From assembly GCF_900104925.1 (NCBI RefSeq), contig NZ_LT629735.1:3827001-3891000 (forward strand): 64,000 bases of DNA. Reading direction: 5' to 3'. Below, one piece after another: positions 1 through 64,000 of the stretch. Each line of letters begins with the position of its first letter. Position 1 is the stretch's first letter. The translations under genes and the position numbers were made by a program. The notes under the pieces are model-generated. The model ran no database searches. It was not told the origin of the DNA and saw nothing but the letters and a program-made list of their open reading frames with translations. This DNA is from Opitutus sp. GAS368. Lineage in GTDB: Bacteria; Verrucomicrobiota; Verrucomicrobiia; Opitutales; Opitutaceae.

Positions 1-25
1 GCGGGATCAGTGATCCCGCCCTACA
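1..25. repeat. Right half of a TGTAGGG-family palindrome
   Basis: The first 25 bases read GCGGGATCAGTGATCCCGCC followed by CTACA. This is a hairpin plus the terminal CTACA seen at the ends of the other members of this family (for example 17697-17777, whose inner arms are almost the same GCGGGAT/ATCCCGC). The left half lies outside the window. It sits just downstream of the acyl carrier protein gene and could also act as a transcription end, but no T-run is visible. Confidence 0.6.
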
Positions 26-45
26 AAATCAGGCGAAGCCCAAGC

Positions 46-300
46 TCAGGCCTTGGTGGCGAACTTCGGGGTCAGGTATTCCGCGCAGCTCTCCAGCGAG
101 GCGAGGTGCGAATAGTCGGCCTCGGGCACCTCGATGCCGTGGCGCTTGCGGAGTTCCATGACGATGTCGAGGAAGTCCATCGAATCCAGCTGCAGCTGGT
201 CGCGCAGCTTGATCTCCGGCTTGATGGCCGTGAGGTCCTCGTCCGGGGCGATATCGGAGATGATGTCGATAACCAGCTTCTTGCAGTCGTCTTTCGTCAT
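46..300 (-). CDS. Acyl carrier protein
   Basis: This 84-residue protein has the size and pattern of an acyl carrier protein, which carries acyl chains on a phosphopantetheine arm during fatty-acid or polyketide assembly in the cytoplasm. The attachment site is Ser40 in the motif LQLDSMDFLD; the conserved DSL is DSM here. The sequence is acidic overall, as is usual for the family. It lies 15 bases downstream of a ketosynthase on the same strand, so the two are probably one transcript. The pairing suggests a dedicated carrier for that ketosynthase and not the main fatty-acid carrier, which is usually beside fabF, fabG and fabD. The specific product is unknown. Confidence 0.9.
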   Translation of the reverse strand: MTKDDCKKLVIDIISDIAPDEDLTAIKPEIKLRDQLQLDSMDFLDIVMELRKRHGIEVPEADYSHLASLESCAEYLTPKFATKA

Positions 301-315
301 GATGTGTGGGCAGAG

Positions 316-1554
316 TTAGGCGGCGAATCGCTTGATAATCAATGTGGAATTTATCCCGAGCATGCCGAAGGAATTGTTCAGGATCACGTCCATGCGTTTT
401 GCCTTAACCGGTTGATTGATAACCAGACCGGGAATATCACACTGGGGATCCAGTTCGTCGATGTTGATGGTCGGATGCACGACAAGGTCGTCGAAGCTGG
501 GCAGGTTGCCGGCCAGTTCGAGCGCCCCGGCGGCCCCCATGGCGTGGCCGATGAAACTCTTGGTGTTGTTGATATGCGGCGGGGTGCTCCGGCCCTTGAA
601 AACCTCGGCGATGGCCTGGCACTCCTGGATGTCGCCCTGGGGGGTCGAGGTGGCGTGCGTGTTCACCAGGTCGATGTCCTCGATGGTCATGCCGGCGTGG
701 GCGATGGCCTTGCGGACGCACTCGGCCTGGCGCTCCGGGTTGGGCAGCACATAGTCGGTGGCGTCAGAATTGACATGGTAGCCGGCGATCTCGCCGTAGA
801 TCCTGGCGCCGCGGGCCTGGGCGTCTTCCAGCCGCTCCAGCGTGTAGATGCAGCCGCCCTCCGAGATCACGATGCCGTTGCGGGCCTTGTCGAACGGCCG
901 GCTGGCCTTGGTCGGGTCGGCGTGCGCCGCGAGGGCGTTCTGGCTCTTGAAACCGGCGAAGATGCCGAAGGTCTGCGGACTCTCGCTGACGCCGCCGCCG
1001 AGGGCGAAGTCGATCTCGCCGAGCCGCAGCATCTGCGCGGCGTGGATCAGGCCCATGTTGCCGGCGGCGCAGGCGGCGCCGATGGTGTAGGCCGGGCCGG
1101 TGATGCCGAGGTTGAGCGACACCTCGCCCGCCGGGTTGTTGGCCACGGTCCGCGGGTTGTGGTGGTGCGTCCAGAACTTCGTGTCGTATTTGAACTGCGA
1201 GATGTTGTAGACCTCGTTCTCGGTCTCGACGTTGCCGTGCTCGGTGATGCCGAGGTAGATGCCGACGCGGCTGCGGTCGCGGGCCTCGAGGTTCACGCCG
1301 GCGTCGGCCAGCGCCTCCCGGGCGCAATAGATGCTGATGCCGCCGGCCCGCGTGCCGATGCGGACGTCCTTCTTTTTCTGGTATTTCAGCGGGTCGAAGG
1401 TGCACATGCCCGCCGGGTGGCGGCCCATGAAGCGGACGTCGACGGTGGTGATGCCGGACACGCCGTTCAGCAGGTTTTTCCGGAACTCGGCCAGCGAGTT
1501 GCCGTTCGGGGCGGTGAGCCCGACGCCGGTGATGACAATGCGGCTTTGCTTCAT
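316..1554 (-). CDS. Beta-ketoacyl-ACP synthase (KAS II-like)
   Basis: A 412-residue condensing enzyme that would join malonyl-ACP to an acyl chain with loss of CO2. The Cys-His-His triad is complete: Cys162 in GAACAAG, His300 in NTHATSTPQGD and His337 in the NxKSxxGH motif (NTKSFIGH), with Lys332 alongside. The usual length of FabF-type enzymes is about 410-420, so it is full length. The sequence around Cys (AACAAG, where FabF has TACATG-like residues) and the dedicated acyl carrier protein 15 bases downstream suggest a specialised branch and not the housekeeping FabF; this is inference. It is divergently oriented to galE, with only 67 bases between the two starts. Confidence 0.92.
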   Translation of the reverse strand: MKQSRIVITGVGLTAPNGNSLAEFRKNLLNGVSGITTVDVRFMGRHPAGMCTFDPLKYQKKKDVRIGTRAGGISIYCAREALADAGVNLEARDRSRVGIYLGITEHGNVETENEVYNISQFKYDTKFWTHHHNPRTVANNPAGEVSLNLGITGPAYTIGAACAAGNMGLIHAAQMLRLGEIDFALGGGVSESPQTFGIFAGFKSQNALAAHADPTKASRPFDKARNGIVISEGGCIYTLERLEDAQARGARIYGEIAGYHVNSDATDYVLPNPERQAECVRKAIAHAGMTIEDIDLVNTHATSTPQGDIQECQAIAEVFKGRSTPPHINNTKSFIGHAMGAAGALELAGNLPSFDDLVVHPTINIDELDPQCDIPGLVINQPVKAKRMDVILNNSFGMLGINSTLIIKRFAA

Positions 1555-1621
1555 GCGTGTTTCTCGAAAGGAGCCGATTTACCTAGCCATGGGAAATCGA
1601 AAAGCAATAGAAGTCTGCCCC

Positions 1622-2614
1622 ATGAAAGTGCTCGTCGCCGGCGGAGCCGGATACATCGGAAGTCATTGCGTCCGCCAGCTTACCGCCGCGGGCCACGAGC
1701 CCGTGGTCCTCGACAACCTCGCCTACGGCCACCGCTCCGCCGTGCCGGCGAACGTCAGGTTCCTCGAGGCGAATCTCGGCGACACCGTCGCGCTCGACCG
1801 GATCTTCGCCGCGGAGAAATTCGACCTGGTGATGCACTTCGCGGCCTTCTGCTACGTCGGCGAGTCGGTCAAGGCGCCGATGAAGTATTACATCAACAAC
1901 TGTTCCGCCACCTACGCGTTGCTCGAGACGATGATGCGGCACGGGGTGATGAAGTTCGTCTTCTCCTCCACCTGCGCGACCTTCGGCGTGCCGGCGAAGC
2001 TGCCGTTGACCGAGGACATGCCGCAGGCGCCGATCAATCCCTACGGCCAGACCAAGCTCGACGTGGAGAATGCGCTCAAGGCGCTCGCCCACGGCCAGGG
2101 CCTGAGCTTCGCCACCTTCCGCTACTTCAACGCCGCCGGCGCCGCCGAGGACGGCAGCATTGGCGAGGACCATGACCCCGAGACGCACCTTATCCCGCTG
2201 GCCATCTGGGCCGCCCAGGGCAAGCGCCCGGCGCTGGAGGTCTTCGGCACCGACTACCCCACCCCCGATGGCACCTGCCTGCGCGATTACGTGCACGTCG
2301 ACGACCTGAGCCGCGCGCACATCGCGGCCTTCGACCGTCTCGCCCAACCCGGCACCGCGCTTTTCTACAATCTCGGCACGGGCCAGCCGACCTCGGTGCT
2401 TGAGGTCATCAAGGCCGTCGAGAAGGTCACCGGCCTCAAGGTGCCCGTGAAATACAGCCCGCGCCGCGAGGGCGATCCGCCGGCGCTCTACGCCAATTCC
2501 GCCAAGGCGCAGGCCGACCTCGGCTGGAAGCCCAAGTTCATGACGATCGGCTCCATCGTGGAGACCGCCTGGCGCTGGCATAAGGCCAAGCCGGGCGGCT
2601 ACGGGGATCGGTAG
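1622..2614 (+). CDS. galE: UDP-glucose 4-epimerase
   Basis: A 330-residue short-chain dehydrogenase/reductase of the extended type that interconverts UDP-glucose and UDP-galactose with bound NAD, feeding surface polysaccharide synthesis. The N-terminal Rossmann motif GGAGYIGSH (residues 7-15) and the catalytic pair Tyr141/Lys145 in NPYGQTK are present, and the C-terminal region keeps the GTDYPTPDGTCLRDYVHVDD signature of GalE. The reading frame is open upstream to 1331, but the ATG at 1622 gives the normal start directly before the Rossmann strand. A palindromic repeat lies just after the stop. Confidence 0.95.
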   Translation: MKVLVAGGAGYIGSHCVRQLTAAGHEPVVLDNLAYGHRSAVPANVRFLEANLGDTVALDRIFAAEKFDLVMHFAAFCYVGESVKAPMKYYINNCSATYALLETMMRHGVMKFVFSSTCATFGVPAKLPLTEDMPQAPINPYGQTKLDVENALKALAHGQGLSFATFRYFNAAGAAEDGSIGEDHDPETHLIPLAIWAAQGKRPALEVFGTDYPTPDGTCLRDYVHVDDLSRAHIAAFDRLAQPGTALFYNLGTGQPTSVLEVIKAVEKVTGLKVPVKYSPRREGDPPALYANSAKAQADLGWKPKFMTIGSIVETAWRWHKAKPGGYGDR

Positions 2615-2624
2615 CAGGTTTGCC

Positions 2625-2690
2625 GTAGGGTCGGCGCTTGCGCCGACCTCGTTCACGATATCCCAAGGTCGGCGCAAGCGCCGACCCTGC
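2625..2690. repeat. TGTAGGG-family palindrome (copy at 2.6 kb)
   Basis: GTAGGGTCGGCGCTTGCG is mirrored by CGCAAGCGCCGACCCTGC about 20 bases later, so the whole 66-base unit can fold on itself, and each arm is itself a small hairpin (GGTCGGCGC/GCGCCGACC). It lies between the convergent galE and NtrC-like genes and could terminate both. The same layout recurs at 9.0, 36.4 and 37.1 kb. Confidence 0.8.
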
Positions 2691-2697
2691 ACCAGAC

Positions 2698-2725
2698 GCG
2701 GCCCGCAGGGAGGCGGGCCCTCCAC
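2698..2725. repeat. GC-rich palindrome ending in CCCTCCA
   Basis: GGCCCGC, AGGGAG, GCGGGCC then CTCCA: a short hairpin with the CTCCA end that also bounds the palindromes in rsmA (29.4 kb) and at 15.1 kb. It ends only a few bases from the stop codon of the NtrC-like gene. Confidence 0.5.
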
Positions 2726-2727
2726 TA

Positions 2728-4122
<1,395 letters not shown>

Positions 4123-4152
4123 GACTTAGGTGGGAATGGTCAAAATGATTAG

Positions 4153-4166
4153 CGCTTTGCGCAAAG
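4153..4166. promoter_or_regulatory. Perfect 14-bp palindrome between divergent genes
   Basis: GCTTTGCGCAAAGC is a perfect dyad in the 63-base gap between the divergent NtrC-like gene and the M50 protease gene. Its position fits an operator or activator site controlling one or both genes, but no clear -24/-12 sigma-54 promoter was recognised beside it. Confidence 0.35.
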
Positions 4167-4185
4167 CTGGTTCTACTTACCGGCC

Positions 4186-4971
4186 ATGCTAGGGTGGTCA
4201 ATTAACTTGTTTCGGGTCTTCGGGATCCAACTCGCGGTGCACGCGAGCTTCGTGCTGCTGCTGCTCTACGCCGGCCTGGAGGGCTGGCAGGATGACGGCG
4301 GCTGGACCGGCATGCTGATCAGCGTCATAATGGTCGTGGTTTTTTTCATCTGCGTGGTGCTGCACGAACTGGGCCATTCGCTGACGGCCCGGCGTTACGG
4401 CATCCGGGTGCCGCGCATCCTGCTCATGCCGATCGGCGGCATGGCGGAGTTCGAGCGCATCCCCCGCCAGCCGTCCGCGGAGTTTCTCATCACGATCGCC
4501 GGGCCGCTGGTCAATTTTGCGATCGTCCTTGTGCTGTTGCCCTTCGTGGGCTTGCCGCCGGGATTCCCCTTTCATCCGGTCTATGAGGACTCGATCCGCG
4601 GATTGTGGCAAATGCTGCTCTATTGGAATGGCCTGATGGGGCTCTTCAACCTGCTGCCGGTGTTCCCCATGGACGGAGGCCGGATCTTCCGCGCCCTGCT
4701 GGCCAGCCGGCTCCCCTACCTGCAGGCGACCTGGTGGGCGGTGATGGTCGGGCGCGTGCTGGCCATCGGCTTGATCCTCAGGAATCTTTACCTGGAGAAC
4801 TACATGCTCGCCGTCCTGTTCACCTTCATCCTGGTTGCCGGCAACGCCGAATACCAGGCCGCCCTGCGTCGCGAGCAGGAGGAAGCCTATTGGCGGGAAA
4901 TGGCCCGGGAGGCGGTGACGGTGCCGCCCGCGACGGACGAGCCGCCACTCATCCTGCACGGGCCGAACTAA
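4186..4971 (+). CDS. Site-2-type metalloprotease (M50 family membrane protein)
   Basis: A 261-residue polytopic inner-membrane protein. The zinc motif HELGH (His60, Glu61, His64) lies in a membrane helix and the third ligand Asp163 lies in NLLPVFPMDGGR, which together define intramembrane zinc proteases of the SREBP site-2 class. It lacks the PDZ domain of RseP and resembles the short SpoIVFB-like branch, which cleaves membrane-tethered regulators. Its substrate here is unknown. The start was taken at the ATG at 4186, directly before the first hydrophobic segment. It is divergent from the NtrC-like gene. Confidence 0.88.
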   Translation: MLGWSINLFRVFGIQLAVHASFVLLLLYAGLEGWQDDGGWTGMLISVIMVVVFFICVVLHELGHSLTARRYGIRVPRILLMPIGGMAEFERIPRQPSAEFLITIAGPLVNFAIVLVLLPFVGLPPGFPFHPVYEDSIRGLWQMLLYWNGLMGLFNLLPVFPMDGGRIFRALLASRLPYLQATWWAVMVGRVLAIGLILRNLYLENYMLAVLFTFILVAGNAEYQAALRREQEEAYWREMAREAVTVPPATDEPPLILHGPN

Positions 4972-4975
4972 AAGC

Positions 4976-5003
4976 GAAAGCCGTCCACGGGTGGACGGCT
5001 TTC
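4976..5003. terminator. Symmetric hairpin between the M50 gene and tRNA-Ala
   Basis: GAAAGCCGTCCAC, two G's, then GTGGACGGCTTTC is a perfect 13-base dyad. A-rich and T-rich flanks on the two sides allow it to end transcription of the M50 gene on the plus strand and of the tRNA on the minus strand. Confidence 0.7.
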
Positions 5004-5007
5004 AAAG

Positions 5008-5083
5008 TGGTGGACCCTAGCGGGTTCGAACCGCTGACCTCCTCAATGCCATTGAGGCGCTCTACCAACTGAGCTAAGAGCCC
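5008..5083 (-). tRNA. tRNA-Ala (anticodon GGC)
   Basis: The minus strand folds into a complete 76-base cloverleaf. The acceptor stem is GGGCTCT/AGGGTCC, the D arm has GCTC/GAGC, the anticodon stem CCTCA/TGAGG encloses loop ATGGCAT with anticodon GGC, and the T arm AGCGG-TTCGAAC-CCGCT is perfect. The 3' CCA is encoded. GGC reads GCC and GCT alanine codons, which are abundant in the genes here. Confidence 0.95.
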
Positions 5084-5141
5084 GTAACTGAACTAAAGAA
5101 GGGCCTAAAAGTAAGTTTTGGCCGGGGAACGCAAGGACTTT

Positions 5142-5966
5142 TTATGCCTCGTCCTTCATCTTGAAAGTGACCGTCCAGGTGTCCGGCCGGTGGTTCGGTG
5201 TCGGCCCGATCGAGCGCATGCGGCGGAAGGCATCGAGCACCGAATCGTCGAATTCCCGGTTGCCGGAAGTCTTGGTGATGCGGGGGTTGAGGATGGCCCC
5301 GCTGGCGGTGATGTCGAAGGTCACCTTGGTTTCCAGCTGGTCGCTCACGCCGCTTGGCGGCTCGTGGGCGCGCTTCAGTTCCTGGATGAGAAACGAGATG
5401 TAGGTGCTGAGCTCGTCCGCCTCCTCGCGGGTCAGCGCCTTGCCATTGCTGCCGCGCGTGCTGGCCGTCGAGCCGATCTTCGCGCCGCCGAGAATGCCCT
5501 GCACGTCCACCTTTGGCACGTTGGCCGCGCGCGCGGTGGTGGCGATGGACGGCTTCGGGGTCGGGTGTTTCTTGAGGTAGTCCTTGTAGGACATCCTCGC
5601 GCTCTGGTTCATCTGCTTGGCGATGCTGGTGTCCGATTTGACCTTGGGTGATGATGTCACCGCTTTGGGCGGTGCCGTCTCGGCCTTGGGTGGCGCGGTC
5701 TCGGGCACGCTGGGACTCTCCTGCACCTGGGGCTCTACCTTGTCCGGCGGCAGCTCGACCTTGGGCACGTTCACCTTCATCGCCGTGTTGCCCGCGGCGG
5801 GGGCGGCCAGCGCGGTCGGGTCCGCGCCCGGCCCCTGCACCAGCTCGAAGATCACGGGCACTTTCTCCGAGTGCGCCATGTAGATCGTCGTGCAGAAGAT
5901 CAGCGCGGCCACGAAACCGTGGAGGATCAGCGACGTGAGGAACGCACTGGAGGAATTCGGCCGCAT
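5142..5966 (-). CDS. TonB/TolA-like energy transducer
   Basis: A 274-residue periplasmic protein anchored by one N-terminal membrane helix (residues about 9-31, LTSLILHGFVAALIFCTTIY). A long Pro/Lys/Val-rich linker (about 60-150) spans the periplasm, and the C-terminal domain (about 190-274) resembles the TonB/TolA C-terminal fold (VTFDITASGAILNPRITKTSGN). With ExbB and ExbD directly upstream (4-base spacing to exbD) it would pass proton-motive energy to outer-membrane receptors or to the Tol system. It is the last gene of a tight three-gene operon. TonB versus TolA function cannot be settled from sequence alone. Confidence 0.85.
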   Translation of the reverse strand: MRPNSSSAFLTSLILHGFVAALIFCTTIYMAHSEKVPVIFELVQGPGADPTALAAPAAGNTAMKVNVPKVELPPDKVEPQVQESPSVPETAPPKAETAPPKAVTSSPKVKSDTSIAKQMNQSARMSYKDYLKKHPTPKPSIATTARAANVPKVDVQGILGGAKIGSTASTRGSNGKALTREEADELSTYISFLIQELKRAHEPPSGVSDQLETKVTFDITASGAILNPRITKTSGNREFDDSVLDAFRRMRSIGPTPNHRPDTWTVTFKMKDEA

Positions 5967-5970
5967 CGTA

Positions 5971-6390
5971 TCACTTGGATTCCGTGTCGAGGGAGATCCG
6001 GGTCAGGCCGCGCTTGGTGAGCTCGTCCATGACGCGGACGACCTGCTGGTATTGCAGGGACATGTCCGCGCGGATGCGGATGATGGGCGGCTTCGAGCGG
6101 GCGGCGAACTCCGTCAGGGTCCGGGACAGCTCGGCGAAGCTCACGGGCTTGCTGCCGACGTAGAGCTTGCCGGATTGGTCGATGGAAACGGTCTGGAATT
6201 CCGACTCGGGCGGAACCTGGGGTTTCTTGCTTTCGCCGGGCAGGTTCAGCGGGATGGTCTGCTCCTGCTGGATGAGCGGCGTCGTGATCATGAAGATGAT
6301 CAGCAGGGTGAAGCCGAGGTCGACCATGTTGGTCACGTTCAGCTCCGCAACCGGGTGCAGCTGGCGTTGACGGCGGAAGATCTTGGCCAT
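5971..6390 (-). CDS. ExbD/TolR biopolymer transport protein
   Basis: A 139-residue protein with one N-terminal membrane helix containing the proton-path Asp (LNVTNMVDLGFTLLIIFMI) and a small periplasmic domain, as in ExbD and TolR. It forms the ion-conducting motor with the ExbB homologue, whose stop is 8 bases before this start. The reading frame continues upstream, but the ATG at 6390 gives the canonical N terminus (MAKIFRRQRQ). Confidence 0.92.
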   Translation of the reverse strand: MAKIFRRQRQLHPVAELNVTNMVDLGFTLLIIFMITTPLIQQEQTIPLNLPGESKKPQVPPESEFQTVSIDQSGKLYVGSKPVSFAELSRTLTEFAARSKPPIIRIRADMSLQYQQVVRVMDELTKRGLTRISLDTESK

Positions 6391-6398
6391 GGCGGGGG

Positions 6399-7100
6399 TT
6401 ACTTGGCCTCGAGCTCGATGCGGTCGGCGAGCGTGCTCGCGTAGTTCTCGAGCTCGGTGATCATGGTCTTCACGTTTCCGAGCAGGATGTTGTAGCCGAA
6501 GACCGACGGGATCGCGACCACGAGGCCGGAGATGGTGGTGAGCAGCGCGGCGGACACGCCGGGGGCGAGCGTGGCGAGCGTGGCCGAGCCCTGCTCGGCG
6601 ATCGCGCCGAACGCCTCCATGATGCCCCACACGGTGCCGAACAGGCCCATGAACGGTGCGCCCGAGACGAGCGAGGCGAGGATGATCATGCTGGCCTCGT
6701 AGCGCAGCGACTGGCGGGCCAGCGCGCGCTGGATGGCGTTCTCCGCGTGCTCCAGGCGGCTGCGCGGCGTGTCGTCGCCCTTCTCCTTGCCGATGGCGGC
6801 GGCTCGCCAGTAGGCCTCGAGCGCGTCGGCCAGCAGGTCGGCATACGGGATGTCGCGGCGGTTCTTGAGGTTCTCGGGCAGGTCGAGGATGTGGCGCTCC
6901 TCCGCGAGCTTCCGCTCGAAGGCGAAGTTCAGCTGCCGGAGCTTCTTCAGCTCGGAATATTTGCCCATCATCAGCGCCCAGGCGAAGATGCTGAAGATCG
7001 CCAGCAGGCCGATGACGACCTGACCGACGTGGTCGGTGATGAGGAAGACCTGCCAGATGTTGAGCGAGGCGAGGAGCGGCGGAAAAAGAAGGCTGGGCAT
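6399..7100 (-). CDS. ExbB/TolQ (MotA-type) proton channel protein
   Basis: A 233-residue three-helix membrane protein. The first helix is residues about 22-45, and the two conserved helices of the MotA/TolQ/ExbB domain lie at about 125-215 with GAPFMGLFGTVWGIMEAF and the Thr/Pro-rich stretch LAPGVSAALLTTISGLVVAIP. It builds the pentameric proton channel that drives the TonB/TolA partner encoded two genes downstream. The frame is open to 7505, but the ATG at 7100 gives the normal family N terminus. Confidence 0.93.
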   Translation of the reverse strand: MPSLLFPPLLASLNIWQVFLITDHVGQVVIGLLAIFSIFAWALMMGKYSELKKLRQLNFAFERKLAEERHILDLPENLKNRRDIPYADLLADALEAYWRAAAIGKEKGDDTPRSRLEHAENAIQRALARQSLRYEASMIILASLVSGAPFMGLFGTVWGIMEAFGAIAEQGSATLATLAPGVSAALLTTISGLVVAIPSVFGYNILLGNVKTMITELENYASTLADRIELEAK

Positions 7101-7239
7101 GTGGTTGAAGTGTTGGCGCGTTTGCCGCGGCCAATCAATGGGAATTCTCGCCTTTCGGCGGCAATCTCCCGGCCCGCGCGGCTGAATCTGGTTGCGCGCC
7201 GCCGCCAACCTTTTTTCGTGGGAGCTGTCTCCCCTGCTT

Positions 7240-7887
7240 ATGCCCACCAAGCCCAAATCCGCCGGCCAGCTCATCTCCTTCGAGGGTTCCGAGGGGAGCG
7301 GCAAGTCCACCCAGATCACCCGCCTCGCCGAGCACCTCCAGCAGGCCGGCCGGGAGGTCGTCGCCACCCGCGAGCCGGGCGGCACCGAGATCGGCGAGCA
7401 GATCCGGAGCATCATCGTCCACAATTCCAAGGGCGACGAGATGTGCCCCGAGACCGAGCTCCTGCTCTTCACCGCTGCCCGGGCCCAGGTCGTCCGCGAG
7501 GTCATCGCCCCCGCCCTGAAGCGCGGCGCCGTGGTCCTGAGCGACCGCTACCTCGACTCCTCGACCGTCTACCAGGGCATCGCCCGCAACCTCGCTTCCG
7601 GTCCGGTCAGCGCGATCAATCGCTTCGCCGTCGGCGAGGTCATGCCGCATCTGACCATCGTCATCGATGTGCCGACCGAGGTCAGCCTGGCGCGCATCCG
7701 CCGGCGCGCCTCCGGCCTGCCCGACCGCATGGAGCGCGAGAACATCGCCTTCTACACCAAGGTCCGTGAGGGCTACCTTCTGCTCGCCAAAGAATGGCCG
7801 GAACGCGTGATCGTCGTCGACGGCACGCTGTCGCCCGACGCCATCGACAAGAAGATCTGGGCCGAGGTCCAGAAACGCTTCGGGTGA
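7240..7887 (+). CDS. tmk: Thymidylate kinase
   Basis: A 215-residue P-loop kinase that phosphorylates dTMP to dTDP for DNA synthesis. The P-loop is FEGSEGSGKSTQ, followed by the DRx motif (VVLSDRYLDSSTVYQG) and a lid region rich in Arg (RIRRRASGLPDRME). The frame is open upstream to 7192, but the ATG at 7240 is six to seven codons before the first strand, as usual. holB follows on the same strand, the common tmk-holB pairing, though a palindromic repeat has entered the 132-base gap. Confidence 0.95.
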   Translation: MPTKPKSAGQLISFEGSEGSGKSTQITRLAEHLQQAGREVVATREPGGTEIGEQIRSIIVHNSKGDEMCPETELLLFTAARAQVVREVIAPALKRGAVVLSDRYLDSSTVYQGIARNLASGPVSAINRFAVGEVMPHLTIVIDVPTEVSLARIRRRASGLPDRMERENIAFYTKVREGYLLLAKEWPERVIVVDGTLSPDAIDKKIWAEVQKRFG

Positions 7888-7895
7888 TCTTGCAT

Positions 7896-7978
7896 TGTCA
7901 TTCTGAGCCTGGCGAAGAATCCAGCGGCACGGCCGCTGCGTGCATGGTTCTGGATTCTTCGCTACATTCAGAATGACA
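7896..7978. repeat. TGTCATTCTGAG-family palindrome (7.9 kb)
   Basis: TGTCATTCTGAGCCTGG...GAAGAATCCAG is mirrored by CTGGATTCTTC...TTCAGAATGACA. The 83-base unit separates tmk from holB. Seven copies of the family occur in the window, three of them inside larger TA-flanked elements. Confidence 0.8.
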
Positions 7979-8019
7979 TTTTGATTGGTTAGGTTTCTGA
8001 CTTCTGTTTTCTGTCCTCG

Positions 8020-9003
8020 ATGTCTGCCACGATCACGCCCTGGCCCGCCGCCCTTGCCGGCACCCCCGCCGTCGCGGTCATCGAGCGGGCCATCGAGCGC
8101 TCGCGACTCGCCCACAGCCTGCTGCTGCACGGCGAAAACCTCGCCACGCTCGCGACCGTCGCCCACGCCATCGCCGACCGCCTGCTCAACGACCCGCGGC
8201 ACCAGGCCCAGCATTTCCCGCCGAAGCAGCACCCGGACTTCTTCGCGCTCCGCCCGGCCGGCAAGATGCGCCAGATCTCGGCCGAGGTCACCCGCGACCT
8301 CATCGGCTCGATCCAGGTGTCGCCGCAGGTCTCGCACCGCAAGGTCGCCGTCGTCTATGAGGCCGACCGGATGAACACCGCCGCGGCCAACATCTTCCTC
8401 AAGACCCTCGAGGAGCCGTCCGCCAGCACGACGATCCTGCTGCTCACGACCCGCCCCTACTCGCTGCTGCCGACCATCCGCAGCCGCTGCCTGCACTTCC
8501 GCTTCACCGACGCCGGCAGCGAGACCCTCGCCGGCGCCGACGAGCCGACCCGCGCGCAGTGGAAGTCCGCGCTGGCCGACTACGCCGGCTGGCTGCAACT
8601 GCTGACCGCCGGGGTCGTCGAAAAGCGCGCCGTGGCCGATCAGCTGATGGGCGTCTACGGTCTCATCACCCGCTTCAACGCCGTCCTCGCCGCCGCCACC
8701 GACCAGGCCTGGAAGCAGCAGAAGGAGAAACTGCCGGATGACATTGACGACGACGAACAGGCCGCCATCGAGACCGGCATCGCCAACGGCATCCGCCTGA
8801 AGCTTTTCGCCGAGCTCGAGCACGCCACCCGCGATTTCGCCCAGAAGCGCCTGCTCGAAGGCGACGAGTCCGCCCGTCGCTCGCTCGTGGCCGCGGTCGG
8901 CCAGCTGGAGCATGATATCGGCCTGCTCCGTCTGAACCTCAACGAGGCCGCCGCGCTGGAGAACTTCCTGCTCTCGTCGCTGCGACTGTGGGCGAAGCGC
9001 TGA
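8020..9003 (+). CDS. holB: DNA polymerase III delta' subunit
   Basis: A 327-residue AAA+-type clamp-loader subunit. The motif NIFLKTLEEPSASTTILLLT and the sensor region TIRSRCLHF are typical of delta' and tau/gamma. The N-terminal part has no intact Walker A, as expected for delta', which opens the loader without hydrolysing ATP. It follows tmk, the usual neighbour. The start is the ATG at 8020; directly upstream there is a pyrimidine-rich run (CTTCTGTTTTCTGTCCTC) and no Shine-Dalgarno sequence. Confidence 0.88.
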   Translation: MSATITPWPAALAGTPAVAVIERAIERSRLAHSLLLHGENLATLATVAHAIADRLLNDPRHQAQHFPPKQHPDFFALRPAGKMRQISAEVTRDLIGSIQVSPQVSHRKVAVVYEADRMNTAAANIFLKTLEEPSASTTILLLTTRPYSLLPTIRSRCLHFRFTDAGSETLAGADEPTRAQWKSALADYAGWLQLLTAGVVEKRAVADQLMGVYGLITRFNAVLAAATDQAWKQQKEKLPDDIDDDEQAAIETGIANGIRLKLFAELEHATRDFAQKRLLEGDESARRSLVAAVGQLEHDIGLLRLNLNEAAALENFLLSSLRLWAKR

Positions 9004-9009
9004 CCTTAT

Positions 9010-9072
9010 TGTAGGGTCGCCGCTTGCCGGCGGACCGCACAGCACGGCACGGCGACAAGCGCCGGCCCTACA
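9010..9072. repeat. TGTAGGG-family palindrome (9.0 kb)
   Basis: TGTAGGGTCGCCGCTTGCCG is mirrored by GGCGACAAGCGCCGGCCCTACA. The unit fills the gap between holB and the MATE transporter gene. Confidence 0.8.
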
Positions 9073-9144
9073 TTCGCAACCAAGAGCGCCCGTAATTCCG
9101 CTTTACTCGGCACGGCGTTGGCTGTGTGTGGTTCGTTCCACCCG

Positions 9145-10533
9145 ATGAAAACCGCCGCCACCGCTTCCAAGCCGACGTTGCTCGCGATCGCGTGGCCGAT
9201 CTTCATCGAGCAGACGCTGCGCATCCTGATCGGCACGGTGGACACCTTCATGGTCAGCCATGTGTCCGACGGCGCCGTGGCGGCGCTCGGCATCGCCAAC
9301 CAGCTCGTGGTGCTGGCCCTGATCTGCTTCAACTTCATCGGCATCGGCGCGAGCGTCGTGATCACGCACCACGTCGGGGCCAACGACCGCGCCGGTGCGG
9401 AAAAGATCGTGACGACCGCGATCGCGGTGAACACTTGGATCGGCCTGGCCGCCAGTCTCGTGGCCTTCCTGTTCGCCGCCCCGCTCCTGCGGCTCATGCA
9501 GCTGCCCGAGGACCTCATGCCCTACGCGCAGCCTTTCCTCACGCTCATGGGCGGCACGCTCTTCATGGAGGCCATGAACACCGCCATCGGCGCCGCCCTG
9601 CGTGCCCACGGCCACACGCGCGACGCCATGGTGGTGACCGTCATCCAGAACGTCCTCAATATCGCGCTGAGCTGCGTGCTGCTCTTCGGGTTGTTCGGCG
9701 CGCCGCGCATGGGCGTGACCGGCGTGGCGCTGGCCAGCGTGGCGAGCCGCGTGGTCGCCAGCATCATTTTCTGGGTGCTGCTCGACCGCCGGCTCAAGCT
9801 CATGCTGCGCGCCGGTGACTTCTTCCACCTGCAGCTGGCCCGCATCAAACGCATCCTGCACATCGGCCTGCCGGCGGCCGGCGAGCACATGAGCTACTGG
9901 GTCTCGCTCATGGTCATCACCAGCTTTGCGGCCCGGCTTGGCGGCGAAAGCCTGGCCACCATGACCTACACCCAGAACGTCCAGCGTCTCGTCATCTTGT
10001 TCAGCATCGCGCTGGGTCTTGGCACGGAGATCCTGATCGGCCGCCTCATCGGCGCCGGCGATTTCGACGAGGCCTACCGGCAGGTCCTGAAGAGCATCCG
10101 CACCGGCCTGCTCATCTCGACCGGTGGCATCCTGCTGGTGGCGGTTTTTGCCACCCCACTGCTTGGCCTGTTTTCCCACGACGCCACGATCATAGCCGGT
10201 GGCGTGCTGCTGCTGCGGATGTCCGTCCTCTACGAACCGGGCCGGGTCTTCAACATCGTCGGCATCAACGCGCTCCGGGCGACGGGCGACGCGCGCTTCC
10301 CGGTGCAGATCGCCGCGTGTTCCCAATGGCTGCTGAGCGTGCCGCTCTGCTGGCTTTTCGGCCTCAAACTCGGCTGGGGCCTGCCGGGAATCTGGGGCGC
10401 CATGATGTTTGAGGAATGGCTGCGCGGGCTGATCATGTATCGGCGGTGGAAGCGCCGGGACTGGCTGAAATACGCGCACCGCAGCCGCGACCAGGTCTCG
10501 GCCCGGACGCTGCCGCTAATCCCCGAGGCCTAG
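9145..10533 (+). CDS. MATE-family multidrug/metabolite efflux transporter
   Basis: A 462-residue inner-membrane protein with about twelve hydrophobic segments in two related halves, as in MATE/NorM cation antiporters that export organic cations or metabolites in exchange for Na+ or H+. The N-terminal part (IAWPIFIEQTLRILIGTVDTFMVSHVSDGAVAALGIANQ) is typical. A TTG upstream at 9118 extends the frame, but ATG 9145 is the better start because it gives the usual short cytoplasmic N terminus. The substrate cannot be told. It appears to be transcribed alone. Confidence 0.9.
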   Translation: MKTAATASKPTLLAIAWPIFIEQTLRILIGTVDTFMVSHVSDGAVAALGIANQLVVLALICFNFIGIGASVVITHHVGANDRAGAEKIVTTAIAVNTWIGLAASLVAFLFAAPLLRLMQLPEDLMPYAQPFLTLMGGTLFMEAMNTAIGAALRAHGHTRDAMVVTVIQNVLNIALSCVLLFGLFGAPRMGVTGVALASVASRVVASIIFWVLLDRRLKLMLRAGDFFHLQLARIKRILHIGLPAAGEHMSYWVSLMVITSFAARLGGESLATMTYTQNVQRLVILFSIALGLGTEILIGRLIGAGDFDEAYRQVLKSIRTGLLISTGGILLVAVFATPLLGLFSHDATIIAGGVLLLRMSVLYEPGRVFNIVGINALRATGDARFPVQIAACSQWLLSVPLCWLFGLKLGWGLPGIWGAMMFEEWLRGLIMYRRWKRRDWLKYAHRSRDQVSARTLPLIPEA

Positions 10534-10549
10534 GCGAACGTGTTCGGCA

Positions 10550-10627
10550 TGTAGGAGCTTGTTTACAAGCGATGCAGGACGATTGCTCGCGGAGAGAATC
10601 TCAATCGCCTGTGAACAGGCTCCTACA
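10550..10627. repeat. TGTAGGAGC-type palindrome (10.6 kb)
   Basis: TGTAGGAGCTTGTTTACAAGCGA is mirrored by ATCGCCTGTGAACAGGCTCCTACA. It lies between the convergent MATE and esterase genes. The closest relative is at 45968-46046, so TGTAGGAGC forms a subfamily of the TGTAGGG palindromes. Confidence 0.75.
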
Positions 10628-10634
10628 ATCAAAA

Positions 10635-11402
10635 TTAGGCGCCGAGCACCAGCCGCACGAACTCCTCGCGCTTGTCCATGTGCGGGTTGTGCCCGGAGTC
10701 GGCGATCACCTCGATCTTGGCGGCGGGAAAGTGCCGGCGGATCAGGTCGTGGTCGCGGGGTTCCGAATAGCGTGAGCGGCCGCCGAGGATAAAGAGTGTC
10801 GGCCCGGTGAAGCGATCGTTCGGCTGCAGGCTGTTCTTCTCCATCACCGGCAGTGCCGCGGCCAGCACGGGCACGTTGACCTGCCAGCGCCAGCGGCCCT
10901 CCTCCTGCACCAGGTTGGTCGCGAGGAATTTCCTCATGCCGAGGTTGTCCACCCGGGCCTCGAAGCGCAGCTCCGCCTCCTGCCGCGACTGCAGGCTGCC
11001 GAGGTCCAGCTCGGTCATCGCCAGGAACTCCCCGCGGTGCGCCACCCAGTAATAGTCCTTCGGGGCGATATCCACCACGATCAGCCGCTCCACCCGCTCA
11101 GGGTGACGGCAGGCCAGCAGCATCGCCGTCTTGCCGCCCATGCTGTGCCCGGTGATCACCGCCTTGGCCAGGCCCTGGGCGTCCATCCAGCCGATCAGGT
11201 CGTCGACCATCACGTCGTAGCTCATCTCCGCGGCATGGGGCGACTTGCCATGGTTGCGGGCGTCGAGGGCGAACACGTGGAAGTGCCGGGCCAGGTCCCG
11301 TCCCGTGCTCAGCCAGTTGCGGGACGAGCCGAGCAGGCCGTGCAGCACGATCATGGGCGGAAGGCCCGCCCCGCCCAAGTCGGTATGATGCAATTGAACC
11401 AC
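10635..11402 (-). CDS. Alpha/beta-hydrolase (YbfF-like esterase)
   Basis: A serine hydrolase of about 255 residues. The nucleophile elbow is GHSMGG, the oxyanion region is VLHGLLGSSRNW, and the C-terminal His lies in DSGHNPHMDKREEF, so the triad looks complete. YbfF-like enzymes cleave short-chain and acyl-CoA-type esters. The start is uncertain: the GTG at 11402 and a TTG at 11393 both lie at the edge of an inverted repeat (ACCACAGAGACACGG arm), and in-frame codons continue into it as far as 11486. The GTG gives the expected distance to the first strand. It is divergent from mutS. Confidence 0.85.
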   Translation of the reverse strand: MVQLHHTDLGGAGLPPMIVLHGLLGSSRNWLSTGRDLARHFHVFALDARNHGKSPHAAEMSYDVMVDDLIGWMDAQGLAKAVITGHSMGGKTAMLLACRHPERVERLIVVDIAPKDYYWVAHRGEFLAMTELDLGSLQSRQEAELRFEARVDNLGMRKFLATNLVQEEGRWRWQVNVPVLAAALPVMEKNSLQPNDRFTGPTLFILGGRSRYSEPRDHDLIRRHFPAAKIEVIADSGHNPHMDKREEFVRLVLGA

Positions 11403-11517
11403 AGAGACACGGAGACACGGAGAAAACACCCGAGACAAATCAAATATCACCTGACGACAGGCAGCCTGCTGCTTTTGGCTTCCCAAACCTCTGTGCCCTC
11501 TGTGACTCTGTGGTTAA
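11397..11517. repeat. CACAGAGACACGGAG-family inverted repeat
   Basis: AACCACAGAGACACGGAGAC on the left is mirrored by CTCTGTGACTCTGTGGTTAA on the right, spaced by about 80 bases. The left end touches the start of the esterase gene and the right end stops 7 bases before the mutS ATG, so this repeat occupies the whole divergent promoter region. Confidence 0.8.
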
Positions 11518-11523
11518 TTAATT

Positions 11524-14097
11524 ATGTCAGCCGCAGAGAAGCTCACGCCGATGATGCAGCAGTATTTCGAGGTCAAGCGCGGCCTCCCGGCGAACACGCT
11601 CCTGCTCTTCCGCCTCGGCGATTTCTACGAGATGTTCTTCGAGGACGCCGAGATCGGCGCCCGGCTGCTGGGTATCACCCTGACCAAGCGCCAGGAGACC
11701 CCGATGGCGGGCATCCCCCATCACGCCGCCGACAATTACGTCACCAAGCTCCTCGCCGCCGGCAAGAAGGTCGCCATCTGCGATCAGGCCGAGCCGGCCC
11801 AGTCGGGCAAGCTCGTGAAGCGCCAGCTCACCCGCATCCTCTCGCCCGGCACCACCCTCTCGGCCAACCAGCTCGACGCGGCCAAGAACCACTACCTCTG
11901 TGCGCTGTCGCTCGACAAGGCCGGCCTCCACGCGGCGTGGCTCGATCTGTCCACCGGCGAGTTCCGCATTGCGACCGACGCCCACCCGGAGAACCTGCTG
12001 CCGGTCCTCACTGCGCTCGACCCGGCCGAGCTCGTGCTGATCGAAGGTGATCTCGGCCGCTGGCAGGCAGCCCCGCACGAGCAACACGCGGTCCATGCGC
12101 TGCACCAATTCTGCGCGCCGCGCCTTTGCTCCGAGCTGCCGGGCTACCATTTCGAGGTCACCGGCGGAGCGAAGACCGTGATGGACGCCCTCGGCGTGCT
12201 CAACCTGCAGGGCTTCGGTCTTGCCAACGGCCACCCGGCGCTCGGGGCGGCCGGCGCCGTGGTCTACTACGCCACCGAGAATCTCTGCGCGAAGCCCCAG
12301 AACCTCCGCTCGCTGCAGGAATATCGCAGCACGCGCACGCTGCTCCTCGATCCGGCGACCCTGCGCAATCTCGAGATCTTCTCGTCCACCCGCGGCACCC
12401 GTGACGCCTCGCTGCTCGGCGCCATCGACCGGAGCACGACGGCCGCCGGCTCGCGCCTGCTGGAACGCTGGCTCGCCGCCCCCACCCTCGACCTGCCGGA
12501 GATCGTCCGCCGCCAGACCGTCGTCGGCGAACTCATCGCCCAGCCGAGCGACCTCGCCGGGCTGCGCGAGCTGCTCAACAAGGTCCGCGACATCCCGCGC
12601 ATCCTCGGCCGTCTCCAGAACCGCCTCCGCAATCCGCGCGAACTCGGCGGCGTGAAAGACACCCTCGCGCAGATCCCGGCCATCATGGCCTGCCTCGATC
12701 TGCTCGACGCGCACCTGGTCGGCACCCACGGCGGCGAGACGTCCAAGGTCCGCGCCCGGCTCACCGACCTGCCCAAGCTCCGCGAGCTGCTCGCCGGCGG
12801 ACTCGCCGACGAACTCCCGAACGACCTGGCCGACGGCAACTACATCCGCGCCGGTTACGACGCCGAACTCGACCGCCTGCGCAGCCTCACGACCGACAAC
12901 AAGTCGTGGCTCGCCGAGCTCGAGCGGGCCGAGCAGGAACGCACCGGCATCAAGAGCCTCAAGGTCCGCTACACCTCTGTCTTCGGTTACTACATCGAGG
13001 TCACGAAGGCCAATCTCGCCAATGTGCCCGCCGACTACATCCGCAAGCAGACCACGGTGAGCGGCGAGCGCTACGTGACCGAGGCGCTCAAGCTGAAGGA
13101 GAAGGAGATCTTCTCCGCCGAGGAAAAGTCACTCGCCCGGGAACTCGAACTCTTCAACGAGCTGGTTGCAGCCGTCCTTGATGAATCCATGACCCTCTCG
13201 CGCACGGCCGATGCGCTCGCCGAACTTGACGTGCTCGCCGGCTGGGCCGTGCTGGCCCGCGAATGGGATTATTGCCGTCCGCAGCTCGACGAGGGCGAGC
13301 TTCTCAGCATCACCGACGGCCGCCATCCGGTCGTCGAGCAGATGATGAAGCAGGAGCGTCTTGGTCTCGCAGGCAGCTACACCTTCGTGCCGAACGACAC
13401 GGCGCTCTCCGCGGACGACGCCCAGATCCTGCTTATCACCGGCCCCAACATGGCCGGCAAGTCCACCTACATCCGGCAGGTCGCGCTCATCGCGCTGCTG
13501 GCGCAGATCGGTTGCTGGGTGCCGGCCAAGGCCTGCCGCCTCGGCCTCGTGGATCGCATCTTCTCCCGCGTCGGCGCGAGCGACGACCTGGCCCGCGGCA
13601 ATTCGACCTTCATGGTCGAGATGAACGAGACGGCCAACATCCTCAACAACACGACCGACCGCTCGCTCATCATCCTCGACGAAATCGGCCGCGGCACCTC
13701 GACCTATGACGGCCTGAGCATCGCCTGGGCCGTGGTCGAGCACCTGCACCGTTCCGCCGAGCGCGGACCGCGCACCCTCTTTGCCACGCACTACCAGGAG
13801 TTGACCCAGCTCGCCAAGCATCTGCCGCGGCTGAAGAACTATTCCGTCGCGGTGAAGGAGTGGAACGACGACATCGTGTTCGTCCGCCGCGTCGTCGAGG
13901 GCGCCGCCGACCGCAGCTACGGCATCCAGGTCGCGCGTCTCGCCGGCCTGCCGCTGAGCGTCATCGATCGCGCCAAGACCATTCTCACGCAACTGGAGTC
14001 CGAGGACGTGAGCGTCACGCTCCCCTCGCCCCAGGCCCGGCCGAAGAAAAAGATCACGGTTGCGCCGGCGGACGACTCGCAGCTTAACTTGCTTTAG
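11524..14097 (+). CDS. mutS: DNA mismatch repair protein MutS
   Basis: An 857-residue mismatch-recognition ATPase. The mismatch-binding Phe lies in the N-terminal motif FRLGDFYEMFFEDA, Walker A GPNMAGKST is near residue 640, Walker B with DEIGRGTSTYDG is near 718, and the C terminus ends in QLNLL, which fits the sliding-clamp binding motif found at the end of many MutS proteins. It starts repair by recruiting MutL. The length is normal for the family. The first ATG follows an inverted repeat arm and has no clear Shine-Dalgarno sequence. A second, diverged copy of the gene's last 33 bases lies at about 15072-15105. Confidence 0.97.
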   Translation: MSAAEKLTPMMQQYFEVKRGLPANTLLLFRLGDFYEMFFEDAEIGARLLGITLTKRQETPMAGIPHHAADNYVTKLLAAGKKVAICDQAEPAQSGKLVKRQLTRILSPGTTLSANQLDAAKNHYLCALSLDKAGLHAAWLDLSTGEFRIATDAHPENLLPVLTALDPAELVLIEGDLGRWQAAPHEQHAVHALHQFCAPRLCSELPGYHFEVTGGAKTVMDALGVLNLQGFGLANGHPALGAAGAVVYYATENLCAKPQNLRSLQEYRSTRTLLLDPATLRNLEIFSSTRGTRDASLLGAIDRSTTAAGSRLLERWLAAPTLDLPEIVRRQTVVGELIAQPSDLAGLRELLNKVRDIPRILGRLQNRLRNPRELGGVKDTLAQIPAIMACLDLLDAHLVGTHGGETSKVRARLTDLPKLRELLAGGLADELPNDLADGNYIRAGYDAELDRLRSLTTDNKSWLAELERAEQERTGIKSLKVRYTSVFGYYIEVTKANLANVPADYIRKQTTVSGERYVTEALKLKEKEIFSAEEKSLARELELFNELVAAVLDESMTLSRTADALAELDVLAGWAVLAREWDYCRPQLDEGELLSITDGRHPVVEQMMKQERLGLAGSYTFVPNDTALSADDAQILLITGPNMAGKSTYIRQVALIALLAQIGCWVPAKACRLGLVDRIFSRVGASDDLARGNSTFMVEMNETANILNNTTDRSLIILDEIGRGTSTYDGLSIAWAVVEHLHRSAERGPRTLFATHYQELTQLAKHLPRLKNYSVAVKEWNDDIVFVRRVVEGAADRSYGIQVARLAGLPLSVIDRAKTILTQLESEDVSVTLPSPQARPKKKITVAPADDSQLNLL

Positions 14098-14130
14098 CGC
14101 GACGGGCTGTCGCGCGACACCCCCACCCCC

Positions 14131-15057
14131 ATGAATGTCGAGACGGCAAAAAAGTTCGAGGACCTCCTGTCGGGGCCGATCGATCCGGCCCCTTACGATT
14201 ATGCGATGCTCTTCAAGGCCGACGGATTTTTCGCCCGCCAGCGCTCGAAGAACCGCTTCAAGCTGCTCAAGGGCATCGATGCCAAGCTACGGCAGATCCT
14301 GCGGCCGGATGAGCGCGTGTTCTTCATGACACCCGGCACGACCGTGAGCGTTGGCGAACACTTCTTCGTCGGCTGGGTGGCGCATCTGCTGAACCTGCGC
14401 GCGCTGGTCTTCACCACCGACCGCGTCCTGCTGCTGGCCATCAGCAGCCGGCACCGGGCGGAGAGGCTCGTCTCGCAGATCCCCTACACGGCCATCGCCA
14501 GCGTGGCGTCCACCTGGAGCGGCGTGTGCCGCGTGAAGCTGCTCAACAAGCAGACCCTCGACTTCCAGCAGGTGCCGAAGGCCGACCGGAAATTCCTCGC
14601 GGACTTTCTGGCCGGCATCGTGAAGGGAACCAACGCCCCGTTCGAGCGCGTGCAGGGCCTCGAACACCTTTGCCCGCACTGCTACACGATGGTGCCGGCG
14701 CATCCGCCCGCGTGCCCGGCCTGCCGCGGCGGATTCAAGCAGCCGAACAAGGCCGCGCTCCTCTCCTTCATTTTCCCCGGGGTCGGCGACTGGTATCTCG
14801 GTCACCGGTGGCGTGCCGTCATGCAGCTGGCCGGCGCGACCTTCCTCTGGCTCGGGTTCGTGATTTTCCCGCTGCTGGCACTGCTCGATCCGGAATACGA
14901 ACGCCCCCCCGTCAGCTTCTGGGCCACAAACGCGGTCATCCTCCTGGTTGCTCATACGCTCGATGCAGTGATGACGCGGCACTTCGCGCTCAAGGGCCAC
15001 CATCCGCACGGTCCGGCGCCGGCGGCAGGCGCGGTGCCGCTCCCGTTGCGCACCTGA
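14131..15057 (+). CDS. Membrane protein with PH-like region and zinc ribbon
   Basis: A 308-residue protein of unknown function. Residues about 60-165 contain a beta-rich segment resembling bacterial PH-like domains (VFFMTPGTTVSVGEHFFVGW, RALVFTTDRVLLLAIS). Residues about 178-200 hold two pairs of cysteines (CPHC and CPAC) that could form a zinc ribbon. The C-terminal third has two or three hydrophobic segments with a short motif like that of TM2-type proteins (LSFIFPGVGDWYLGHRW). It starts 33 bases after mutS. A diverged copy of the mutS 3' end lies just after its stop, which suggests that it was inserted at the end of mutS. Confidence 0.75.
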   Translation: MNVETAKKFEDLLSGPIDPAPYDYAMLFKADGFFARQRSKNRFKLLKGIDAKLRQILRPDERVFFMTPGTTVSVGEHFFVGWVAHLLNLRALVFTTDRVLLLAISSRHRAERLVSQIPYTAIASVASTWSGVCRVKLLNKQTLDFQQVPKADRKFLADFLAGIVKGTNAPFERVQGLEHLCPHCYTMVPAHPPACPACRGGFKQPNKAALLSFIFPGVGDWYLGHRWRAVMQLAGATFLWLGFVIFPLLALLDPEYERPPVSFWATNAVILLVAHTLDAVMTRHFALKGHHPHGPAPAAGAVPLPLRT

Positions 15058-15071
15058 GGCGCGCTGCAATA

Positions 15072-15105
15072 CCCGGCCGACGACTCGCAGCTGGGTTTGC
15101 TGTAG
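15072..15105 (+). other. Relic copy of the mutS 3' end
   Basis: The bases CCGGCCGACGACTCGCAGCT followed by GGGTTTGCTGTAG match the last 33 bases of mutS (CCGGCGGACGACTCGCAGCT then TAACTTGCTTTAG) with about six differences. Translated, it reads PADDSQLGLL and a stop, the equivalent of the clamp-binding tail. It is not attached to any open reading frame. Confidence 0.65.
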
Positions 15106-15109
15106 AAAA

Positions 15110-15135
15110 AAGGCTCGCAGAGACGCGAGCCCTCC
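15110..15135. repeat. Small palindrome ending CCCTCCA
   Basis: GGCTCGC-AGAGAC-GCGAGCC then CTCCA is a compact hairpin after an A-run. It shares the CTCCA end with the elements at 2.7 and 29.4 kb and may serve as a terminator between the convergent 14.1-kb gene and the pseudouridine synthase gene. Confidence 0.5.
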
Positions 15136-15182
15136 ATGCCGCTATGGGCCCAGTCCCTGCGGGCCGTTCCGTTCCCCCGCCC

Positions 15183-15941
15183 TCAATACCCCGCCATGAA
15201 CTCGCGTGGCAGCGGCGCGGCGGCCTTGAAGGGGTGGCTCTGGCCGGCGAACTCGTAGGTGAAGCTCGTCTCGAGCGAGTGCAGGAAAAGGCGCTTGGTC
15301 TTGTTGGCCTTGGCGAAGGCGCGGTTCAGCGCGAAGTCGCCGTAGGTCTGGTCGCCGATGATCGGCAGCTGGCGCTTGGCGCACTGCACGCGCAGCTGGT
15401 GGCTGCGGCCGGTGCGGGGTTCGAGCTTCACCAGCGAGGTCGAGAACGCCTTCTGCGTGTGCTTGATGAGCTGGAAGCTGGTTTGCGCCGGCACGTTGCC
15501 GATCGTCGCCGTGCGGATCCGGCCGCCCTTCTTCTTCACCGCGAGCTGATCGTGCCAGTGCTCGAAGTTCTTGTGCGGATGGCCGAAGACGAGGGCCGAG
15601 TAGACCTTGTGGACCTGCTTCTTCGCGTAGTGCTCGCGCACGGCCAGCGCCAGTTTCTCGCTGGCGGCGGTGAGGATCACGCCGGACGTGGCGGAATCGA
15701 GGCGGTTGAGCAGCCACAGCCAGCGCTCGGCCCCGTCGGCCGTCTTCCAGATGAAGCGCTGGGCCTCCTTGTCGTAGCGGCACGTCAGCAGCGCCCGGCC
15801 CTCGTCCTGCGAGTCGTTAGGGTGCGACAGGAGGCCGGCGGGCTTGTTGAACGCGGCCAGGCCGTTGGCGTCGCGGGTGAGCGGCGTCACGCCCTCGCCC
15901 AGCGGCAGGGTGTCCCAGAAGTCTCCCGGCAGCGCGCTCAC
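15183..15941 (-). CDS. RluA-family pseudouridine synthase
   Basis: A 252-residue enzyme that converts uridine to pseudouridine in rRNA or tRNA. The catalytic Asp lies in LNRLDSATSG (family consensus HRLDxxTSG; the first residue is Asn here), followed by the RTGRSHQLRVQ motif and GDQTYG. No S4 domain is present. The proposed start is the GTG at 15941 whose last bases overlap the TGA stop of the upstream gene (GTGA), indicating translational coupling. Upstream in-frame codons to 16007 overlap that gene and look like shadow sequence. The target base cannot be predicted. Confidence 0.87.
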   Translation of the reverse strand: MSALPGDFWDTLPLGEGVTPLTRDANGLAAFNKPAGLLSHPNDSQDEGRALLTCRYDKEAQRFIWKTADGAERWLWLLNRLDSATSGVILTAASEKLALAVREHYAKKQVHKVYSALVFGHPHKNFEHWHDQLAVKKKGGRIRTATIGNVPAQTSFQLIKHTQKAFSTSLVKLEPRTGRSHQLRVQCAKRQLPIIGDQTYGDFALNRAFAKANKTKRLFLHSLETSFTYEFAGQSHPFKAAAPLPREFMAGY

Positions 15942-17053
15942 TGATAGTAGAAACTGAAGGTCAGTTCCTGGGAGTCGCCGAGCACGGCGATCATCGCGTC
16001 GGACCACTTGCGGTAGGGCTGCGGATAGGTGATGGCGTTCTGGCAGGAGAAGACGCCCTGCTTGCCGGCGTCGGCATCCTCGACCTTCGTGATCTCGGTC
16101 TCGCCCTTGGAGTTGATGCGGAAGGTGACGATCACGTGCGAGCCGCGCGGCGGGGAGACCCGGCTCTCGCGGAGAATGCTATACCATTGGGCCTGCACGA
16201 TCTCGATGAGTTCGTTCAGATACTCGCCGTATTCGCTCCAGCGGGCGTCCATGCCGATGATGCCCATGTTGGCCACCCCGGCGATGTGATTGGCAATTGG
16301 CGACTGGCGGTTCAGCGAGACCGACGACAGGCGCGGACGCTCCTTCGGCTGCTGTTTCGCGGACTGGGTGACCGCGACGAGTCCGCCGGTGGGATCCTTG
16401 GCATCCTTGGCTCCCTCCGCCAGCTGATCGGCGTTGGTCGTGAGCGACTTGCTTTTGGCGATGTTGGTGGCGATGCCGTCCTCGGACTTGCCCTCGGTCT
16501 TGTCGAAGCCCTCGAGCGGCACCTGCTCCAGGCGGGCCTTTTGCTCGGTGCGTGCCTGCGCCTCGTCCTTCGTAACCTCCGGGGTCGGGGCCGGCGCGAG
16601 CTGGGGCGGCGCCATGTCGCCGGAAACGATCGCGGAGCTGTCCTTGAACTTGTCGTCGCCCTTCGTGGTCGGGCGGTGCTCCGGGTCGAGTTCCTTGGCG
16701 GCGACCTCCTGGGCGGACTGCTGGTTGCGGTTGCTGAAGTTGTTGGTCTTGTCCGGCGTGTTCTCCGGCGCGGCCGAGTTGGTCTCGACGAACTGGGCGG
16801 GGTCGCGCTCCTTGGGCTTGGGGAAGGCGTCCGGGGCGAGCTGGAAGTCGAAGGTCTTGCCCTTGTTCGCGCTGGTGACGGAGATGCCGCCGTGCACGCC
16901 GGAGAACTTCATGAAGTCGAACTCCGGGGCCACCCACACGAGCAGCAGGTGGAACAGCAGCGTGGCGGCGAGGCCGATGGCAATGGAGTAGTCCGCGCGG
17001 TCCTTTTCGGGGGCGTCGGGACGCGGGCTGAGCTGGGCGAGCTGGGTCGTCAC
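15938..17053 (-). CDS. TonB-like periplasmic protein with long charged linker
   Basis: A 371-residue protein with one N-terminal membrane helix (about residues 24-46, SIAIGLAATLLFHLLLVWVA), a long Pro/Lys/Glu-rich low-complexity region (about 70-250) and a folded C-terminal domain (about 270-371) that resembles the TonB C-terminal domain (VIVTFRINSKGETEITKVEDADA). It is likely a second energy transducer or a periplasm-spanning scaffold. It overlaps the pseudouridine synthase by 4 bases (GTGA) and is preceded by maf at a spacing of 10 bases, so the three form one transcript. The operon partners give no hint of its role. Confidence 0.75.
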   Translation of the reverse strand: MTTQLAQLSPRPDAPEKDRADYSIAIGLAATLLFHLLLVWVAPEFDFMKFSGVHGGISVTSANKGKTFDFQLAPDAFPKPKERDPAQFVETNSAAPENTPDKTNNFSNRNQQSAQEVAAKELDPEHRPTTKGDDKFKDSSAIVSGDMAPPQLAPAPTPEVTKDEAQARTEQKARLEQVPLEGFDKTEGKSEDGIATNIAKSKSLTTNADQLAEGAKDAKDPTGGLVAVTQSAKQQPKERPRLSSVSLNRQSPIANHIAGVANMGIIGMDARWSEYGEYLNELIEIVQAQWYSILRESRVSPPRGSHVIVTFRINSKGETEITKVEDADAGKQGVFSCQNAITYPQPYRKWSDAMIAVLGDSQELTFSFYYQ

Positions 17054-17063
17054 TGGGTTGAAA

Positions 17064-17660
17064 TCAACGCGTCTGACCCGCCCTAGTCAAAAGTTGTTTC
17101 ATTTCTTCTAGCGGCAAACCCACAATATTTGTCAGCGACCCCGTAAAACCGGCCACAATGAGGTCGCCTTGCTCCTGGATGGCATAGCCGCCGGCCTTGT
17201 CGAGGGTGTGCACCCGGCTGAGGTAGAGCTCGAGCGTGGCGTCGTCAAAGGCCTTGAACGTCACCTCGCTGGCCACGCCCTGGTCGAGCCGCAGGCCGTC
17301 GCGCTGGCGGCGGATCGCCAGTCCGGTGAATACGGTGTGCGTCCGGCCGCGGAGCAGCCGGAGCATGGCCCGCGCCTCGGCCGGGTCGCGGGGCTTGTTG
17401 AGCACCGTCCGGTCGATGAAAACGGTCGTGTCGGCCCCGATGACGGTGGCGTCGGGGTGCCGCGCCGCGACCCAGTCGGCCTTGAGCGCGGCGTTGTGCC
17501 GCACCATCTCGCGCGGGTCGGCGTCCGGCGCCTCGTGTTCGGTGACCTCGGCCGGCACGACCTCAAAAGCCACGCCGAGCGACGCGAGCAGCTCCTTCCG
17601 CCGCGGCGAAGCGGAGGCAAGGATCAGGCGGGATGGCGCGGCGGATGGCACGACCGGCAC
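17064..17660 (-). CDS. maf: Maf-family nucleotide pyrophosphatase
   Basis: A 198-residue protein that hydrolyses non-canonical or excess nucleoside triphosphates (dTTP/UTP or m7GTP type) and has been linked to septum control. The N-terminal signature LASASPRRKELLASLG, the catalytic Asp in VIGADTTVFIDRTVLNKP and the C-terminal DKAGGYAIQEQG are present. It is the first gene of the maf, TonB-like, pseudouridine synthase operon. Confidence 0.92.
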   Translation of the reverse strand: MPVVPSAAPSRLILASASPRRKELLASLGVAFEVVPAEVTEHEAPDADPREMVRHNAALKADWVAARHPDATVIGADTTVFIDRTVLNKPRDPAEARAMLRLLRGRTHTVFTGLAIRRQRDGLRLDQGVASEVTFKAFDDATLELYLSRVHTLDKAGGYAIQEQGDLIVAGFTGSLTNIVGLPLEEMKQLLTRAGQTR

Positions 17661-17696
17661 AGTAGGTGTGATTTCTGGCCGAGCGCTAGCGGATTC

Positions 17697-17777
17697 TGTA
17701 GGGCGGGATCACCGCATCCCGCCTTCGTTCGAAAATGATATCCCGTTCGAGGCGGGATGCGGTGATCCCGCCCTACA
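17697..17777. repeat. TGTAGGG-family palindrome (17.7 kb)
   Basis: TGTAGGGCGGGATCACCGCA is mirrored by TGCGGTGATCCCGCCCTACA across an 81-base unit. It lies in the divergent gap between maf and nadE and so overlaps both upstream regions. Confidence 0.85.
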
Positions 17778-17830
17778 AATCCACGGCTTGAGGTTGCAGT
17801 CCAGCACTTTGCCCTCAAGTTAGCCCTCCC

Positions 17831-19516
17831 ATGCGCATCGGCCTGGCCCAGATCAACACCATCGTCGGCGACCTCGCCGGCAACTCCCGCCGCATCCTTG
17901 AGGCTTACCGCACGCTGGTGGCCCAAGACGCGGAGCTGGTGATCTACCCGGAGCTGGTGGTTTCGGGCTACCCGCCGCGCGACCTCCTGTTCAAGAAGCG
18001 CTTCGTGGCCGATGTCGAAAAGGCCACCCGCGAACTCGCCACCCAGATCGGCACCGTGCCGGCCCTCATCGGCTACACCGAGGCCAACATGACCGGCGCG
18101 GGCCGCTCGGCGTTCAACTCCGCCGCCTTCTGCCACCAGGGCAAGGTCACCGCCACCGCCCGCAAGTGCCTGCTGCCGACCTACGATGTCTTCGACGAGG
18201 ACCGTTATTTCGAGCCGGCCGCCGCGCCCATCGTCGTGGAATTCGGCGGCCTCCGCCTCGGCATCACCATCTGCGAGGACATCTGGACGCACGCCATGAT
18301 CTCGACCCGCCGCCTCTACAACGGCGTCGAGCCCGTCCGCCAACTCGCCGGCCAGCGGTGTGACCTGATGGTCAATCTCTCCGCCAGCCCGTGGAATTAC
18401 GGCAAGGGCGACGTCCGCCACAAGCTCGTGGCCGACACCGCCCGCCAGCTCGGCTGCCCGGTCGCCTACGTCAACGCCGTCGGCGGCAATGACGAGCTGC
18501 TCTTCGACGGCCGCAGCGTGGTCTGCGATGCCCAGGGCAACGTCATCGGCGGCCTCGCGGCCTTCCGCGAGCAACTGCAGGTCGTGGAGGTAGGGCGAGT
18601 CGTCCCGACGAGCCGTTCCGCGACCGCGGCTCATCCGGAGGATTCGCCCTACCGTCACCCGACCTTCGAACAGGAAGATCTCGCCGACATCTACGATGCC
18701 CTCGTGCTGGGCGTCCGCGACTACGCCCAGAAGACCGGCTTCAAGAAGGCCCTGCTCGGCCTCTCCGGCGGCATCGACTCAGCGCTGACCGCCGTCATTG
18801 CCGCCGAGGCGCTCGGCCCGAAGAACGTCATCGGCGTCAGCCTGCCGTCGGTCATCTCCAGCCAGCACTCGAAGGACGACGCCCGCATCCTCGCAGCGAA
18901 CCTCGGCATCGAGTTCCACACCATCTCCATCGCCGACACGGTCGGTGCCGCCGAGAAAACGCTCGCCCCGATCTTCGCCGGCCGGCCGCGTGACATCGCC
19001 GAGGAGAACATCCAGGCCCGCGCCCGCGGCCTGCTGCTCATGGCGATCTCCAACAAGTTCGGCGCGCTGCTCCTCACCACGGGCAACAAGAGCGAACTGG
19101 CCGTCGGCTACTGCACGCTCTACGGCGACATGTGCGGCGGGCTCGCGGTCATCAGCGATGTCTTCAAGATGCAGGTTTACGCCCTGTCCCGCTGGATCAA
19201 CCGGAACAAGGAGATCATTCCCGTCTCCAGCATCGACAAGGCGCCGAGCGCCGAGTTGCGGCCCGACCAGACCGACCAGGACAGCCTGCCGCCCTACGCG
19301 ATGCTCGACGCCATCCTCAAGGGCTACGTCGAGGAAGGCCTGTCCCGCGCCGATCTCGTCGCGCAGGGCTTCGACTCGGCCGTCGTCAACGACATCGTCC
19401 GCAAGGTCGACCTCAATGAATACAAGCGCAAGCAGGCCGCCCCCGGCCTGAAGATCACCCCCCTCGCCTTCGGCGTCGGCCGCCGCATCCCGATCGTGCA
19501 GAAATATGTCAGCTGA
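17831..19516 (+). CDS. nadE: Glutamine-hydrolysing NAD+ synthase
   Basis: A 561-residue two-domain enzyme for the last step of NAD synthesis. The N-terminal nitrilase-type glutaminase (about 1-250) has the Glu-Lys-Cys triad (Glu in [12 protein letters not shown], Lys in [13 protein letters not shown], Cys in GITICEDIW). The C-terminal ATP-pyrophosphatase domain has [12 protein letters not shown] (about residues 306-317) and the ammonia-accepting active site. Codons 254-274 consist exactly of a 63-base palindromic repeat (18590-18652), placed in the linker between the domains. It is transcribed alone. Confidence 0.96.
18590..18652. repeat. In-frame palindrome inside nadE
   Basis: GTAGGGCGAGTCGTCCCGAC is mirrored by GGAGGATTCGCCCTAC. 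The unit is 63 bases, begins on the first base of codon 254 and ends on the last base of codon 274, so it adds exactly 21 residues (beginning VGRVVPTSR and ending PEDSPY) without changing the frame. The terminal GTAGGG/CCCTAC matches the intergenic family. Confidence 0.75.
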
Positions 19517-19523
19517 TCTGGTC

Positions 19524-19553
19524 ACCACTAATCCACACTAATGGGCCACTAAT
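19524..19553. repeat. Left 30-bp inverted repeat of the first GxxExxY cassette
   Basis: ACCACTAATCCACACTAATG then GGCCACTAAT pairs with the right arm at 19949-19978 with one mismatch in 30. Eleven bases containing GGAG separate it from the GxxExxY start codon. Confidence 0.9.
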
Positions 19554-19564
19554 GGAGACGATCT

Positions 19565-19948
19565 ATGACCACAGTGACCGGGCTGTACCAGCAGGAGGGC
19601 TATGATTTCATGGCTGCTGTTTTCGATGTCTACAATGAGATGGGACATGGCTTCCTTGAAGAGGTTTATCACGAGAGCCTTGAACTCGAATTAGTCCACC
19701 GCGCCATCCCACACGTTTCAAAGCCCAAGCTGTCCCTGTTCTACAAAGGTCAGCTTCTGAAGAAACAATACGAAGCCGATTTCATTGTCATTGGGGAAAT
19801 CGTGGTGGAGTTGAAAGCCGTCAAAGCCCTGCTTTCCGAACACGAAGCGCAGCTCATCAACTATCTTCGCGCGACCGGGAAACGCGTAGGCTATCTCGTG
19901 AATTTCGGTTCATTCCCTAAACTCGAATGGAAGCGTTTTGTTCTCTGA
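19565..19948 (+). CDS. GxxExxY protein (PD-(D/E)XK nuclease-like fold)
   Basis: A 127-residue protein of the GxxExxY family. The motif G-F-L-E-E-V-Y (residues about 24-30) gives the family its name. A nuclease-like core follows: Asp in ADFIVIGE, E-x-K in VVELKAV, and a Gln further on (EAQLINYLRATG). The family is related to PD-(D/E)XK nucleases, but no activity is established. Base composition is visibly more AT-rich than the neighbours, a sign of transfer. The gene exactly fills the space between two 30-base inverted repeats: the left ends 11 bases before the ATG and the right begins directly after the stop. Confidence 0.9.
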   Translation: MTTVTGLYQQEGYDFMAAVFDVYNEMGHGFLEEVYHESLELELVHRAIPHVSKPKLSLFYKGQLLKKQYEADFIVIGEIVVELKAVKALLSEHEAQLINYLRATGKRVGYLVNFGSFPKLEWKRFVL

Positions 19949-19978
19949 ATTAGTGGCCCATTAGTGTGCATTAGTGGT
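19949..19978. repeat. Right 30-bp inverted repeat of the first GxxExxY cassette
   Basis: ATTAGTGGCCCATTAGTGTG then CATTAGTGGT is the mirror of 19524-19553. It abuts the GxxExxY stop codon on one side and ends 5 bases before the hemL ATG on the other. Confidence 0.9.
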
Positions 19979-19983
19979 TAAAA

Positions 19984-21261
<1,278 letters not shown>

Positions 21262-21289
21262 GAAACCGGCCGGTCGGGCCGTCGTCTCG

Positions 21290-23092
21290 ATGCGCATGAA
21301 CCCAAAGCAGCCAAGCAGCCAAGCCAGTTCCTGGATTTTGCTGGCTTCGCTTCTTTGCTTCTTCGTGTTTTCCCCGACACTTTCCGCCCAGCCGGCGGAC
21401 GCCCCGGTGCTCCCGCTCAGCGAGCTGCGGCCGGGCATGAAGGGCGAGGTCTGGACCGTCTTCAAGGGCAGCGCCCCCGAGTCGTTCGCCGTGCAGGTGA
21501 CGGGCATCCTCCAAAACGCCCTCGGTCCCGGGAAAAGCATGATCCTGTGCGAACTGACCGACCCGCGGGTGCAGGACATGGGCGCCGTCGCGGGCATGAG
21601 CGGCAGCCCGCTCTACATCGACGGCAAGGTCGCCGGCGTGCTCTCCTACCAGATCCAGCGCTTCGAGACGGTGCGCTATGCCGGCTTCACGCCGATCAGC
21701 GACATGCTCGAAGTCAGCGCGCTGCCGCCGGGCAAGGACGGCCTCGCGCCCACTCCGATCCCGGTCAAGGGCGAACGCCAGGGCACGCGCGGCGCCGGTG
21801 ATTTCGCCGCGTCGTTCACCCCGATGACACCGGCCTTCTCGCTCGGCGGGCTCGCGCCCGAGGTCGCGGCCATGCTCGAGCCGCAATTTTCGGCGCTCGG
21901 CCTCAACGTCACCGCCCTCGGCGGCAACATTGGCACCGCCGACGCGGCCCCCCCGGCCCCCGCCGCGCTCCATCCCGGCGACGTCATCGCGGTCGCACTG
22001 GCCACCGGTGACATCAGCCTCGCCGGCACCGGCACGGTGTCGCACGTCGACGGCAACCGGATCCTCGCCTTCGGCCACCCGATGCTCTCGCTCGGCGCCA
22101 CCGAGCTCCCGATGGCGTCGGCCGAGGTCGTCACGATCCTCCCGAGCACGCTGAACTCCGTCAAAATCTCCAACACCGGCGGCGTCATCGGCTCCTTCAG
22201 CCAGGACCGCCTTTCGGGCATCTACGGCGAACTGGGCCGCAAGGCTCCCATGGTGGCGGTGGACGTCGTCTTCCCCACCCGCAGCAGCCGCAAGGCGCTG
22301 CACTTCGAGGTCGTGCGCCACGAGCAGTTGCTGCCGGCCATCGCCGCCACCGGGTTGGCCCAGGCCGTCATGGGTTCGAACGAGTCCGGCTTTTCCCGCG
22401 GCTTCAAGGTGACGACCACCGTGGACTTCCCCGGCACGGCGCCCGTCGTGCTGAGCCAGCTTTATCCCGGTCCGCAGGGCTTCCGGCAGGGCCTCAATGA
22501 ATTCGTCGGCAACCTCTCGCTCTGGCTCTTCAACCCCTACGAGCGCGTCTTCCCCGAGCACATCCGCTTCAGCGTCGAGGACACGGCCGAGGTGCCGGCG
22601 GGCTCGATCGAGCAGATGCTCGTGTCGCGCAATGCGGCGGGACCCGGCGACCGGGTGGACCTCACCGTGGGCTGGCGCGCCTTCCAGCACGACGCCGAGA
22701 GCGAGGTCGTGCACCTCGACATCCCGCGCGCCTGGGCCGGCAAGGAGCTCGAGGTCATCCTCACCACCGGCCCCGCGCTGGACGAGCTGACCGGCCGCGC
22801 CCACTCCGTGCCGATCGCGCAGCTGCGGAACTTCGAGGAATACATCTCCGCCCTGCGCGATTTCCGCGAGACCGACGGCCTCTACCTCGCCGTGATCGAG
22901 AAGACCCGGCTGACGACCGACCAGCGCACGACCACGCCGGACCTGCCCGGCTCGCTCGAGCGCATCGCCCGCAGCGCCGACGAGGCGCGCTTCCAGCGCC
23001 GCGACGCGTTCACCCCGTTGTGGGAGCAACGCGTGCTGCCCGGCCGGCTGTTCAACATCATGGTGCGCCGCCCGCTGACCGTCACTGACTGA
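21290..23092 (+). CDS. Secreted S55 (SpoIVB-like) peptidase-domain protein
   Basis: A protein of about 600 residues with a signal peptide (LLASLLCFFVFSPTLSA) and, after it, a region resembling the SpoIVB S55 peptidase domain. The likely nucleophile is the Ser in GAVAGMSGSPLYIDGKVAGVLSY. A second part (to about residue 330) contains DGNRILAFGHPMLSLG, typical of this group, and the C-terminal half has no recognised domain. S55 peptidases act as serine proteases in signalling; here the target is unknown. Starts at 21290 and 21296 are equivalent. The signal-peptide coding bases match a dispersed repeat arm. The next gene downstream encodes another secreted protein. Confidence 0.82.
   Translation: MRMNPKQPSSQASSWILLASLLCFFVFSPTLSAQPADAPVLPLSELRPGMKGEVWTVFKGSAPESFAVQVTGILQNALGPGKSMILCELTDPRVQDMGAVAGMSGSPLYIDGKVAGVLSYQIQRFETVRYAGFTPISDMLEVSALPPGKDGLAPTPIPVKGERQGTRGAGDFAASFTPMTPAFSLGGLAPEVAAMLEPQFSALGLNVTALGGNIGTADAAPPAPAALHPGDVIAVALATGDISLAGTGTVSHVDGNRILAFGHPMLSLGATELPMASAEVVTILPSTLNSVKISNTGGVIGSFSQDRLSGIYGELGRKAPMVAVDVVFPTRSSRKALHFEVVRHEQLLPAIAATGLAQAVMGSNESGFSRGFKVTTTVDFPGTAPVVLSQLYPGPQGFRQGLNEFVGNLSLWLFNPYERVFPEHIRFSVEDTAEVPAGSIEQMLVSRNAAGPGDRVDLTVGWRAFQHDAESEVVHLDIPRAWAGKELEVILTTGPALDELTGRAHSVPIAQLRNFEEYISALRDFRETDGLYLAVIEKTRLTTDQRTTTPDLPGSLERIARSADEARFQRRDAFTPLWEQRVLPGRLFNIMVRRPLTVTD
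21299..21373. repeat. AAGCAGCCAAG-family inverted repeat inside a signal peptide
   Basis: CCCAAAGCAGCCAAGCAGCC is mirrored by CTTCTTTGCTTCTTCGTG and TTTTCCC. The right arm matches the intergenic copy at 34954-34973 at 25 of 30 positions, and here it encodes the hydrophobic core of the S55 protein's signal peptide. Confidence 0.65.
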
Positions 23093-23110
23093 TTCACGCT
23101 CATCCCCTCA

Positions 23111-23184
23111 TGTCATTCTGAGCGCAGCGAAGAATCCAGTTCAGTGCGCCAATCGCTGGATCCTTCGCTGCGCTCAGGATGACA
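23111..23184. repeat. TGTCATTCTGAG-family palindrome (23.1 kb)
   Basis: TGTCATTCTGAGCGCAGCGA is mirrored by CGCTGCGCTCAGGATGACA. It fills the gap between the S55 protein gene and the next secreted-protein gene and ends 15 bases before the latter's start. Confidence 0.85.
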
Positions 23185-23199
23185 CATAAATAATCTCGC

Positions 23200-25455
23200 A
23201 TGCATCATCGCCGTTCCTCCCTTCCCTTTTTTGCGTTTTTTGCGCTTTTTGTGGCCAATCTCTCCGCCGACCCGCTGACCAAGCAGCTCGAGATTGATTT
23301 CGGGCGCGACGTCGCCAGCCGCAACCTCAAGGGCCTGGCCACGCGCTCCGATGGGCGCGTGCTGCCGGGGCCGGTCTTCACCGACCTCGCCGGTCCGAAG
23401 CTCGGTGAAATCCTCTGGGTGATGAAACCGGTGGCGGCGAACAAGTTCCTCGTCGGCACCGGCCCCGCCGGCAAGGTGCAGGAGGTCAGCTTCAACGCCA
23501 AGGACGGCTCCTACACCGCCCGCGAGGTCGCCGACGTCCCCGAGACCAACGCCCTGGCCCTGCTGCCCCGGCCCGACGGCAGCCTGCTCATCGGCACCTC
23601 GCCGACCGCCGCGCTCTACCTCTTCAAGGACGACAAGGCCACGGCGCGTGTGCCGCTGCCCGCCGACTCGGTGTTCGACTTCCTGCCTTTGCCCGACGGC
23701 ACCGTGCTCGCGGCCACCGGCAACCCCGGCAAAATCTATCGCCTCGACCTGAAGAAGCTCGCGGCGGCGGGGCTCATCGAGGGCAAGGCCGGTGACGACA
23801 AGCTGCTCGCCGACAAGGGCGTCACGCTCTTCGGTGAGATCCGCGACCGCAACGTGCGCAAGCTGGCGCGCCTCGCCGACGGCCGCATCATCGCCGGGTC
23901 CTCGCCGAAGGGTAACATCTATTCCTTTGGCACCGCGGGCGGCCCGCCGCTCATCCTGCAGGAGAACCGCGACGCCGAGGTGGTCGACCTGCTGCCGCTC
24001 GACGAGGGCGGCTTCTATGCGGCGCTCGTCTTCACCACCGAGACGGCCAGCCGGCTCAACCGCCCGGTCCCGGTCGATCCGAAGGGTGCGGAGACGAAGG
24101 ACAAGCCGCCCGTCGCCGTCGTCGAGGAGAAGCCCGGCTTCACCGGTCGCTCCAGCATCGTCCTCTTCCCCACCGACGGATTCCCCGAGACTGTCATGAC
24201 CAAGCCCAACATCGCGCTCTACCGTCTCGCGCGCCACAACGGCTGGCTGCTGCTCACCGCTGGCGAGCTCGGCGACGCCTTCGGCTACGACCCGGTCTCG
24301 CGGCGCGCGCTCACGTTCGCCGGCAGCGCCTCGAGCCAGCTCAACGACCTGGCGCCGCTGGGCGACGGCCGCTTCCTGCTGCTGCGTAACAACGCCCCCG
24401 GCCTCGCCCTGCTGTCCTTCGCCGCCGCCCCGGTGCGTGAGCTGGAGACCAAGCGGCTCGATCTCGGCGTGGCCGCCGACCTCGGCGCCTTCCGTTTCGC
24501 GCGGTTGCGCGGCGTGGAGCCCGTGGCGCTCAAGGTCGAGGTGCGGACCAATTTCGGCAGCGACGAGCTGGAGGGCTGGACGCCCTGGACCGAACTCAAG
24601 GCGCACGACGGGGCCTTTGCCGCGGAGGGCCTGCGCGGCCGCTACGTGAAGTTCCGGCTGCAGGTCACCGGCGCCCCCACCGACTTCCAGCTCGACAAGG
24701 CCACGCTGTATCACCTGCCCCAGAACCGGCGCCCGCTGCTGACCGACTTCCGGATCCTGCCGCCCAACCTCGGTCTGATTCCCGCCGGCGACCGGCCGGC
24801 CAGCGCGAGCGCCACGCTCGGCCAGCTGTTGTCCCCCGGTCCCCGCGGGGACCGGGACGATAATGAGAAGCGGAGGGATGCGCTCCTGGGCAGCCAGGTG
24901 GTGCCCTCGCCCGGCACACAGATCGTCTACTGGGCCGTCACCGATCCCGACGGGGACAATCTCACCCAGACTTTCTCGATCCGGCCGGAGAACGCCGACA
25001 CCTGGACCGACCTCGCGGTGAACACCACCGACAGCTACGTCCAGTTCGAGACCGGCGGCCTGGCCGAGGGCCTCTACCTCACGCGGCTCACCGTCAGCGA
25101 ACAGGCGCCCCGCCCCGCCGCCCAGCGCCTGAGCTACACCTTCGAGACCGACAACCTGCTGGTCGACCGCACCCCTCCCGTCCTCAGCGCCCCGATCATC
25201 ACACGCGCGAACGGCCTGCTGAAGATTTCCATCACGGGTCGCGACGCACTGTCTCTGCTCGAGGGCGCCGAGTTCGTGCTGAACAACGGCGACCATGAGA
25301 CGGTGGTTCATCCGGCCGACGGCATACTCGACGGCCGCGAGGAAACCTTCGTGGCGGAAATACCCGAGGCAGTGGCCGCCGGTGCGACCTCCGTGGAGAT
25401 CACCGTCTACGACCGCCCCGGCAACGCCGCCTCCATCCGCGTGCCGCTGAAGTAG
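23200..25455 (+). CDS. Large secreted protein with beta-propeller-like N-terminal part
   Basis: A 751-residue exported protein of unknown function. A signal peptide (PFFAFFALFVANLSA) is followed by about 380 residues of repeated strands with the pattern LADGRIIAGSSPKGNIYSF, LPDGTVLAATGNPGKIYRL and LPRPDGSLLIGTSPTAALYLF, which suggest a beta-propeller. The C-terminal 330 residues contain strand-rich, Ig-like stretches (VYWAVTDPDGDNLTQTFSIR). A perfect GC palindrome at 24835-24856 lies inside a charged loop. It follows the S55 peptidase gene on the same strand and may be its partner. It was not recognised as a named family. Confidence 0.7.
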   Translation: MHHRRSSLPFFAFFALFVANLSADPLTKQLEIDFGRDVASRNLKGLATRSDGRVLPGPVFTDLAGPKLGEILWVMKPVAANKFLVGTGPAGKVQEVSFNAKDGSYTAREVADVPETNALALLPRPDGSLLIGTSPTAALYLFKDDKATARVPLPADSVFDFLPLPDGTVLAATGNPGKIYRLDLKKLAAAGLIEGKAGDDKLLADKGVTLFGEIRDRNVRKLARLADGRIIAGSSPKGNIYSFGTAGGPPLILQENRDAEVVDLLPLDEGGFYAALVFTTETASRLNRPVPVDPKGAETKDKPPVAVVEEKPGFTGRSSIVLFPTDGFPETVMTKPNIALYRLARHNGWLLLTAGELGDAFGYDPVSRRALTFAGSASSQLNDLAPLGDGRFLLLRNNAPGLALLSFAAAPVRELETKRLDLGVAADLGAFRFARLRGVEPVALKVEVRTNFGSDELEGWTPWTELKAHDGAFAAEGLRGRYVKFRLQVTGAPTDFQLDKATLYHLPQNRRPLLTDFRILPPNLGLIPAGDRPASASATLGQLLSPGPRGDRDDNEKRRDALLGSQVVPSPGTQIVYWAVTDPDGDNLTQTFSIRPENADTWTDLAVNTTDSYVQFETGGLAEGLYLTRLTVSEQAPRPAAQRLSYTFETDNLLVDRTPPVLSAPIITRANGLLKISITGRDALSLLEGAEFVLNNGDHETVVHPADGILDGREETFVAEIPEAVAAGATSVEITVYDRPGNAASIRVPLK
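24835..24856. repeat. GC palindrome inside the 23.2-kb gene
   Basis: CCCGGTCCCC-GC-GGGGACCGGG is a perfect 22-base dyad in frame within the coding sequence. It encodes a Pro/Arg/Asp-rich loop (SPGPRGDRDD) between better-folded segments. It may be another palindromic insert, but no second copy was found to prove this. Confidence 0.4.
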
Positions 25456-25467
25456 GAAGCAGTCTCA

Positions 25468-25492
25468 CACAAAGTAGCAAAGCAGCTAAGTC
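25468..25492. repeat. Left arm flanking the second GxxExxY gene
   Basis: CACACAAAGTAGCAAAGCAG then CTAAG is mirrored by TTTGCTCCTTAGCTGCTTTG at 26094-26113. The pair belongs to the same family as the repeat at 34894-34973 and brackets the GxxExxY gene. Confidence 0.6.
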
Positions 25493-26040
25493 AGTGCGGG
25501 ATTAGGGAGTGTTTTCAAACCCAACAAATACCCGTTTCCTGTCATTCTGAACAAAGTGAAGAATCCATGCGTTCGCTCGCGATATGGCCTTCGTTGCCGT
25601 GGATCCTTCGCTCCGCTCAGGATGACAAACCGGGTTTGAAAACACTCCCTAAACAACCGGCGGATGCCGTCCTTGATCAGCGACACGTTCAAGTTGACGA
25701 GCAATCCGAGCTGCAATCCGGTGAGTTTGAGATAGGTGATGGTCTGCGCTTGGTGCACTGGCAGCAGGGCATCAACCGCCTTTAGCTCGAGTAGAACCTT
25801 GTCAGCGACGATGAAGTCGGCCCGAAAACCGACATCCAGTCGACGTGACCTGTAATTCAATGGGATGGCTGCCTCGCGGGCATGCCGGATGCCGCGATGC
25901 TTGAATTCTTCCTCCAAGCAGGAGGCATAGACACTTTCCAACAAACCCGGTCCCATTTCATTATGAAGGTGGAATAGTGCGTCGACCGACTTGCGGGCGG
26001 CTTCTTCCACGTCTGGCGTGATATCCAGTTTTCGATTCAT
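25486..26040 (-). CDS. GxxExxY protein carrying a 49-residue mobile-element insert
   Basis: A 184-residue GxxExxY protein. The family motif is G-L-L-E-S-V-Y, and the nuclease-like core contains ADFIVADKVLLELKAV with Gln in HQAQTITYLK. The normal protein would have about 135 residues and end in GIRRLFNPALT. Between Phe130 and Asn180 a 147-base TA-flanked element adds exactly 49 residues in frame (RECFQTRF to LKTLP). The fold should survive because the insert is near the C terminus. Like the first GxxExxY gene it is bracketed by inverted repeat arms, of a different family. Whether it is functional is unknown. Confidence 0.85.
   Translation of the reverse strand: MNRKLDITPDVEEAARKSVDALFHLHNEMGPGLLESVYASCLEEEFKHRGIRHAREAAIPLNYRSRRLDVGFRADFIVADKVLLELKAVDALLPVHQAQTITYLKLTGLQLGLLVNLNVSLIKDGIRRLFRECFQTRFVILSGAKDPRQRRPYRERTHGFFTLFRMTGNGYLLGLKTLPNPALT
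25503..25651. mobile_element. TA-flanked 147-bp MITE-like element, copy 1
   Basis: The element starts TA-GGGAGTGTTTTCAAACCC and ends GGGTTTGAAAACACTCCC-TA, giving perfect 18-base terminal inverted repeats and TA on both sides. It contains a TGTCATTCTGAG-family palindrome. The reverse complement matches copy 2 (37830-37978) at 144 of 149 positions. It interrupts the GxxExxY gene without breaking the frame. The TA flanks resemble those of IS630/Tc1/mariner-type elements; no transposase is present. Confidence 0.85.
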
Positions 26041-26093
26041 GGTGGTGGCGGCCCGTCGTCAGCAGAATGCCAATGCAGTAATGGCTGTCCACG

Positions 26094-26122
26094 CCTTTGC
26101 TCCTTAGCTGCTTTGTGTTCTC
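26094..26122. repeat. Right arm flanking the second GxxExxY gene
   Basis: CTTTGCTCCTTAGCTGCTTT then GTGTTCTCC is the mirror-type arm of 25468-25492. It matches the right arm at 34945-34973 closely and lies between the GxxExxY start and the xerC stop. Confidence 0.6.
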
Positions 26123-26129
26123 CCCTGCT

Positions 26130-27080
26130 TCACGCCCGGGGGTGCGCCTTGGCATAGATCTCCTTCAGCCGCGCGACGCTGGTGTGGGTATAGATCTGCG
26201 TGGTCGTCAGGTTCGCGTGGCCGAGCAGCTCCTGCACGGTGCGCAGATCGGCGCCGGAATTGAGCAGGTGCGTGGCGAAGGAGTGACGCAGCTTGTGCGG
26301 CGAGAGATCCATCGGCAGGTCGGCGAGCGCCAGGTATTTCTTCACCAGCAGCTGCACGGCGCGCACGGTCATCCGCCGGCCGGGGGCCGCCACGACGACC
26401 GGATCGGCCGGCCCGGTGCCGTGCGCGAACTCGGCGCGGAATTTTGCGAGCACCTTCATCGCCGTGGCGCCGAGCGGGCAGATGCGCTCCTTGCGGCCCT
26501 TGCCCAGCACGCGGGCGCTGCCGGCGCCGAAGTCGACGGCGCCATAGTTCAGCGCCACCACCTCGCTCACGCGCAGCCCGCCGCCGTAAAGCAGCTCGAG
26601 CACGAGCCGGTCGCGCCAGGCGTCGTGCGCCGGGAGCGACTTGTTCTTCAGGAGCAGCGCCGGCCCGTCCAGCAGCGCGGCCGCCTGCGCCTCGGTCAGG
26701 AACTTTGGCAGGTTTTTTTGCAGCTTCGGCAGCGGCGCGCCGGCGAAGGGGTTGCGCTCCAGCCGGCCGCGTTGCATCCAGTAGCGGTAGAACGCGCGCA
26801 GGCCGGACACATGGTTGTGCAGCGTGCGGCGGTCGTAGCGGCGCTGGGCCTCGATGACAAAGTCGCGCACGTCGCGCGCGGTCAGCACGTCAAAGCCGCC
26901 TTCCCCGCGCTGGCTGCGCTGGAGCCAGTGAAAGAAATCAACGAAGGCCTGCCCGTAGTTGCGCGCCGTGTAGACGGAGTAGCGCCGCTCCTTCCGGAGG
27001 TGGTCGAGGAAAGGCTGGAGCCACGCGCCGGCGATGTCCGCGGGCAACGCGTCTGGCGTCTTTTCTGCCTTTGGTTTCAT
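26130..27080 (-). CDS. xerC: Tyrosine recombinase XerC-type
   Basis: A site-specific recombinase of about 316 residues that resolves chromosome dimers with a XerD partner. The N-terminal SAM-like core-binding domain (FLDHLRKERRYSVYTARNY) is followed by the catalytic domain with Arg in GGGLRVSEV, His-x-x-Arg in HKLRHSFATHLL, His in LGHANLTTTQIYTH and the nucleophile Tyr in the last motif. Upstream starts at 27092 (ATG) and 27128 (TTG) lie inside a palindromic repeat, so the ATG at 27080 was chosen. It is downstream of mazG on the same strand. Confidence 0.9.
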   Translation of the reverse strand: MKPKAEKTPDALPADIAGAWLQPFLDHLRKERRYSVYTARNYGQAFVDFFHWLQRSQRGEGGFDVLTARDVRDFVIEAQRRYDRRTLHNHVSGLRAFYRYWMQRGRLERNPFAGAPLPKLQKNLPKFLTEAQAAALLDGPALLLKNKSLPAHDAWRDRLVLELLYGGGLRVSEVVALNYGAVDFGAGSARVLGKGRKERICPLGATAMKVLAKFRAEFAHGTGPADPVVVAAPGRRMTVRAVQLLVKKYLALADLPMDLSPHKLRHSFATHLLNSGADLRTVQELLGHANLTTTQIYTHTSVARLKEIYAKAHPRA

Positions 27081-27084
27081 GGTC

Positions 27085-27137
27085 GGGGCCATTGCCCTCA
27101 ATGGCCCTTCATGGGCGGTTGGGGGCAACCGCCCCTA
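27085..27137. repeat. Double palindrome covering the mazG-xerC junction
   Basis: GGGGCCATTGCCCTCAATGG and GGGCGGTTGGGGGCAACCGC are two adjacent hairpins ending in CCCCTA. The unit supplies the last codons and the TGA stop of mazG and contains in-frame start codons for xerC, so the two gene ends appear to have been reshaped by it. Confidence 0.65.
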
Positions 27138-27789
27138 CCCTCGCTTCGATTCCTCCCATCACGCGGTCACATTCCTTGCGCAGGGCGGACTCGGGGTCGA
27201 GGCCGCGCTGGCGGCAGGCCGCCGCCAGTTCGTAAAGCTGCCGCCCGGCCGCGGCCTCCGTGAGGCCGGCCGCCAGCCGGGCCACGCCGGCGCCGTCCAC
27301 GATCCCGTCGGCTGGCAGCGACTGTTTCTCGATCCGCTTGGCCACTTCCTCGGCGAACATCAGCGCCGGAAGGCGCGGCGGCAGTTTTTTGAAGACGGCC
27401 GACTCCGTCTTGCCGGCGGCCGCCTTTTCGGTGGCCTTCACCTTTTCCCACACCTCGATGACCTGCGCGGAGTTGTCGGCGCGGCCGTCGCCGAAGACGT
27501 GCGGGTGGCGGCGGATGAGCTTCTCATTGATCTCGCGCGCGACGTCGTCGAAGTCGAAGTCCCCGCGTTCCGCCGCGAGCTGGGCATGGAACACCACCTG
27601 GATCAGCACGTCGCCGAGTTCCTCGCGCATGTGCGGGAGGTCGTTCCGGTCGATGGTGTCGAGCAGCTCGCTGCACTCGTCGATCAGGCAGCGGGCCAGC
27701 GTCTGGTGGGTTTGCTCACGGTCCCACGGGCAGCCGTCGGGGGCGCGGAGCCGGGCCATGGTCCGGCGGAGTTCGTCAATCGCACTCAT
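27109..27789 (-). CDS. mazG: Nucleoside triphosphate pyrophosphohydrolase MazG
   Basis: A 226-residue all-alpha NTP pyrophosphohydrolase that removes aberrant nucleotides and may lower the alarmone level under stress. The metal-binding motif ECSELLDTIDRNDLPHMREELGDVLIQVVFHA has the E-x-x-E...E-x-x-D pattern, and the N-terminal part starts with LRAPDGCPWDREQTHQTLA, diagnostic of MazG. The C-terminal residues (AVAPNRP) come from a palindromic repeat. xerC follows on the same strand. Confidence 0.93.
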   Translation of the reverse strand: MSAIDELRRTMARLRAPDGCPWDREQTHQTLARCLIDECSELLDTIDRNDLPHMREELGDVLIQVVFHAQLAAERGDFDFDDVAREINEKLIRRHPHVFGDGRADNSAQVIEVWEKVKATEKAAAGKTESAVFKKLPPRLPALMFAEEVAKRIEKQSLPADGIVDGAGVARLAAGLTEAAAGRQLYELAAACRQRGLDPESALRKECDRVMGGIEARVGAVAPNRP

Positions 27790-27802
27790 TCATCTTGGAG
27801 TA

Positions 27803-27880
27803 ACCACGAAACCCATCAAATACACCAAAAAAGCCGGGTATTTTCAGTTTCCTTTTCGTGTGTTTCGTGTGTTTCGTGGT
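27803..27880. repeat. CCACGAAAC-family inverted repeat
   Basis: ACCACGAAACCCATCAAATA is mirrored by GTGTGTTTCGTGTGTTTCGT and GGT. It occupies the divergent gap between mazG and trpC and ends 9 bases before the trpC start. Confidence 0.75.
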
Positions 27881-27889
27881 GCCCTTCTG

Positions 27890-28690
27890 ATGGACAAGCT
27901 GACCGAAATCATGGCCCACAAGCGGCGGGAGATCGCCCCGTTGCTGCGGCCCGTGTTCCCGGACGAACTGGCGGCGCTGGACCGCGACCTGGCCAGGCCG
28001 CCGTCCTTCCGGGCGGCGCTCCGCCGGCCCGACGGCCGCCTGGCGGTCATTGCCGAGATCAAGCGCCGGTCCCCTTCCGCCGGCGTCATCAAGGAAAATG
28101 CCTCCGCGCTCGAGCAGGCGCACCGTTACCGCGCCGCGGGCGCCGGCGCCCTGTCCATCCTCACCGACGAAAAGTATTTCGGCGGCCGCCTGGAGGACCT
28201 GCAGGAAGTCACGGGGGATTTCGCCGCGCAGGGTCCGGCCATTCCCTGCCTGCGCAAGGACTTCATGGTCCACCCCGTCCAGGTGCTGCAGGCCCGCCTG
28301 GCCGGCGCCAGCGCCATCCTGCTCATCGTCCGGGCGCTGACCGACGAGGAAATCGAGGCGCTGCACTCGGCCGCCACCGCCGCCGGGCTCGACGCGCTCT
28401 TTGAGATCCACACCGAGGACGAGCTGGCGCGCGCCGTCCGCCACGGGGCGAAGATCATCGGCGTGAACAACCGCGACCTCGCGATCTTCCAGACCGACCT
28501 CGGCCTGTCCGAGCGCCTCATTCCCCTTTTCCCGAAGGACGTCGTGGCTGTCAGCGAGAGCGGCATCGCCACCGGGGCCGATGCCGCCCGGGCCAAGGCC
28601 GCCGGCGCGCATGCCGTGCTGGTCGGCGAGTCGCTGATGCGGGCCGCCGACCCGGCCGCCGTGATCCGGGAGTTTCACCGCCATGTTTGA
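27890..28690 (+). CDS. trpC: Indole-3-glycerol phosphate synthase
   Basis: A 266-residue TIM-barrel enzyme that closes the indole ring in tryptophan synthesis. The signature VIAEIKRRSPSAG, the catalytic Lys in PCLRKDFMV and GVNNRDL are present, as is the phosphate-binding VSESGI near the C terminus. It is not within a trp operon. The reading frame is open far upstream, but ATG 27890 gives the usual N terminus (MDKLTEIMAHKRREI). A repeat arm ends 9 bases before the start, and no clear Shine-Dalgarno sequence is visible. The next gene overlaps its end by 8 bases. Confidence 0.95.
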   Translation: MDKLTEIMAHKRREIAPLLRPVFPDELAALDRDLARPPSFRAALRRPDGRLAVIAEIKRRSPSAGVIKENASALEQAHRYRAAGAGALSILTDEKYFGGRLEDLQEVTGDFAAQGPAIPCLRKDFMVHPVQVLQARLAGASAILLIVRALTDEEIEALHSAATAAGLDALFEIHTEDELARAVRHGAKIIGVNNRDLAIFQTDLGLSERLIPLFPKDVVAVSESGIATGADAARAKAAGAHAVLVGESLMRAADPAAVIREFHRHV

Positions 28691-29033
28691 GCACCGCAAG
28701 GACCAGCTCCTGCCCCGGCGCGAATTCGTCCTGCGGCTGGGCTGGAGTATCGCGGTCGGCGGTGCGCTCATTCTCCTTTCGCTCAGCATCGGCCTGCTGG
28801 GTTACCATTTCATCGCCGGCCTGGGTTGGATCGACGCCTTCCTCGACGCCGCCATGATCCTGTCCGGTATGGGGCCGATTTCGCCCCTGCACACCGACGC
28901 GGCCAAGCTGTTCGCCGGCTGCTATGCCATCTACTGCGGCGTCGCGCTGCTCGGCACGACAGCCATCATCTTTGCGCCGGTGATCCACCGCTCGCTCCAC
29001 AAGTTCCATCTGGAGTGGGACGACAAGAAATAG
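28683..29033 (+). CDS. Small conserved two-helix membrane protein
   Basis: A 116-residue protein with two long hydrophobic segments (residues about 20-45 and 77-100) separated by a loop containing the conserved-looking stretch AMILSGMGPISPLHTDAAKLFAGCYAIYCG. The layout resembles a two-helix ion-channel subunit with a re-entrant loop, but this is only a structural impression. It starts within the last codons of trpC (8-base overlap) and ends 4 bases before rsmA, so the three genes are translationally linked. Confidence 0.75.
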   Translation: MFEHRKDQLLPRREFVLRLGWSIAVGGALILLSLSIGLLGYHFIAGLGWIDAFLDAAMILSGMGPISPLHTDAAKLFAGCYAIYCGVALLGTTAIIFAPVIHRSLHKFHLEWDDKK

Positions 29034-29037
29034 CCGC

Positions 29038-29913
29038 ATGCCGCTGACGCCAAAAAGCACGCGCGAGCTGCTCGCCCAGCTCGGCCACGAGCCGAAGCGC
29101 TTCCTCGGGCAGAATTTCCTCGTCGACGGCAACATCGTCCGCAAATCCCTCGAGCTCGGCGGCGTCGCGCCGGGCGACACGGTCGTCGAGATCGGGCCGG
29201 GCCTCGGCACGCTGACCAACGCCCTGCTCGAGGCCGGCGCGGAGGTCTGGGCGATCGAGCGCGACTACAACCTGCACAAGCATCTCGCCGCCACCCTCGC
29301 CGCGACCAACCCGCGCCTCCACCTGATGGAGGGCGACGCCGTCGAGCACCCGCTGGCGGGGCTTGATCCTTTGGAGCGCGGGCGACCCCGCCCGCGAGAC
29401 GTGGGCGGCGAGGTCGCCGCCCCTCCATCAGCCCGTCCCTTCAAGATCGTGGCCAACCTGCCCTACGCCATCGCCACGCCCTGGCTCGATGGCGTGCTCT
29501 CCGGCCCGCTGCCGGACCGCATGGTGCTCATGCTCCAGCAGGAGGCGGCGCAGCGCTACGTCGCCCGGCCGGGTTCCAAGACTTTCGGCGCCATCTCCAT
29601 CTTCCTGCAGGCCGCCTATGCCGTCGCGCCCGGCCACAAGGTGGACGGCTCGTGCTTTTATCCGCAGCCGGACATCGAGTCCTACCTGCTCCACCTCACG
29701 CGCCTGCCGGCGCCGTTCACCTTCCCCGCGGCCACCAAGGCCGTCATCCGCGCCTGCTTCCAGCAGCGCCGGAAACAAATCGGCGGCCTGTTGCGCGGCA
29801 AGCTGCCCGACGGTGGCGCGGCGTGGCTGGCGAAGCTGGCGGCGGCCGGCCTCAGCGCCGCCACCCGGCCGGAGCAGATTCCCGTGGCACAGTGGCGGGA
29901 ACTGACGGTCTGA
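29038..29913 (+). CDS. rsmA: 16S rRNA dimethyladenosine transferase
   Basis: A 291-residue SAM-dependent enzyme that dimethylates two adjacent adenines near the 3' end of 16S rRNA during small-subunit assembly. The motifs FLGQNFLVDGNIV, EIGPGLGTLTNALLEAG (SAM site) and NLPYAIATP (motif IV) are present. Just before NLPY, residues about 112-130 (LERGRPRPRDVGGEVAAPP) are encoded by a 56-base palindrome and are absent from typical family members. They lie on a loop next to the active site, so activity may still be normal. Confidence 0.93.
   Translation: MPLTPKSTRELLAQLGHEPKRFLGQNFLVDGNIVRKSLELGGVAPGDTVVEIGPGLGTLTNALLEAGAEVWAIERDYNLHKHLAATLAATNPRLHLMEGDAVEHPLAGLDPLERGRPRPRDVGGEVAAPPSARPFKIVANLPYAIATPWLDGVLSGPLPDRMVLMLQQEAAQRYVARPGSKTFGAISIFLQAAYAVAPGHKVDGSCFYPQPDIESYLLHLTRLPAPFTFPAATKAVIRACFQQRRKQIGGLLRGKLPDGGAAWLAKLAAAGLSAATRPEQIPVAQWRELTV
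29372..29427. repeat. In-frame palindrome inside rsmA
   Basis: TGGAGCGCGGGCGACCCCGC and GGCGGCGAGGTCGCCGCC then CCTCCA form two hairpins bounded by TGGAG/CTCCA. It adds about 19 residues to RsmA ahead of motif IV without disturbing the frame. The same TGGAG ends occur at 44.1 kb. Confidence 0.65.
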
Positions 29914-29958
29914 CGGGGTGGCTTGAAAAATCATCTCCGTCCGCTAGCTTTCACCGCC

Positions 29959-30624
29959 ATGTTCCGCCAGTTCCTGCTTCTCACCGCCGGCGCCCTGGTG
30001 CCCGCGGCCGTCTCCGCCCAGAACGTGGAGCTGGCGGGCAGGCTGGAGGGCGACACCTACGTGTCGGCCACGGGCGAGTTCAAGGTGCCCCTGCCGGTGT
30101 TGCGCGAGCTGGGCGGCACGATCACCGACACGGAGAACGTTGTCACCTTCACCGACAGCTACAACACGCACATCAGCATCGCCTGTTTTCCCCAGGATGC
30201 CCTGCAGCGCTGGGAGTTCGAGACGCGGGGCCGGCGCGACTACCTGCTGTATTTCTTCACGGATTTCGTGCTCGCGGACTTTGCGCGGCGGTTTCCCGGT
30301 TCCACGATCGAGAGCGCCCGGTTCATCCCGGAGCTGATGGAAGGAGCCCTGGTCACCTATGCCCTTCTGCCAGGCGGTTCGTATTTCGAGCCCAAGGACA
30401 GCGCCCTCGGCCCCCCGGCGAACAAGGTCACCGCCAAGCGCGGCACGCTGCTTTTCGTGCGCAACGGGCACGTCTTTGTGCTGAGCACCGAGCTCGCCGA
30501 GCGGGCCACCCAGCGCAGCACCTATCAGGCGACCCCCGAGAAGGAAAACGCCCAGCTGACGGGCCGGCTCACGGAACTCGTCGGCCGCCTGGTCTTCCCC
30601 GGCCCCAAGCCGCACAATCCCTGA
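29959..30624 (+). CDS. Exported hypothetical protein
   Basis: A 221-residue protein with a clear signal peptide (FLLLTAGALVPAAVSAQ) and a compact, strand-rich body rich in aromatic residues (YLLYFFTDFVLADFARRFPG). No domain was recognised. The frame is open 12 codons upstream, but the ATG at 29959 gives a standard signal sequence. It follows rsmA by 45 bases and precedes a Uma2 gene by 10 bases, so it may be cotranscribed with both. Confidence 0.7.
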   Translation: MFRQFLLLTAGALVPAAVSAQNVELAGRLEGDTYVSATGEFKVPLPVLRELGGTITDTENVVTFTDSYNTHISIACFPQDALQRWEFETRGRRDYLLYFFTDFVLADFARRFPGSTIESARFIPELMEGALVTYALLPGGSYFEPKDSALGPPANKVTAKRGTLLFVRNGHVFVLSTELAERATQRSTYQATPEKENAQLTGRLTELVGRLVFPGPKPHNP

Positions 30625-30634
30625 GCGTCCGCGC

Positions 30635-31123
30635 ATGAGCGAAGCTTACGAGGAGGTCATCCAGGGCGAGATGGTCAGCCGGCGTCCGCCGCCCCTCGCC
30701 CACGAAACCCTCGTCAACCGGTTGCACGCGCTCGTGGCCACGGCCCTGGGGCCAAACGCCGCCCTGCAGCTCCTGCCGCCGCGCGCCAGCCTGCAGCTGG
30801 CCGACGACTGCGTCCTGCGGCCCGACCTCACCGTGGTCCGCACCGCGCCGGAGCTGGCGGGCTCCGCCCGTCTCTACCTTGTAGCCGAGGTGCTGCTGCC
30901 CGGCGACCACCACCTCGACACCTTCGTGAAGAAGCAGCTCTGGTCGGATCTCCGCCTGCCGCGGCTCTGGATGGTCGATCCGCGCTACCTGAACGTGGAG
31001 GTCTACGGCCTCGGGGAATACGGCTTCACGCTCGAGGATATCCTCGCCCACCACCATCCGCTCACCGATCCGGAGCTGCCCGGACTTGGTTGCAGTATGG
31101 ACGAACTCTTCGCTAGGCTCTGA
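30635..31123 (+). CDS. Uma2-family PD-(D/E)XK endonuclease-like protein
   Basis: A 162-residue protein with the Uma2 layout: N-terminal YEEVIQGEMV, Asp in LRPDLTVVR, Glu in VAEVLLPGDHHLDTFVKKQLW and a late RLWMVDP strand, matching the PD-(D/E)XK nuclease core. Uma2 proteins are common in cyanobacteria and other phyla and their biological role is unsettled. It lies 10 bases after the exported protein and 17 bases before oligopeptidase B. Confidence 0.87.
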   Translation: MSEAYEEVIQGEMVSRRPPPLAHETLVNRLHALVATALGPNAALQLLPPRASLQLADDCVLRPDLTVVRTAPELAGSARLYLVAEVLLPGDHHLDTFVKKQLWSDLRLPRLWMVDPRYLNVEVYGLGEYGFTLEDILAHHHPLTDPELPGLGCSMDELFARL

Positions 31124-31140
31124 ACTTCATCCATCCCCCC

Positions 31141-33234
31141 ATGCTCCGCCTCCTCGTCCTCATGTGCGCCCTCACCGTGTCCGTCCCGGCCTTTGACCTG
31201 GTCAATCCCAAGCCGCCCGTCGCGGCGAAAAAGCCCAAGGACGTCACCGTCCACGAGGACAAGCGCATCGACGACTACTTCTGGCTGCGCGAGAAGGGCC
31301 AGCCGGAGGTGGTGAACTACCTCGAGCAGGAGAACGCCTACACCGAGGCCGTGCTCGCCCCGGCCAAGGAACTCCGCGCGGCGCTCTACAAGGAGATGGT
31401 CGGCCGCATCAAGGAAGACGACAGCTCCGCCCCGGTGCCTTTCCGCGGTTACGCCTATTACACCCGCACCGAGAAGGACCGGCAGTATCCGATCTATTGC
31501 CGCAAGGGCTTGGCGGCCGGCGCGGCCGAGGAGATCCTCCTCGACCTGAACAAGATGATCGGCACGAACACCTACATCTCCGTCGGGCAATACCACGTGA
31601 GCGACGACGGCACACGTCTCGCCTACGCCGTCGACTGGACCGGCTACCGCCAATACGAGGTCTTCGTCATGGACCTCGCCACGAAGGCGCTCATCCCGCA
31701 GGCGATCGGCAAGGTCGCCAGCCTCGAGTGGGGCGCCGGCCACGACGTGCTCTATTACGTGACCGAGAACGACAGCAAGCGCTCGGACAAGCTCCACCGC
31801 TGGACCCTCAGCACCGGGAAGCACGAGCTGCTCTACGAGGACAAGGACGAGCTCTTCAATCTCGACGTGCAGAAGTCGCGCGACAACCAGTTCATCTTCT
31901 GCCTCTCCGAGAGCAAGCTCACCACCGAGGTCTTCGCCCTGCCGGCCGTCAGCACCGGCACGGAGCTCAAGAGCCTGCTCGGCCGCACCGAGAACGTGAA
32001 ATACTTCGCCGAGCACCGGGCCGGGAAATTCTACTACGTCACCAACCGCGACGGCGCCAAGAACTACAAGGTCGCCGCCGCGCCCGACACGGCCCCCGCC
32101 CAGCTGGCCGACATCATCCCGCACAATCCCGCCATCAAGGTCGAGGAGTTCGACATGTTCGCCGGCCACATGGTGGTCACCGAACGGGAGAACGGCCTGC
32201 CGCACTTGCGCGTCTACGACTTCGCCACCGGCCGGTCGAAGCGTCTGGAGATGCCCGACGCGGCCTACGAGGTCGGGGGCGACCGGAACTGGGAGTTCGA
32301 CACCACCGAATATCGTTTCAACTACCAGTCGCTCGCCCGGCCGCCGACCGTATACGCCGCCAACCTCACGACCGGCGCGCGCACGCTCATCAAACAGACC
32401 GAGGTGCTCGGCGGCTTCGCCCCGAAGAACTACAAGTCCGAGCGCCTCTGGGCCGTGGCCCGTGACGGCACGAAGGTGCCGCTGTCCATCGTCTACCGGG
32501 CCGATCTTGACCGCACCAAGCCCCAGCCGCTCTGGCTCTACGGTTACGGCTCCTACGGGATCAGCCTGCCGGTGTCGTTCAGCTCCAGCCGTGTCAGCCT
32601 GCTCGATCGCGGCGTGATCTACGTCATCGCCCACATCCGCGGCGGCGGCGAGCTCGGCGAGGAATGGCGCGAAGCCGGCCGCATGGAGAAGAAGATGAAC
32701 ACGTTCAACGATTTCGTGGACTGCGCCCAGTGGCTGGTGGACCGGCACTGGACCACGCCGAAGCAGCTGGTCACCTCCGGCGGCAGCGCCGGCGGCCTGC
32801 TGATGGGCGCCGTGCTCAACCAGCGGCCCGACCTCTTCGCCGCCGCCATCGTGCAGGTGCCGTTCGTGGACGTGCTCAACACCATGCTCGACGCCACCCT
32901 GCCGCTCACCACCGAGGAATATATCGAGTGGGGCAACCCGAACATCAAGGAGCAGTATTTCTGGATGCGCGCCTACAGTCCCTACGACAACCTGAAGAAG
33001 GCCGCCTACCCCAACCTGCTCGTCAATGTGTCCTACAACGACAGCCAGGTGCCGTATTGGGAGGGCACGAAATACCTCGCCAAGCTCCGCACGCTCGACA
33101 CCGGCCACAACGCCACGCTGCTCCACGCGACCATGGGTGCCGGCCACGGCGGCGCCGCCGGCCGATACGACGCCCTCAACGATGTCGCGCGGAACTATGC
33201 GTTCTTCTTGCAAGCCCTCGGTATGAGCAAATAA
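31141..33234 (+). CDS. ptrB: Oligopeptidase B-type S9 serine peptidase
   Basis: A 697-residue prolyl-oligopeptidase family enzyme with an N-terminal beta-propeller (about 70-410) that limits access to small peptides and a C-terminal alpha/beta-hydrolase domain. The nucleophile Ser is in TSGGSAGGLLMGAVLNQRP, Asp in NDSQVPYWEGTKY and His in GAGHGGAAGRYD. The VPFVDVLNTMLDATLPLTTEEYIEWGNP stretch is characteristic of oligopeptidase B, which cuts after basic residues. Near the N terminus a short hydrophobic segment (LLVLMCALTVSVPAFD) suggests that it may be exported. Confidence 0.92.
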   Translation: MLRLLVLMCALTVSVPAFDLVNPKPPVAAKKPKDVTVHEDKRIDDYFWLREKGQPEVVNYLEQENAYTEAVLAPAKELRAALYKEMVGRIKEDDSSAPVPFRGYAYYTRTEKDRQYPIYCRKGLAAGAAEEILLDLNKMIGTNTYISVGQYHVSDDGTRLAYAVDWTGYRQYEVFVMDLATKALIPQAIGKVASLEWGAGHDVLYYVTENDSKRSDKLHRWTLSTGKHELLYEDKDELFNLDVQKSRDNQFIFCLSESKLTTEVFALPAVSTGTELKSLLGRTENVKYFAEHRAGKFYYVTNRDGAKNYKVAAAPDTAPAQLADIIPHNPAIKVEEFDMFAGHMVVTERENGLPHLRVYDFATGRSKRLEMPDAAYEVGGDRNWEFDTTEYRFNYQSLARPPTVYAANLTTGARTLIKQTEVLGGFAPKNYKSERLWAVARDGTKVPLSIVYRADLDRTKPQPLWLYGYGSYGISLPVSFSSSRVSLLDRGVIYVIAHIRGGGELGEEWREAGRMEKKMNTFNDFVDCAQWLVDRHWTTPKQLVTSGGSAGGLLMGAVLNQRPDLFAAAIVQVPFVDVLNTMLDATLPLTTEEYIEWGNPNIKEQYFWMRAYSPYDNLKKAAYPNLLVNVSYNDSQVPYWEGTKYLAKLRTLDTGHNATLLHATMGAGHGGAAGRYDALNDVARNYAFFLQALGMSK

Positions 33235-33243
33235 CCCCGCTGC

Positions 33244-33299
33244 TGTAATTCTGAGCGCAGCGAAGAATCCATGGATCCTTCACTCTGTTCAGGATGACA
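33244..33299. repeat. Short TGTAATTCTGAG-family palindrome (33.2 kb)
   Basis: TGTAATTCTGAGCGCAGCGA is mirrored by CACTCTGTTCAGGATGACA with the arms joined directly at CCATGGATCC. It is the shortest (56 bases) member of the family and ends 12 bases before the next gene's ATG. Confidence 0.8.
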
Positions 33300-33311
33300 C
33301 GCCTTCACCCC

Positions 33312-34379
33312 ATGAAACCTTTGCTTCTTCGCTTCTTTGTGTTCTCCGCCGCTCTGGCCGCCGTGCCCTGTTTCGCCCTGAGCCTCGCCACCTCGGTGCC
33401 CGCCGGCAAGCGCTACGGCCTCGTCATCCACGGCGGCGCCGGCGTCATCGAGCGCGCCGCCATGAGCCCGGAGCGCGAGGCCGAATACCGCACAGCCCTC
33501 AACCAGGCGTTGCAGGCCGGCTACGCCGTCCTCGACCAGGGCGGCAGCGCGCTCGAGGCGGTCACCGCCGCCATCAACCTCATGGAGGACAACCCGCTCT
33601 TCAACGCCGGCAAGGGCGCCGTGTTCAACGCCGACGGCATCTGCGAGCTCGACGCTTCGGTGATGGACGGCCGCACGCAAGCCGCCGGCGCCGTGGCCGC
33701 CCTGCACCACATCAAGAACCCCATCAACCTCGCGCGCGACGTCATGCTGAAGTCCGAGCACGTCATGCTGGTCGGCGACGGGGCGGAGAAGTTCGCCCAG
33801 TCGCTCGGCTACCAGCTGGTGCCGAACGCGTATTTCCAGACCGACTGGCGCCGCGAACAGCTGAAGAAAGCCCAGGAACAGGAGAAGGAAAAGGCCGGCA
33901 AGAAAACCGCCGCGCTGCCGGCGGCGCCCGTGGACTATTTCACCCGCACGCTCCGCTGGGGCACCGTGGGCTGTGTGGCCTTGGACCGGGCTGGCAATCT
34001 CGCGGCCGGCACCTCCACCGGGGGCATGACCAACAAGAAATACGGTCGCGTCGGCGACGCCCCGATCATCGGCGCGGGCACCTACGCCAACAACGCCACC
34101 TGCGCGGTGAGCGCCACCGGTTGGGGTGAGTTCTTCATCCGCGTCGGGGTTGCCCGCGACATTGCCGCCCAGATGGAATACCGCGGCACGCCGCTGCGTG
34201 CGGCCGCGGCCGCGACGATCGCCAAGGTCGCGCAGCTCGGCGGCGACGGCGGCGTCATCGCCCTCGACGCGCAGGGCGACATCGCGATGGAGTTCAATTC
34301 CCCCGGCATGTATCGCGCCTTCCGGTTCTCCGACCGGCCCGCAGTCATTGCCATCTACGGCGACGAGGCGAAAAACTGA
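33312..34379 (+). CDS. Isoaspartyl peptidase / L-asparaginase (Ntn-hydrolase)
   Basis: A 355-residue precursor with a signal peptide (LLLRFFVFSAALAAVPCFA). The autocleavage Thr lies in LRWGTVGCVALD, splitting the protein into alpha and beta chains, and TGGMTNKKYGRVGDAPIIGAGTYAN supplies the substrate site. Such enzymes release aspartate from isoaspartyl dipeptides and asparagine. The loop before the cleavage site has a Lys/Glu/Ala-rich stretch (KKAQEQEKEKAGKK) typical of the variable linker. The signal-peptide coding bases match a dispersed repeat arm. Confidence 0.92.
   Translation: MKPLLLRFFVFSAALAAVPCFALSLATSVPAGKRYGLVIHGGAGVIERAAMSPEREAEYRTALNQALQAGYAVLDQGGSALEAVTAAINLMEDNPLFNAGKGAVFNADGICELDASVMDGRTQAAGAVAALHHIKNPINLARDVMLKSEHVMLVGDGAEKFAQSLGYQLVPNAYFQTDWRREQLKKAQEQEKEKAGKKTAALPAAPVDYFTRTLRWGTVGCVALDRAGNLAAGTSTGGMTNKKYGRVGDAPIIGAGTYANNATCAVSATGWGEFFIRVGVARDIAAQMEYRGTPLRAAAAATIAKVAQLGGDGGVIALDAQGDIAMEFNSPGMYRAFRFSDRPAVIAIYGDEAKN
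33318..33347. repeat. CTTTGCTTC repeat arm inside the asparaginase signal peptide
   Basis: CTTTGCTTCTTCGCTTCTTT then GTGTTCTCCG matches the intergenic arm at 34944-34973 at 25 of 30 positions. In this frame it encodes LLLRFFVFS, the hydrophobic core of the signal peptide. No left arm is visible upstream. Confidence 0.55.
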
Positions 34380-34417
34380 GCCATGCTCCCCGACCAATCC
34401 CCCGTGGGCCTCACCCC

Positions 34418-34894
34418 ATGAACAAGCGCGACCTCCTGGCCCGCATCAATGCCAAGCTCGCCGCCGAGTTGGAAGCGATCACCTCCGCCGCGCTCGCCAC
34501 CCATGCCGAGGCCACCGACGAGGAGAACAAGGCCGAGGACAAATACGACACCCGCGGACTCGAGGCCTCCTACCTGGCCCACGGCCAGTCCAAGGCCGCC
34601 GAGGAGGCGGCGCAGGCGGTCGCCCAGTTCTCCGCGCTGCCCGTCCGGGACTTCGCGGCCGGCGAACTCATCAGCCTCGGCGCCCTGGTGCGGCTCGAGG
34701 GTCGCGGCCGGAGCCACTATTTCATCGGCCCCCGCGCCGGCGGCACGGAGGTCGACGTCGGCGGCGACCCCGTGCTGGTCATCACCCCGCAGTCGCCGCT
34801 CGGCCGCCAGCTCATGGGCCGCAAGCAGGGCGACACCCTGCAGCTGGACCTCGGCGGCAAACGCAGCGAGTTCCGCGTAAGTTCTGTTGCCTGA
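34418..34894 (+). CDS. GreA/GreB-like transcription factor domain protein
   Basis: A 158-residue protein. The N-terminal half is helical and charged (MNKRDLLARINAKLAAELEAI; DEENKAEDKYDTRGLEASYLA), and the C-terminal half has the Gre-type fold with the signature SPLGRQLMGRKQGDTLQLD seen in GreA, GreB and Rnk. It may bind RNA polymerase's secondary channel, although the N-terminal coiled coil looks shorter than in true GreA. It follows the isoaspartyl peptidase by 38 bases. Confidence 0.82.
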   Translation: MNKRDLLARINAKLAAELEAITSAALATHAEATDEENKAEDKYDTRGLEASYLAHGQSKAAEEAAQAVAQFSALPVRDFAAGELISLGALVRLEGRGRSHYFIGPRAGGTEVDVGGDPVLVITPQSPLGRQLMGRKQGDTLQLDLGGKRSEFRVSSVA

Positions 34895-34973
34895 AAACAC
34901 CAAGAAGCAAAGCAGCCAAGAGGTGGTGGGCTGTGTGATTGCACTTTGCTGCTTAGCTGCTTTGTGTTTTCCC
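34894..34973. repeat. AAGCAAAGCAGC-family inverted repeat
   Basis: ACACCAAGAAGCAAAGCAGC is mirrored by GCTGCTTAGCTGCTTTGTG then TTTTCCC. It starts at the stop codon of the GreA-like gene and ends 7 bases before the yqeY start. This intergenic copy serves as the reference for the family. Confidence 0.8.
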
Positions 34974-34979
34974 ATACTT

Positions 34980-35429
34980 ATGCCGACTACCTACGAAACT
35001 CTCCGCGCCGACATCATCACCGCCATGAAGGCCCGCGATACGGCCACCGCCACCGCGCTCCGCACCATGGACGCCGCCATCCAGCGCGCCGCGATGGACA
35101 GCAGCAAGCCGATCGACGAGGCGCTCGTCGTCGCCACCTTCCGCAAGGCCGTGAAGAACCTCACCGACGCCCGCACCGAGTTCGAGAAGGGCGGCCGGGC
35201 CGATCTCGTCGCCGCCAACAGCGCGGAGATTGCCATCCTGGAGAAATATCTGCCCAAGGGCCTCGACCCCGCCAAGCTCGAGGCGCTCGTCGCCGAGGTC
35301 ATCGCCGCCACCGGCGCCACCTCGAAGAAGGAGATGGGCAAGGTCATCGGCGCCCTCAAGCAGCGGCCCGAGGCCGCGCTCATCGACTTCGGCGCCGTGA
35401 GTAAACTCATCCAGGCGAAGCTCTCCTGA
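34980..35429 (+). CDS. yqeY: GatB/YqeY domain-containing protein
   Basis: A 149-residue all-alpha protein homologous to the tail domain of the amidotransferase subunit GatB, thought to bind tRNA-like structures. MPTTYETLRADIITAMKARD at the N terminus and EILEKYLPKGLDPAKLEALV-type spacing in the middle are typical, followed by GATSKKEMGKVIGALK. The reading frame continues upstream through a repeat, but the ATG at 34980 matches the family N terminus. Confidence 0.92.
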   Translation: MPTTYETLRADIITAMKARDTATATALRTMDAAIQRAAMDSSKPIDEALVVATFRKAVKNLTDARTEFEKGGRADLVAANSAEIAILEKYLPKGLDPAKLEALVAEVIAATGATSKKEMGKVIGALKQRPEAALIDFGAVSKLIQAKLS

Positions 35430-35480
35430 GGTTTTTAACCACGGATATCACCGGTGAACATGGATAGGGCATTCATGGCC

Positions 35481-35568
35481 TGTCATCCTGAGCGTAGCGA
35501 AGGATCCACGACTGCGTATGTCACACCACCAGCGAATGCATGGATTCTTCGCTGCGCTCAGAATGACA
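35481..35568. repeat. TGTCATCCTGAG-family palindrome (35.5 kb)
   Basis: TGTCATCCTGAGCGTAGCGA is mirrored by TTCGCTGCGCTCAGAATGACA. It lies between yqeY and the methyltransferase gene, next to a single CCACGGATATCACCGG arm (35438-35453) of another family. Confidence 0.85.
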
Positions 35569-35618
35569 AACACGGTGATCGGGTCTGTCCTCCGTCTTCT
35601 GCCTTCCGTCCTCTGTAG

Positions 35619-36416
35619 ATGGCTTTCATCGACCCGCTTTTCTCGGTAGGGTTTTTGCGGAAGACGATCTGGAAGCTGTGGTATCCGTTCCTCACACGCC
35701 GGCTGCGCGGCGAGGAGGTGCTGTTCCTCAATTACGCATTCGAGGCCGAGCCGCCCGTCGGGTTGCCGCTCGATACCGCTGACGAACCAAACCGCGCCTG
35801 CATCCAACTCTACCATCACGTTGCCACGCAAACCGAACTGCGCGGCAAACATGTCTTGGAAGTGAGCTGCGGCCACGGCGGCGGCGCGTCGTGGCTCACA
35901 CGCACGCTGCAGCCGGTTCGTTACACCGGCCTCGATCTGAATCCCACGGGCATCAAGTTCTGCTGGCAGCGCCATCCGGTCGCCGGACTGGAATTCGTGC
36001 AAGGCGACGCCGAGAACCTGCCCTTCCCGTCGGCGAGCTTCGACGCCGTCATCAATGTCGAGGCCTCGCACTGTTATCCTGATTTCCCGCGCTTCCTCGG
36101 CGAGGTCGCCCGGGTGCTGAAACCCGGCGGTCATTTCCTCTACGCCGACTTCCGCTTTGGCGAAGGGCTCGCCGACTGGGAACAGGCGCTCGCCGCCGCG
36201 CCGCTCAAGCTACGGCACTCGCGCACCATCAACGCCGAAGTGCTGCGGGGCATGGATCGCAACTCCGAGCGCTCCCAGAAGCTGCTCGTGCGTCACCTGC
36301 CGGTGTTCATGCAGTCGCTCGGCCGCGACTTCGCCGGTATCCGGGGCTCGCGCATCTACAATGCACTGAAGGAGGACCGTCTGTCCTATCGCTCCTATTG
36401 TTTTCAGAAAATGTAG
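35619..36416 (+). CDS. Class I SAM-dependent methyltransferase
   Basis: A 265-residue enzyme. The SAM motif is HVLEVSCGHGGGASWL with the acidic LDLNPTGIKF after it, and the post-motif VQGDAENLPFPSASFDAVINVEASHCYPD is typical of the small-molecule (sterol/polyketide O-methyltransferase) group. Its substrate is unknown. The upstream leader is a pyrimidine-rich repeat (CTTCTGCCTTCCGTCCTCTG), with no Shine-Dalgarno sequence. The TAG stop codon is supplied by the first bases of a TGTAGGG palindrome. Confidence 0.87.
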   Translation: MAFIDPLFSVGFLRKTIWKLWYPFLTRRLRGEEVLFLNYAFEAEPPVGLPLDTADEPNRACIQLYHHVATQTELRGKHVLEVSCGHGGGASWLTRTLQPVRYTGLDLNPTGIKFCWQRHPVAGLEFVQGDAENLPFPSASFDAVINVEASHCYPDFPRFLGEVARVLKPGGHFLYADFRFGEGLADWEQALAAAPLKLRHSRTINAEVLRGMDRNSERSQKLLVRHLPVFMQSLGRDFAGIRGSRIYNALKEDRLSYRSYCFQKM

Positions 36417-36479
36417 GGTCGCCGCTTGCCGGCGACCTTGGGCTGTGAGGACGAGGTCGTCGCAAGCGACGACCCTACA
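36412..36479. repeat. TGTAGGG-family palindrome (36.4 kb)
   Basis: TGTAGGGTCGCCGCTTGCCG is mirrored by GTCGTCGCAAGCGACGACCC and TACA. It begins inside the last codons of the methyltransferase gene and lies between it and the convergent CPXCG gene. Confidence 0.85.
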
Positions 36480-36489
36480 ATTGGCGGTC

Positions 36490-36672
36490 TCACTCCTCCG
36501 TCACGTCCACACCCTCGAGCTCGCCGTCGTCGCTGATGCGCACGCTGACCGTCATCGGTCGGCAGCAGACCTCGCAGTCCACCGTAAATTCCGCACTACC
36601 CTCGCTGGTGTCCAGCGCGAGCGAGAACGTCTCGCCGCAGTGCGGGCATTCGATGTTGAGGGAATCGTGCAT
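36490..36672 (-). CDS. CPXCG-motif cysteine-rich protein
   Basis: A 60-residue protein with two knuckles, CPHCGE near the N terminus and CEVCCRPM in the middle, which probably hold one zinc ion. The remainder is acidic (DDGELEGVDVTEE). Members of this small family are widespread in proteobacteria and PVC bacteria, and their role is unknown. The ATG is preceded by a normal distance from the upstream repeats. Confidence 0.85.
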   Translation of the reverse strand: MHDSLNIECPHCGETFSLALDTSEGSAEFTVDCEVCCRPMTVSVRISDDGELEGVDVTEE

Positions 36673-36719
36673 TTGACTGGGGTGGAACCGGGCCTCTGGA
36701 CCGGTTTGGGTTGCTAGCC

Positions 36720-36879
36720 CTACTCCGTCAGGTTCCGACCCACCCCGTCGCCGGGCCTATGGCCGACAGGCCCCTCTCCGGAGGGGATTATCGCCGGCGT
36801 TGGTTTGGGTCCCCCCTCGAGAGGGGTGCCCGGCAGGGCGGGGTGTGTCGCTCGAGGCATCATATACCTGAAGGAGTAG
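36720..36879. repeat. 160-bp inverted-repeat element with CTACTCC ends
   Basis: CTACTCCGTCAGGT at the left is mirrored by ACCTGAAGGAGTAG at the right (13 of 14). Inside, GACCCACCCCGTCGCCGGGC and GGCCCCTCTCCGGAGGGG are mirrored by CCCGGCAGGGCGGGGTGTGT and the CCCCCCTCGAGAGGGG block, so almost the whole unit is a palindrome. Long ORFs crossing it are by-products of its composition. Confidence 0.65.
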
Positions 36880-37063
36880 TGCCAGACGACCGCCGCCAGG
36901 TAGGCGACGGCGATAAGAGGTGCAGGCTGCCGAGCATGGGGTTGGGGGTGAGTGAAGCGGGTCAATCCAACGGGCCCGGGGCGGTCAGGCCGGGCCAAAT
37001 CCTGCTGACCGTAAGATTCGGATGCAAAGCGCCGCGCGAGGCAAGGCATGAAGCGGGATCGAA
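36880..37063. other. Intergenic stretch without a supported gene
   Basis: The 184 bases between two repeats hold GC-rich sequence with no family-like reading frame and no tRNA. The minus-strand frame reads LIAVAYLAAVVWHYSFRY, a plausible membrane segment that might be a gene relic, but it runs straight into the adjacent palindrome. Confidence 0.4.
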
Positions 37064-37134
37064 TGTAGGGTCGCCGCTCGCCGGCGGACCTTCCGGGCCC
37101 AAGACTCGGTCCGGCGACAAGCGCCGACCCTACA
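37064..37134. repeat. TGTAGGG-family palindrome (37.1 kb)
   Basis: TGTAGGGTCGCCGCTCGCCG is mirrored by GGCGACAAGCGCCGACCC and TACA, with the inner arms GCGGACC/GGTCCGGC. It lies about 100 bases upstream of the next gene. Confidence 0.85.
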
Positions 37135-37235
37135 GGCTTGGACCGGTAAAGCCCGCGTCAAAGGAAGCGTGGCGCCAGACGGCGGTTGCCTCCGCCGCCC
37201 GCTTGCGCTGAACTGCCCGCCAACCCTCCCACCCC

Positions 37236-37748
37236 ATGAAATTCCGCCTGCTTCCCGTTCTCGGCGCCGTCTGTGCCCTTGCCGTCGCTGTCTGCGCGGC
37301 CGACAAAGCAACCCCGACGCCTGTCCTCACCACGTTCATCACCGCCAAAAAATCCTCGATCACCGTGGGCAGCGGCTCCATCGCGCTCGTCAAGGGCACC
37401 AAGCTCGAGGTGCTGGCGCGCGAGGGTGACCTGCTCCTCGTCAAGTTCCACGCCGCCCAGGGCAAGGTGCCGCTGGCCGATACCGATTTTAATCCCGATA
37501 CCCCGCTGCCGGAAGCGACCCCGGCGGTGGCAGTGGTGGACAAACCTGCACCGGCGGCCGCCGTGGCGGCCACTCCGGCTCCAGCGACCGCCGCCAAGGC
37601 CACTCCCCCGCCCGCGCTCTCCCTCGACCAGAAACCCGCCAGCAACTACGGCAAGATGGTCCAGAAGGCCAAACAGGTCGAGGCGGCCCACAACGACAAG
37701 CTCGTCCAACCCTCCGACGAGATCCTCGACGATAAACCGAAGAAATAG
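37236..37748 (+). CDS. Exported Ala/Pro-rich protein
   Basis: A 170-residue protein with a signal peptide (LLPVLGAVCALAVAVCAADK), a small domain of about 65 residues that may be SH3-like (SITVGSGSIALVKGTKLEVLAREGDLLLVKFHAAQGKVPLADTDF) and a Pro/Ala-rich tail ending in Lys (DDKPKK). Its role is unknown; the first domain hints at a cell-wall or surface contact. It stands alone between repeats. Confidence 0.7.
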   Translation: MKFRLLPVLGAVCALAVAVCAADKATPTPVLTTFITAKKSSITVGSGSIALVKGTKLEVLAREGDLLLVKFHAAQGKVPLADTDFNPDTPLPEATPAVAVVDKPAPAAAVAATPAPATAAKATPPPALSLDQKPASNYGKMVQKAKQVEAAHNDKLVQPSDEILDDKPKK

Positions 37749-37756
37749 GATTATGG

Positions 37757-37829
37757 TTCACCACTAATTGTCACTAATGCCTCACTCACTCCAGGGCATC
37801 TGATTAATTAGTGTGCCGTTAGCGTGGAT
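37757..37829. repeat. Empty copy of the CACTAAT inverted repeat
   Basis: ACCACTAATTGTCACTAATG on the left and ATTAGTGTGCCGTTAGCGTG on the right have the same order and spacing of motifs as the arms around the first GxxExxY gene, but only about 25 bases lie between them. The right arm is interrupted at its TA by the element at 37830-37978. Confidence 0.7.
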
Positions 37830-37978
37830 TAGGGAGTGTTTTCAAACCCGGTTTGTCATCCTGAGCAAAGCGAAGGATCCACGGCAACGAAGGCCATATC
37901 GCGAGCGAACGCATGGATTCTTCACTTCGTTCAGAATGACAGGAAACGGGTATTTGTTGGGTTTGAAAATACTCCGTA
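37830..37978. mobile_element. TA-flanked 147-bp MITE-like element, copy 2
   Basis: This unit begins TA-GGGAGTGTTTTCAAACCC and ends GGGTTTGAAAATACTCCG-TA and contains a TGTCATCCTGAG palindrome. It differs from the reverse complement of copy 1 at only five positions. The sequence on each side, GCGTGGAT-TA and TA-GTGGTGACT, joins to GTGGATTAGTGGT when the element and one TA are removed, which is the intact arm of the CACTAAT repeat. Confidence 0.88.
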
Positions 37979-40383
<2,405 letters not shown>

Positions 40384-40384
<1 letters not shown>

Positions 40385-40427
40385 GCCCTATGAGCCTTAT
40401 AGGTCCTATATGCCCTATACGTCCTAT
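40384..40427. repeat. CCTATA tandem-like repeat
   Basis: The run CCCTATGAGCCTTATAGGTC then CTATATGCCCTATACGTCCT holds five CCTAT/CTTAT units spaced by 8-10 bases, directly after the icd stop codon. Only one such block was seen. Confidence 0.6.
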
Positions 40428-40915
40428 CTCCCCCGGGCCCGGCTTGCGAGCCGGGCTTTTGTCATCCGCTCGCGCAGGCCGCCTTCCTTGAGGAAATCCT
40501 GCTCGAGCCGGCGCAGCTGCTGGTCGAGCAGGTAGTTGGCCTGGTGGATCAGGCACAGGGCGATGTTTGCCACAATCGGCCCCGGCCGCGTTTCCGCGAA
40601 CTCGCGGATGTCGGCGAACTTCAGTTCGGGATTGCCGCCGAGCCGCCGCACATACCGCGCCTCCTTCGAATCCTTGCTCCAAGCCACAGACCGGTTCGTG
40701 CGCAGGTAGTCCTCATAGTCGATAAACAGTTCCTCCAGGCTGGCTCGCGCCACGCCCACCAGCTTCAGCTCCATCTCCGTCGAGGTCTTCGCTGCCTTCG
40801 AACCTTCGACAATGTTCTGTTTCCCCGACCGCGCCGCCTGCACCATCTGGTCGATGGTCCGGTCTCCACGTTTCAGAAACCGCGCGCAGAAAACCTGGGT
40901 CAGATCGTAGACCAC
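40424..40915 (-). CDS. Four-helix-bundle suffix domain protein
   Basis: A 163-residue helical protein. The first about 100 residues resemble the four-helix-bundle proteins related to the intervening-sequence protein of 23S rRNA (FCARFLKRGDRTIDQMVQAARSGKQNIVEGSKAAKTSTEMELKLVGVARASLEELFIDYEDYLR), followed by a further helical segment (the suffix). Function is unknown. The last residues (RLASRARGR) are encoded by the icd terminator hairpin, so the C terminus may have been set by the neighbouring repeat. It is convergent with icd and 36 bases away. Confidence 0.85.
   Translation of the reverse strand: MVYDLTQVFCARFLKRGDRTIDQMVQAARSGKQNIVEGSKAAKTSTEMELKLVGVARASLEELFIDYEDYLRTNRSVAWSKDSKEARYVRRLGGNPELKFADIREFAETRPGPIVANIALCLIHQANYLLDQQLRRLEQDFLKEGGLRERMTKARLASRARGR
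40437..40460 (+). terminator. Intrinsic terminator of icd
   Basis: GCCCGGCT-TGCG-AGCCGGGC followed by TTTT is a classic hairpin plus T-run 53 bases after the icd stop. It overlaps the 3' end of the four-helix-bundle gene on the other strand. Confidence 0.8.
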
Positions 40916-40944
40916 CTCCGCTTTCCGATAGAATCCGCAATGGT

Positions 40945-41090
40945 CGAGTCAAAGGGGCAGGCTACGGATGTTGATGTCGGACTGTCACCCAAGGGGCTAA
41001 ACAAAACGCCCCGCATTGCTGCGGGGTGGTGGTGACCATTTTTAGTCGGCTTACTTGGGCGGTTTGGACTTGGGCGTGCGGTGCAGACTG
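40945..41090. repeat. Relic repeat block A
   Basis: This gap holds AAGGGGCTAAACAAAACGCC and the hairpin CCCCGCATTGCTGCGGGG, then GGTGACC...CGGCTTACTTGGGCGG and CTTGGGCGTGCGGTGCAG. The first part recurs at 43.55-43.59 kb and the second at 52.59-52.65 kb. No supported gene lies in it. Confidence 0.6.
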
Positions 41091-41223
41091 CTGGCGCGTT
41101 CGATGCGTCTCACGCCCCCCGGCCTGTTCGTATTGCGTCGAGCCCGCCCCATGTCATCTTTTGTCTCTATCGCGGGTAATCGGGTTGCCGGTTTATTCCC
41201 AAAGCGGTCAAACTCATCGCACT

Positions 41224-41940
41224 TTGACATCCACGTCCAAGAATCTCGCGACCGAGACGGTAAAGACCATTGGGGCCTATATTGCTCTGAATGTCGGAAC
41301 GCTGCTACTCCTGAACCTTATCGTGCAGTATGCGACATTCGACCTCCATGTCGGATTCCTGCAGGCAAAGCAGGATTATATTCATATCATGATCTGGAGG
41401 GTCGCGTTTTATATCCATGTTTTTTCCAGCATATTCACGCTGCTGGCCGGCTTCAGCCAGTTCTCTCCGGAAATCCTTAAAAGGCATAAGCGAGTTCATA
41501 AACTAATCGGTAGGATTTACGTCTGGGATGTTCTGCTCATAAACTTTCCCACCGCCTTGATCATGGCTGTGTATGCCAATGGTCATATCCCGTCTAAAAT
41601 CGCTTTCCTCACCCTAGATTGTCTGTGGTTCTGGTTTACGCTCAAGGCACTGATCGAAGTGAAAAGGGGCAACATTGCCAATCACCGAGATAACATGATG
41701 AGAAGCTACGCTCTCACCTTCTCGGCCGTTACCTTGAGAACCTGGCGACTGATATTCGCCAGCTTCTCCAACTTCGATCCGGAGACGATTTACATGATCG
41801 ATGCCTGGATGGGCTTTGTCCCCAACCTGTTGTTTGTCGAGTGGCTGATTGCCCGCCGGAAACGGTCTATCGATGGAAAAACCCGGCAAACGCCAGAGCA
41901 CAAACGATCACAAGTAGCGTCGCGAGATATGTCCCGATAA
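41224..41940 (+). CDS. DUF2306-type membrane protein
   Basis: A 238-residue inner-membrane protein with about six hydrophobic segments (first at ETVKTIGAYIALNVGTLLLLNLIV). Conserved features of DUF2306 are visible: HIMIWRVAFYIHVFSSIFTLLAGFSQF, the HKRVHKLIGRIYVWDVL stretch and NHRDNMMRSYALTFSAVTLR. Function is unknown; the pattern of histidines suggests a link to electron transport or metal binding. AT content is visibly higher than in its neighbours, a sign of transfer. The start is uncertain, and the TTG at 41224 was chosen because the codons before it look non-coding. Confidence 0.75.
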   Translation: MTSTSKNLATETVKTIGAYIALNVGTLLLLNLIVQYATFDLHVGFLQAKQDYIHIMIWRVAFYIHVFSSIFTLLAGFSQFSPEILKRHKRVHKLIGRIYVWDVLLINFPTALIMAVYANGHIPSKIAFLTLDCLWFWFTLKALIEVKRGNIANHRDNMMRSYALTFSAVTLRTWRLIFASFSNFDPETIYMIDAWMGFVPNLLFVEWLIARRKRSIDGKTRQTPEHKRSQVASRDMSR

Positions 41941-42106
41941 AAACGAGAACGGCGGCCGCCATCGCCCACTGGTTCTGTTTCTTTTTGAGCGCAGCGTAGG
42001 TCTTCCGCGAAAGCAAATAAGCACCGATGGCGGGCAGAATCAGCACTGCGGCTAGTACCAAATAACCAAGGATGTTCTGCACAATACCAGAGGTATTCGC
42101 CCCCAA
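41867..42106 (-). CDS. Small two-helix membrane protein
   Basis: A 79-residue hydrophobic protein with two membrane segments (GYLVLAAVLILPAIGAYLL and WAMAAAVLVFIGTYLATLLVIVCALAFAG) joined by a basic loop (SRKTYAALKKKQNQ). It overlaps the end of the DUF2306 gene on the opposite strand by about 74 bases. The start is TTG 42106 or GTG 42082. It may be genuine because of its membrane pattern, but no family was recognised. Confidence 0.5.
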   Translation of the reverse strand: MGANTSGIVQNILGYLVLAAVLILPAIGAYLLSRKTYAALKKKQNQWAMAAAVLVFIGTYLATLLVIVCALAFAGFFHR

Positions 42107-42368
42107 CTGGCCCTACAATCATTTATTCATAGGATTGAGCCAAGGGGTCGGGCTGGGCTTCACCCGATGCCTCGGACAGTGATTCCGACGGGATGATGTC
42201 CGGATTGGGGTCGGTCGATCGTTGTAGTAACGAGGAACACCCCCTATGAATCCAAAAATGAACCTGTCATCCCACCCCCAAGTCGTGACCGAAGAACTTG
42301 GCCTTATTCCGGAGCCGGGAGACCGGCGATCGCTGCGACAGTGTGTGCCGTCGCCGCGCGCCCGGACG

Positions 42369-43076
42369 ATGGCCCTGTTGCTGCTACCCCTTGCCCTGGG
42401 CGTCCTTCCCGTCCTGCCGGCCCAGGAGGTAGAGGCTCCGTATCCCAACATGGCGCCCATCGAGCAATACCTCGGGGCCGATCGAAGTGCCGAGATCGCC
42501 CTGGCCCGAAGCGCCGCGCCGGAGGCAATTTCCCGCGATGCCACGGTGCTGGTGTTGGGCAGGAATGGTTACGAGACGGTCATCGAGGGCAAAAACGGCT
42601 TCACCTGCCTCGTCGAGCGCTCCTGGATGTCGCCGTTCGACAGCCCGGAATTCTGGAACCCCAAGATCCGCGGTCCCATCTGCTACAATCCGGCGGCGGT
42701 GCGATCCATCCTTCCTTACACGCTCAACCGGACGAAGCTGGTGCTGGCCGGTGTGTCCAAGGCGGAGATGCACCAGCGCATCGCAGCCGCGGTGGCGAAG
42801 GGCGAACTGCCGGTGCCGGCGCCCGGCGCGATGTCCTACATGATGGCGAAGGACGGCTACCTCAGCGATGCCGGCGTGCACTGGCACCCCCACCTTATGT
42901 TTCACATCCCCACGACCGATGCAGCCACCTGGGGAGCAAACCAACCCGGATCACCGGTCGTCTACAATAACGGGGCCACCGACATGCCGGAGCCAGAAAC
43001 CATCTTCTTTGTGCCCGTCGGCCGGTGGTCGGATGGATCCGTCCCGCAACTCAAACAAACTATCTGCGGGAATTAA
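42369..43076 (+). CDS. Exported hypothetical protein
   Basis: A 235-residue protein with a signal peptide (ALLLLPLALGVLPVLPAQE) and a mature part containing EGKNGFTCLVERSWMSPFDSPEFWNPKIRGPICYNPAAVRSILP and HWHPHLMFHIP. The many His and Trp residues hint at a ligand or metal site, but no family is recognised. The frame is open from 42246, but the ATG at 42369 gives a standard signal peptide. The stop is followed 8 bases later by a TA-flanked element. Confidence 0.7.
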   Translation: MALLLLPLALGVLPVLPAQEVEAPYPNMAPIEQYLGADRSAEIALARSAAPEAISRDATVLVLGRNGYETVIEGKNGFTCLVERSWMSPFDSPEFWNPKIRGPICYNPAAVRSILPYTLNRTKLVLAGVSKAEMHQRIAAAVAKGELPVPAPGAMSYMMAKDGYLSDAGVHWHPHLMFHIPTTDAATWGANQPGSPVVYNNGATDMPEPETIFFVPVGRWSDGSVPQLKQTICGN

Positions 43077-43084
43077 GGGCACGC

Positions 43085-43251
43085 TAAGGCGTGTTTGCAA
43101 AATCCCCTGATTGTCATCCTGAGCCGGGCGAAGGATCCAGAGGCACGCGCGAATCCTGCTGGATCCTTCGCGCGGCTCAGGATGACCGGTAGCGAAAGTG
43201 ACGGATTGAGCGGCAGATTGGGCGGTTAAGGTATTTTGCAAACACATCCTA
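43085..43251. mobile_element. TA-flanked MITE-like element, copy 3 (diverged)
   Basis: It starts TA-AGGCGTGTTTGCAAAAT and ends ATTTTGCAAACACATCC-TA, with a TGTCATCCTGAG palindrome (43112-43187) inside. Length is 167 bases. The ends share the core GTGTTT-CAAA with copies 1 and 2 but belong to a different subfamily. It lies just after the exported-protein gene. Confidence 0.75.
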
Positions 43252-43339
43252 GACGGGATTGGGCTCCAGGGCGGTGGTGACCTTCCTTCGCCGAGGCTTC
43301 TGCCATCGCTTTCGCTAAGGCGGGACGAGCCGCAGGGAC

Positions 43340-43546
43340 TTACTTGGCCGGTTCGGGCGGTAGAAAACCACGGGTATCTCGGTCAATGATTGCAGATGGA
43401 GCGTGAAGGCGCACCTCGTTCAGGATGCAAGCGAGCCCTTCAAGCGAATATAATTTGGGATTAAACGACCCGAGAACGCTGTCCCCACTCTTGAAGACAA
43501 ATTGCCGGGCGGCGCTGTTATTCGCCCAGACCGTGCATACTGGCAT
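43340..43546 (-). CDS. Possible small protein of 68 residues
   Basis: An open frame starting at an ATG and encoding a 68-residue chain that contains FVFKSGDSVLGSFNPKLYSL and ACILNEVRLHAPSAIID. It reads like real protein and not like repeat translation, except for the last residues (PPEPAK), which coincide with a TTACTTGGC-type repeat arm. No family was recognised. It could be a relic of a larger gene. Confidence 0.35.
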   Translation of the reverse strand: MPVCTVWANNSAARQFVFKSGDSVLGSFNPKLYSLEGLACILNEVRLHAPSAIIDRDTRGFLPPEPAK

Positions 43547-43549
43547 ACA

Positions 43550-44010
43550 AGGGGCTAAACAAACGCCCTGCATTGCGGCGGGGCGTCGGGTGACCTGATT
43601 TGCCGGCTTACTTCCGCCGTCGCTTTCCCTAATCGGCTGATCCCGACCTCGCTTTCGTTGTCCGGAAGCGATGAGGGATTGGTTTTGGGCCTGCTGACCC
43701 AAAGGGCACGCGTCTTGACGTCCGGGTATCGTCTCTCCCTTTGAGAGGAACGCGCATCCCTCTTCGGGTATCGCGTCTCCTTCTTTGGGTCGGGCGTCTC
43801 CCGCCTTGGGTATCGCGTGTCCCGGTTCGGGTATTGCGTTCCCCGCTTTGGGAGACGCGTGACCTTCTTTGGGTATCGCATGTCCCCCTTCGGGTTGTCC
43901 GTCTCCTTCTTTGGGTATCGCGTGTCCCGGTTCGGGTATCGTGTCTCCCGAACATCAACACGCCTTCCCGAAAGATCAGAAGACGATACCCAAGCCCTCC
44001 CAGGCGTAAA
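43550..44010. repeat. Relic repeat block B with minisatellite
   Basis: After AAGGGGCTAAACAAACGCCC (shared with block A) come GGTGACCTGATTTG and CTGATCCCGACCTCGCTTTC, a 21-base tandem array (43751-43939), then CTCCCGAACATCAACACGCC and GATACCC. Block C at 52.58-52.85 kb has the same flanks in the same order but lacks the array. Several long ORFs in this stretch exist only because the array has no stop codons. Confidence 0.7.
43751..43939. repeat. Minisatellite: nine 21-bp units
   Basis: Nine units of 21 bases follow the consensus CGCGTCTCCTTCTTTGGGTA then T, with four or so variable positions. Units 4 and 9 are identical (CGCGTGTCCCGGTTCGGGTA then T). Period 21 keeps the phase, so several frames stay open and translate into seven-residue repeats such as RVSRFGY. 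Confidence 0.9.
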
Positions 44011-44137
44011 ATGATCAATCCGAGAGCTGCGTAACGGTTATCTGCACCAAAATCATGGCGCGACAGGTTGCCGTGACCCGAAACCAAGTGGAAATTTACA
44101 AACCACCTGATTAAAAGGCGGTTTTTGCGTCAGGTGC
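44011..44137. other. Intergenic stretch with no supported gene
   Basis: No supported gene lies between block B and the palindrome before the TonB-family gene. A hairpin made of AAACCACCTGATT and AAAAGGCGGTTT (44100-44125) may act as a terminator for the minus-strand gene. Confidence 0.4.
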
Positions 44138-44138
44138 C

Positions 44139-44203
44139 GCGCGGGCGGGCTCGCCCGCGCTCCAGTTGGAGCCACGGCGACTTCGCCGTGGGATCCGCGC
44201 TCC
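44139..44203. repeat. TGGAGC palindrome pair after the TonB-family gene
   Basis: GCGCGGGCGGGCTCGCCCGC and the following CACGGCGACTTCGCCGTG are two hairpins joined by CTCCAGTTGGAG. The same GGAGCGCGGGCG/CTCCA pattern occurs within rsmA. It ends directly at the stop codon of the minus-strand gene. Confidence 0.6.
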
Positions 44204-45073
44204 TTAAGACTTCACCGGTGCCTTGCCGGGTGGGTTGAAGTTGAAAGGCAGATCCACCAGCGTCTCGACCGGCTTGCCGTCCTTGATCCGCGGGAGAAAG
44301 CGCCAGAGCCGTGCCGCGGTCAGCGCAGCCTCGCCAAACGCCGGGTCGGTCGCGCTCTTGACGACAGGGTCGCGCACGCTGCCGGTGGACCGAATCCACA
44401 GGCTGATCACTGCCTGGCCACCGACTTTCCTGTCCCACAGCGATTGTGGGTAGATTGGCGCAGGGGTGAGGAATGGCTTGGGCCCGCCATCCGGCAGCTT
44501 TTTCGTCCGCTTCTCGACCATGCGATCCAGTGCCGCCTCGCGGACGTCCATCGGTATTTCCGAGTGAAAAGCCTCCGCGCCGCCGACAAAGACATGGAAT
44601 TGAAAGTGCCCCGACCCGAGGGGACTGGACAGTGGGACCCTCAGGTTGAGTGTTTTGGGAGCTTGCGGGCCCAGGTGCCCCACCTCGTGCAGAAAGAGAA
44701 CCTTGCCCGCCTCCGTCACATCCATATCGAGCAGGACGAAGACATGTTCCAAGGGATAGCCGGTTTCAAAGGTGGCGTTGAATTCCAGCTCGTTGTTTAT
44801 CTGCGCGCCGCCATTCACGTTCATATATGTGGAGCGCACATTCAGATCCCTCACCGAAATGAGGTAGGGCAGATACTCCTCCACCTTCCTAAGCCCAAAG
44901 CGCTCTCCGGGGACACCCACCACTTTGCCATTCACCTCAATGCAAGGGCTGATGCCATGGGCGTCGACCACCAGGCAGGGCTTGCCGTCATTTTCAACGA
45001 AAAGCAGGTTCTGCGCCGCGAGAGAACCGGCCAGCGCCACCAGGATGGCGGTCCGCTTCAGGCAATGATGCAT
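44204..45073 (-). CDS. Exported protein with TonB C-terminal domain
   Basis: A 289-residue protein with a signal peptide (TAILVALAGSLAAQN) in place of a membrane anchor. The C-terminal about 100 residues form a TonB-type domain (PAPIYPQSLWDRKVGGQAVISLWIRSTGSVRDPVVKSATDPAFGEAALTAARLWRFLPRIKDGKPVETLVDLPFNF). Residues about 20-190 have no recognised fold. Proteins of this design occur near TonB systems but cannot span the envelope, so the role may be regulatory or a binding module. Starts at 45100 and 45073 are possible; the latter precedes the signal peptide directly. Confidence 0.8.
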   Translation of the reverse strand: MHHCLKRTAILVALAGSLAAQNLLFVENDGKPCLVVDAHGISPCIEVNGKVVGVPGERFGLRKVEEYLPYLISVRDLNVRSTYMNVNGGAQINNELEFNATFETGYPLEHVFVLLDMDVTEAGKVLFLHEVGHLGPQAPKTLNLRVPLSSPLGSGHFQFHVFVGGAEAFHSEIPMDVREAALDRMVEKRTKKLPDGGPKPFLTPAPIYPQSLWDRKVGGQAVISLWIRSTGSVRDPVVKSATDPAFGEAALTAARLWRFLPRIKDGKPVETLVDLPFNFNPPGKAPVKS

Positions 45074-45266
45074 GGGCACATGGGTTGTGAATTCGCACAT
45101 GGCATTGTGGCCCCAATGCCTGATCCCGGTCTTGTCGCACGACTCCCCACCCTTGGCCAGCCTATCCTGTGTGGTGATCTTGATCGGCCGGGCGGTTTAC
45201 CGTTAACATGGACGACACCGGGCGGGGTCAGATCGAGTATCTTGCGGTCAACTGTAGCGGATTGAA

Positions 45267-45291
45267 ACACCGGCGGCTGCGCCGCCGGTGT
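45267..45291. repeat. Strong GC hairpin
   Basis: ACACCGGCGG-CTGCG-CCGCCGGTGT is a perfect 10-base stem with a 5-base loop in the divergent gap between the TonB-family gene and the GNAT gene, 63 bases before the GNAT start. It may be a terminator or a regulatory structure. No second copy is seen. Confidence 0.5.
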
Positions 45292-45354
45292 CTGGGTGAG
45301 GGCTTGTGCGGGTAACGGGATGGGATTTCCTGACGGCAACCCAATCCGCTGCCG

Positions 45355-45858
45355 GTGAAAATCATTCAGGCCAACTCCGTCGAAGACATCGCTGCCGTCA
45401 GGCGATTGTTCGAGGAATATGCTGCCTCGCTGCAGATCGACCTGTGCTTCCAGAACTTTTCCACGGAACTGGCGGGCTTGCCCGGGGCCTATGCCTCGCC
45501 GCGCGGACGTTTGCTGCTGGCGTTGGCCGACGGCATTCCGGCGGGTTGCGTGGCCTTGCGGCCGCACGACAACCAGGCGGCCGAGATGAAGCGGCTCTAT
45601 GTGAGTCCCAAGCGCCAAGGTCTCGGTCTGGGTCGCAAGTTGGCCGAGGCCGCGATTGCCGAGGCCCGCGCCATCGGCTATACGTCGATGCTCCTCGACA
45701 CCCTTCCGACGATGCAGAAGGCCATCAGGCTCTACGAATCGCTCGGCTTCGAGCGCCGCCCACCTTACTTCAACTCACCTGTCGATGGGAACGTCTTCAT
45801 GGAACTCAGGCTTGGCAAAGCGGAAGACCGGACAAAGATGTCAGACTGCGGGTGTTGA
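45355..45858 (+). CDS. GNAT-family N-acetyltransferase
   Basis: A 167-residue acetyl-CoA-dependent acyltransferase. The acetyl-CoA site is KRLYVSPKRQGLGLGRKLAEAAIAEAR (R-x-x-G-x-G pattern), followed by GYTSMLLDTLPTMQKAIRLYESLGFE. The substrate is unknown. The start is the GTG at 45355. The last residues (DRTKMSDCGC) run into a sequence that recurs at 40.95 kb, so the natural C terminus may be near FMELRL. Confidence 0.85.
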   Translation: MKIIQANSVEDIAAVRRLFEEYAASLQIDLCFQNFSTELAGLPGAYASPRGRLLLALADGIPAGCVALRPHDNQAAEMKRLYVSPKRQGLGLGRKLAEAAIAEARAIGYTSMLLDTLPTMQKAIRLYESLGFERRPPYFNSPVDGNVFMELRLGKAEDRTKMSDCGC

Positions 45859-45912
45859 TGTCGGGCTGGTCCACGGGGGTAAAGTAAAGATCCCCGGAGC
45901 TTGCTCCGGGGC
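45850..45912. repeat. Relic repeat with CCCCGGAGC hairpin
   Basis: TGTTGATGTCGGGCTG and GGGGGTAAAGTAAAGA correspond to the start of block A (TGTTGATGTCGGACTG, then AAGGGGCTAAACAAAACG). The following CCCCGGAGC-TT-GCTCCGGGG (45892-45911) is a perfect hairpin and could be a terminator for the GNAT gene. A second copy of that hairpin lies at about 46059-46078. Confidence 0.6.
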
Positions 45913-45967
45913 CTTTGATGAAGTCAGCCGCCAACTCATCGGGCCCATCCCCATCCATTCCGTTCCT

Positions 45968-46046
45968 TGTAGGAGCCTGCTTGCAGGCGATTCCGGGGGC
46001 TCATCGACGGACCGTAAACAAGATCGCCTGCAAGCAGGCTCCTACA
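45968..46046. repeat. TGTAGGAGC-type palindrome (46.0 kb)
   Basis: TGTAGGAGCCTGCTTGCAGG is mirrored by CCTGCAAGCAGGCTCCTACA. It resembles the copy at 10.6 kb (shared TGTAGGAGC...GCTCCTACA). Confidence 0.85.
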
Positions 46047-46207
46047 CTCCGACCAAGCCGGAGCAAGCTTGCTCCGGGGTATTGAACCCAAAGGGAATGA
46101 AACGCCGCGTATTCAGCCGCCGCTTTGCCATGGCGAGACAAGCGCGGCGACTTATTTGTCGGGGGAGGAATTGACCTGCCGCACCGTCTGCCCGACGCTT
46201 CCGCTCC

Positions 46208-48121
46208 ATGCTAAAAGTCGCTTCCACTCTCGCCATCGCCGCGGCCGGCTTCGCCTTGGTGTCGGTCACGCGGGCAGCTGACGCCGCCGCCCTTCCCGTT
46301 GTTCAGACCATCGCGCTTGCGGGCGTCGAGGGGCGTATCGATCACATGGCCTTGGATGCGGCTGCGGGACGACTGTATGTCGCTGCGCTCGGCAACAACA
46401 CTGTCGAGGTCATCGACCTCGCCTCGGGCCGGCGCATCGAAACGCTCAAGGGCTTCGAAGAACCGCAGGGAATCGCCGTCATTCCCGATTTGCACCGCCT
46501 CGTCATCGCTTCCGGGGGCGATGGCAAATGCCGCATCTACGATTCATCCCTCAAGCTGGTCGGCCAGGTCGACAACCTCGCCGATGCGGACAACGTCCGC
46601 TACGACGCCAGGGCGAAGCAGGCCGTGATGGGGTTCGGCGACGGCGCACTCGCATTTATCGACCCGCAGACCGACGTGAAGGTCGGCGAGGTCAAGCTCG
46701 ACGGCCATCCCGAGTCATTCCAACTGGAGGCGAACGGCAGCCGGATCTTCGTCAACGTTCCCCATGCCGGTCATATTGCCGTGGTGGATCGCGCCAGTCA
46801 GGTCGTGGTCGCCAAGTGGCCGCTGGCAGACGCCCGGAGCAATTTTCCCATGGCACTCGATGAGGCGAACCACCGGCTCTTCGTCGGCTGCCGCTCGCCG
46901 GCAAAACTGCTGGTGCTCGATACCGATTCCGGCAAGACCGTGGCGAGCGTCGACATCGTGGCCGACACCGACGACGTGTTTTATGATAATGCCGCCCGGC
47001 GCATCTATGTCTCCGGCGGCAAGGGCAGCGTGAGCGTCATCCGGCAGGCCGACCCGGATCACTACGCGGTCATCGCCGATGTGCCCACCGCGTCCTGGGC
47101 TCGGACCTCGCTGCTCGATGCCGGCGCCGGCCGGTTGTATGTGGCGGCGCCCCACCGCGGCTCGCAGCCGGCGCACCTCGAGGTGCTCTCCGTGCCACGA
47201 CCCCTGGTCCTGAAGCAGACGATTCCGCTCCCGCAGCTTGCCGGCGGCTTCAATCACCATTCGGCCGACGGCAAGCTCCGCCGCGTCTTCCTGTGCGCGA
47301 CCACCAACAAGAGCGTCGAGGTCCTCGATCTCGCGACCGGCCAAATCATCAAAAGCCTGCCGGGCGAAAAGCCGTCGGCGACCTGCTTCGCCCCGGACCT
47401 CAATGTTCTCTGCGTGTCACGCGGGAAGGTTGTCCAGCTCTATGATGCCGCGTCCTTCGCCGAGCTGGCCGCCATCGCCATGCCTGGCAGCACCGACGAA
47501 CTGCGCTACGATCCCCGCACCCGGCAGCTGCTCGCGGGCAGCATGACCGCCCCCGACGAGGGCATCGCCACGATCGACATCGCCGGGCGGAAATTGCTGG
47601 GCGTGATCAAGACCGCGCCGCCCCAGGGTTTCTGCGTGGAGGATGACGGCAACCGGGTCTTTGTCTGCACGCCCAAGGCCGACCAGATCAGCATCGTCGA
47701 CCGGCAGAAATCCGCTGCGCTGACGCCGTGGAAACTAACCGACCCCACCGGCGGCAATCCCGTGGCCTATGACGCCGCCACCCACCGGCTCTTTGTCGGC
47801 TGCCGCAAGCCCGCCAAGCTCCTGGTGCTCGACACGACCAACGGCCGGACGGTGGCGCGCGTGGACACGGGGGCCGGGACGGACGACCTCTCCTTCGATC
47901 CCGCCAACCGGCGGATCTACGTCGCCTGTGCGCAGGACGTGATCAGCGTGATCCAGCAGGACGACGCCGACCACTATCGCAACATCGCCGACGTGCCTTC
48001 CGTCGCCGGCGCACGCAACTGCGTTTTCGTCCCCGAGTCGGGGGAACTCTGCGTCACGGCGCCACAAAGCAAGGACCAGACCCAGCCAGCGCGGATCCTC
48101 GTCTATCAGGCCCGGCCATGA
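46208..48121 (+). CDS. Exported protein with two tandem beta-propeller halves
   Basis: A 637-residue protein with a signal peptide (STLAIAAAGFALVSVTRAAD). Residues about 25-330 and 331-637 are two related halves of YncE-like (NHL/40-residue) repeats, seen in pairs such as HRLFVGCRSPAKLLVLDTDSGKTVASVD and HRLFVGCRKPAKLLVLDTTNGRTVARVD. The protein thus arose by internal duplication and likely forms two propellers. Such proteins bind or sense ligands in the periplasm; the ligand is unknown. It is transcribed alone. Confidence 0.85.
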   Translation: MLKVASTLAIAAAGFALVSVTRAADAAALPVVQTIALAGVEGRIDHMALDAAAGRLYVAALGNNTVEVIDLASGRRIETLKGFEEPQGIAVIPDLHRLVIASGGDGKCRIYDSSLKLVGQVDNLADADNVRYDARAKQAVMGFGDGALAFIDPQTDVKVGEVKLDGHPESFQLEANGSRIFVNVPHAGHIAVVDRASQVVVAKWPLADARSNFPMALDEANHRLFVGCRSPAKLLVLDTDSGKTVASVDIVADTDDVFYDNAARRIYVSGGKGSVSVIRQADPDHYAVIADVPTASWARTSLLDAGAGRLYVAAPHRGSQPAHLEVLSVPRPLVLKQTIPLPQLAGGFNHHSADGKLRRVFLCATTNKSVEVLDLATGQIIKSLPGEKPSATCFAPDLNVLCVSRGKVVQLYDAASFAELAAIAMPGSTDELRYDPRTRQLLAGSMTAPDEGIATIDIAGRKLLGVIKTAPPQGFCVEDDGNRVFVCTPKADQISIVDRQKSAALTPWKLTDPTGGNPVAYDAATHRLFVGCRKPAKLLVLDTTNGRTVARVDTGAGTDDLSFDPANRRIYVACAQDVISVIQQDDADHYRNIADVPSVAGARNCVFVPESGELCVTAPQSKDQTQPARILVYQARP

Positions 48122-48416
48122 CTACGACAAAGGTTCAGGCTTCCACCGTCGCCAAGGCTGTGGCGGGACAAGTCGCGTGGGACTTACGGGGACTTACGGA
48201 TGAAACAGATTGCCACGACCTGCTTCGGGGCCAATCTCACGCCTGTTCCTGCTCCCTGGCGATTTAAGGGCCCGCTAGCGCAGTGGGACGATGCATGCAC
48301 AGTAATCTTCGGACCCAAACGTGAAGGCCCCCACTAGCAGGCTATACGGACCCAAGCAGATAACCCTTAGCGCGACACCCGCTCAGTCCGTCGCGAACTG
48401 GCGGCGCCGGCGATGG
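48122..48416. other. Intergenic region before the first DUF3857 gene
   Basis: The region contains AAGGCTGTGGCGGGACAAG then TCGCGTGGGACTTAC, a motif also found in shorter form at 43.31 kb and 46.13 kb (GCGAGACAAGCGCGGCGACT). No other gene or structure is visible. The frame of the next gene is open from GTG 48321. Confidence 0.4.
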
Positions 48417-50504
48417 ATGCGGGACGGACTATCCCTTTTCACCCTCATTCTCTTCCTGCCGGTGTGCGGTCTGGCCAAGGAGCCCTGGCAACCGGTGACA
48501 CCGGAGGAAATGGCCGGCACCAAGTCGAGCCTTGAGCCGGACGCGGCCGCCGAGGCTTTGGTCTTGAACATCGACATAAACGACGAGAACTGGCCGCACA
48601 CCCGGCACCTTGAGCGATACATCCGCTACAAGATCTATGATCCGGAAAAAGCCGCACGGATCATGCGCCTCTCCGAGCAGATCCCTTCCTATGATGGGAT
48701 CCTGTTGAGGGAGGTTGAATTCAAGGCACGGCTGCACTTGCCGGACGGCACGGTCCGCAACTTTGGGGCGGAATCCGTGCACGAACGGGACATGGTGAAA
48801 CAAGGCACAACGGGCACAACCGACTCCTTTTGGCGACGGCTCCTTACCAACGAGGGGTGGATCGTCAAAGAGAAGTTCCTGGCGGTGGGCGGGGCCGTGC
48901 CAGGCTCGATCCTCGAGTATAGCGTGATCGTGGACGAACATAGGAACGAGCGCACGATGTTTCATGTCCTGCAGTTCGACTCGATCCCGGTCCGGCAGGT
49001 GACTTACCGGCAAAAATTACCCTTCGACAAAACATTTTGGGTCCATGCGCTTTACGGACTCAATACCGCGCACTTGGAAGTGAGTGCGGACGCGTCGGGC
49101 CAGACCCTCACGGCGAAGGCCCGCGATCTGGGCTCACTGTCGGATGAGCCTTTCAGCGGCCCCCTGACCGACCGCGCAGTGACGCTGGCCGACTGTTACA
49201 TCCTTCGCACTCTGACCACCTACAAGGAAACCAGGCACGAGACGAGAAAGTTCACGGCGGATGAGCCTTGGGCCCCCATCGCGACCCTCGAGTATTGGTG
49301 GGCATCGGACCATATCGACCCCACGGTCAAGGTCACCAAAACCGCCGCCGAATTGACGCAGGGCGCGGGCTCGGACCTGGAGAAGGCACGGCGGATCCAC
49401 GATTTCGTGCAGCGACTGCACCAGCAGTTCATCCATGCGCCGGCCTCGACCGCGCCGGCCTCCGGCCGGCCGGTGAAGATGGATGACGTGCTGGACCTCG
49501 CCAAGGCGCATCCGACACAGCTCGGCAACATGGATTTCGTCTGGCTCGCCATCAGCCTGTTCCGGGCAGCGGGCCTCCAGGCTGAGCAGTTGATGCTGCC
49601 TGATCGCGGCATGGTCTTGTTTTCCCGGAAGCTGGTCTCCCCGGCGTTTCTCCCGACGCGGTGCGTGGCGATCCACGTCGGGGACGCCTGGCACTTCTCG
49701 ATGCCGGACCAAAAGAACCCGCTGGCGTTCGATGAACTGCCGTGGCAGGCGGAGGGACTGGGCGGTTTGCTGGCCCTGGACCAGAAACAGGAATTCATCG
49801 ATGTGCCGTTCTCCGCCGCCGAAAAGTCGGCCGTCCGCCGCACCGGTGATTTTCATCTGGATGCGAGCGGCACCTTGATGGGCGAAGGCGCGGTCGTGTA
49901 TGGCGGGCATGAGGGGCAGATTTTTCGCGCCAAACTGGCCGGACAAACCAAGGAAGCCCGGTTCGCCACGCTCCAGCACGACCTCACGGGCGAATTCGAG
50001 GGCGCGGAGGTTGAAGTGACGGATTTGCGTCAGATGGATGATGTTTACGAGCCGCTGGAGGTCAGGTTCAAACTCAACTGGCCGGGTTTCGGCGTAGTGA
50101 CCGATCAGCGCATGATCTTCCGGGCTTTTGTCTTTCGTTCAAACTCCAGACCGCCCTTCGCCTCGACTGAACGCCGCAACGCCCTCGTTTTCCCCTTCCG
50201 CCATCGGGAACTGGACTTATACACGATCGCCTTGCCGGCAGGCTACGAGCCGGAGGCCAAGGAAGCTCCACCCTCCTATCCCGGACCGACTCTTTCCTAC
50301 CAGATCGACCTGGGCCTCGATCGCAAACGGATGGTCCTGCATGTTTCGCGGGATTTCTCCGCGGGAGTGATCCTGGCCTCGCCCCAAAACTATCCGAGTA
50401 TCAAGAACTGGTTCGATGCGGTAACGCTGAGTGACCAGCACAGTCTGGTGCTGGTTCAAACGCCAGGTGAGGCTCAACCGGCGAAATCCGCAACCGTGCC
50501 ATGA
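48417..50504 (+). CDS. DUF3857/transglutaminase-like protein with degenerate active site
   Basis: A protein of about 695 residues, exported by a signal peptide (LSLFTLILFLPVCGLAK). The first about 250 residues are the DUF3857 region and the centre is a transglutaminase-like fold. The catalytic Cys is missing: HPTQLGNMDFVWLAISLFRAAGL replaces the usual LGDCKDK segment, so it is probably non-enzymatic. The C-terminal part is strand-rich. The start is uncertain (GTG 48321 or ATG 48417); the latter gives a normal signal peptide. It overlaps the next gene by 4 bases (ATGA), so the two are cotranslated. Confidence 0.82.
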   Translation: MRDGLSLFTLILFLPVCGLAKEPWQPVTPEEMAGTKSSLEPDAAAEALVLNIDINDENWPHTRHLERYIRYKIYDPEKAARIMRLSEQIPSYDGILLREVEFKARLHLPDGTVRNFGAESVHERDMVKQGTTGTTDSFWRRLLTNEGWIVKEKFLAVGGAVPGSILEYSVIVDEHRNERTMFHVLQFDSIPVRQVTYRQKLPFDKTFWVHALYGLNTAHLEVSADASGQTLTAKARDLGSLSDEPFSGPLTDRAVTLADCYILRTLTTYKETRHETRKFTADEPWAPIATLEYWWASDHIDPTVKVTKTAAELTQGAGSDLEKARRIHDFVQRLHQQFIHAPASTAPASGRPVKMDDVLDLAKAHPTQLGNMDFVWLAISLFRAAGLQAEQLMLPDRGMVLFSRKLVSPAFLPTRCVAIHVGDAWHFSMPDQKNPLAFDELPWQAEGLGGLLALDQKQEFIDVPFSAAEKSAVRRTGDFHLDASGTLMGEGAVVYGGHEGQIFRAKLAGQTKEARFATLQHDLTGEFEGAEVEVTDLRQMDDVYEPLEVRFKLNWPGFGVVTDQRMIFRAFVFRSNSRPPFASTERRNALVFPFRHRELDLYTIALPAGYEPEAKEAPPSYPGPTLSYQIDLGLDRKRMVLHVSRDFSAGVILASPQNYPSIKNWFDAVTLSDQHSLVLVQTPGEAQPAKSATVP

Positions 50505-52537
50505 CAAGCGCAGTGACCAGACGGATAAAACGCCGGGATACCGGGATCGTCCGGGTAATCCTTGGTCTGCTGGCATTCACCGGGGTGGCGGCCAAGGCCA
50601 GCCAACCTCCAGCCTGGCTGGCGTCGTTGATCACCGTCCCGGCCTCTCTGACCAAACTGGAGGGATCAACGGTGGTTCTGCGTGAGGAAGCCACGGTCCG
50701 ATATCTGCCTGGCGGCAAGGTGCGAGAGACCTTCCGTCAGGCCATCAGGGTCGTGACGCTCGACGGCCTGCCATGGGCGCATCCCGGCCGCAGCTACAAC
50801 GCCGACACCGATCGCATCCTTAAGGCGCAGGCCTGGGTGGTCTCGCCGGATGGGCGCCATACCGATGAATATGGACGCAGCGATTTCATCAACGTTGTGG
50901 CCGAAGCCGACCCCAGATTCTGGCACAGCAGTCGGGTGGTTGGCCTGGCTAATGTGAGTCAACTCCAGGTCGGGGGCATTGCCGCGGTGGAGTTGGAAAT
51001 TGAACGCCAGACCGGAATGAATGATTCCAGCTGGTCTTTCCTGGGGCCCAGGCCGGTGGAATGGAGCGTTTTTGAGGTTGTCCCACTGCCCGGGGAACAA
51101 TTGGTCTACCATGCCAGCAGCGATAAAATTCCGCCTCCGGTTTCCGGATCGACGCCAGGCAGCTTGCGCTGGGAGGTGCACGATCTGGCTACCATACCTC
51201 ATAATATGCCCGGCGGATTCATTCCCAACCCCAGACAGGTGAATGTCCGCAGCCTGGGGCCGGATTCTCTCGCCAGCCAGATGAAAACCTGGGGACAATT
51301 TGCCTCGCTCGCGACCAAGATCGTGGAGCCACGGATGATCGCCAGCCCATTCGTTGTGGCGCAGGCGCAGGCGTTGGCGGGCAGCAAGACGGATCGTTGG
51401 GCCCGAATCCGCTCCCTGACCGAGAGTGTCCAGAAACAAGTCGCCTACCTGTCGATCACTTTGGAAAAGGATTCCCTGGCCGGCATGCGCCCCCATCTGC
51501 CGGAAGAAGTTCTTCGGAGTCAACTCGGTGACTGCAAGGACAAGAGCACTCTTCTCGTCACCATGCTGCGCTCCCTCGGGGAAAGGGCGTATGACGTGGT
51601 GGTCCATGCCAACAATCCCAAGGCGGTGATGCCGGAGTGGCCGTCGCAGATCTTCAACCATGTCGTGGTGGGAATCGTCGCTGATGCCGGTGTGCCCGTT
51701 CGCTGGCCCGTGGTCGACGGTGGCTCCCTGGGCAAACTGGTGATCTTTGACCCGACCGACCCCGCCACCCCGCTGGGTGCCCTGCCGCTCAGCGATCAGG
51801 GAGGACTCGGCCTCGTCGTGGCGGAAGGCGTGCAAGACCTGATAACACTTCCGTCCGAAACCCCGGAGGCCTGTAACATTGTCCGACATCTGGCCGGCGA
51901 ACTGACCGCTGCCGGCGACCTGATTGCCGAAGTGGATGAGGTGCTGCTCGGGGCCCGTGCGGCCGCCGTTTCCGGGGAAAGGGTCAGGCTGGGAGATGCC
52001 AAATTCCGTCAGCGGCTGGAAGCCCAGTTTCATGCCGCCTTGCCGTTCTTGTCCGATCTGAGTTGGACGGAGGACTGGTTTCCCGCTGACGTCCGCGACC
52101 ACATCGCCTGTAAATTCAAAGCGGCGAGAGCAATGCGCACGATGGGAACTGATACTTTGCTCGTCTGTCCGCGATTGGTGGCTGGCGACTTCCCCTATGA
52201 GCTGTGGAAAACAAATTGGGAGGGCGAGGTCCGGGTGACCGCGCTTGGTGTCACCGAGGAAGTGAGAATGCTGCTGCCCGAGGGATTTACCGCCGCCAGT
52301 CTTCCCTCAAATTTGCACCAGGAACTTCCTTTTGTGACGGCCTCACTCGCCTATCGGCTCGAGGGCAGGATGCTGGTCTATTCCCGCCAATACTCCCGGA
52401 AGGCCTGCTTGTTGGCCAAGAATGACTACGATGCCATCTGCCGTTTCAATCAAAAGCTGGATGAGGCGGAGCGAAGGCCGGCTATGGTCCGGCGTCGGCC
52501 TCAGCCGGCTATATCCGATACGCCTGGCACCCATTGA
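50501..52537 (+). CDS. DUF3857/transglutaminase-like protein, intact active site
   Basis: A 678-residue exported protein (signal VRVILGLLAFTGVAAKAS) with the same domain order as its upstream neighbour: DUF3857 N terminus (about 40-250) and a transglutaminase-like core (about 270-480). Here the Cys (SQLGDCKDKSTLLVTMLRSLG), His (FNHVVVGI) and Asp (VIFDPTD) are all present. The family is implicated in surface-protein or cell-wall processing, but substrates are unknown. Its start overlaps the stop of the first paralogue (ATGA). Confidence 0.85.
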   Translation: MTSAVTRRIKRRDTGIVRVILGLLAFTGVAAKASQPPAWLASLITVPASLTKLEGSTVVLREEATVRYLPGGKVRETFRQAIRVVTLDGLPWAHPGRSYNADTDRILKAQAWVVSPDGRHTDEYGRSDFINVVAEADPRFWHSSRVVGLANVSQLQVGGIAAVELEIERQTGMNDSSWSFLGPRPVEWSVFEVVPLPGEQLVYHASSDKIPPPVSGSTPGSLRWEVHDLATIPHNMPGGFIPNPRQVNVRSLGPDSLASQMKTWGQFASLATKIVEPRMIASPFVVAQAQALAGSKTDRWARIRSLTESVQKQVAYLSITLEKDSLAGMRPHLPEEVLRSQLGDCKDKSTLLVTMLRSLGERAYDVVVHANNPKAVMPEWPSQIFNHVVVGIVADAGVPVRWPVVDGGSLGKLVIFDPTDPATPLGALPLSDQGGLGLVVAEGVQDLITLPSETPEACNIVRHLAGELTAAGDLIAEVDEVLLGARAAAVSGERVRLGDAKFRQRLEAQFHAALPFLSDLSWTEDWFPADVRDHIACKFKAARAMRTMGTDTLLVCPRLVAGDFPYELWKTNWEGEVRVTALGVTEEVRMLLPEGFTAASLPSNLHQELPFVTASLAYRLEGRMLVYSRQYSRKACLLAKNDYDAICRFNQKLDEAERRPAMVRRRPQPAISDTPGTH

Positions 52538-52574
52538 ATCGGAAGCGATGAAAGCCCAACGCCGAGGCGTAGGC

Positions 52575-52850
52575 GAGTCGAGGTGACCTGATTTGTCGGT
52601 TTACTTGGCGGGAACGGGCTTAGGCGTGCGATGCAGGCCGATGGGGATTGTCTTGATTGGGAGCCGGCTGATCCCGACCTCGCTTTCGTTGTCTGGAGGC
52701 GCTGAGAGATTGTTTTGGGGCCCGCTGACCCAAAGGGCATGCGTTTTGATGTCCGGGTATCGCCTCTCCCTTTGAGGGGAACGCGTCTCCCGAACGTCAA
52801 CGCGCCTTCGCGAAAGATCGGCAGCCGATACCCGGACTCTCCTGCCGGCG
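52575..52850. repeat. Relic repeat block C (array-less counterpart of block B)
   Basis: GGTGACCTGATTTGTCGG and CTGATCCCGACCTCGCTTTC, then CTGACCCAAAGGGCA and TGTCCGGGTATCGCC, end in CGTCTCCCGAACGTCAACGC and GATACCCGGACTCTCC. Each of these short strings matches block B in the same order. Between CTTTGAGGGGAACGCGTCTC and its next base there is no array, where block B has nine 21-base units. No gene is supported here. Confidence 0.7.
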
Positions 52851-53020
52851 CAGAGTTCGGGCTGGGAATTCGACTTTAGGAAAACACCCTGCAAAGCGGT
52901 CTGTCTGCCTCGCAAGATCCTTACCGGATCATACAGATACCGGCTGGCGCTAAAACTGCCTGTCACCCTGCCCGGTCTTGCACCCGGGCCGGGCTTCGGC
53001 TGTGCTCCAGTCCATTCGTT
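52851..53020. other. Intergenic stretch with no supported gene
   Basis: No gene or repeat family was recognised. A modest hairpin (CCCGG...CCGGG around 52972-52996) precedes the following gene and might be a terminator from the DUF3857 side. Confidence 0.35.
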
Positions 53021-53920
53021 ATGGCGTGGATGAAGGCACTGTCTTTTCTGGTCCTGGTTTTGCCGGCCTTTGCCGGTCCGACGTCGAGCCTGGAGGAAAC
53101 CTATGCGGCGCAAGGCCGCCTCATCGTCGCGTCGTTTGCGTCCGCGCCCTTTCCGCATCCGGCCCGGGCCGAGGGACACACCTATCAGGGCAAGCTCTAC
53201 CCGGCCGCGGAGCACTACGCCGACAGCACGGTGGCGATCTTCATCCCCAAGGGATTTCGCGAGACCGACCGGATCGACTTTGTCGTCCACTTCCACGGCT
53301 GGAACAATACCGTCGCCGGCACGCTGGAGACCTATCATCTGGTCGAGCAACTGGTCGCGAGCGGCAAGAACGCCATCCTGGTCGTCCCCGAGGGTCCGCA
53401 CGATGCCCCTGACTCTTTCGGCGGCAAGCTGGAGGACACCGGCGGTTTTCACCGCTTCATGGACGAAGTCCTCGCCACGCTCCGCGACCGGGCCGGCTTC
53501 AAGCGGAAGGATTTCTCCTTCGGCCGCATCATCCTCTCGGGCCACAGCGGCGGCTATCATGTCATGGCCGGCATCCTCGACCGCGGCGGCCTCGACCGGA
53601 ACGCCGACGAGGTCTGGCTCTTCGACGCCCTCTACAGCCAGACCGATTCCTTTGTCGCCTGGGCCCAGCGTTCCCCGGGCCGCTTGATCGATCTCTACAC
53701 CGACCACGGCGGCACCAAGGAGGAGACGGAGAAGCTGATCACGCACCTCCGGGCCCAGGACACCACCATCCTGCAGGCCGAGGAGGCGCAGCTCGACCCC
53801 GTGTCACTTCCGGGCCGGCACTACGTCTTCATCCACACCGACCTCACGCACAACGAGGTGCTGGACAAGCGCGGCGAGTTTGCCCTCTTCCTGAAGACCA
53901 GCGTCCTTACCGACCGCTGA
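53021..53920 (+). CDS. Exported alpha/beta-hydrolase
   Basis: A 299-residue protein with a signal peptide (LSFLVLVLPAFAGP). The nucleophile elbow GHSGGYHVM, a conserved strand FVVHFHGWNN, and the C-terminal His in HTDLTHNEVLDKRGEF point to a serine hydrolase of the alpha/beta class. The HFHGWNN motif resembles polyhydroxybutyrate-depolymerase-like or peptidase-like members. The substrate is unknown. It may be cotranscribed with the metallo-hydrolase gene downstream (97-base gap). Confidence 0.8.
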   Translation: MAWMKALSFLVLVLPAFAGPTSSLEETYAAQGRLIVASFASAPFPHPARAEGHTYQGKLYPAAEHYADSTVAIFIPKGFRETDRIDFVVHFHGWNNTVAGTLETYHLVEQLVASGKNAILVVPEGPHDAPDSFGGKLEDTGGFHRFMDEVLATLRDRAGFKRKDFSFGRIILSGHSGGYHVMAGILDRGGLDRNADEVWLFDALYSQTDSFVAWAQRSPGRLIDLYTDHGGTKEETEKLITHLRAQDTTILQAEEAQLDPVSLPGRHYVFIHTDLTHNEVLDKRGEFALFLKTSVLTDR

Positions 53921-54017
53921 CGCGTTCGCCCAGACTGTGGCAGACAAGGCGGATATTGCGGTGGACGCAGTGGGTGAAAGGCTCGACCTGCCGCGCGGAA
54001 GAGTTTTTGGTGGTCGC

Positions 54018-54908
54018 ATGACTGGCTGGCGCCCCTTCACGATTGCCCGGATATTGGCCTCATTGCTCTGCGGGATGATGCTGACCGGCAGTGCTTTTGC
54101 CGCGGACCCGCCGGAGTGGCTCGCGCCCTACCCGCCCTTCAAGATCGCCGGCAACCTTTACTGGGTCGGGAGCAAGGACCTCGCGAGCTACCTGATTGCG
54201 ACGCCGCAGGGTTGCATCCTCATCAACAGCTCCCTCGAGCCCAGTGTGCCGCTGATCCAGGCGAGCGTGGAGCAGCTGGGCTTCAAGTTCAGCGACATCA
54301 AGATCCTTCTCATCAGCCACGCCCATTGGGACCACGACGCGGGCAGCGCCCTGGTCAAGCAGCTGACCGGCGCCACCTACATGGTGATGGAACCGGACGT
54401 GCCCGTCGTGGAATCCGGCGGCCGGGCCGACTTCTACTACGGCAGCTTTCCCGGCTCCCTCTATCCGCCGACGAAGGTGGACCGCGTGCTGCACGATGGG
54501 GACGAGGTGAAGCTGGGCGACACCGTCCTTGTCGCGCACCTGACCGCCGGCCACACGAAAGGCTGCACCACCTGGACCATGAAGGTCACCGAGGCCGGCC
54601 GGGAATACAACGCCGTCATCGTCGGCAGCCCTAACGTGAACACCGGCTTCAACCTGATTGACAACAAGCGCTACCCGCAGATCGCCGACGATTATGCGCG
54701 GGGATTCGCCGTGTTGAAGACCCTGCCCTGCGATCTGTTCCTCGGCGCCCATGGCGCTTATTTCGGGATGCTGGCCAAGCGCGCGCAGCTGAAGCCGGGC
54801 GCCGCGAACCCGTTTGTCGATCCCGAGGGCTACGCCAAATACGTCGCCGAACGGGAGCAGGCCTTCCGCGACGAGCTGGCGAAGCAGAAGGCCGCCGCGC
54901 ATCCCTGA
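54018..54908 (+). CDS. Exported B3-subclass metallo-beta-lactamase-fold hydrolase
   Basis: A 296-residue periplasmic protein with a signal peptide (ILASLLCGMMLTGSAFAAD). Zinc ligands of the metallo-beta-lactamase fold are all present: HAHWDHDAG (HxHxDH), His in TAGHTKGCTTW and His in GAHGAYF. The Ser/Gly environment and the PEWLAPYPPFKIAGNLYWVG start match chromosomal B3 enzymes, which may hydrolyse beta-lactams or act on lactone-like metabolites. Activity cannot be judged from sequence. A GTG at 53937 extends the frame, but the ATG at 54018 gives the signal peptide directly. Confidence 0.87.
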   Translation: MTGWRPFTIARILASLLCGMMLTGSAFAADPPEWLAPYPPFKIAGNLYWVGSKDLASYLIATPQGCILINSSLEPSVPLIQASVEQLGFKFSDIKILLISHAHWDHDAGSALVKQLTGATYMVMEPDVPVVESGGRADFYYGSFPGSLYPPTKVDRVLHDGDEVKLGDTVLVAHLTAGHTKGCTTWTMKVTEAGREYNAVIVGSPNVNTGFNLIDNKRYPQIADDYARGFAVLKTLPCDLFLGAHGAYFGMLAKRAQLKPGAANPFVDPEGYAKYVAEREQAFRDELAKQKAAAHP

Positions 54909-55032
54909 GGACAGGCAAAGGGAATCCAGGCCTTCATGGAGCTGGGGGCAGTGGGTCGGTTTCGGTCCTTTTGAGGGTAGCCGGGCTTTTGCAGGTTGGG
55001 GTTTATACCAATCGCCTCAAGCTACTACACTC

Positions 55033-55108
55033 TACACCAAGGTCGCCAAGACCGCGAAGCAGATCCTGCGAGGGGAAATATCTCTGCGTTCTTTGCGGCC
55101 TTCGTGTA
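55033..55108. repeat. TACACCAAGG inverted repeat
   Basis: TACACCAAGGTCGCCAAGAC is mirrored by GTTCTTTGCGGCCTTCGTG and TA. It lies in the gene-free stretch between the metallo-hydrolase and the NTF2-like gene. Confidence 0.65.
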
Positions 55109-55153
55109 AAAGCTTTGGGTGTTTGGTATTATCCCCGACAGGCGATCATTGAC

Positions 55154-55178
55154 TGTCGGGCATAAAGCCCGACCTACA
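55154..55178. repeat. Half TGTAGG-family element
   Basis: TGTCGGGCATAAAGCCCGAC then CTACA: a single hairpin with the CTACA terminus of the family, without the second half. Confidence 0.5.
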
Positions 55179-55211
55179 TCAAACTGACCCACTACCAGCT
55201 GGGGCTCGGAG

Positions 55212-55274
55212 GAAACGCAAAGACGCAAGGGCGCTAAGGATTTCCCGTTTGTCGATCCTTCGCGTCCTGGCGTT
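55212..55274. repeat. AACGCAAAGACGC inverted repeat
   Basis: AAACGCAAAGACGCAAGG is mirrored by CCTTCGCGTCCTGGCGTT. The unit at 57329-57376 is of the same family. Confidence 0.65.
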
Positions 55275-55337
55275 CTTCTGTCGGACTCGGTGAGCTGGGC
55301 GAACGATTCCAGGGCGGTCGCGAGCCGCCCCTGAAAG

Positions 55338-55697
55338 TTAATAGAAAAACTCTTCGGAGACGATCTTGCCCTTCTTGACCTGATACACGCAGAGTTCGCC
55401 CATCTTCATCCGTCCCTGCCCCTTCATGGTCATGTCGATGCTCATGGTGCAGGCGAAGGCCTTTTCGGCCACGACCGGCTCCGAGACCTTGAGGGAGTGC
55501 AGTTTCTCAATCCCGGCGGAGAATTGCCGGCTCTTGGCGATGATGGCCTTGAGGCCCTTGGTCTCCTTCTCGGAGCCGGGCATGGCTTCGGCCTCGATGC
55601 TGACTGCATTCTTGGCAAACAGTTTCTTTTGGGCTTTTTCCCATTCGGCCTTGCGGCAGAGGGCGACGAGTTGCTTGGCGATGGTTTTCGTTGTCAT
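55338..55697 (-). CDS. NTF2/SnoaL-like small protein
   Basis: A protein of about 119 residues with the SnoaL-like alpha+beta pattern (KQLVALCRKAEWEKAQKKLFAKNAVSIEAEAMPG ... ELCVYQVKKGKIVSEEFFY). It may bind a small hydrophobic ligand or assist a nearby enzyme; no catalytic residues can be assigned. The ATG at 55697 is preferred over the upstream ATG at 55736, because the extra 13 residues (MLPIEIQIPGHKN) look non-conserved. Confidence 0.75.
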   Translation of the reverse strand: MTTKTIAKQLVALCRKAEWEKAQKKLFAKNAVSIEAEAMPGSEKETKGLKAIIAKSRQFSAGIEKLHSLKVSEPVVAEKAFACTMSIDMTMKGQGRMKMGELCVYQVKKGKIVSEEFFY

Positions 55698-55736
55698 GTT
55701 TTTGTGACCGGGGATTTGGATTTCGATCGGCAGCAT

Positions 55737-56074
55737 TCTACCATGCCTCCTGACAACCCTATGTCAGGAGTGCGTGACAAATCAGCCAATGAGGCCAATC
55801 CGGGGGCAGGTTTTCTGTTTTGGAGCTGAGCCGGACTCATGCAATTGAAGTTCGCTCCATTCGCCAGCGGCCCAGGGCAAGGTGAAGTGCTCTGACCCAG
55901 CGCGCTTCAGGATGTTCGCTCCCAAACCAGTGTGTTGGGGTCAACCCGCTCCACCACCGATTGCATGATCCCGGCTGAGTCCAAAGATCGGACAGCGCCT
56001 CCTTTCCCACCGGATGCTTCCGGCGCGCGCTTTGCCATCGACGCCGGAGAAAACGCGCCTACATCTTTCCGCCT
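55737..56074. other. Gene-free stretch
   Basis: No gene or repeat family was recognised in this 338-base gap between the divergent NTF2-like gene and the lipocalin-like gene. A short dyad, TGACAAC/TGTCAGGAG near 55750-55770, may be regulatory. Confidence 0.35.
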
Positions 56075-56536
56075 ATGGCAACAAAGGATGCTTCGCTTTC
56101 CACGGCGTTGGTCGGGACCTGGTCATTGCTCTCGCGGGAGGATCGCACTCCCGCCGGCGAACCCCGCATCGAGCCTTCGCTGGGCCCGGACCCGGTCGCG
56201 CTTTTGTTTTTCGACCGGCAGGGGCATTTTGCCGCCCAATTCATGAAGCGCAACCGGAGCCCGGCGGGCGAGGCTGAGGCCAGCGGTGCAACCGGGGTGC
56301 CGAACAACAGCCGCGCGCGGGGCGGGTATGACGCCTACTTCGGCACCTACGTGGTCGATGAGTCGGCCGGAACCGTCGCCACAACCCTGGCTGGTGCCCT
56401 CTCGCCGGAGAATGTCGGCGCGGTCTTTGTCCGCCACATGAGCGTGGCCGGCGACGTGCTCACCATCCGGTTGGAAACGGCATCCGGCGATGGCGAACGC
56501 ATTGTCCGGACCCTGCGCTGGAAGCGCGTGGGCTGA
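56075..56536 (+). CDS. Lipocalin-like domain protein
   Basis: A 153-residue protein with the lipocalin-like pattern (LVGTWSLLSREDRTPAGEPRIEPSLG; LLFFDRQGHFAAQF; YDAYFGTYVVDESAGTVATTLAGALSPENVG; LTIRLET). Such proteins probably bind small hydrophobic compounds or act as single-domain hydrolases, and no substrate is known. No signal peptide is evident. It is convergent with the AlkD-like gene. Confidence 0.78.
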   Translation: MATKDASLSTALVGTWSLLSREDRTPAGEPRIEPSLGPDPVALLFFDRQGHFAAQFMKRNRSPAGEAEASGATGVPNNSRARGGYDAYFGTYVVDESAGTVATTLAGALSPENVGAVFVRHMSVAGDVLTIRLETASGDGERIVRTLRWKRVG

Positions 56537-56599
56537 CCCGCCGATGGCCGGGGCCACAGTCTCCGGCCGGCAACCTGCACAGTTTCTTTGGGTTCAGTC

Positions 56600-57307
56600 T
56601 CAGCACCGCACGGTCTTGCGCTTGGGGGCGATGGCCGCGCCGCGGCGGGACTTCAGGATGTAGGCCTCGGCCTCGGGGATCTTGCAGTCGGTGTCGCCCA
56701 CATCGACCTCGACCTTGCCCAGCTTCCGGGCGGTCGCGATCGCTTTGGCGGCGAGCGGTGCCACATAGGTGCCGATGGCGATGACGAAGCCGTTCATGGC
56801 CTGCCGCACGCGGTTGGGCGCGGCGGGCAGGGTTTTCGGGATGCGGTCGAGCAATGCACCGAGTTCCTTGATGGGCAGCTGGTCGTCCGGGAGAATCGTC
56901 CCGAGGGCGCCGAGTGTGTTCCAGCCGGCGATGACCACGGGCTCCTTCTTCGAGTCGGTCCATGCCCTGGCCAAAGCGAAGCCCTCCGGGTGCTCGGATG
57001 CCACCCATGGCACGATCGTGGCCGAGATCATGCGCCACGCCGCCAGGTCGGCCCAGGACTGAAGCTGCTTGGCGGTCATCTGCGCGCCGTCGGCGAACAT
57101 ACCGGCGAGGTATTGGGCGTCGCCGTTGCCGGTGGCGTAGAGTTCCAGCGCGAGCGCCTGGTCGCCCTTGAGCTTCTTCGCGAGCGGCTGGAGGTCGCCG
57201 ATCTTCACGCCGAAGAACGGTTCCTTGGCGCCGTGCTTCAGCCAGAGCGTCTTGACCGCCGGGCTGCCCAGCGCCTGCAGCGCGGCCATGGCTTCCTTGA
57301 GTTTCAT
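56600..57307 (-). CDS. DNA alkylation repair (AlkD-like HEAT-repeat) protein
   Basis: A 235-residue all-alpha protein resembling the AlkD family of DNA glycosylases that remove alkylated bases. Typical features are VKTLWLKHGAKEPFFGVKIGDLQPLAKKLKGDQALALELYATGNGDAQYLAGMFAD and the helix pairs following. The catalytic Trp/Asp of true AlkD cannot be assigned with certainty; the C-terminal region (DVGDTDCKIPEAEAYI) is divergent, so it may belong to a related branch without activity. Confidence 0.82.
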   Translation of the reverse strand: MKLKEAMAALQALGSPAVKTLWLKHGAKEPFFGVKIGDLQPLAKKLKGDQALALELYATGNGDAQYLAGMFADGAQMTAKQLQSWADLAAWRMISATIVPWVASEHPEGFALARAWTDSKKEPVVIAGWNTLGALGTILPDDQLPIKELGALLDRIPKTLPAAPNRVRQAMNGFVIAIGTYVAPLAAKAIATARKLGKVEVDVGDTDCKIPEAEAYILKSRRGAAIAPKRKTVRC

Positions 57308-57328
57308 GGAATTAATCTTTGTTTGGAA

Positions 57329-57376
57329 AACGCCAAGGCGCGAGGTCTGAACCTTTGTGTCATTGCGCCTTTGCGT
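57329..57376. repeat. AACGCCAAGGCGC inverted repeat
   Basis: AACGCCAAGGCGCGAGG is mirrored by GCGCCTTTGCGTT. It begins 22 bases upstream of the AlkD-like start (minus strand) and is related to the unit at 55212-55274. Confidence 0.6.
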
Positions 57377-57473
57377 TCAATCTTCACCGCAGCACGCCGC
57401 GGGTGCCAAGGGATCTTGGCCGCAGAGCTATCAGTGTCGCCATGTTTTCAGAGACGATTTTCCCGCAGTTTAG

Positions 57474-57839
57474 TCAATCCCGGGCGCCGGCTCCGCGCAC
57501 GTCCTGGAGGGCGGCGATCAGGGCGTTGTCGAGCTCGCGCAGGCTGTTGAACTGACGCTTGGCCTGCGTCATCTTCTGCGTGAGTGCATCGATGGCGGCC
57601 TGCAGGTTTCGATAGTAGGCCAGGTGCGCGGGCTTCGTCAGCGGTCCGAGTTCCCGGGCATCCGGCCAGGTGCGTCTCTTCTCTTTGTAGCCTTCGGGAT
57701 CGGCGCGATATTCCGCCAGGGACGCTTCGATCATATCGGCCAATGTTTCGCCGCGGATCAGTCGCTCCCGGCTGAGGAGCAGGATGGCCGTGGCCGCTCC
57801 CCTCACCCGGTCGTCGTTCCATTTGATCTTCAGCCGCAT
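57474..57839 (-). CDS. Hypothetical protein, 121 residues
   Basis: A charged, mainly helical protein (MIEASLAEYRADPEGYKEKRRTWPD; TQKMTQAKRQFNSLRELDNALIAALQD) with no recognised domain or membrane segment. Codon and composition pattern look genuine. The ATG is well defined, and a further start inside is unlikely. It is followed at distance by the AlkD-like gene on the same strand; no shared function is evident. Confidence 0.65.
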   Translation of the reverse strand: MRLKIKWNDDRVRGAATAILLLSRERLIRGETLADMIEASLAEYRADPEGYKEKRRTWPDARELGPLTKPAHLAYYRNLQAAIDALTQKMTQAKRQFNSLRELDNALIAALQDVRGAGARD

Positions 57840-57909
57840 GCCGGATGGTTCCGCCCGCCGCTCCCCGGGTCAATAGCGCCGGCGTGGACCGATCGGGACG
57901 ATGCGCCCG

Positions 57910-58042
57910 TCAAAGCCGGACCGTCACGCGCATGAAGGTCGCGGGAATGTGGGTGCCCGGGGCGGCCTTGTTGTGGGCCTCGGCCTGCTCGACGAGCAGG
58001 CGCTGCAATTCCAGCGCAGTCCCGTCCCGCCCTGCTTGGGAC
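57910..58042 (-). pseudogene. Possible gene fragment (C-terminal relic)
   Basis: The minus-strand frame reads LQRLLVEQAEAHNKAAPGTHIPATFMRVTVRL before a stop, which looks like the C terminus of a real protein. Upstream it runs out of frame into the YkgJ-type gene, and no start is visible. It may be the remnant of a truncated gene. No family was recognised. Confidence 0.3.
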
Positions 58043-58792
58043 CTACTGGAAATAACCCTCGGGCTGCAGCATGCCGGCTTCGTCATCGAGTTCATCCGGA
58101 CCTTCCTCCCAGCACGATGAGGGAAAGGCGGGCTGGCGCTGCGTCCAACGCACGGCGCACAGGCTGTCGGTGAGCGCCTCGTGCAGCGCCGAGCCGAAAT
58201 CATACGCCCGGCCATCGAACCCCGCCTCCACGGCGCCCTGGTCGATCGCCAGCATGACGGCAAACATCCGGGCGCGGATTTCCGGGATGAGGACGTCGAC
58301 CGTATCGAAGCCGGATTCGAGATTCGAGCGGCAGCCGGCCAGGTTGCGGCTGTGATGGGCGCGGCAGGCCTCGGGCCGCGCCTCGTAGATCGAGCAGCTG
58401 CCCTCGCGCAACAGGGCGCAGGGGATTTTCAACGCGGCGCGTTTTTCGAGGCTGCGTCCGGCGAACGCCTGGCGATGGGCCGCGGTCCGGGTGATGACGC
58501 CCTCCAGCTCGGCGGGCGAGAAGTGGGTCTGGATATGCTCCGCCGCGATCAAGACCTCGTGCGCCTGCACCCCCACCGGCACATGGCAACAGGTGCCGCA
58601 ACCGGCCCGGCACGCCACCACCGCTCGGGCCGCGGCGGGCGCCGAGTCGTAGGCGCGGTCGAAGCGCGTGCGCACCGTGCGGAGCACCGCCAGGGAGTCG
58701 GCCGGATTGCGCACCTTCTGCAAGCGCTCCAGCACCCAGCCCCCGGTTTTTTCAAACAGGGCTTCCTCCTCGGTTGACCAGACGGCGCACAT
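58043..58792 (-). CDS. YkgJ-type cysteine-cluster protein
   Basis: A 249-residue protein with a cysteine pattern that probably binds zinc or an iron-sulphur cluster: CRAGCGTCC in the first third and CALLREGSCSIYEARPEACRAHHS in the middle. YkgJ-family proteins occur widely and their function is unknown. Helical segments surround the cluster. The start is the ATG at 58792. Confidence 0.82.
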   Translation of the reverse strand: MCAVWSTEEEALFEKTGGWVLERLQKVRNPADSLAVLRTVRTRFDRAYDSAPAAARAVVACRAGCGTCCHVPVGVQAHEVLIAAEHIQTHFSPAELEGVITRTAAHRQAFAGRSLEKRAALKIPCALLREGSCSIYEARPEACRAHHSRNLAGCRSNLESGFDTVDVLIPEIRARMFAVMLAIDQGAVEAGFDGRAYDFGSALHEALTDSLCAVRWTQRQPAFPSSCWEEGPDELDDEAGMLQPEGYFQ

Positions 58793-58936
58793 GAGCCCGC
58801 CACTAGACGGAAGCAGGTGCAGGATGACAAGGACTGTCCGGTGCGGCCCCGACCCGAAGCGCGCTATTTGTTCCTTCCGCGCCCAAGGGCACCCGCGTCA
58901 GTCACCCCTCCGCTAATGGCCCAAGGTGCCACCTGA

Positions 58937-60679
58937 TCAGGGCTTGGCGGCGGGTTCTTCCACAATCTCGAAGATCGGCTCGGGCATCATCGGCTCGGGG
59001 CAGTTGACGGTGAGCGGCGTGTGGCCGTCCCAGTAAGGGAAGCGCGCAAGCAGTTGGGCGTGCGCTAATGGGTTGAGCGGACTCAACTCGTAGGAGCGCT
59101 TCTTAAACCGCTCGAAGAACGCCGGGAACTCTTCCGCGGTTTCGGGTGGCGAGCCATAATCCTTCATATGTTCAATGTCGGTGCAGGCCCCGCTGCCAAA
59201 GACCAGCAGGTTGTAAGGACCGGCAACAGTCTGTTTCGCTTTGTAGCGATCCCAATCCGGCTTGGCGGACACCCCAACCGTGACGCTAAACCAGTGAATG
59301 GGCAGGCTCGTCAGTTTTCTGAACTCCGTGATAGCGGCCCGAAAAGCCTCCGTGAGCGCCTCTTCCTTGGACACCGCCCCGTAGACAAACCCGCAGGCCT
59401 TATTGTCGCGATACATGCCGGTCGCGTTCGCGTCGAACACACCCTTATCTGTAAGCGTAACATAGGCCACCCATCCAAGCGATATCCGGCCAAGCTGGTC
59501 ACTGCCTTTCAGGGCCTCGAAGTTGGGCAGTTGGTGAGCGTCGATCACAACAGCGGAGATGTGCTTTGCCTCCTCGAGGCTGCTCCCCGCGGCCAATTCG
59601 CCCGAGGTCGGGTCTGATCCCCCTTTAAACCGATTCCCCCAGAACGCGAGGATGACGTCAGACGGCTCGAGCATTTCGTAACCTTTCGGTGCTTTCAGGT
59701 GCCGCTCGGCCCACGATGCCGGCGTGCTGTTTCCAACCCGCGCGGGCAGTGCGCGGGCCTTGGCCGCGGTCTGCTCCGCTGCGGTGACTTTTTGGAGGGC
59801 CTGCTGTTTCGCCCGGTTGAGCTGGTCGTCGGTGATTTGGTTGAGCAGCTCTTTAGCCTTAGCGAAGTCTCGCTTCACGCCGGTGCCGTTCTGGTAGGCC
59901 TCGGCGAGGTCCAGTCGCGCACTCTGGCCGTAATAACTGCCCATTGCGACGGCCTTCTCGAGCCAGCCGATCGCCGCCTTCTCGTCCTTCGGCACGCCGT
60001 CGCCTTTCATCAGGATCTCCGCGATTTCATTCATGATGGTGCCCTGGGTCATCGGGTCCTCGATCTCCGCGCCGCGCTGGAGCCACTCGAGCGCCTTGGC
60101 CGGGATCTTCGGCACGCCTTTGCCGGAGCGGTAGGCCTCCGCCACCCGCCGGAACGCCTCGGCGGCGCCGGCGTTGGCCGCCTTCTTGAACCATGCCACC
60201 GCGAGTTCGTCGTCCGGCTTTACGGCCTGCAAGAGCGCGCCCGGCTGCTGCTCCTTGTATTCCGTTTCCTGGTAGGCTTCGGCGAGCATATACATCGCAT
60301 TCGCGCTGCCCGTGTTCGCCGCCTTGAGGGCCCACTCCAAGGCCAGCTTGCCGTCCGCTTGCACGCCCCAGCCGTAGCCGTAGGCCTGCGCCACCCGAAA
60401 CATCGCCTCGACGTGGCCGCGCTCCGCCGCGCGTCGATACCAGTACAACGCCTTCGTTTCCTTCGCCTCGTCTTCGCGGTTGAATTTGTTGAAGAAGTAA
60501 GCCTCTCCGAGTGCGAACATCGCTTGCGGATCGCCCTTCTCCGCGGCGGCAATCATCACCGCCTCGGAAGGCGCGGCAGGCTTTTCATCGGCCGCCCGGC
60601 CCGGCGCTGTGCCGGCGAGGACAACCGCGACCAGCAGGGCGCCGGCAAGTGTTTTGGTGAGACGAAACAGGGAGCGCAT
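58937..60679 (-). CDS. Exported Sel1-repeat protein
   Basis: A 580-residue protein with a signal peptide (TLAGALLVAVVLAGTAPGRAAD). Residues about 40-310 hold about seven Sel1/TPR-like repeats of 36-40 residues (for example LGEAYFFNKFNREDEAKETKALYWYRRAAERGHVEAMFRVAQAYGYGWGV). Such repeats bind other proteins. Residues about 350-580 form a separate domain of unknown fold (LKAPKGYEMLEPSDVILAFWGNRFKGG). The frame is open upstream to 61228, but the ATG at 60679 gives the signal peptide. It is downstream of the M20 peptidase gene on the same strand (8-base gap). Confidence 0.85.
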   Translation of the reverse strand: MRSLFRLTKTLAGALLVAVVLAGTAPGRAADEKPAAPSEAVMIAAAEKGDPQAMFALGEAYFFNKFNREDEAKETKALYWYRRAAERGHVEAMFRVAQAYGYGWGVQADGKLALEWALKAANTGSANAMYMLAEAYQETEYKEQQPGALLQAVKPDDELAVAWFKKAANAGAAEAFRRVAEAYRSGKGVPKIPAKALEWLQRGAEIEDPMTQGTIMNEIAEILMKGDGVPKDEKAAIGWLEKAVAMGSYYGQSARLDLAEAYQNGTGVKRDFAKAKELLNQITDDQLNRAKQQALQKVTAAEQTAAKARALPARVGNSTPASWAERHLKAPKGYEMLEPSDVILAFWGNRFKGGSDPTSGELAAGSSLEEAKHISAVVIDAHQLPNFEALKGSDQLGRISLGWVAYVTLTDKGVFDANATGMYRDNKACGFVYGAVSKEEALTEAFRAAITEFRKLTSLPIHWFSVTVGVSAKPDWDRYKAKQTVAGPYNLLVFGSGACTDIEHMKDYGSPPETAEEFPAFFERFKKRSYELSPLNPLAHAQLLARFPYWDGHTPLTVNCPEPMMPEPIFEIVEEPAAKP

Positions 60680-60687
60680 GGTCCGGG

Positions 60688-62178
60688 TTATTTCGCCAGT
60701 TCGTAGAGATATTCCACATACGACAGCGTGGCGCCGTCGTAGCCCTGGATCTTCGGGTTCGTGGACTCGATCAGGACGAATTCGTCCGGCGCGTGCTGGC
60801 CGGTGCCGTAGCCGAGGCCGAAATGACCGGCGGCGAGCGACAGCGGCGGATCCGTGAAGATGAAACCCGGATACGAACCCGCCAGCCAGGGCCAGATCAC
60901 GGGGTCGATGCCGTGGCCTTTCAGCACGCTGATCTGCGCCTGGATCAGCGGCGTGTTGAGCGAAGTGCGCGTCGGGTTGTAGCCGCCGGTCATGTTGACG
61001 TCGATGTCCCCGTAGCCGCGCTTTGCCAGGTGGGCCTTCAACTGGGCCAGCGCTTCGGGCGCGGTCTGCCCGGGCACGAGCCGCAGGTCGAGCTTGGCGG
61101 CCGCCTTGTGCGGCAGGATGGTCTTGCCGCCCGGGCCGGTGTAGCCGCCGTAGATGCCCTCGATGTTCACCGTCGGCATGGCCTCGTAGCGCTCCAGCGC
61201 CGGGAGGAACGGCAGGTCGTCGATCCATTTCACCGCGCCGGAGGCGACCTTGAACTGCTGCTCGTTGAGTTTTCTGGCGGCCGTGGCGATGAGCGCCTTG
61301 TCCGCGTCTCCCAGCGGCGGAACCTTGGCCATGAACCCGTCGATCAGCGGTGTGTTACCGTCGGGCGTGACCAGGGTGCCGAGGGCCTGCACCAGCCGCC
61401 AGACCGGGCTGTCGATCATGGACTTGAACGAGGAGTGCGTGTCCCGCATCGGGCCGCGACCCCAGGTCAGCGAGTCGGCGGTGAGTTCGGCCTCGATGAG
61501 GCCCTTGGCGCCGAGATTGACGGTGACATTGCCGTCGAGTCCCTGCGTCAGGTGCGGCAGGAACAGGCCGATGCACCTGGCCAGCGCAGCCGACACCTCG
61601 GGCCTGCGAACGATCTGCGCAATGTGCGGCGAGCCGATCTCCTCCTCGCCCTCGGCGACGAGCACCAGGTTGACCGGGAGTTTCTTGCCGGCAGTGCGGA
61701 AGGCGTCGAGCGCGGCCAGGAAGGCGGACTCGGGGCCCTTCTGGTTCATGGCGCCGCGGCCCATGACGATCTTGCCCAGTCCCGGCCGGTCGAGCAGCGC
61801 GGCCGCCAGCGGCGGGGACGACCACTCCTTCGGGTCGAATTGCTTGACGTCATACATGAAGTAGACGCCGACCGTCTTCGGGGCGCCGGCGTCGAGCGTG
61901 GCGAACACGCCCGGCTTGCCGTCGGTGTCGATGCGCGTCGCGGTCTGAAAACCGACGGACTTGAGCAGGCCGATCAGGTGATCGGCGCCCTCGGGATAGC
62001 CGAGGTTCTCCGCCGCGATCGCCGGCTTGCGGACCCACTCCTGCAGCCGGATCACCGCGTGGTCATGATTCCTGGCGATCTCCGCCTTGAGCGCGGCGAG
62101 GTCCGCCTCCGTCGCCATCATCCGCCCTGCCCACCCCACCGCCAGGGCGGTGGCCATCCCGAGGAAACGTAGGTTCAT
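60688..62178 (-). CDS. M20-family metallopeptidase
   Basis: A 496-residue zinc peptidase/deacylase with a signal-like N terminus (LRFLGMATALAVGWAGRMMA). The metal ligands include Asp in YFMYDVKQFDP, Asp/Glu in the GRGAMNQKG stretch and Glu-Glu in VAEGEEEIGSP; the usual first His of M20 enzymes (HxD) is YD here. Substrates are probably peptides or acyl amino acids. The upstream frame to 62364 has no signal, so the ATG at 62178 was chosen. The Sel1-repeat gene follows 8 bases later. Confidence 0.85.
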   Translation of the reverse strand: MNLRFLGMATALAVGWAGRMMATEADLAALKAEIARNHDHAVIRLQEWVRKPAIAAENLGYPEGADHLIGLLKSVGFQTATRIDTDGKPGVFATLDAGAPKTVGVYFMYDVKQFDPKEWSSPPLAAALLDRPGLGKIVMGRGAMNQKGPESAFLAALDAFRTAGKKLPVNLVLVAEGEEEIGSPHIAQIVRRPEVSAALARCIGLFLPHLTQGLDGNVTVNLGAKGLIEAELTADSLTWGRGPMRDTHSSFKSMIDSPVWRLVQALGTLVTPDGNTPLIDGFMAKVPPLGDADKALIATAARKLNEQQFKVASGAVKWIDDLPFLPALERYEAMPTVNIEGIYGGYTGPGGKTILPHKAAAKLDLRLVPGQTAPEALAQLKAHLAKRGYGDIDVNMTGGYNPTRTSLNTPLIQAQISVLKGHGIDPVIWPWLAGSYPGFIFTDPPLSLAAGHFGLGYGTGQHAPDEFVLIESTNPKIQGYDGATLSYVEYLYELAK

Positions 62179-62281
62179 GGCCGGGACGATGCCAAGCCTC
62201 ATACAGGCGGCAATCCAAGATTGCCGTGCCGCTTCGAGGTTGCCTGCCGCCGCGCGCACGGGCACTGTGCCGATGCCCGCC

Positions 62282-63070
62282 ATGAGCCATCTCCGCGCCG
62301 CCCGCCTTCTTGCCTTGCTGGTCCTAGCCGCTGGCGAATTGGTGCGGGGCGCGGCCCCCGACAACCGATTGGCCGGTTACTGGGTTACTCCGCCAGAAGC
62401 AGCCGTATCGGCCGCCTTCACCTTCAGCATCTTTGGCAAATGGACGATCGTTGCCCCGCACCTGGCGGGCGCACCCGACACCCGGGCCCGTTACACGGTG
62501 GAAAGCACGGGCAACAGCGGAACCCTCACCCTGGATGAACCGGCGGGCAAGCAGCACCAGGCACCGGGCAGCATTCACTACGAGTTGCAGGGCGGCGAAC
62601 TCGCGCTTGAGCTCTCCGGCCCCGCGCAGCCGACCCGCTGGCGGCTGGTCAAGGGAGTTCCGCCGCCCCCGCCGGAGATGGTTGACCTGACCAAATCGAA
62701 GCCGGCGCCGGTGAAGCCCGTGCGGCCGGCGGAGCCGGCCAAACCCGCCCCGACGCTGGGCGGCAGCTGGACCACCGAGCCCGGAGTCGAGAAACAGCTC
62801 ATGCTGTTCATCACCCGAGGCCGCACCGCGGACATGGCGATCAACCAGCAGTGGATCAAGGGCAGCGACCTCCCCGTCACGGCCCGGAGCACTCCCTACA
62901 CCGGCACCTTTGCCGACGGCCGCGGCCAGCTGAAGCTGGCCCGCCCCGAGCCCGAAGGCTCGCAGATTCCCCCGGTGCTGAACTTCACCTTCGAGGGCGA
63001 GGCGCTCATCATCACGGTCGACGACGGCAATTTCGCCGGGCAATACCGGCTGGTCCGCAAGGGCAAGTGA
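62282..63070 (+). CDS. Exported hypothetical protein with two similar halves
   Basis: A 262-residue protein with a signal peptide (LLALLVLAAGELVRGA). Two strand-rich parts (about 30-110 and 150-262), joined by a Pro/Ala/Lys linker (PPPPPEMVDLTKSKPAPVKPVRPAEPAKPAP), show the same lipocalin-like strand order (GYWVTPPE...WTIVAPHL and GSWTTEPG...LMLFITRG), suggesting a duplication. No function is known. ATG 62273 is an alternative start. It is divergent from the M20 peptidase gene. Confidence 0.7.
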   Translation: MSHLRAARLLALLVLAAGELVRGAAPDNRLAGYWVTPPEAAVSAAFTFSIFGKWTIVAPHLAGAPDTRARYTVESTGNSGTLTLDEPAGKQHQAPGSIHYELQGGELALELSGPAQPTRWRLVKGVPPPPPEMVDLTKSKPAPVKPVRPAEPAKPAPTLGGSWTTEPGVEKQLMLFITRGRTADMAINQQWIKGSDLPVTARSTPYTGTFADGRGQLKLARPEPEGSQIPPVLNFTFEGEALIITVDDGNFAGQYRLVRKGK

Positions 63071-63152
63071 CAGGATCGTCGGGACAGTGTTGGGAGTGCG
63101 CCCGCGTCGTTTTCGGCCGGACATTTGGTCGCCGGTGCGCTAGCGCTGGGAC

Positions 63153-64000
63153 ATGGAAACAAGCTCCCGGTCCGTCCGACGCCGGTTCACCAGGTCAGTG
63201 ATTGGCGCCGCATTCCTGCTGTGTGGCGCCCTGTCACTGCGGGCTGCGCCTTCCGCAGTGGAACGAGTCATCCTCGACGTCGACCCGGGCAATGACGACG
63301 CGCTGGCCATGTTGTTGGCCCTGGATTCGCCGGCGCTGCATGTCGAGGCCGTCACCGTATGCCCCGGCAACCTGGGGCCGAATTATGCGCAGCAGGTCCG
63401 CAACGCCCTCTACATCGTCGAGCTGGCCGGCAAGGCGGGACAGGTGCCGGTGCACGCAGGCATGACGCATCCGCTCCTGAACAAACCCTACCCCGTTGCC
63501 TCCTTCATCCACGGGAAATTCGGCCTGGGCCGCGTGGAGGTGCCCGCGGTCGCCCAACCGGTCGATCCCGAGCATGCGGTCGACGCCATCATCCGCCTCG
63601 TCAACCGGTCGCCCGGCGAGATCACCATCGCCGCGCTGGGCGGCCTGACCAATGTCGCGATGGCGATCCAGCGCGACCCGGGCGTGGCGCAAAAACTCAA
63701 GGGTGTCCTCTTTGTCGGTGGCCGTTACGCGATGCCGGGCATGGCCCCCGGCTACAATGTGCTTGTCGATCCCGAGGCCGCGCACATCGTCCTGACCTCC
63801 GGGGTCAACATCACGCTCGTCGGCGTGGACGTATTCCGCAACGACTCCCAGCTGACCGACGCGGACTTCGCGCGGATCGCCGGCTTCAACACCGCGCGCA
63901 GCCGGTTTTTCATCGAGTCCAACGACCTCCGCCGGACTTTCGAGCAGGCCAACCGCGGCACGACCGGTTCGACCAATCCCGACCCGATCACCATCGCCAC
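63153..64000 (+). CDS. Nucleoside hydrolase (partial, runs past the window)
   Basis: About 282 residues of an inosine/uridine-preferring nucleoside hydrolase precursor. The signal peptide (SVIGAAFLLCGALSLRAA) is followed by the calcium-binding motif DVDPGNDDAL and by strands of the alpha/beta core (TIAALGGLTNVAMAIQRDP). The enzyme splits nucleosides into ribose and base for salvage. The C-terminal part, including the last substrate residues, is outside the window. It shares the strand with the upstream exported protein. Confidence 0.88.
   Translation, partial: METSSRSVRRRFTRSVIGAAFLLCGALSLRAAPSAVERVILDVDPGNDDALAMLLALDSPALHVEAVTVCPGNLGPNYAQQVRNALYIVELAGKAGQVPVHAGMTHPLLNKPYPVASFIHGKFGLGRVEVPAVAQPVDPEHAVDAIIRLVNRSPGEITIAALGGLTNVAMAIQRDPGVAQKLKGVLFVGGRYAMPGMAPGYNVLVDPEAAHIVLTSGVNITLVGVDVFRNDSQLTDADFARIAGFNTARSRFFIESNDLRRTFEQANRGTTGSTNPDPITIA

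Follow-up and report, generated by a model that had tools for sequence, protein, structure and literature searches.

An in-frame palindromic MITE with IS5-type ends near the 3′ end of a GxxExxY gene in Opitutus sp. GAS368

The GxxExxY gene and its insert

The host genome is a single contig of 4.15 Mb, which contains the 64-kb stretch analysed here (the window). Within it lies a GxxExxY (PDDEXK_3) gene that carries a short palindromic element close to its 3′ end (Table 1). The predicted protein matches Pfam PDDEXK_3 (PF13366) over residues 15–128 (E 4.6e-36) and NCBIfam GxxExxY (TIGR04256) over residues 16–129, corresponding to positions 4–115 of the 116 in the profile (E 7e-37); with 126.3 bits against a cut-off of 35, it belongs to the latter family. 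The insert begins inside codon 130, about six codons ahead of the original stop, and adds 49 amino acids in frame. When the element and one TA are removed, F130 (TTT) adjoins N180 (AAT), giving a 135-residue open reading frame that ends in GIRRLFNPALT. An earlier note made from these letters had placed the normal end of the family at about 135 residues, and the end of both profiles at residues 128 and 129 agrees with that placement. As read from the sequence, the lengthened protein would retain the nuclease-like domain in full, followed by 49 residues encoded by the element and the last five of the original protein. An AlphaFold model computed from the single sequence had a mean pLDDT of 33.5, too poor for any statement on the tail.

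Table 1. Coordinates of the features at the GxxExxY locus and of the second A-type copy in the window (L078, orthologous gene in a relative of the same genus).
Feature	Position	Strand	Details and basis
GxxExxY (PDDEXK_3) gene	25486..26040	-	184 aa with the insert, 135 aa without; ORF list, PF13366, TIGR04256
Conserved GxxExxY domain, residues 15–129, wholly upstream of the insert	25654..25998	-	PF13366, TIGR04256
Original gene tail, (N)PALT-stop, retained downstream of the insert	25486..25502	-	compare NPDLT-stop in L078
A-type MITE, TA-145 bp-TA	25503..25651	.	sequence, genome copies, empty orthologous site in L078
Left terminal inverted repeat, 18 bp	25505..25522	+	TA target copy at 25503–25504
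Right terminal inverted repeat, 18 bp	25632..25649	-	TA target copy at 25650–25651
Palindromic core	25540..25627	.	matches to query positions 38–125; whole-element RNA fold
Second A-type copy	37830..37978	-	between called genes; adjoins an ATTAGTG-type array

The element is bounded by the inverted repeat GGGAGTGTTTTCAAACCC, which is perfect over 18 bp, or over 21 bp when the TA and one adjacent base are counted, and its arms are separated by 109 bp. Chance pairing of such repeats is excluded by an excess of the repeat pattern in the window (four matches with at most three mismatches vs 0.03 expected) together with the recurrence of the whole 149 bp in the genome. The earlier view of a mobile element that duplicates TA is also borne out. 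Folded as RNA, the whole element forms one long hairpin (−76.5 kcal/mol, z −10). The ORF list contains no frame within it that is long enough for a transposase, and an Rfam search of positions 25300–26300 returned no match up to E 1. The element thus has the features of a miniature inverted-repeat transposable element (MITE): it is short and transposase-less, and it has terminal inverted repeats (TIRs), a target duplication, an empty site in a relative and dispersed copies. It is also a palindromic repeat of roughly 100–150 bp with an open frame, as expected of a Rickettsia-type element.

The empty site was identified in genome G020 from the same genus, where the orthologue of the GxxExxY gene (L078) shares 67.7% identity over residues 1–130. 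The insert is missing there and a single TA is present, TTTAATCC, as the earlier note had anticipated for some close relatives; the sequence across the site reads CGAATATTTAATCCGGATCTGACTTAG and the protein ends in GIQRIFNPDLT*. The neighbours of L078 match those in the window, with frames upstream that we take to encode MazG-like and XerC-like proteins and the 751-aa gene downstream. We inspected 43 non-self GxxExxY homologues selected from a larger number of matches, and none of the 42 informative ones (L103 was uninformative) contains the 49 element residues; they end 0–34 residues past position 130. Because L078 has the same neighbours, no insert and one TA, and because the homologues lack the added residues, the insertion is, on this comparison of sequences, derived and precise. 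It was seen in one genome only. Many of the GxxExxY genes among L078–L120 are followed directly after the stop by degenerate periodic repeats (e.g., CTTTGCGTCTTTGCG, CTCCGTGTCCTCCGTGG and ATTAGTGNCC), which often end near GTGGTT ahead of the next gene.

Repeat family, target site and candidate IS5-family partners

Twenty-three full-length copies of this element, designated A-type, were identified in the host in two lengths, about 149 bp (12 copies) and about 170 bp (11 copies). The host also contains one 190-bp B type and a C type with similar ends and a different interior of 251–411 bp, of which 12 copies were examined. These 36 host sites (23 A, 1 B and 12 C) leave out truncated or one-ended copies, such as L024, L025, L028, L041, L042 and L046–L048. 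The second copy in the window is open in the same frame as the insert, as had been claimed earlier, and sits between called genes. Besides the host, 18 of 56 relatives match the element at E 1e-5, many by the core only, and TIR-like sequence is present in 12 of 20 genus members.

Similar palindromic cores also occur without IS5-type ends in L027, L029, L030 and relatives in the genus. It is as if the core were a separate repeat captured between transposon ends. In L041 (1009–1501), a C-type copy harbours an A-type copy in its 3′ part, at its CCTTTTAG sequence. Near positions 23113–23200 of the window, a minus-strand frame ends in a CHPERSEGS-type peptide just before the start of the 751-aa gene, which suggests another core-like palindrome. 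A 1388-bp element (2383437–2384824 of G000; L031 1438–2825), considered as a candidate autonomous copy, proved to be an A-type MITE into which a transposase gene of the IS110 family has inserted.

Both flanking TAs are intact in 14 A copies, and 13 of these lie in YTAR (the exception is L021), a quartet that accounts for 72 of 317 non-coding TAs in the window. Judged by these flanks, the target is YTAR, represented by TTAA at the GxxExxY insertion. In many copies the left and right quartets are not identical (e.g., TTAG and CTAA in L002), so the duplication corresponds to TA and not to four bases. One flanking TA reads CA or TG in six of the 23 A copies (L010, L011, L015, L016, L017 and L022) and a further three (L003, L020 and L023) have some other change at one end; none of the 23 has both flanks changed. 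The surroundings of the insertions are also of note. Arrays of ATTAGTG-type motifs, mostly spaced 10–11 bp apart, occur in the window at 19526–19553, 19950–19977 and 37762–37814, and such motifs are found within 60 bp of 11 of the 36 host insertion sites vs 0.66% of random window points. These arrays look like insertion hotspots.

Elements with matching ends and a transposase were identified outside the host. The genome G007 contains an 860-bp element (L121) with the TIR AGGGCGTGTTTTCAAACC, TA flanks and two overlapping transposase frames, corresponding to DUF4096 and DDE_Tnp_1, which match the NCBIfam IS5-family model NF033580. Its TIR differs from that of the MITE by one mismatch per end. 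On a contig of groundwater Verrucomicrobia (L156), frames homologous to the IS5-type transposase ORFs of L121 are bordered on the left by an exact copy of the MITE terminus and on the right by a copy with one difference. The MITE and elements encoding an IS5-family transposase (L121 and L156) therefore have a TIR in common, and transposase ORFs homologous to IS5-family ones lie beside matching TIRs in L137, L154–L157 and L160. The OrfB-like protein is present in seven of 21 genus genomes; in the host it was not found at E 1e-10, nor did the host genome give a match to NF033580 at E 0.001. Given the IS5-type ends in relatives and the absence of such matches in the host, the most likely view is that an IS5-family transposase once moved the MITE and that it is now an orphan. 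The MITE and the IS elements have only their ends in common, so that cross-mobilisation of the MITE by the IS transposase is an inference.

Origin of the in-frame insertion

We consider it very probable that a non-autonomous MITE with IS5-family ends inserted at a YTAR site (TTAA) about six codons before the GxxExxY stop and duplicated the TA. The transposase would have come from an IS5-family element since lost, or never kept, by the host. The insertion would have been tolerated because it fell after the conserved domain and had a fitting length and frame. The wider family, in turn, would persist because most copies lie between genes and because the TAG ends remake stop codons when these are struck.

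It is possible, though rather unlikely, that the GxxExxY gene is already in decay and can be dispensed with, the insert being carried along neutrally. One copy could be dispensable, since several further GxxExxY genes are present in the host (seven were retrieved). However, the domain remains intact and matches nearly the whole profile, and dN (0.25) is far below dS (about 2.5, saturated) in the comparison with L078. The gene lineage is accordingly under constraint, although most of the time so sampled may predate the insertion.

A protein-coding palindrome resembling the Rickettsia elements, kept open by selection and read in frame inside genes, is a very unlikely description of the family. 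The insert is stop-free in frame, and both its 147 bases and the 168 bases of its sister form are multiples of three. However, the 149-bp form is open in two of six frames, so that about one in three random insertions within a gene would keep the frame open by luck. Ten of the 11 copies of about 170 bp (L013–L023, with the exception of L019) have a stop in at least one of these two frames, as judged by eye and allowing for ends trimmed by one or two bases, and neither the B insert (188 bases) nor 10 of the 12 C inserts have a length that is a multiple of three. A mechanically defined frame of at least 60 aa crosses the element at 15 of the 35 other host sites, but it is composed mostly of the element's own codons, and the seven with most flanking residues (L005, L015, L018, L020, L039, L043 and L044) have no Pfam match. 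Long frames beside L004, L017, L127, L128, L074, L032 (+ strand), L133, L137 and L144 are probably not genes and likewise have no Pfam match. Overall, none of the other 35 host sites examined shows read-through of a recognisable gene, and in-frame insertion does not recur among them. Our gene caller also reported no read-through genes, which carries little weight since the GxxExxY gene itself went uncalled. The open-frame odds, the insert lengths and the absence of read-through genes led us to reject selection for an open frame. Of the resemblance to Rickettsia elements drawn in the earlier note, the palindrome with an open frame stands; the habit of inserting in coding frames is not supported, and the further in-frame copies that it expected in genes did not appear at these sites.

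Duplication of TA is typical of the IS630/Tc1-mariner superfamily. A mobiliser of that type would account for the duplication observed here, and a TA-targeting MITE of pneumococci has been linked to an IS630 element (PMC2229807). We nevertheless set this origin aside as highly improbable, because the transposase ORFs seen beside matching TIRs match IS5-family models (L121) or are homologous to ORFs that do (L137, L154–L157 and L160). Finally, the added residues could be a C-terminal domain that this GxxExxY lineage inherited and its relatives lost, which would be in keeping with the intact reading frame but has a negligible probability: the same 149 bp occur between genes and beside unrelated genes, and the idea is refuted by the clean single-TA site of L078 with its matching NPxLT tail, alongside the 42 informative homologues.

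Insertions at stop codons and comparison with known elements

Returning to the repeat family and its IS relatives, we found that in 14 of the 51 examined sites the element starts exactly at the stop codon of a gene, that its removal leaves TAA or TAG in frame, and that the element's own TAG remakes the stop. These comprise eight of the 36 host sites and six of 15 sites in relatives; the latter were picked for recognisable ends, other, mostly single-ended sites being left out, and selection bias is possible. In the host, A-type copies occupy the stops of genes for an MFS transporter, a GDYXXLXY protein, GcvT, an RlmA-type methyltransferase and a class IV aminotransferase, and of one unnamed gene; the B type lies at the stop of a histidinol dehydrogenase gene and a C type at that of a small HTH protein gene. 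The sites in relatives involve an EamA transporter, a NUP permease, a 2OG-oxygenase, a GH5 enzyme and an isocitrate/isopropylmalate dehydrogenase family protein, and in one relative the IS itself sits at the stop of a methyltransferase gene. All but one (L021) of the 14 genes have Pfam matches. The RlmA gene (L014) was counted by Pfam and the empty reading, not by the gene caller, and in L011, L053 and L069, where the far TA reads TG, the empty codon assumes an original TA. For GcvT, the same codon ends the gene in 17 of 18 relatives, the remaining sequence being truncated, indicating that the element sits on the native stop.

Among YTAR quartets that are non-coding or at stops, the share at stops is 9 of 81 in the window, 7 of 208 in the host flanks and 16 of 197 in loci of relatives not chosen by the element. 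The observed 14 of 51 is two to three times the window's non-coding YTAR share, a baseline derived from a crude, home-made codon-usage gene caller trained on the window. As the RlmA gene at L014 and the GxxExxY gene both escaped this caller, non-coding YTAR is over-counted. The one-sided binomial P for 14 of 51 is 0.001 at a baseline of 0.111, 0.016 at 0.15, 0.13 at 0.20 and 0.39 at 0.25; with the host sites taken by themselves (8 of 36), the corresponding values are 0.041, 0.16, 0.43 and 0.71.

Three other sites touch recognisable genes: the GxxExxY gene and two in G018. In one of these (L139), an IS end lies in an RHS-repeat gene. In the other (L070), an S49 peptidase gene ends at the element's TAG; without the element the codon would be TAT and the frame continues, so this looks like a changed or shortened gene end. 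The L070 site is not YTAR and was not counted among the stop-codon sites.

A YTAR in frame 0 is a stop codon and both element ends begin TA-G, so insertion in either orientation remakes a TAG stop. The YTAR target, combined with selection against insertions that break genes, could explain most of the stop-codon pattern; active targeting of stop codons is possible. It is conceivable, though less likely than not, that the family is suited to survive at stops, being kept at or drawn to gene ends and leaving a hairpin at the stop, and that the GxxExxY insertion is a near miss turned into a C-terminal extension. The pattern offers a testable account of how TA-type MITEs could build up in gene-dense genomes without gene breakage, and it also covers the occasional gain of coding sequence from them.

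Several described elements share parts of this behaviour. ERIC/RU-1 elements of enterobacteria are 127-bp MITEs with TA termini, TA duplication, a hairpin fold and stop-free frames, and are reported fused in frame at the C-terminus beyond a conserved domain, as in an Erwinia amidase (Delihas; PMC2759123, PMC2229807). The present element resembles them as a TA-flanked hairpin MITE with a stop-free frame and a C-terminal fusion past the conserved domain. It differs in sequence and host phylum, and also in that both an empty site in an orthologue and a candidate autonomous partner of the IS5 family were identified. For QMITE1 and QMITE2 of Coxiella burnetii, all insertions in functionally annotated genes are described as lying at 3′ ends, sometimes supplying only the stop codon, with one in-frame C-terminal extension (PMC5896051). 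Here, too, some insertions lie at gene 3′ ends and supply the stop or, in one gene, extend the C-terminus. However, QMITEs have variable direct repeats and a source stated to be indeterminate (PMC5896051), whereas our family has TA in YTAR and TIR-matched IS elements. Rickettsia palindromic elements are palindromes of about 105–150 bp that add residues in frame to many genes (PMC10969869, PMC2229807), and their target duplication is marked as uncertain in PMC2229807. The present palindromic repeat likewise adds in-frame residues, but to a single gene among the examined sites. Lastly, IS5 of E. coli has the target consensus C(A/T)A(G/A) and a 4-bp duplication (PMC11677980). The transposase family is the same and that consensus is close to YTAR, but only TA is duplicated here.

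In titles and abstracts, with subscription journals mostly outside the search, we found no account of this element or of YTAR-targeting IS5 MITEs at stop codons. The element looks like a conventional MITE with IS5-type ends, and its in-frame C-terminal extension has precedents in ERIC/RU-1, Rickettsia palindromic elements and QMITE; fusions of this kind have been described in Proteobacteria, namely in enterobacteria, Neisseria, Rickettsia and Coxiella. The GxxExxY case adds a clean, well-documented lengthening of a predicted protein by a MITE, accompanied by an empty site in an orthologue and by an autonomous family with matching TIRs. The exact 19-base terminus was also found in distant phyla (L147, L158, L159 and L161, Calothrix; L150, Defluviitaleaceae), and in two of these loci, L150 and L159, the ends are paired over spans of 219 and 319 bp, which suggests further MITEs.
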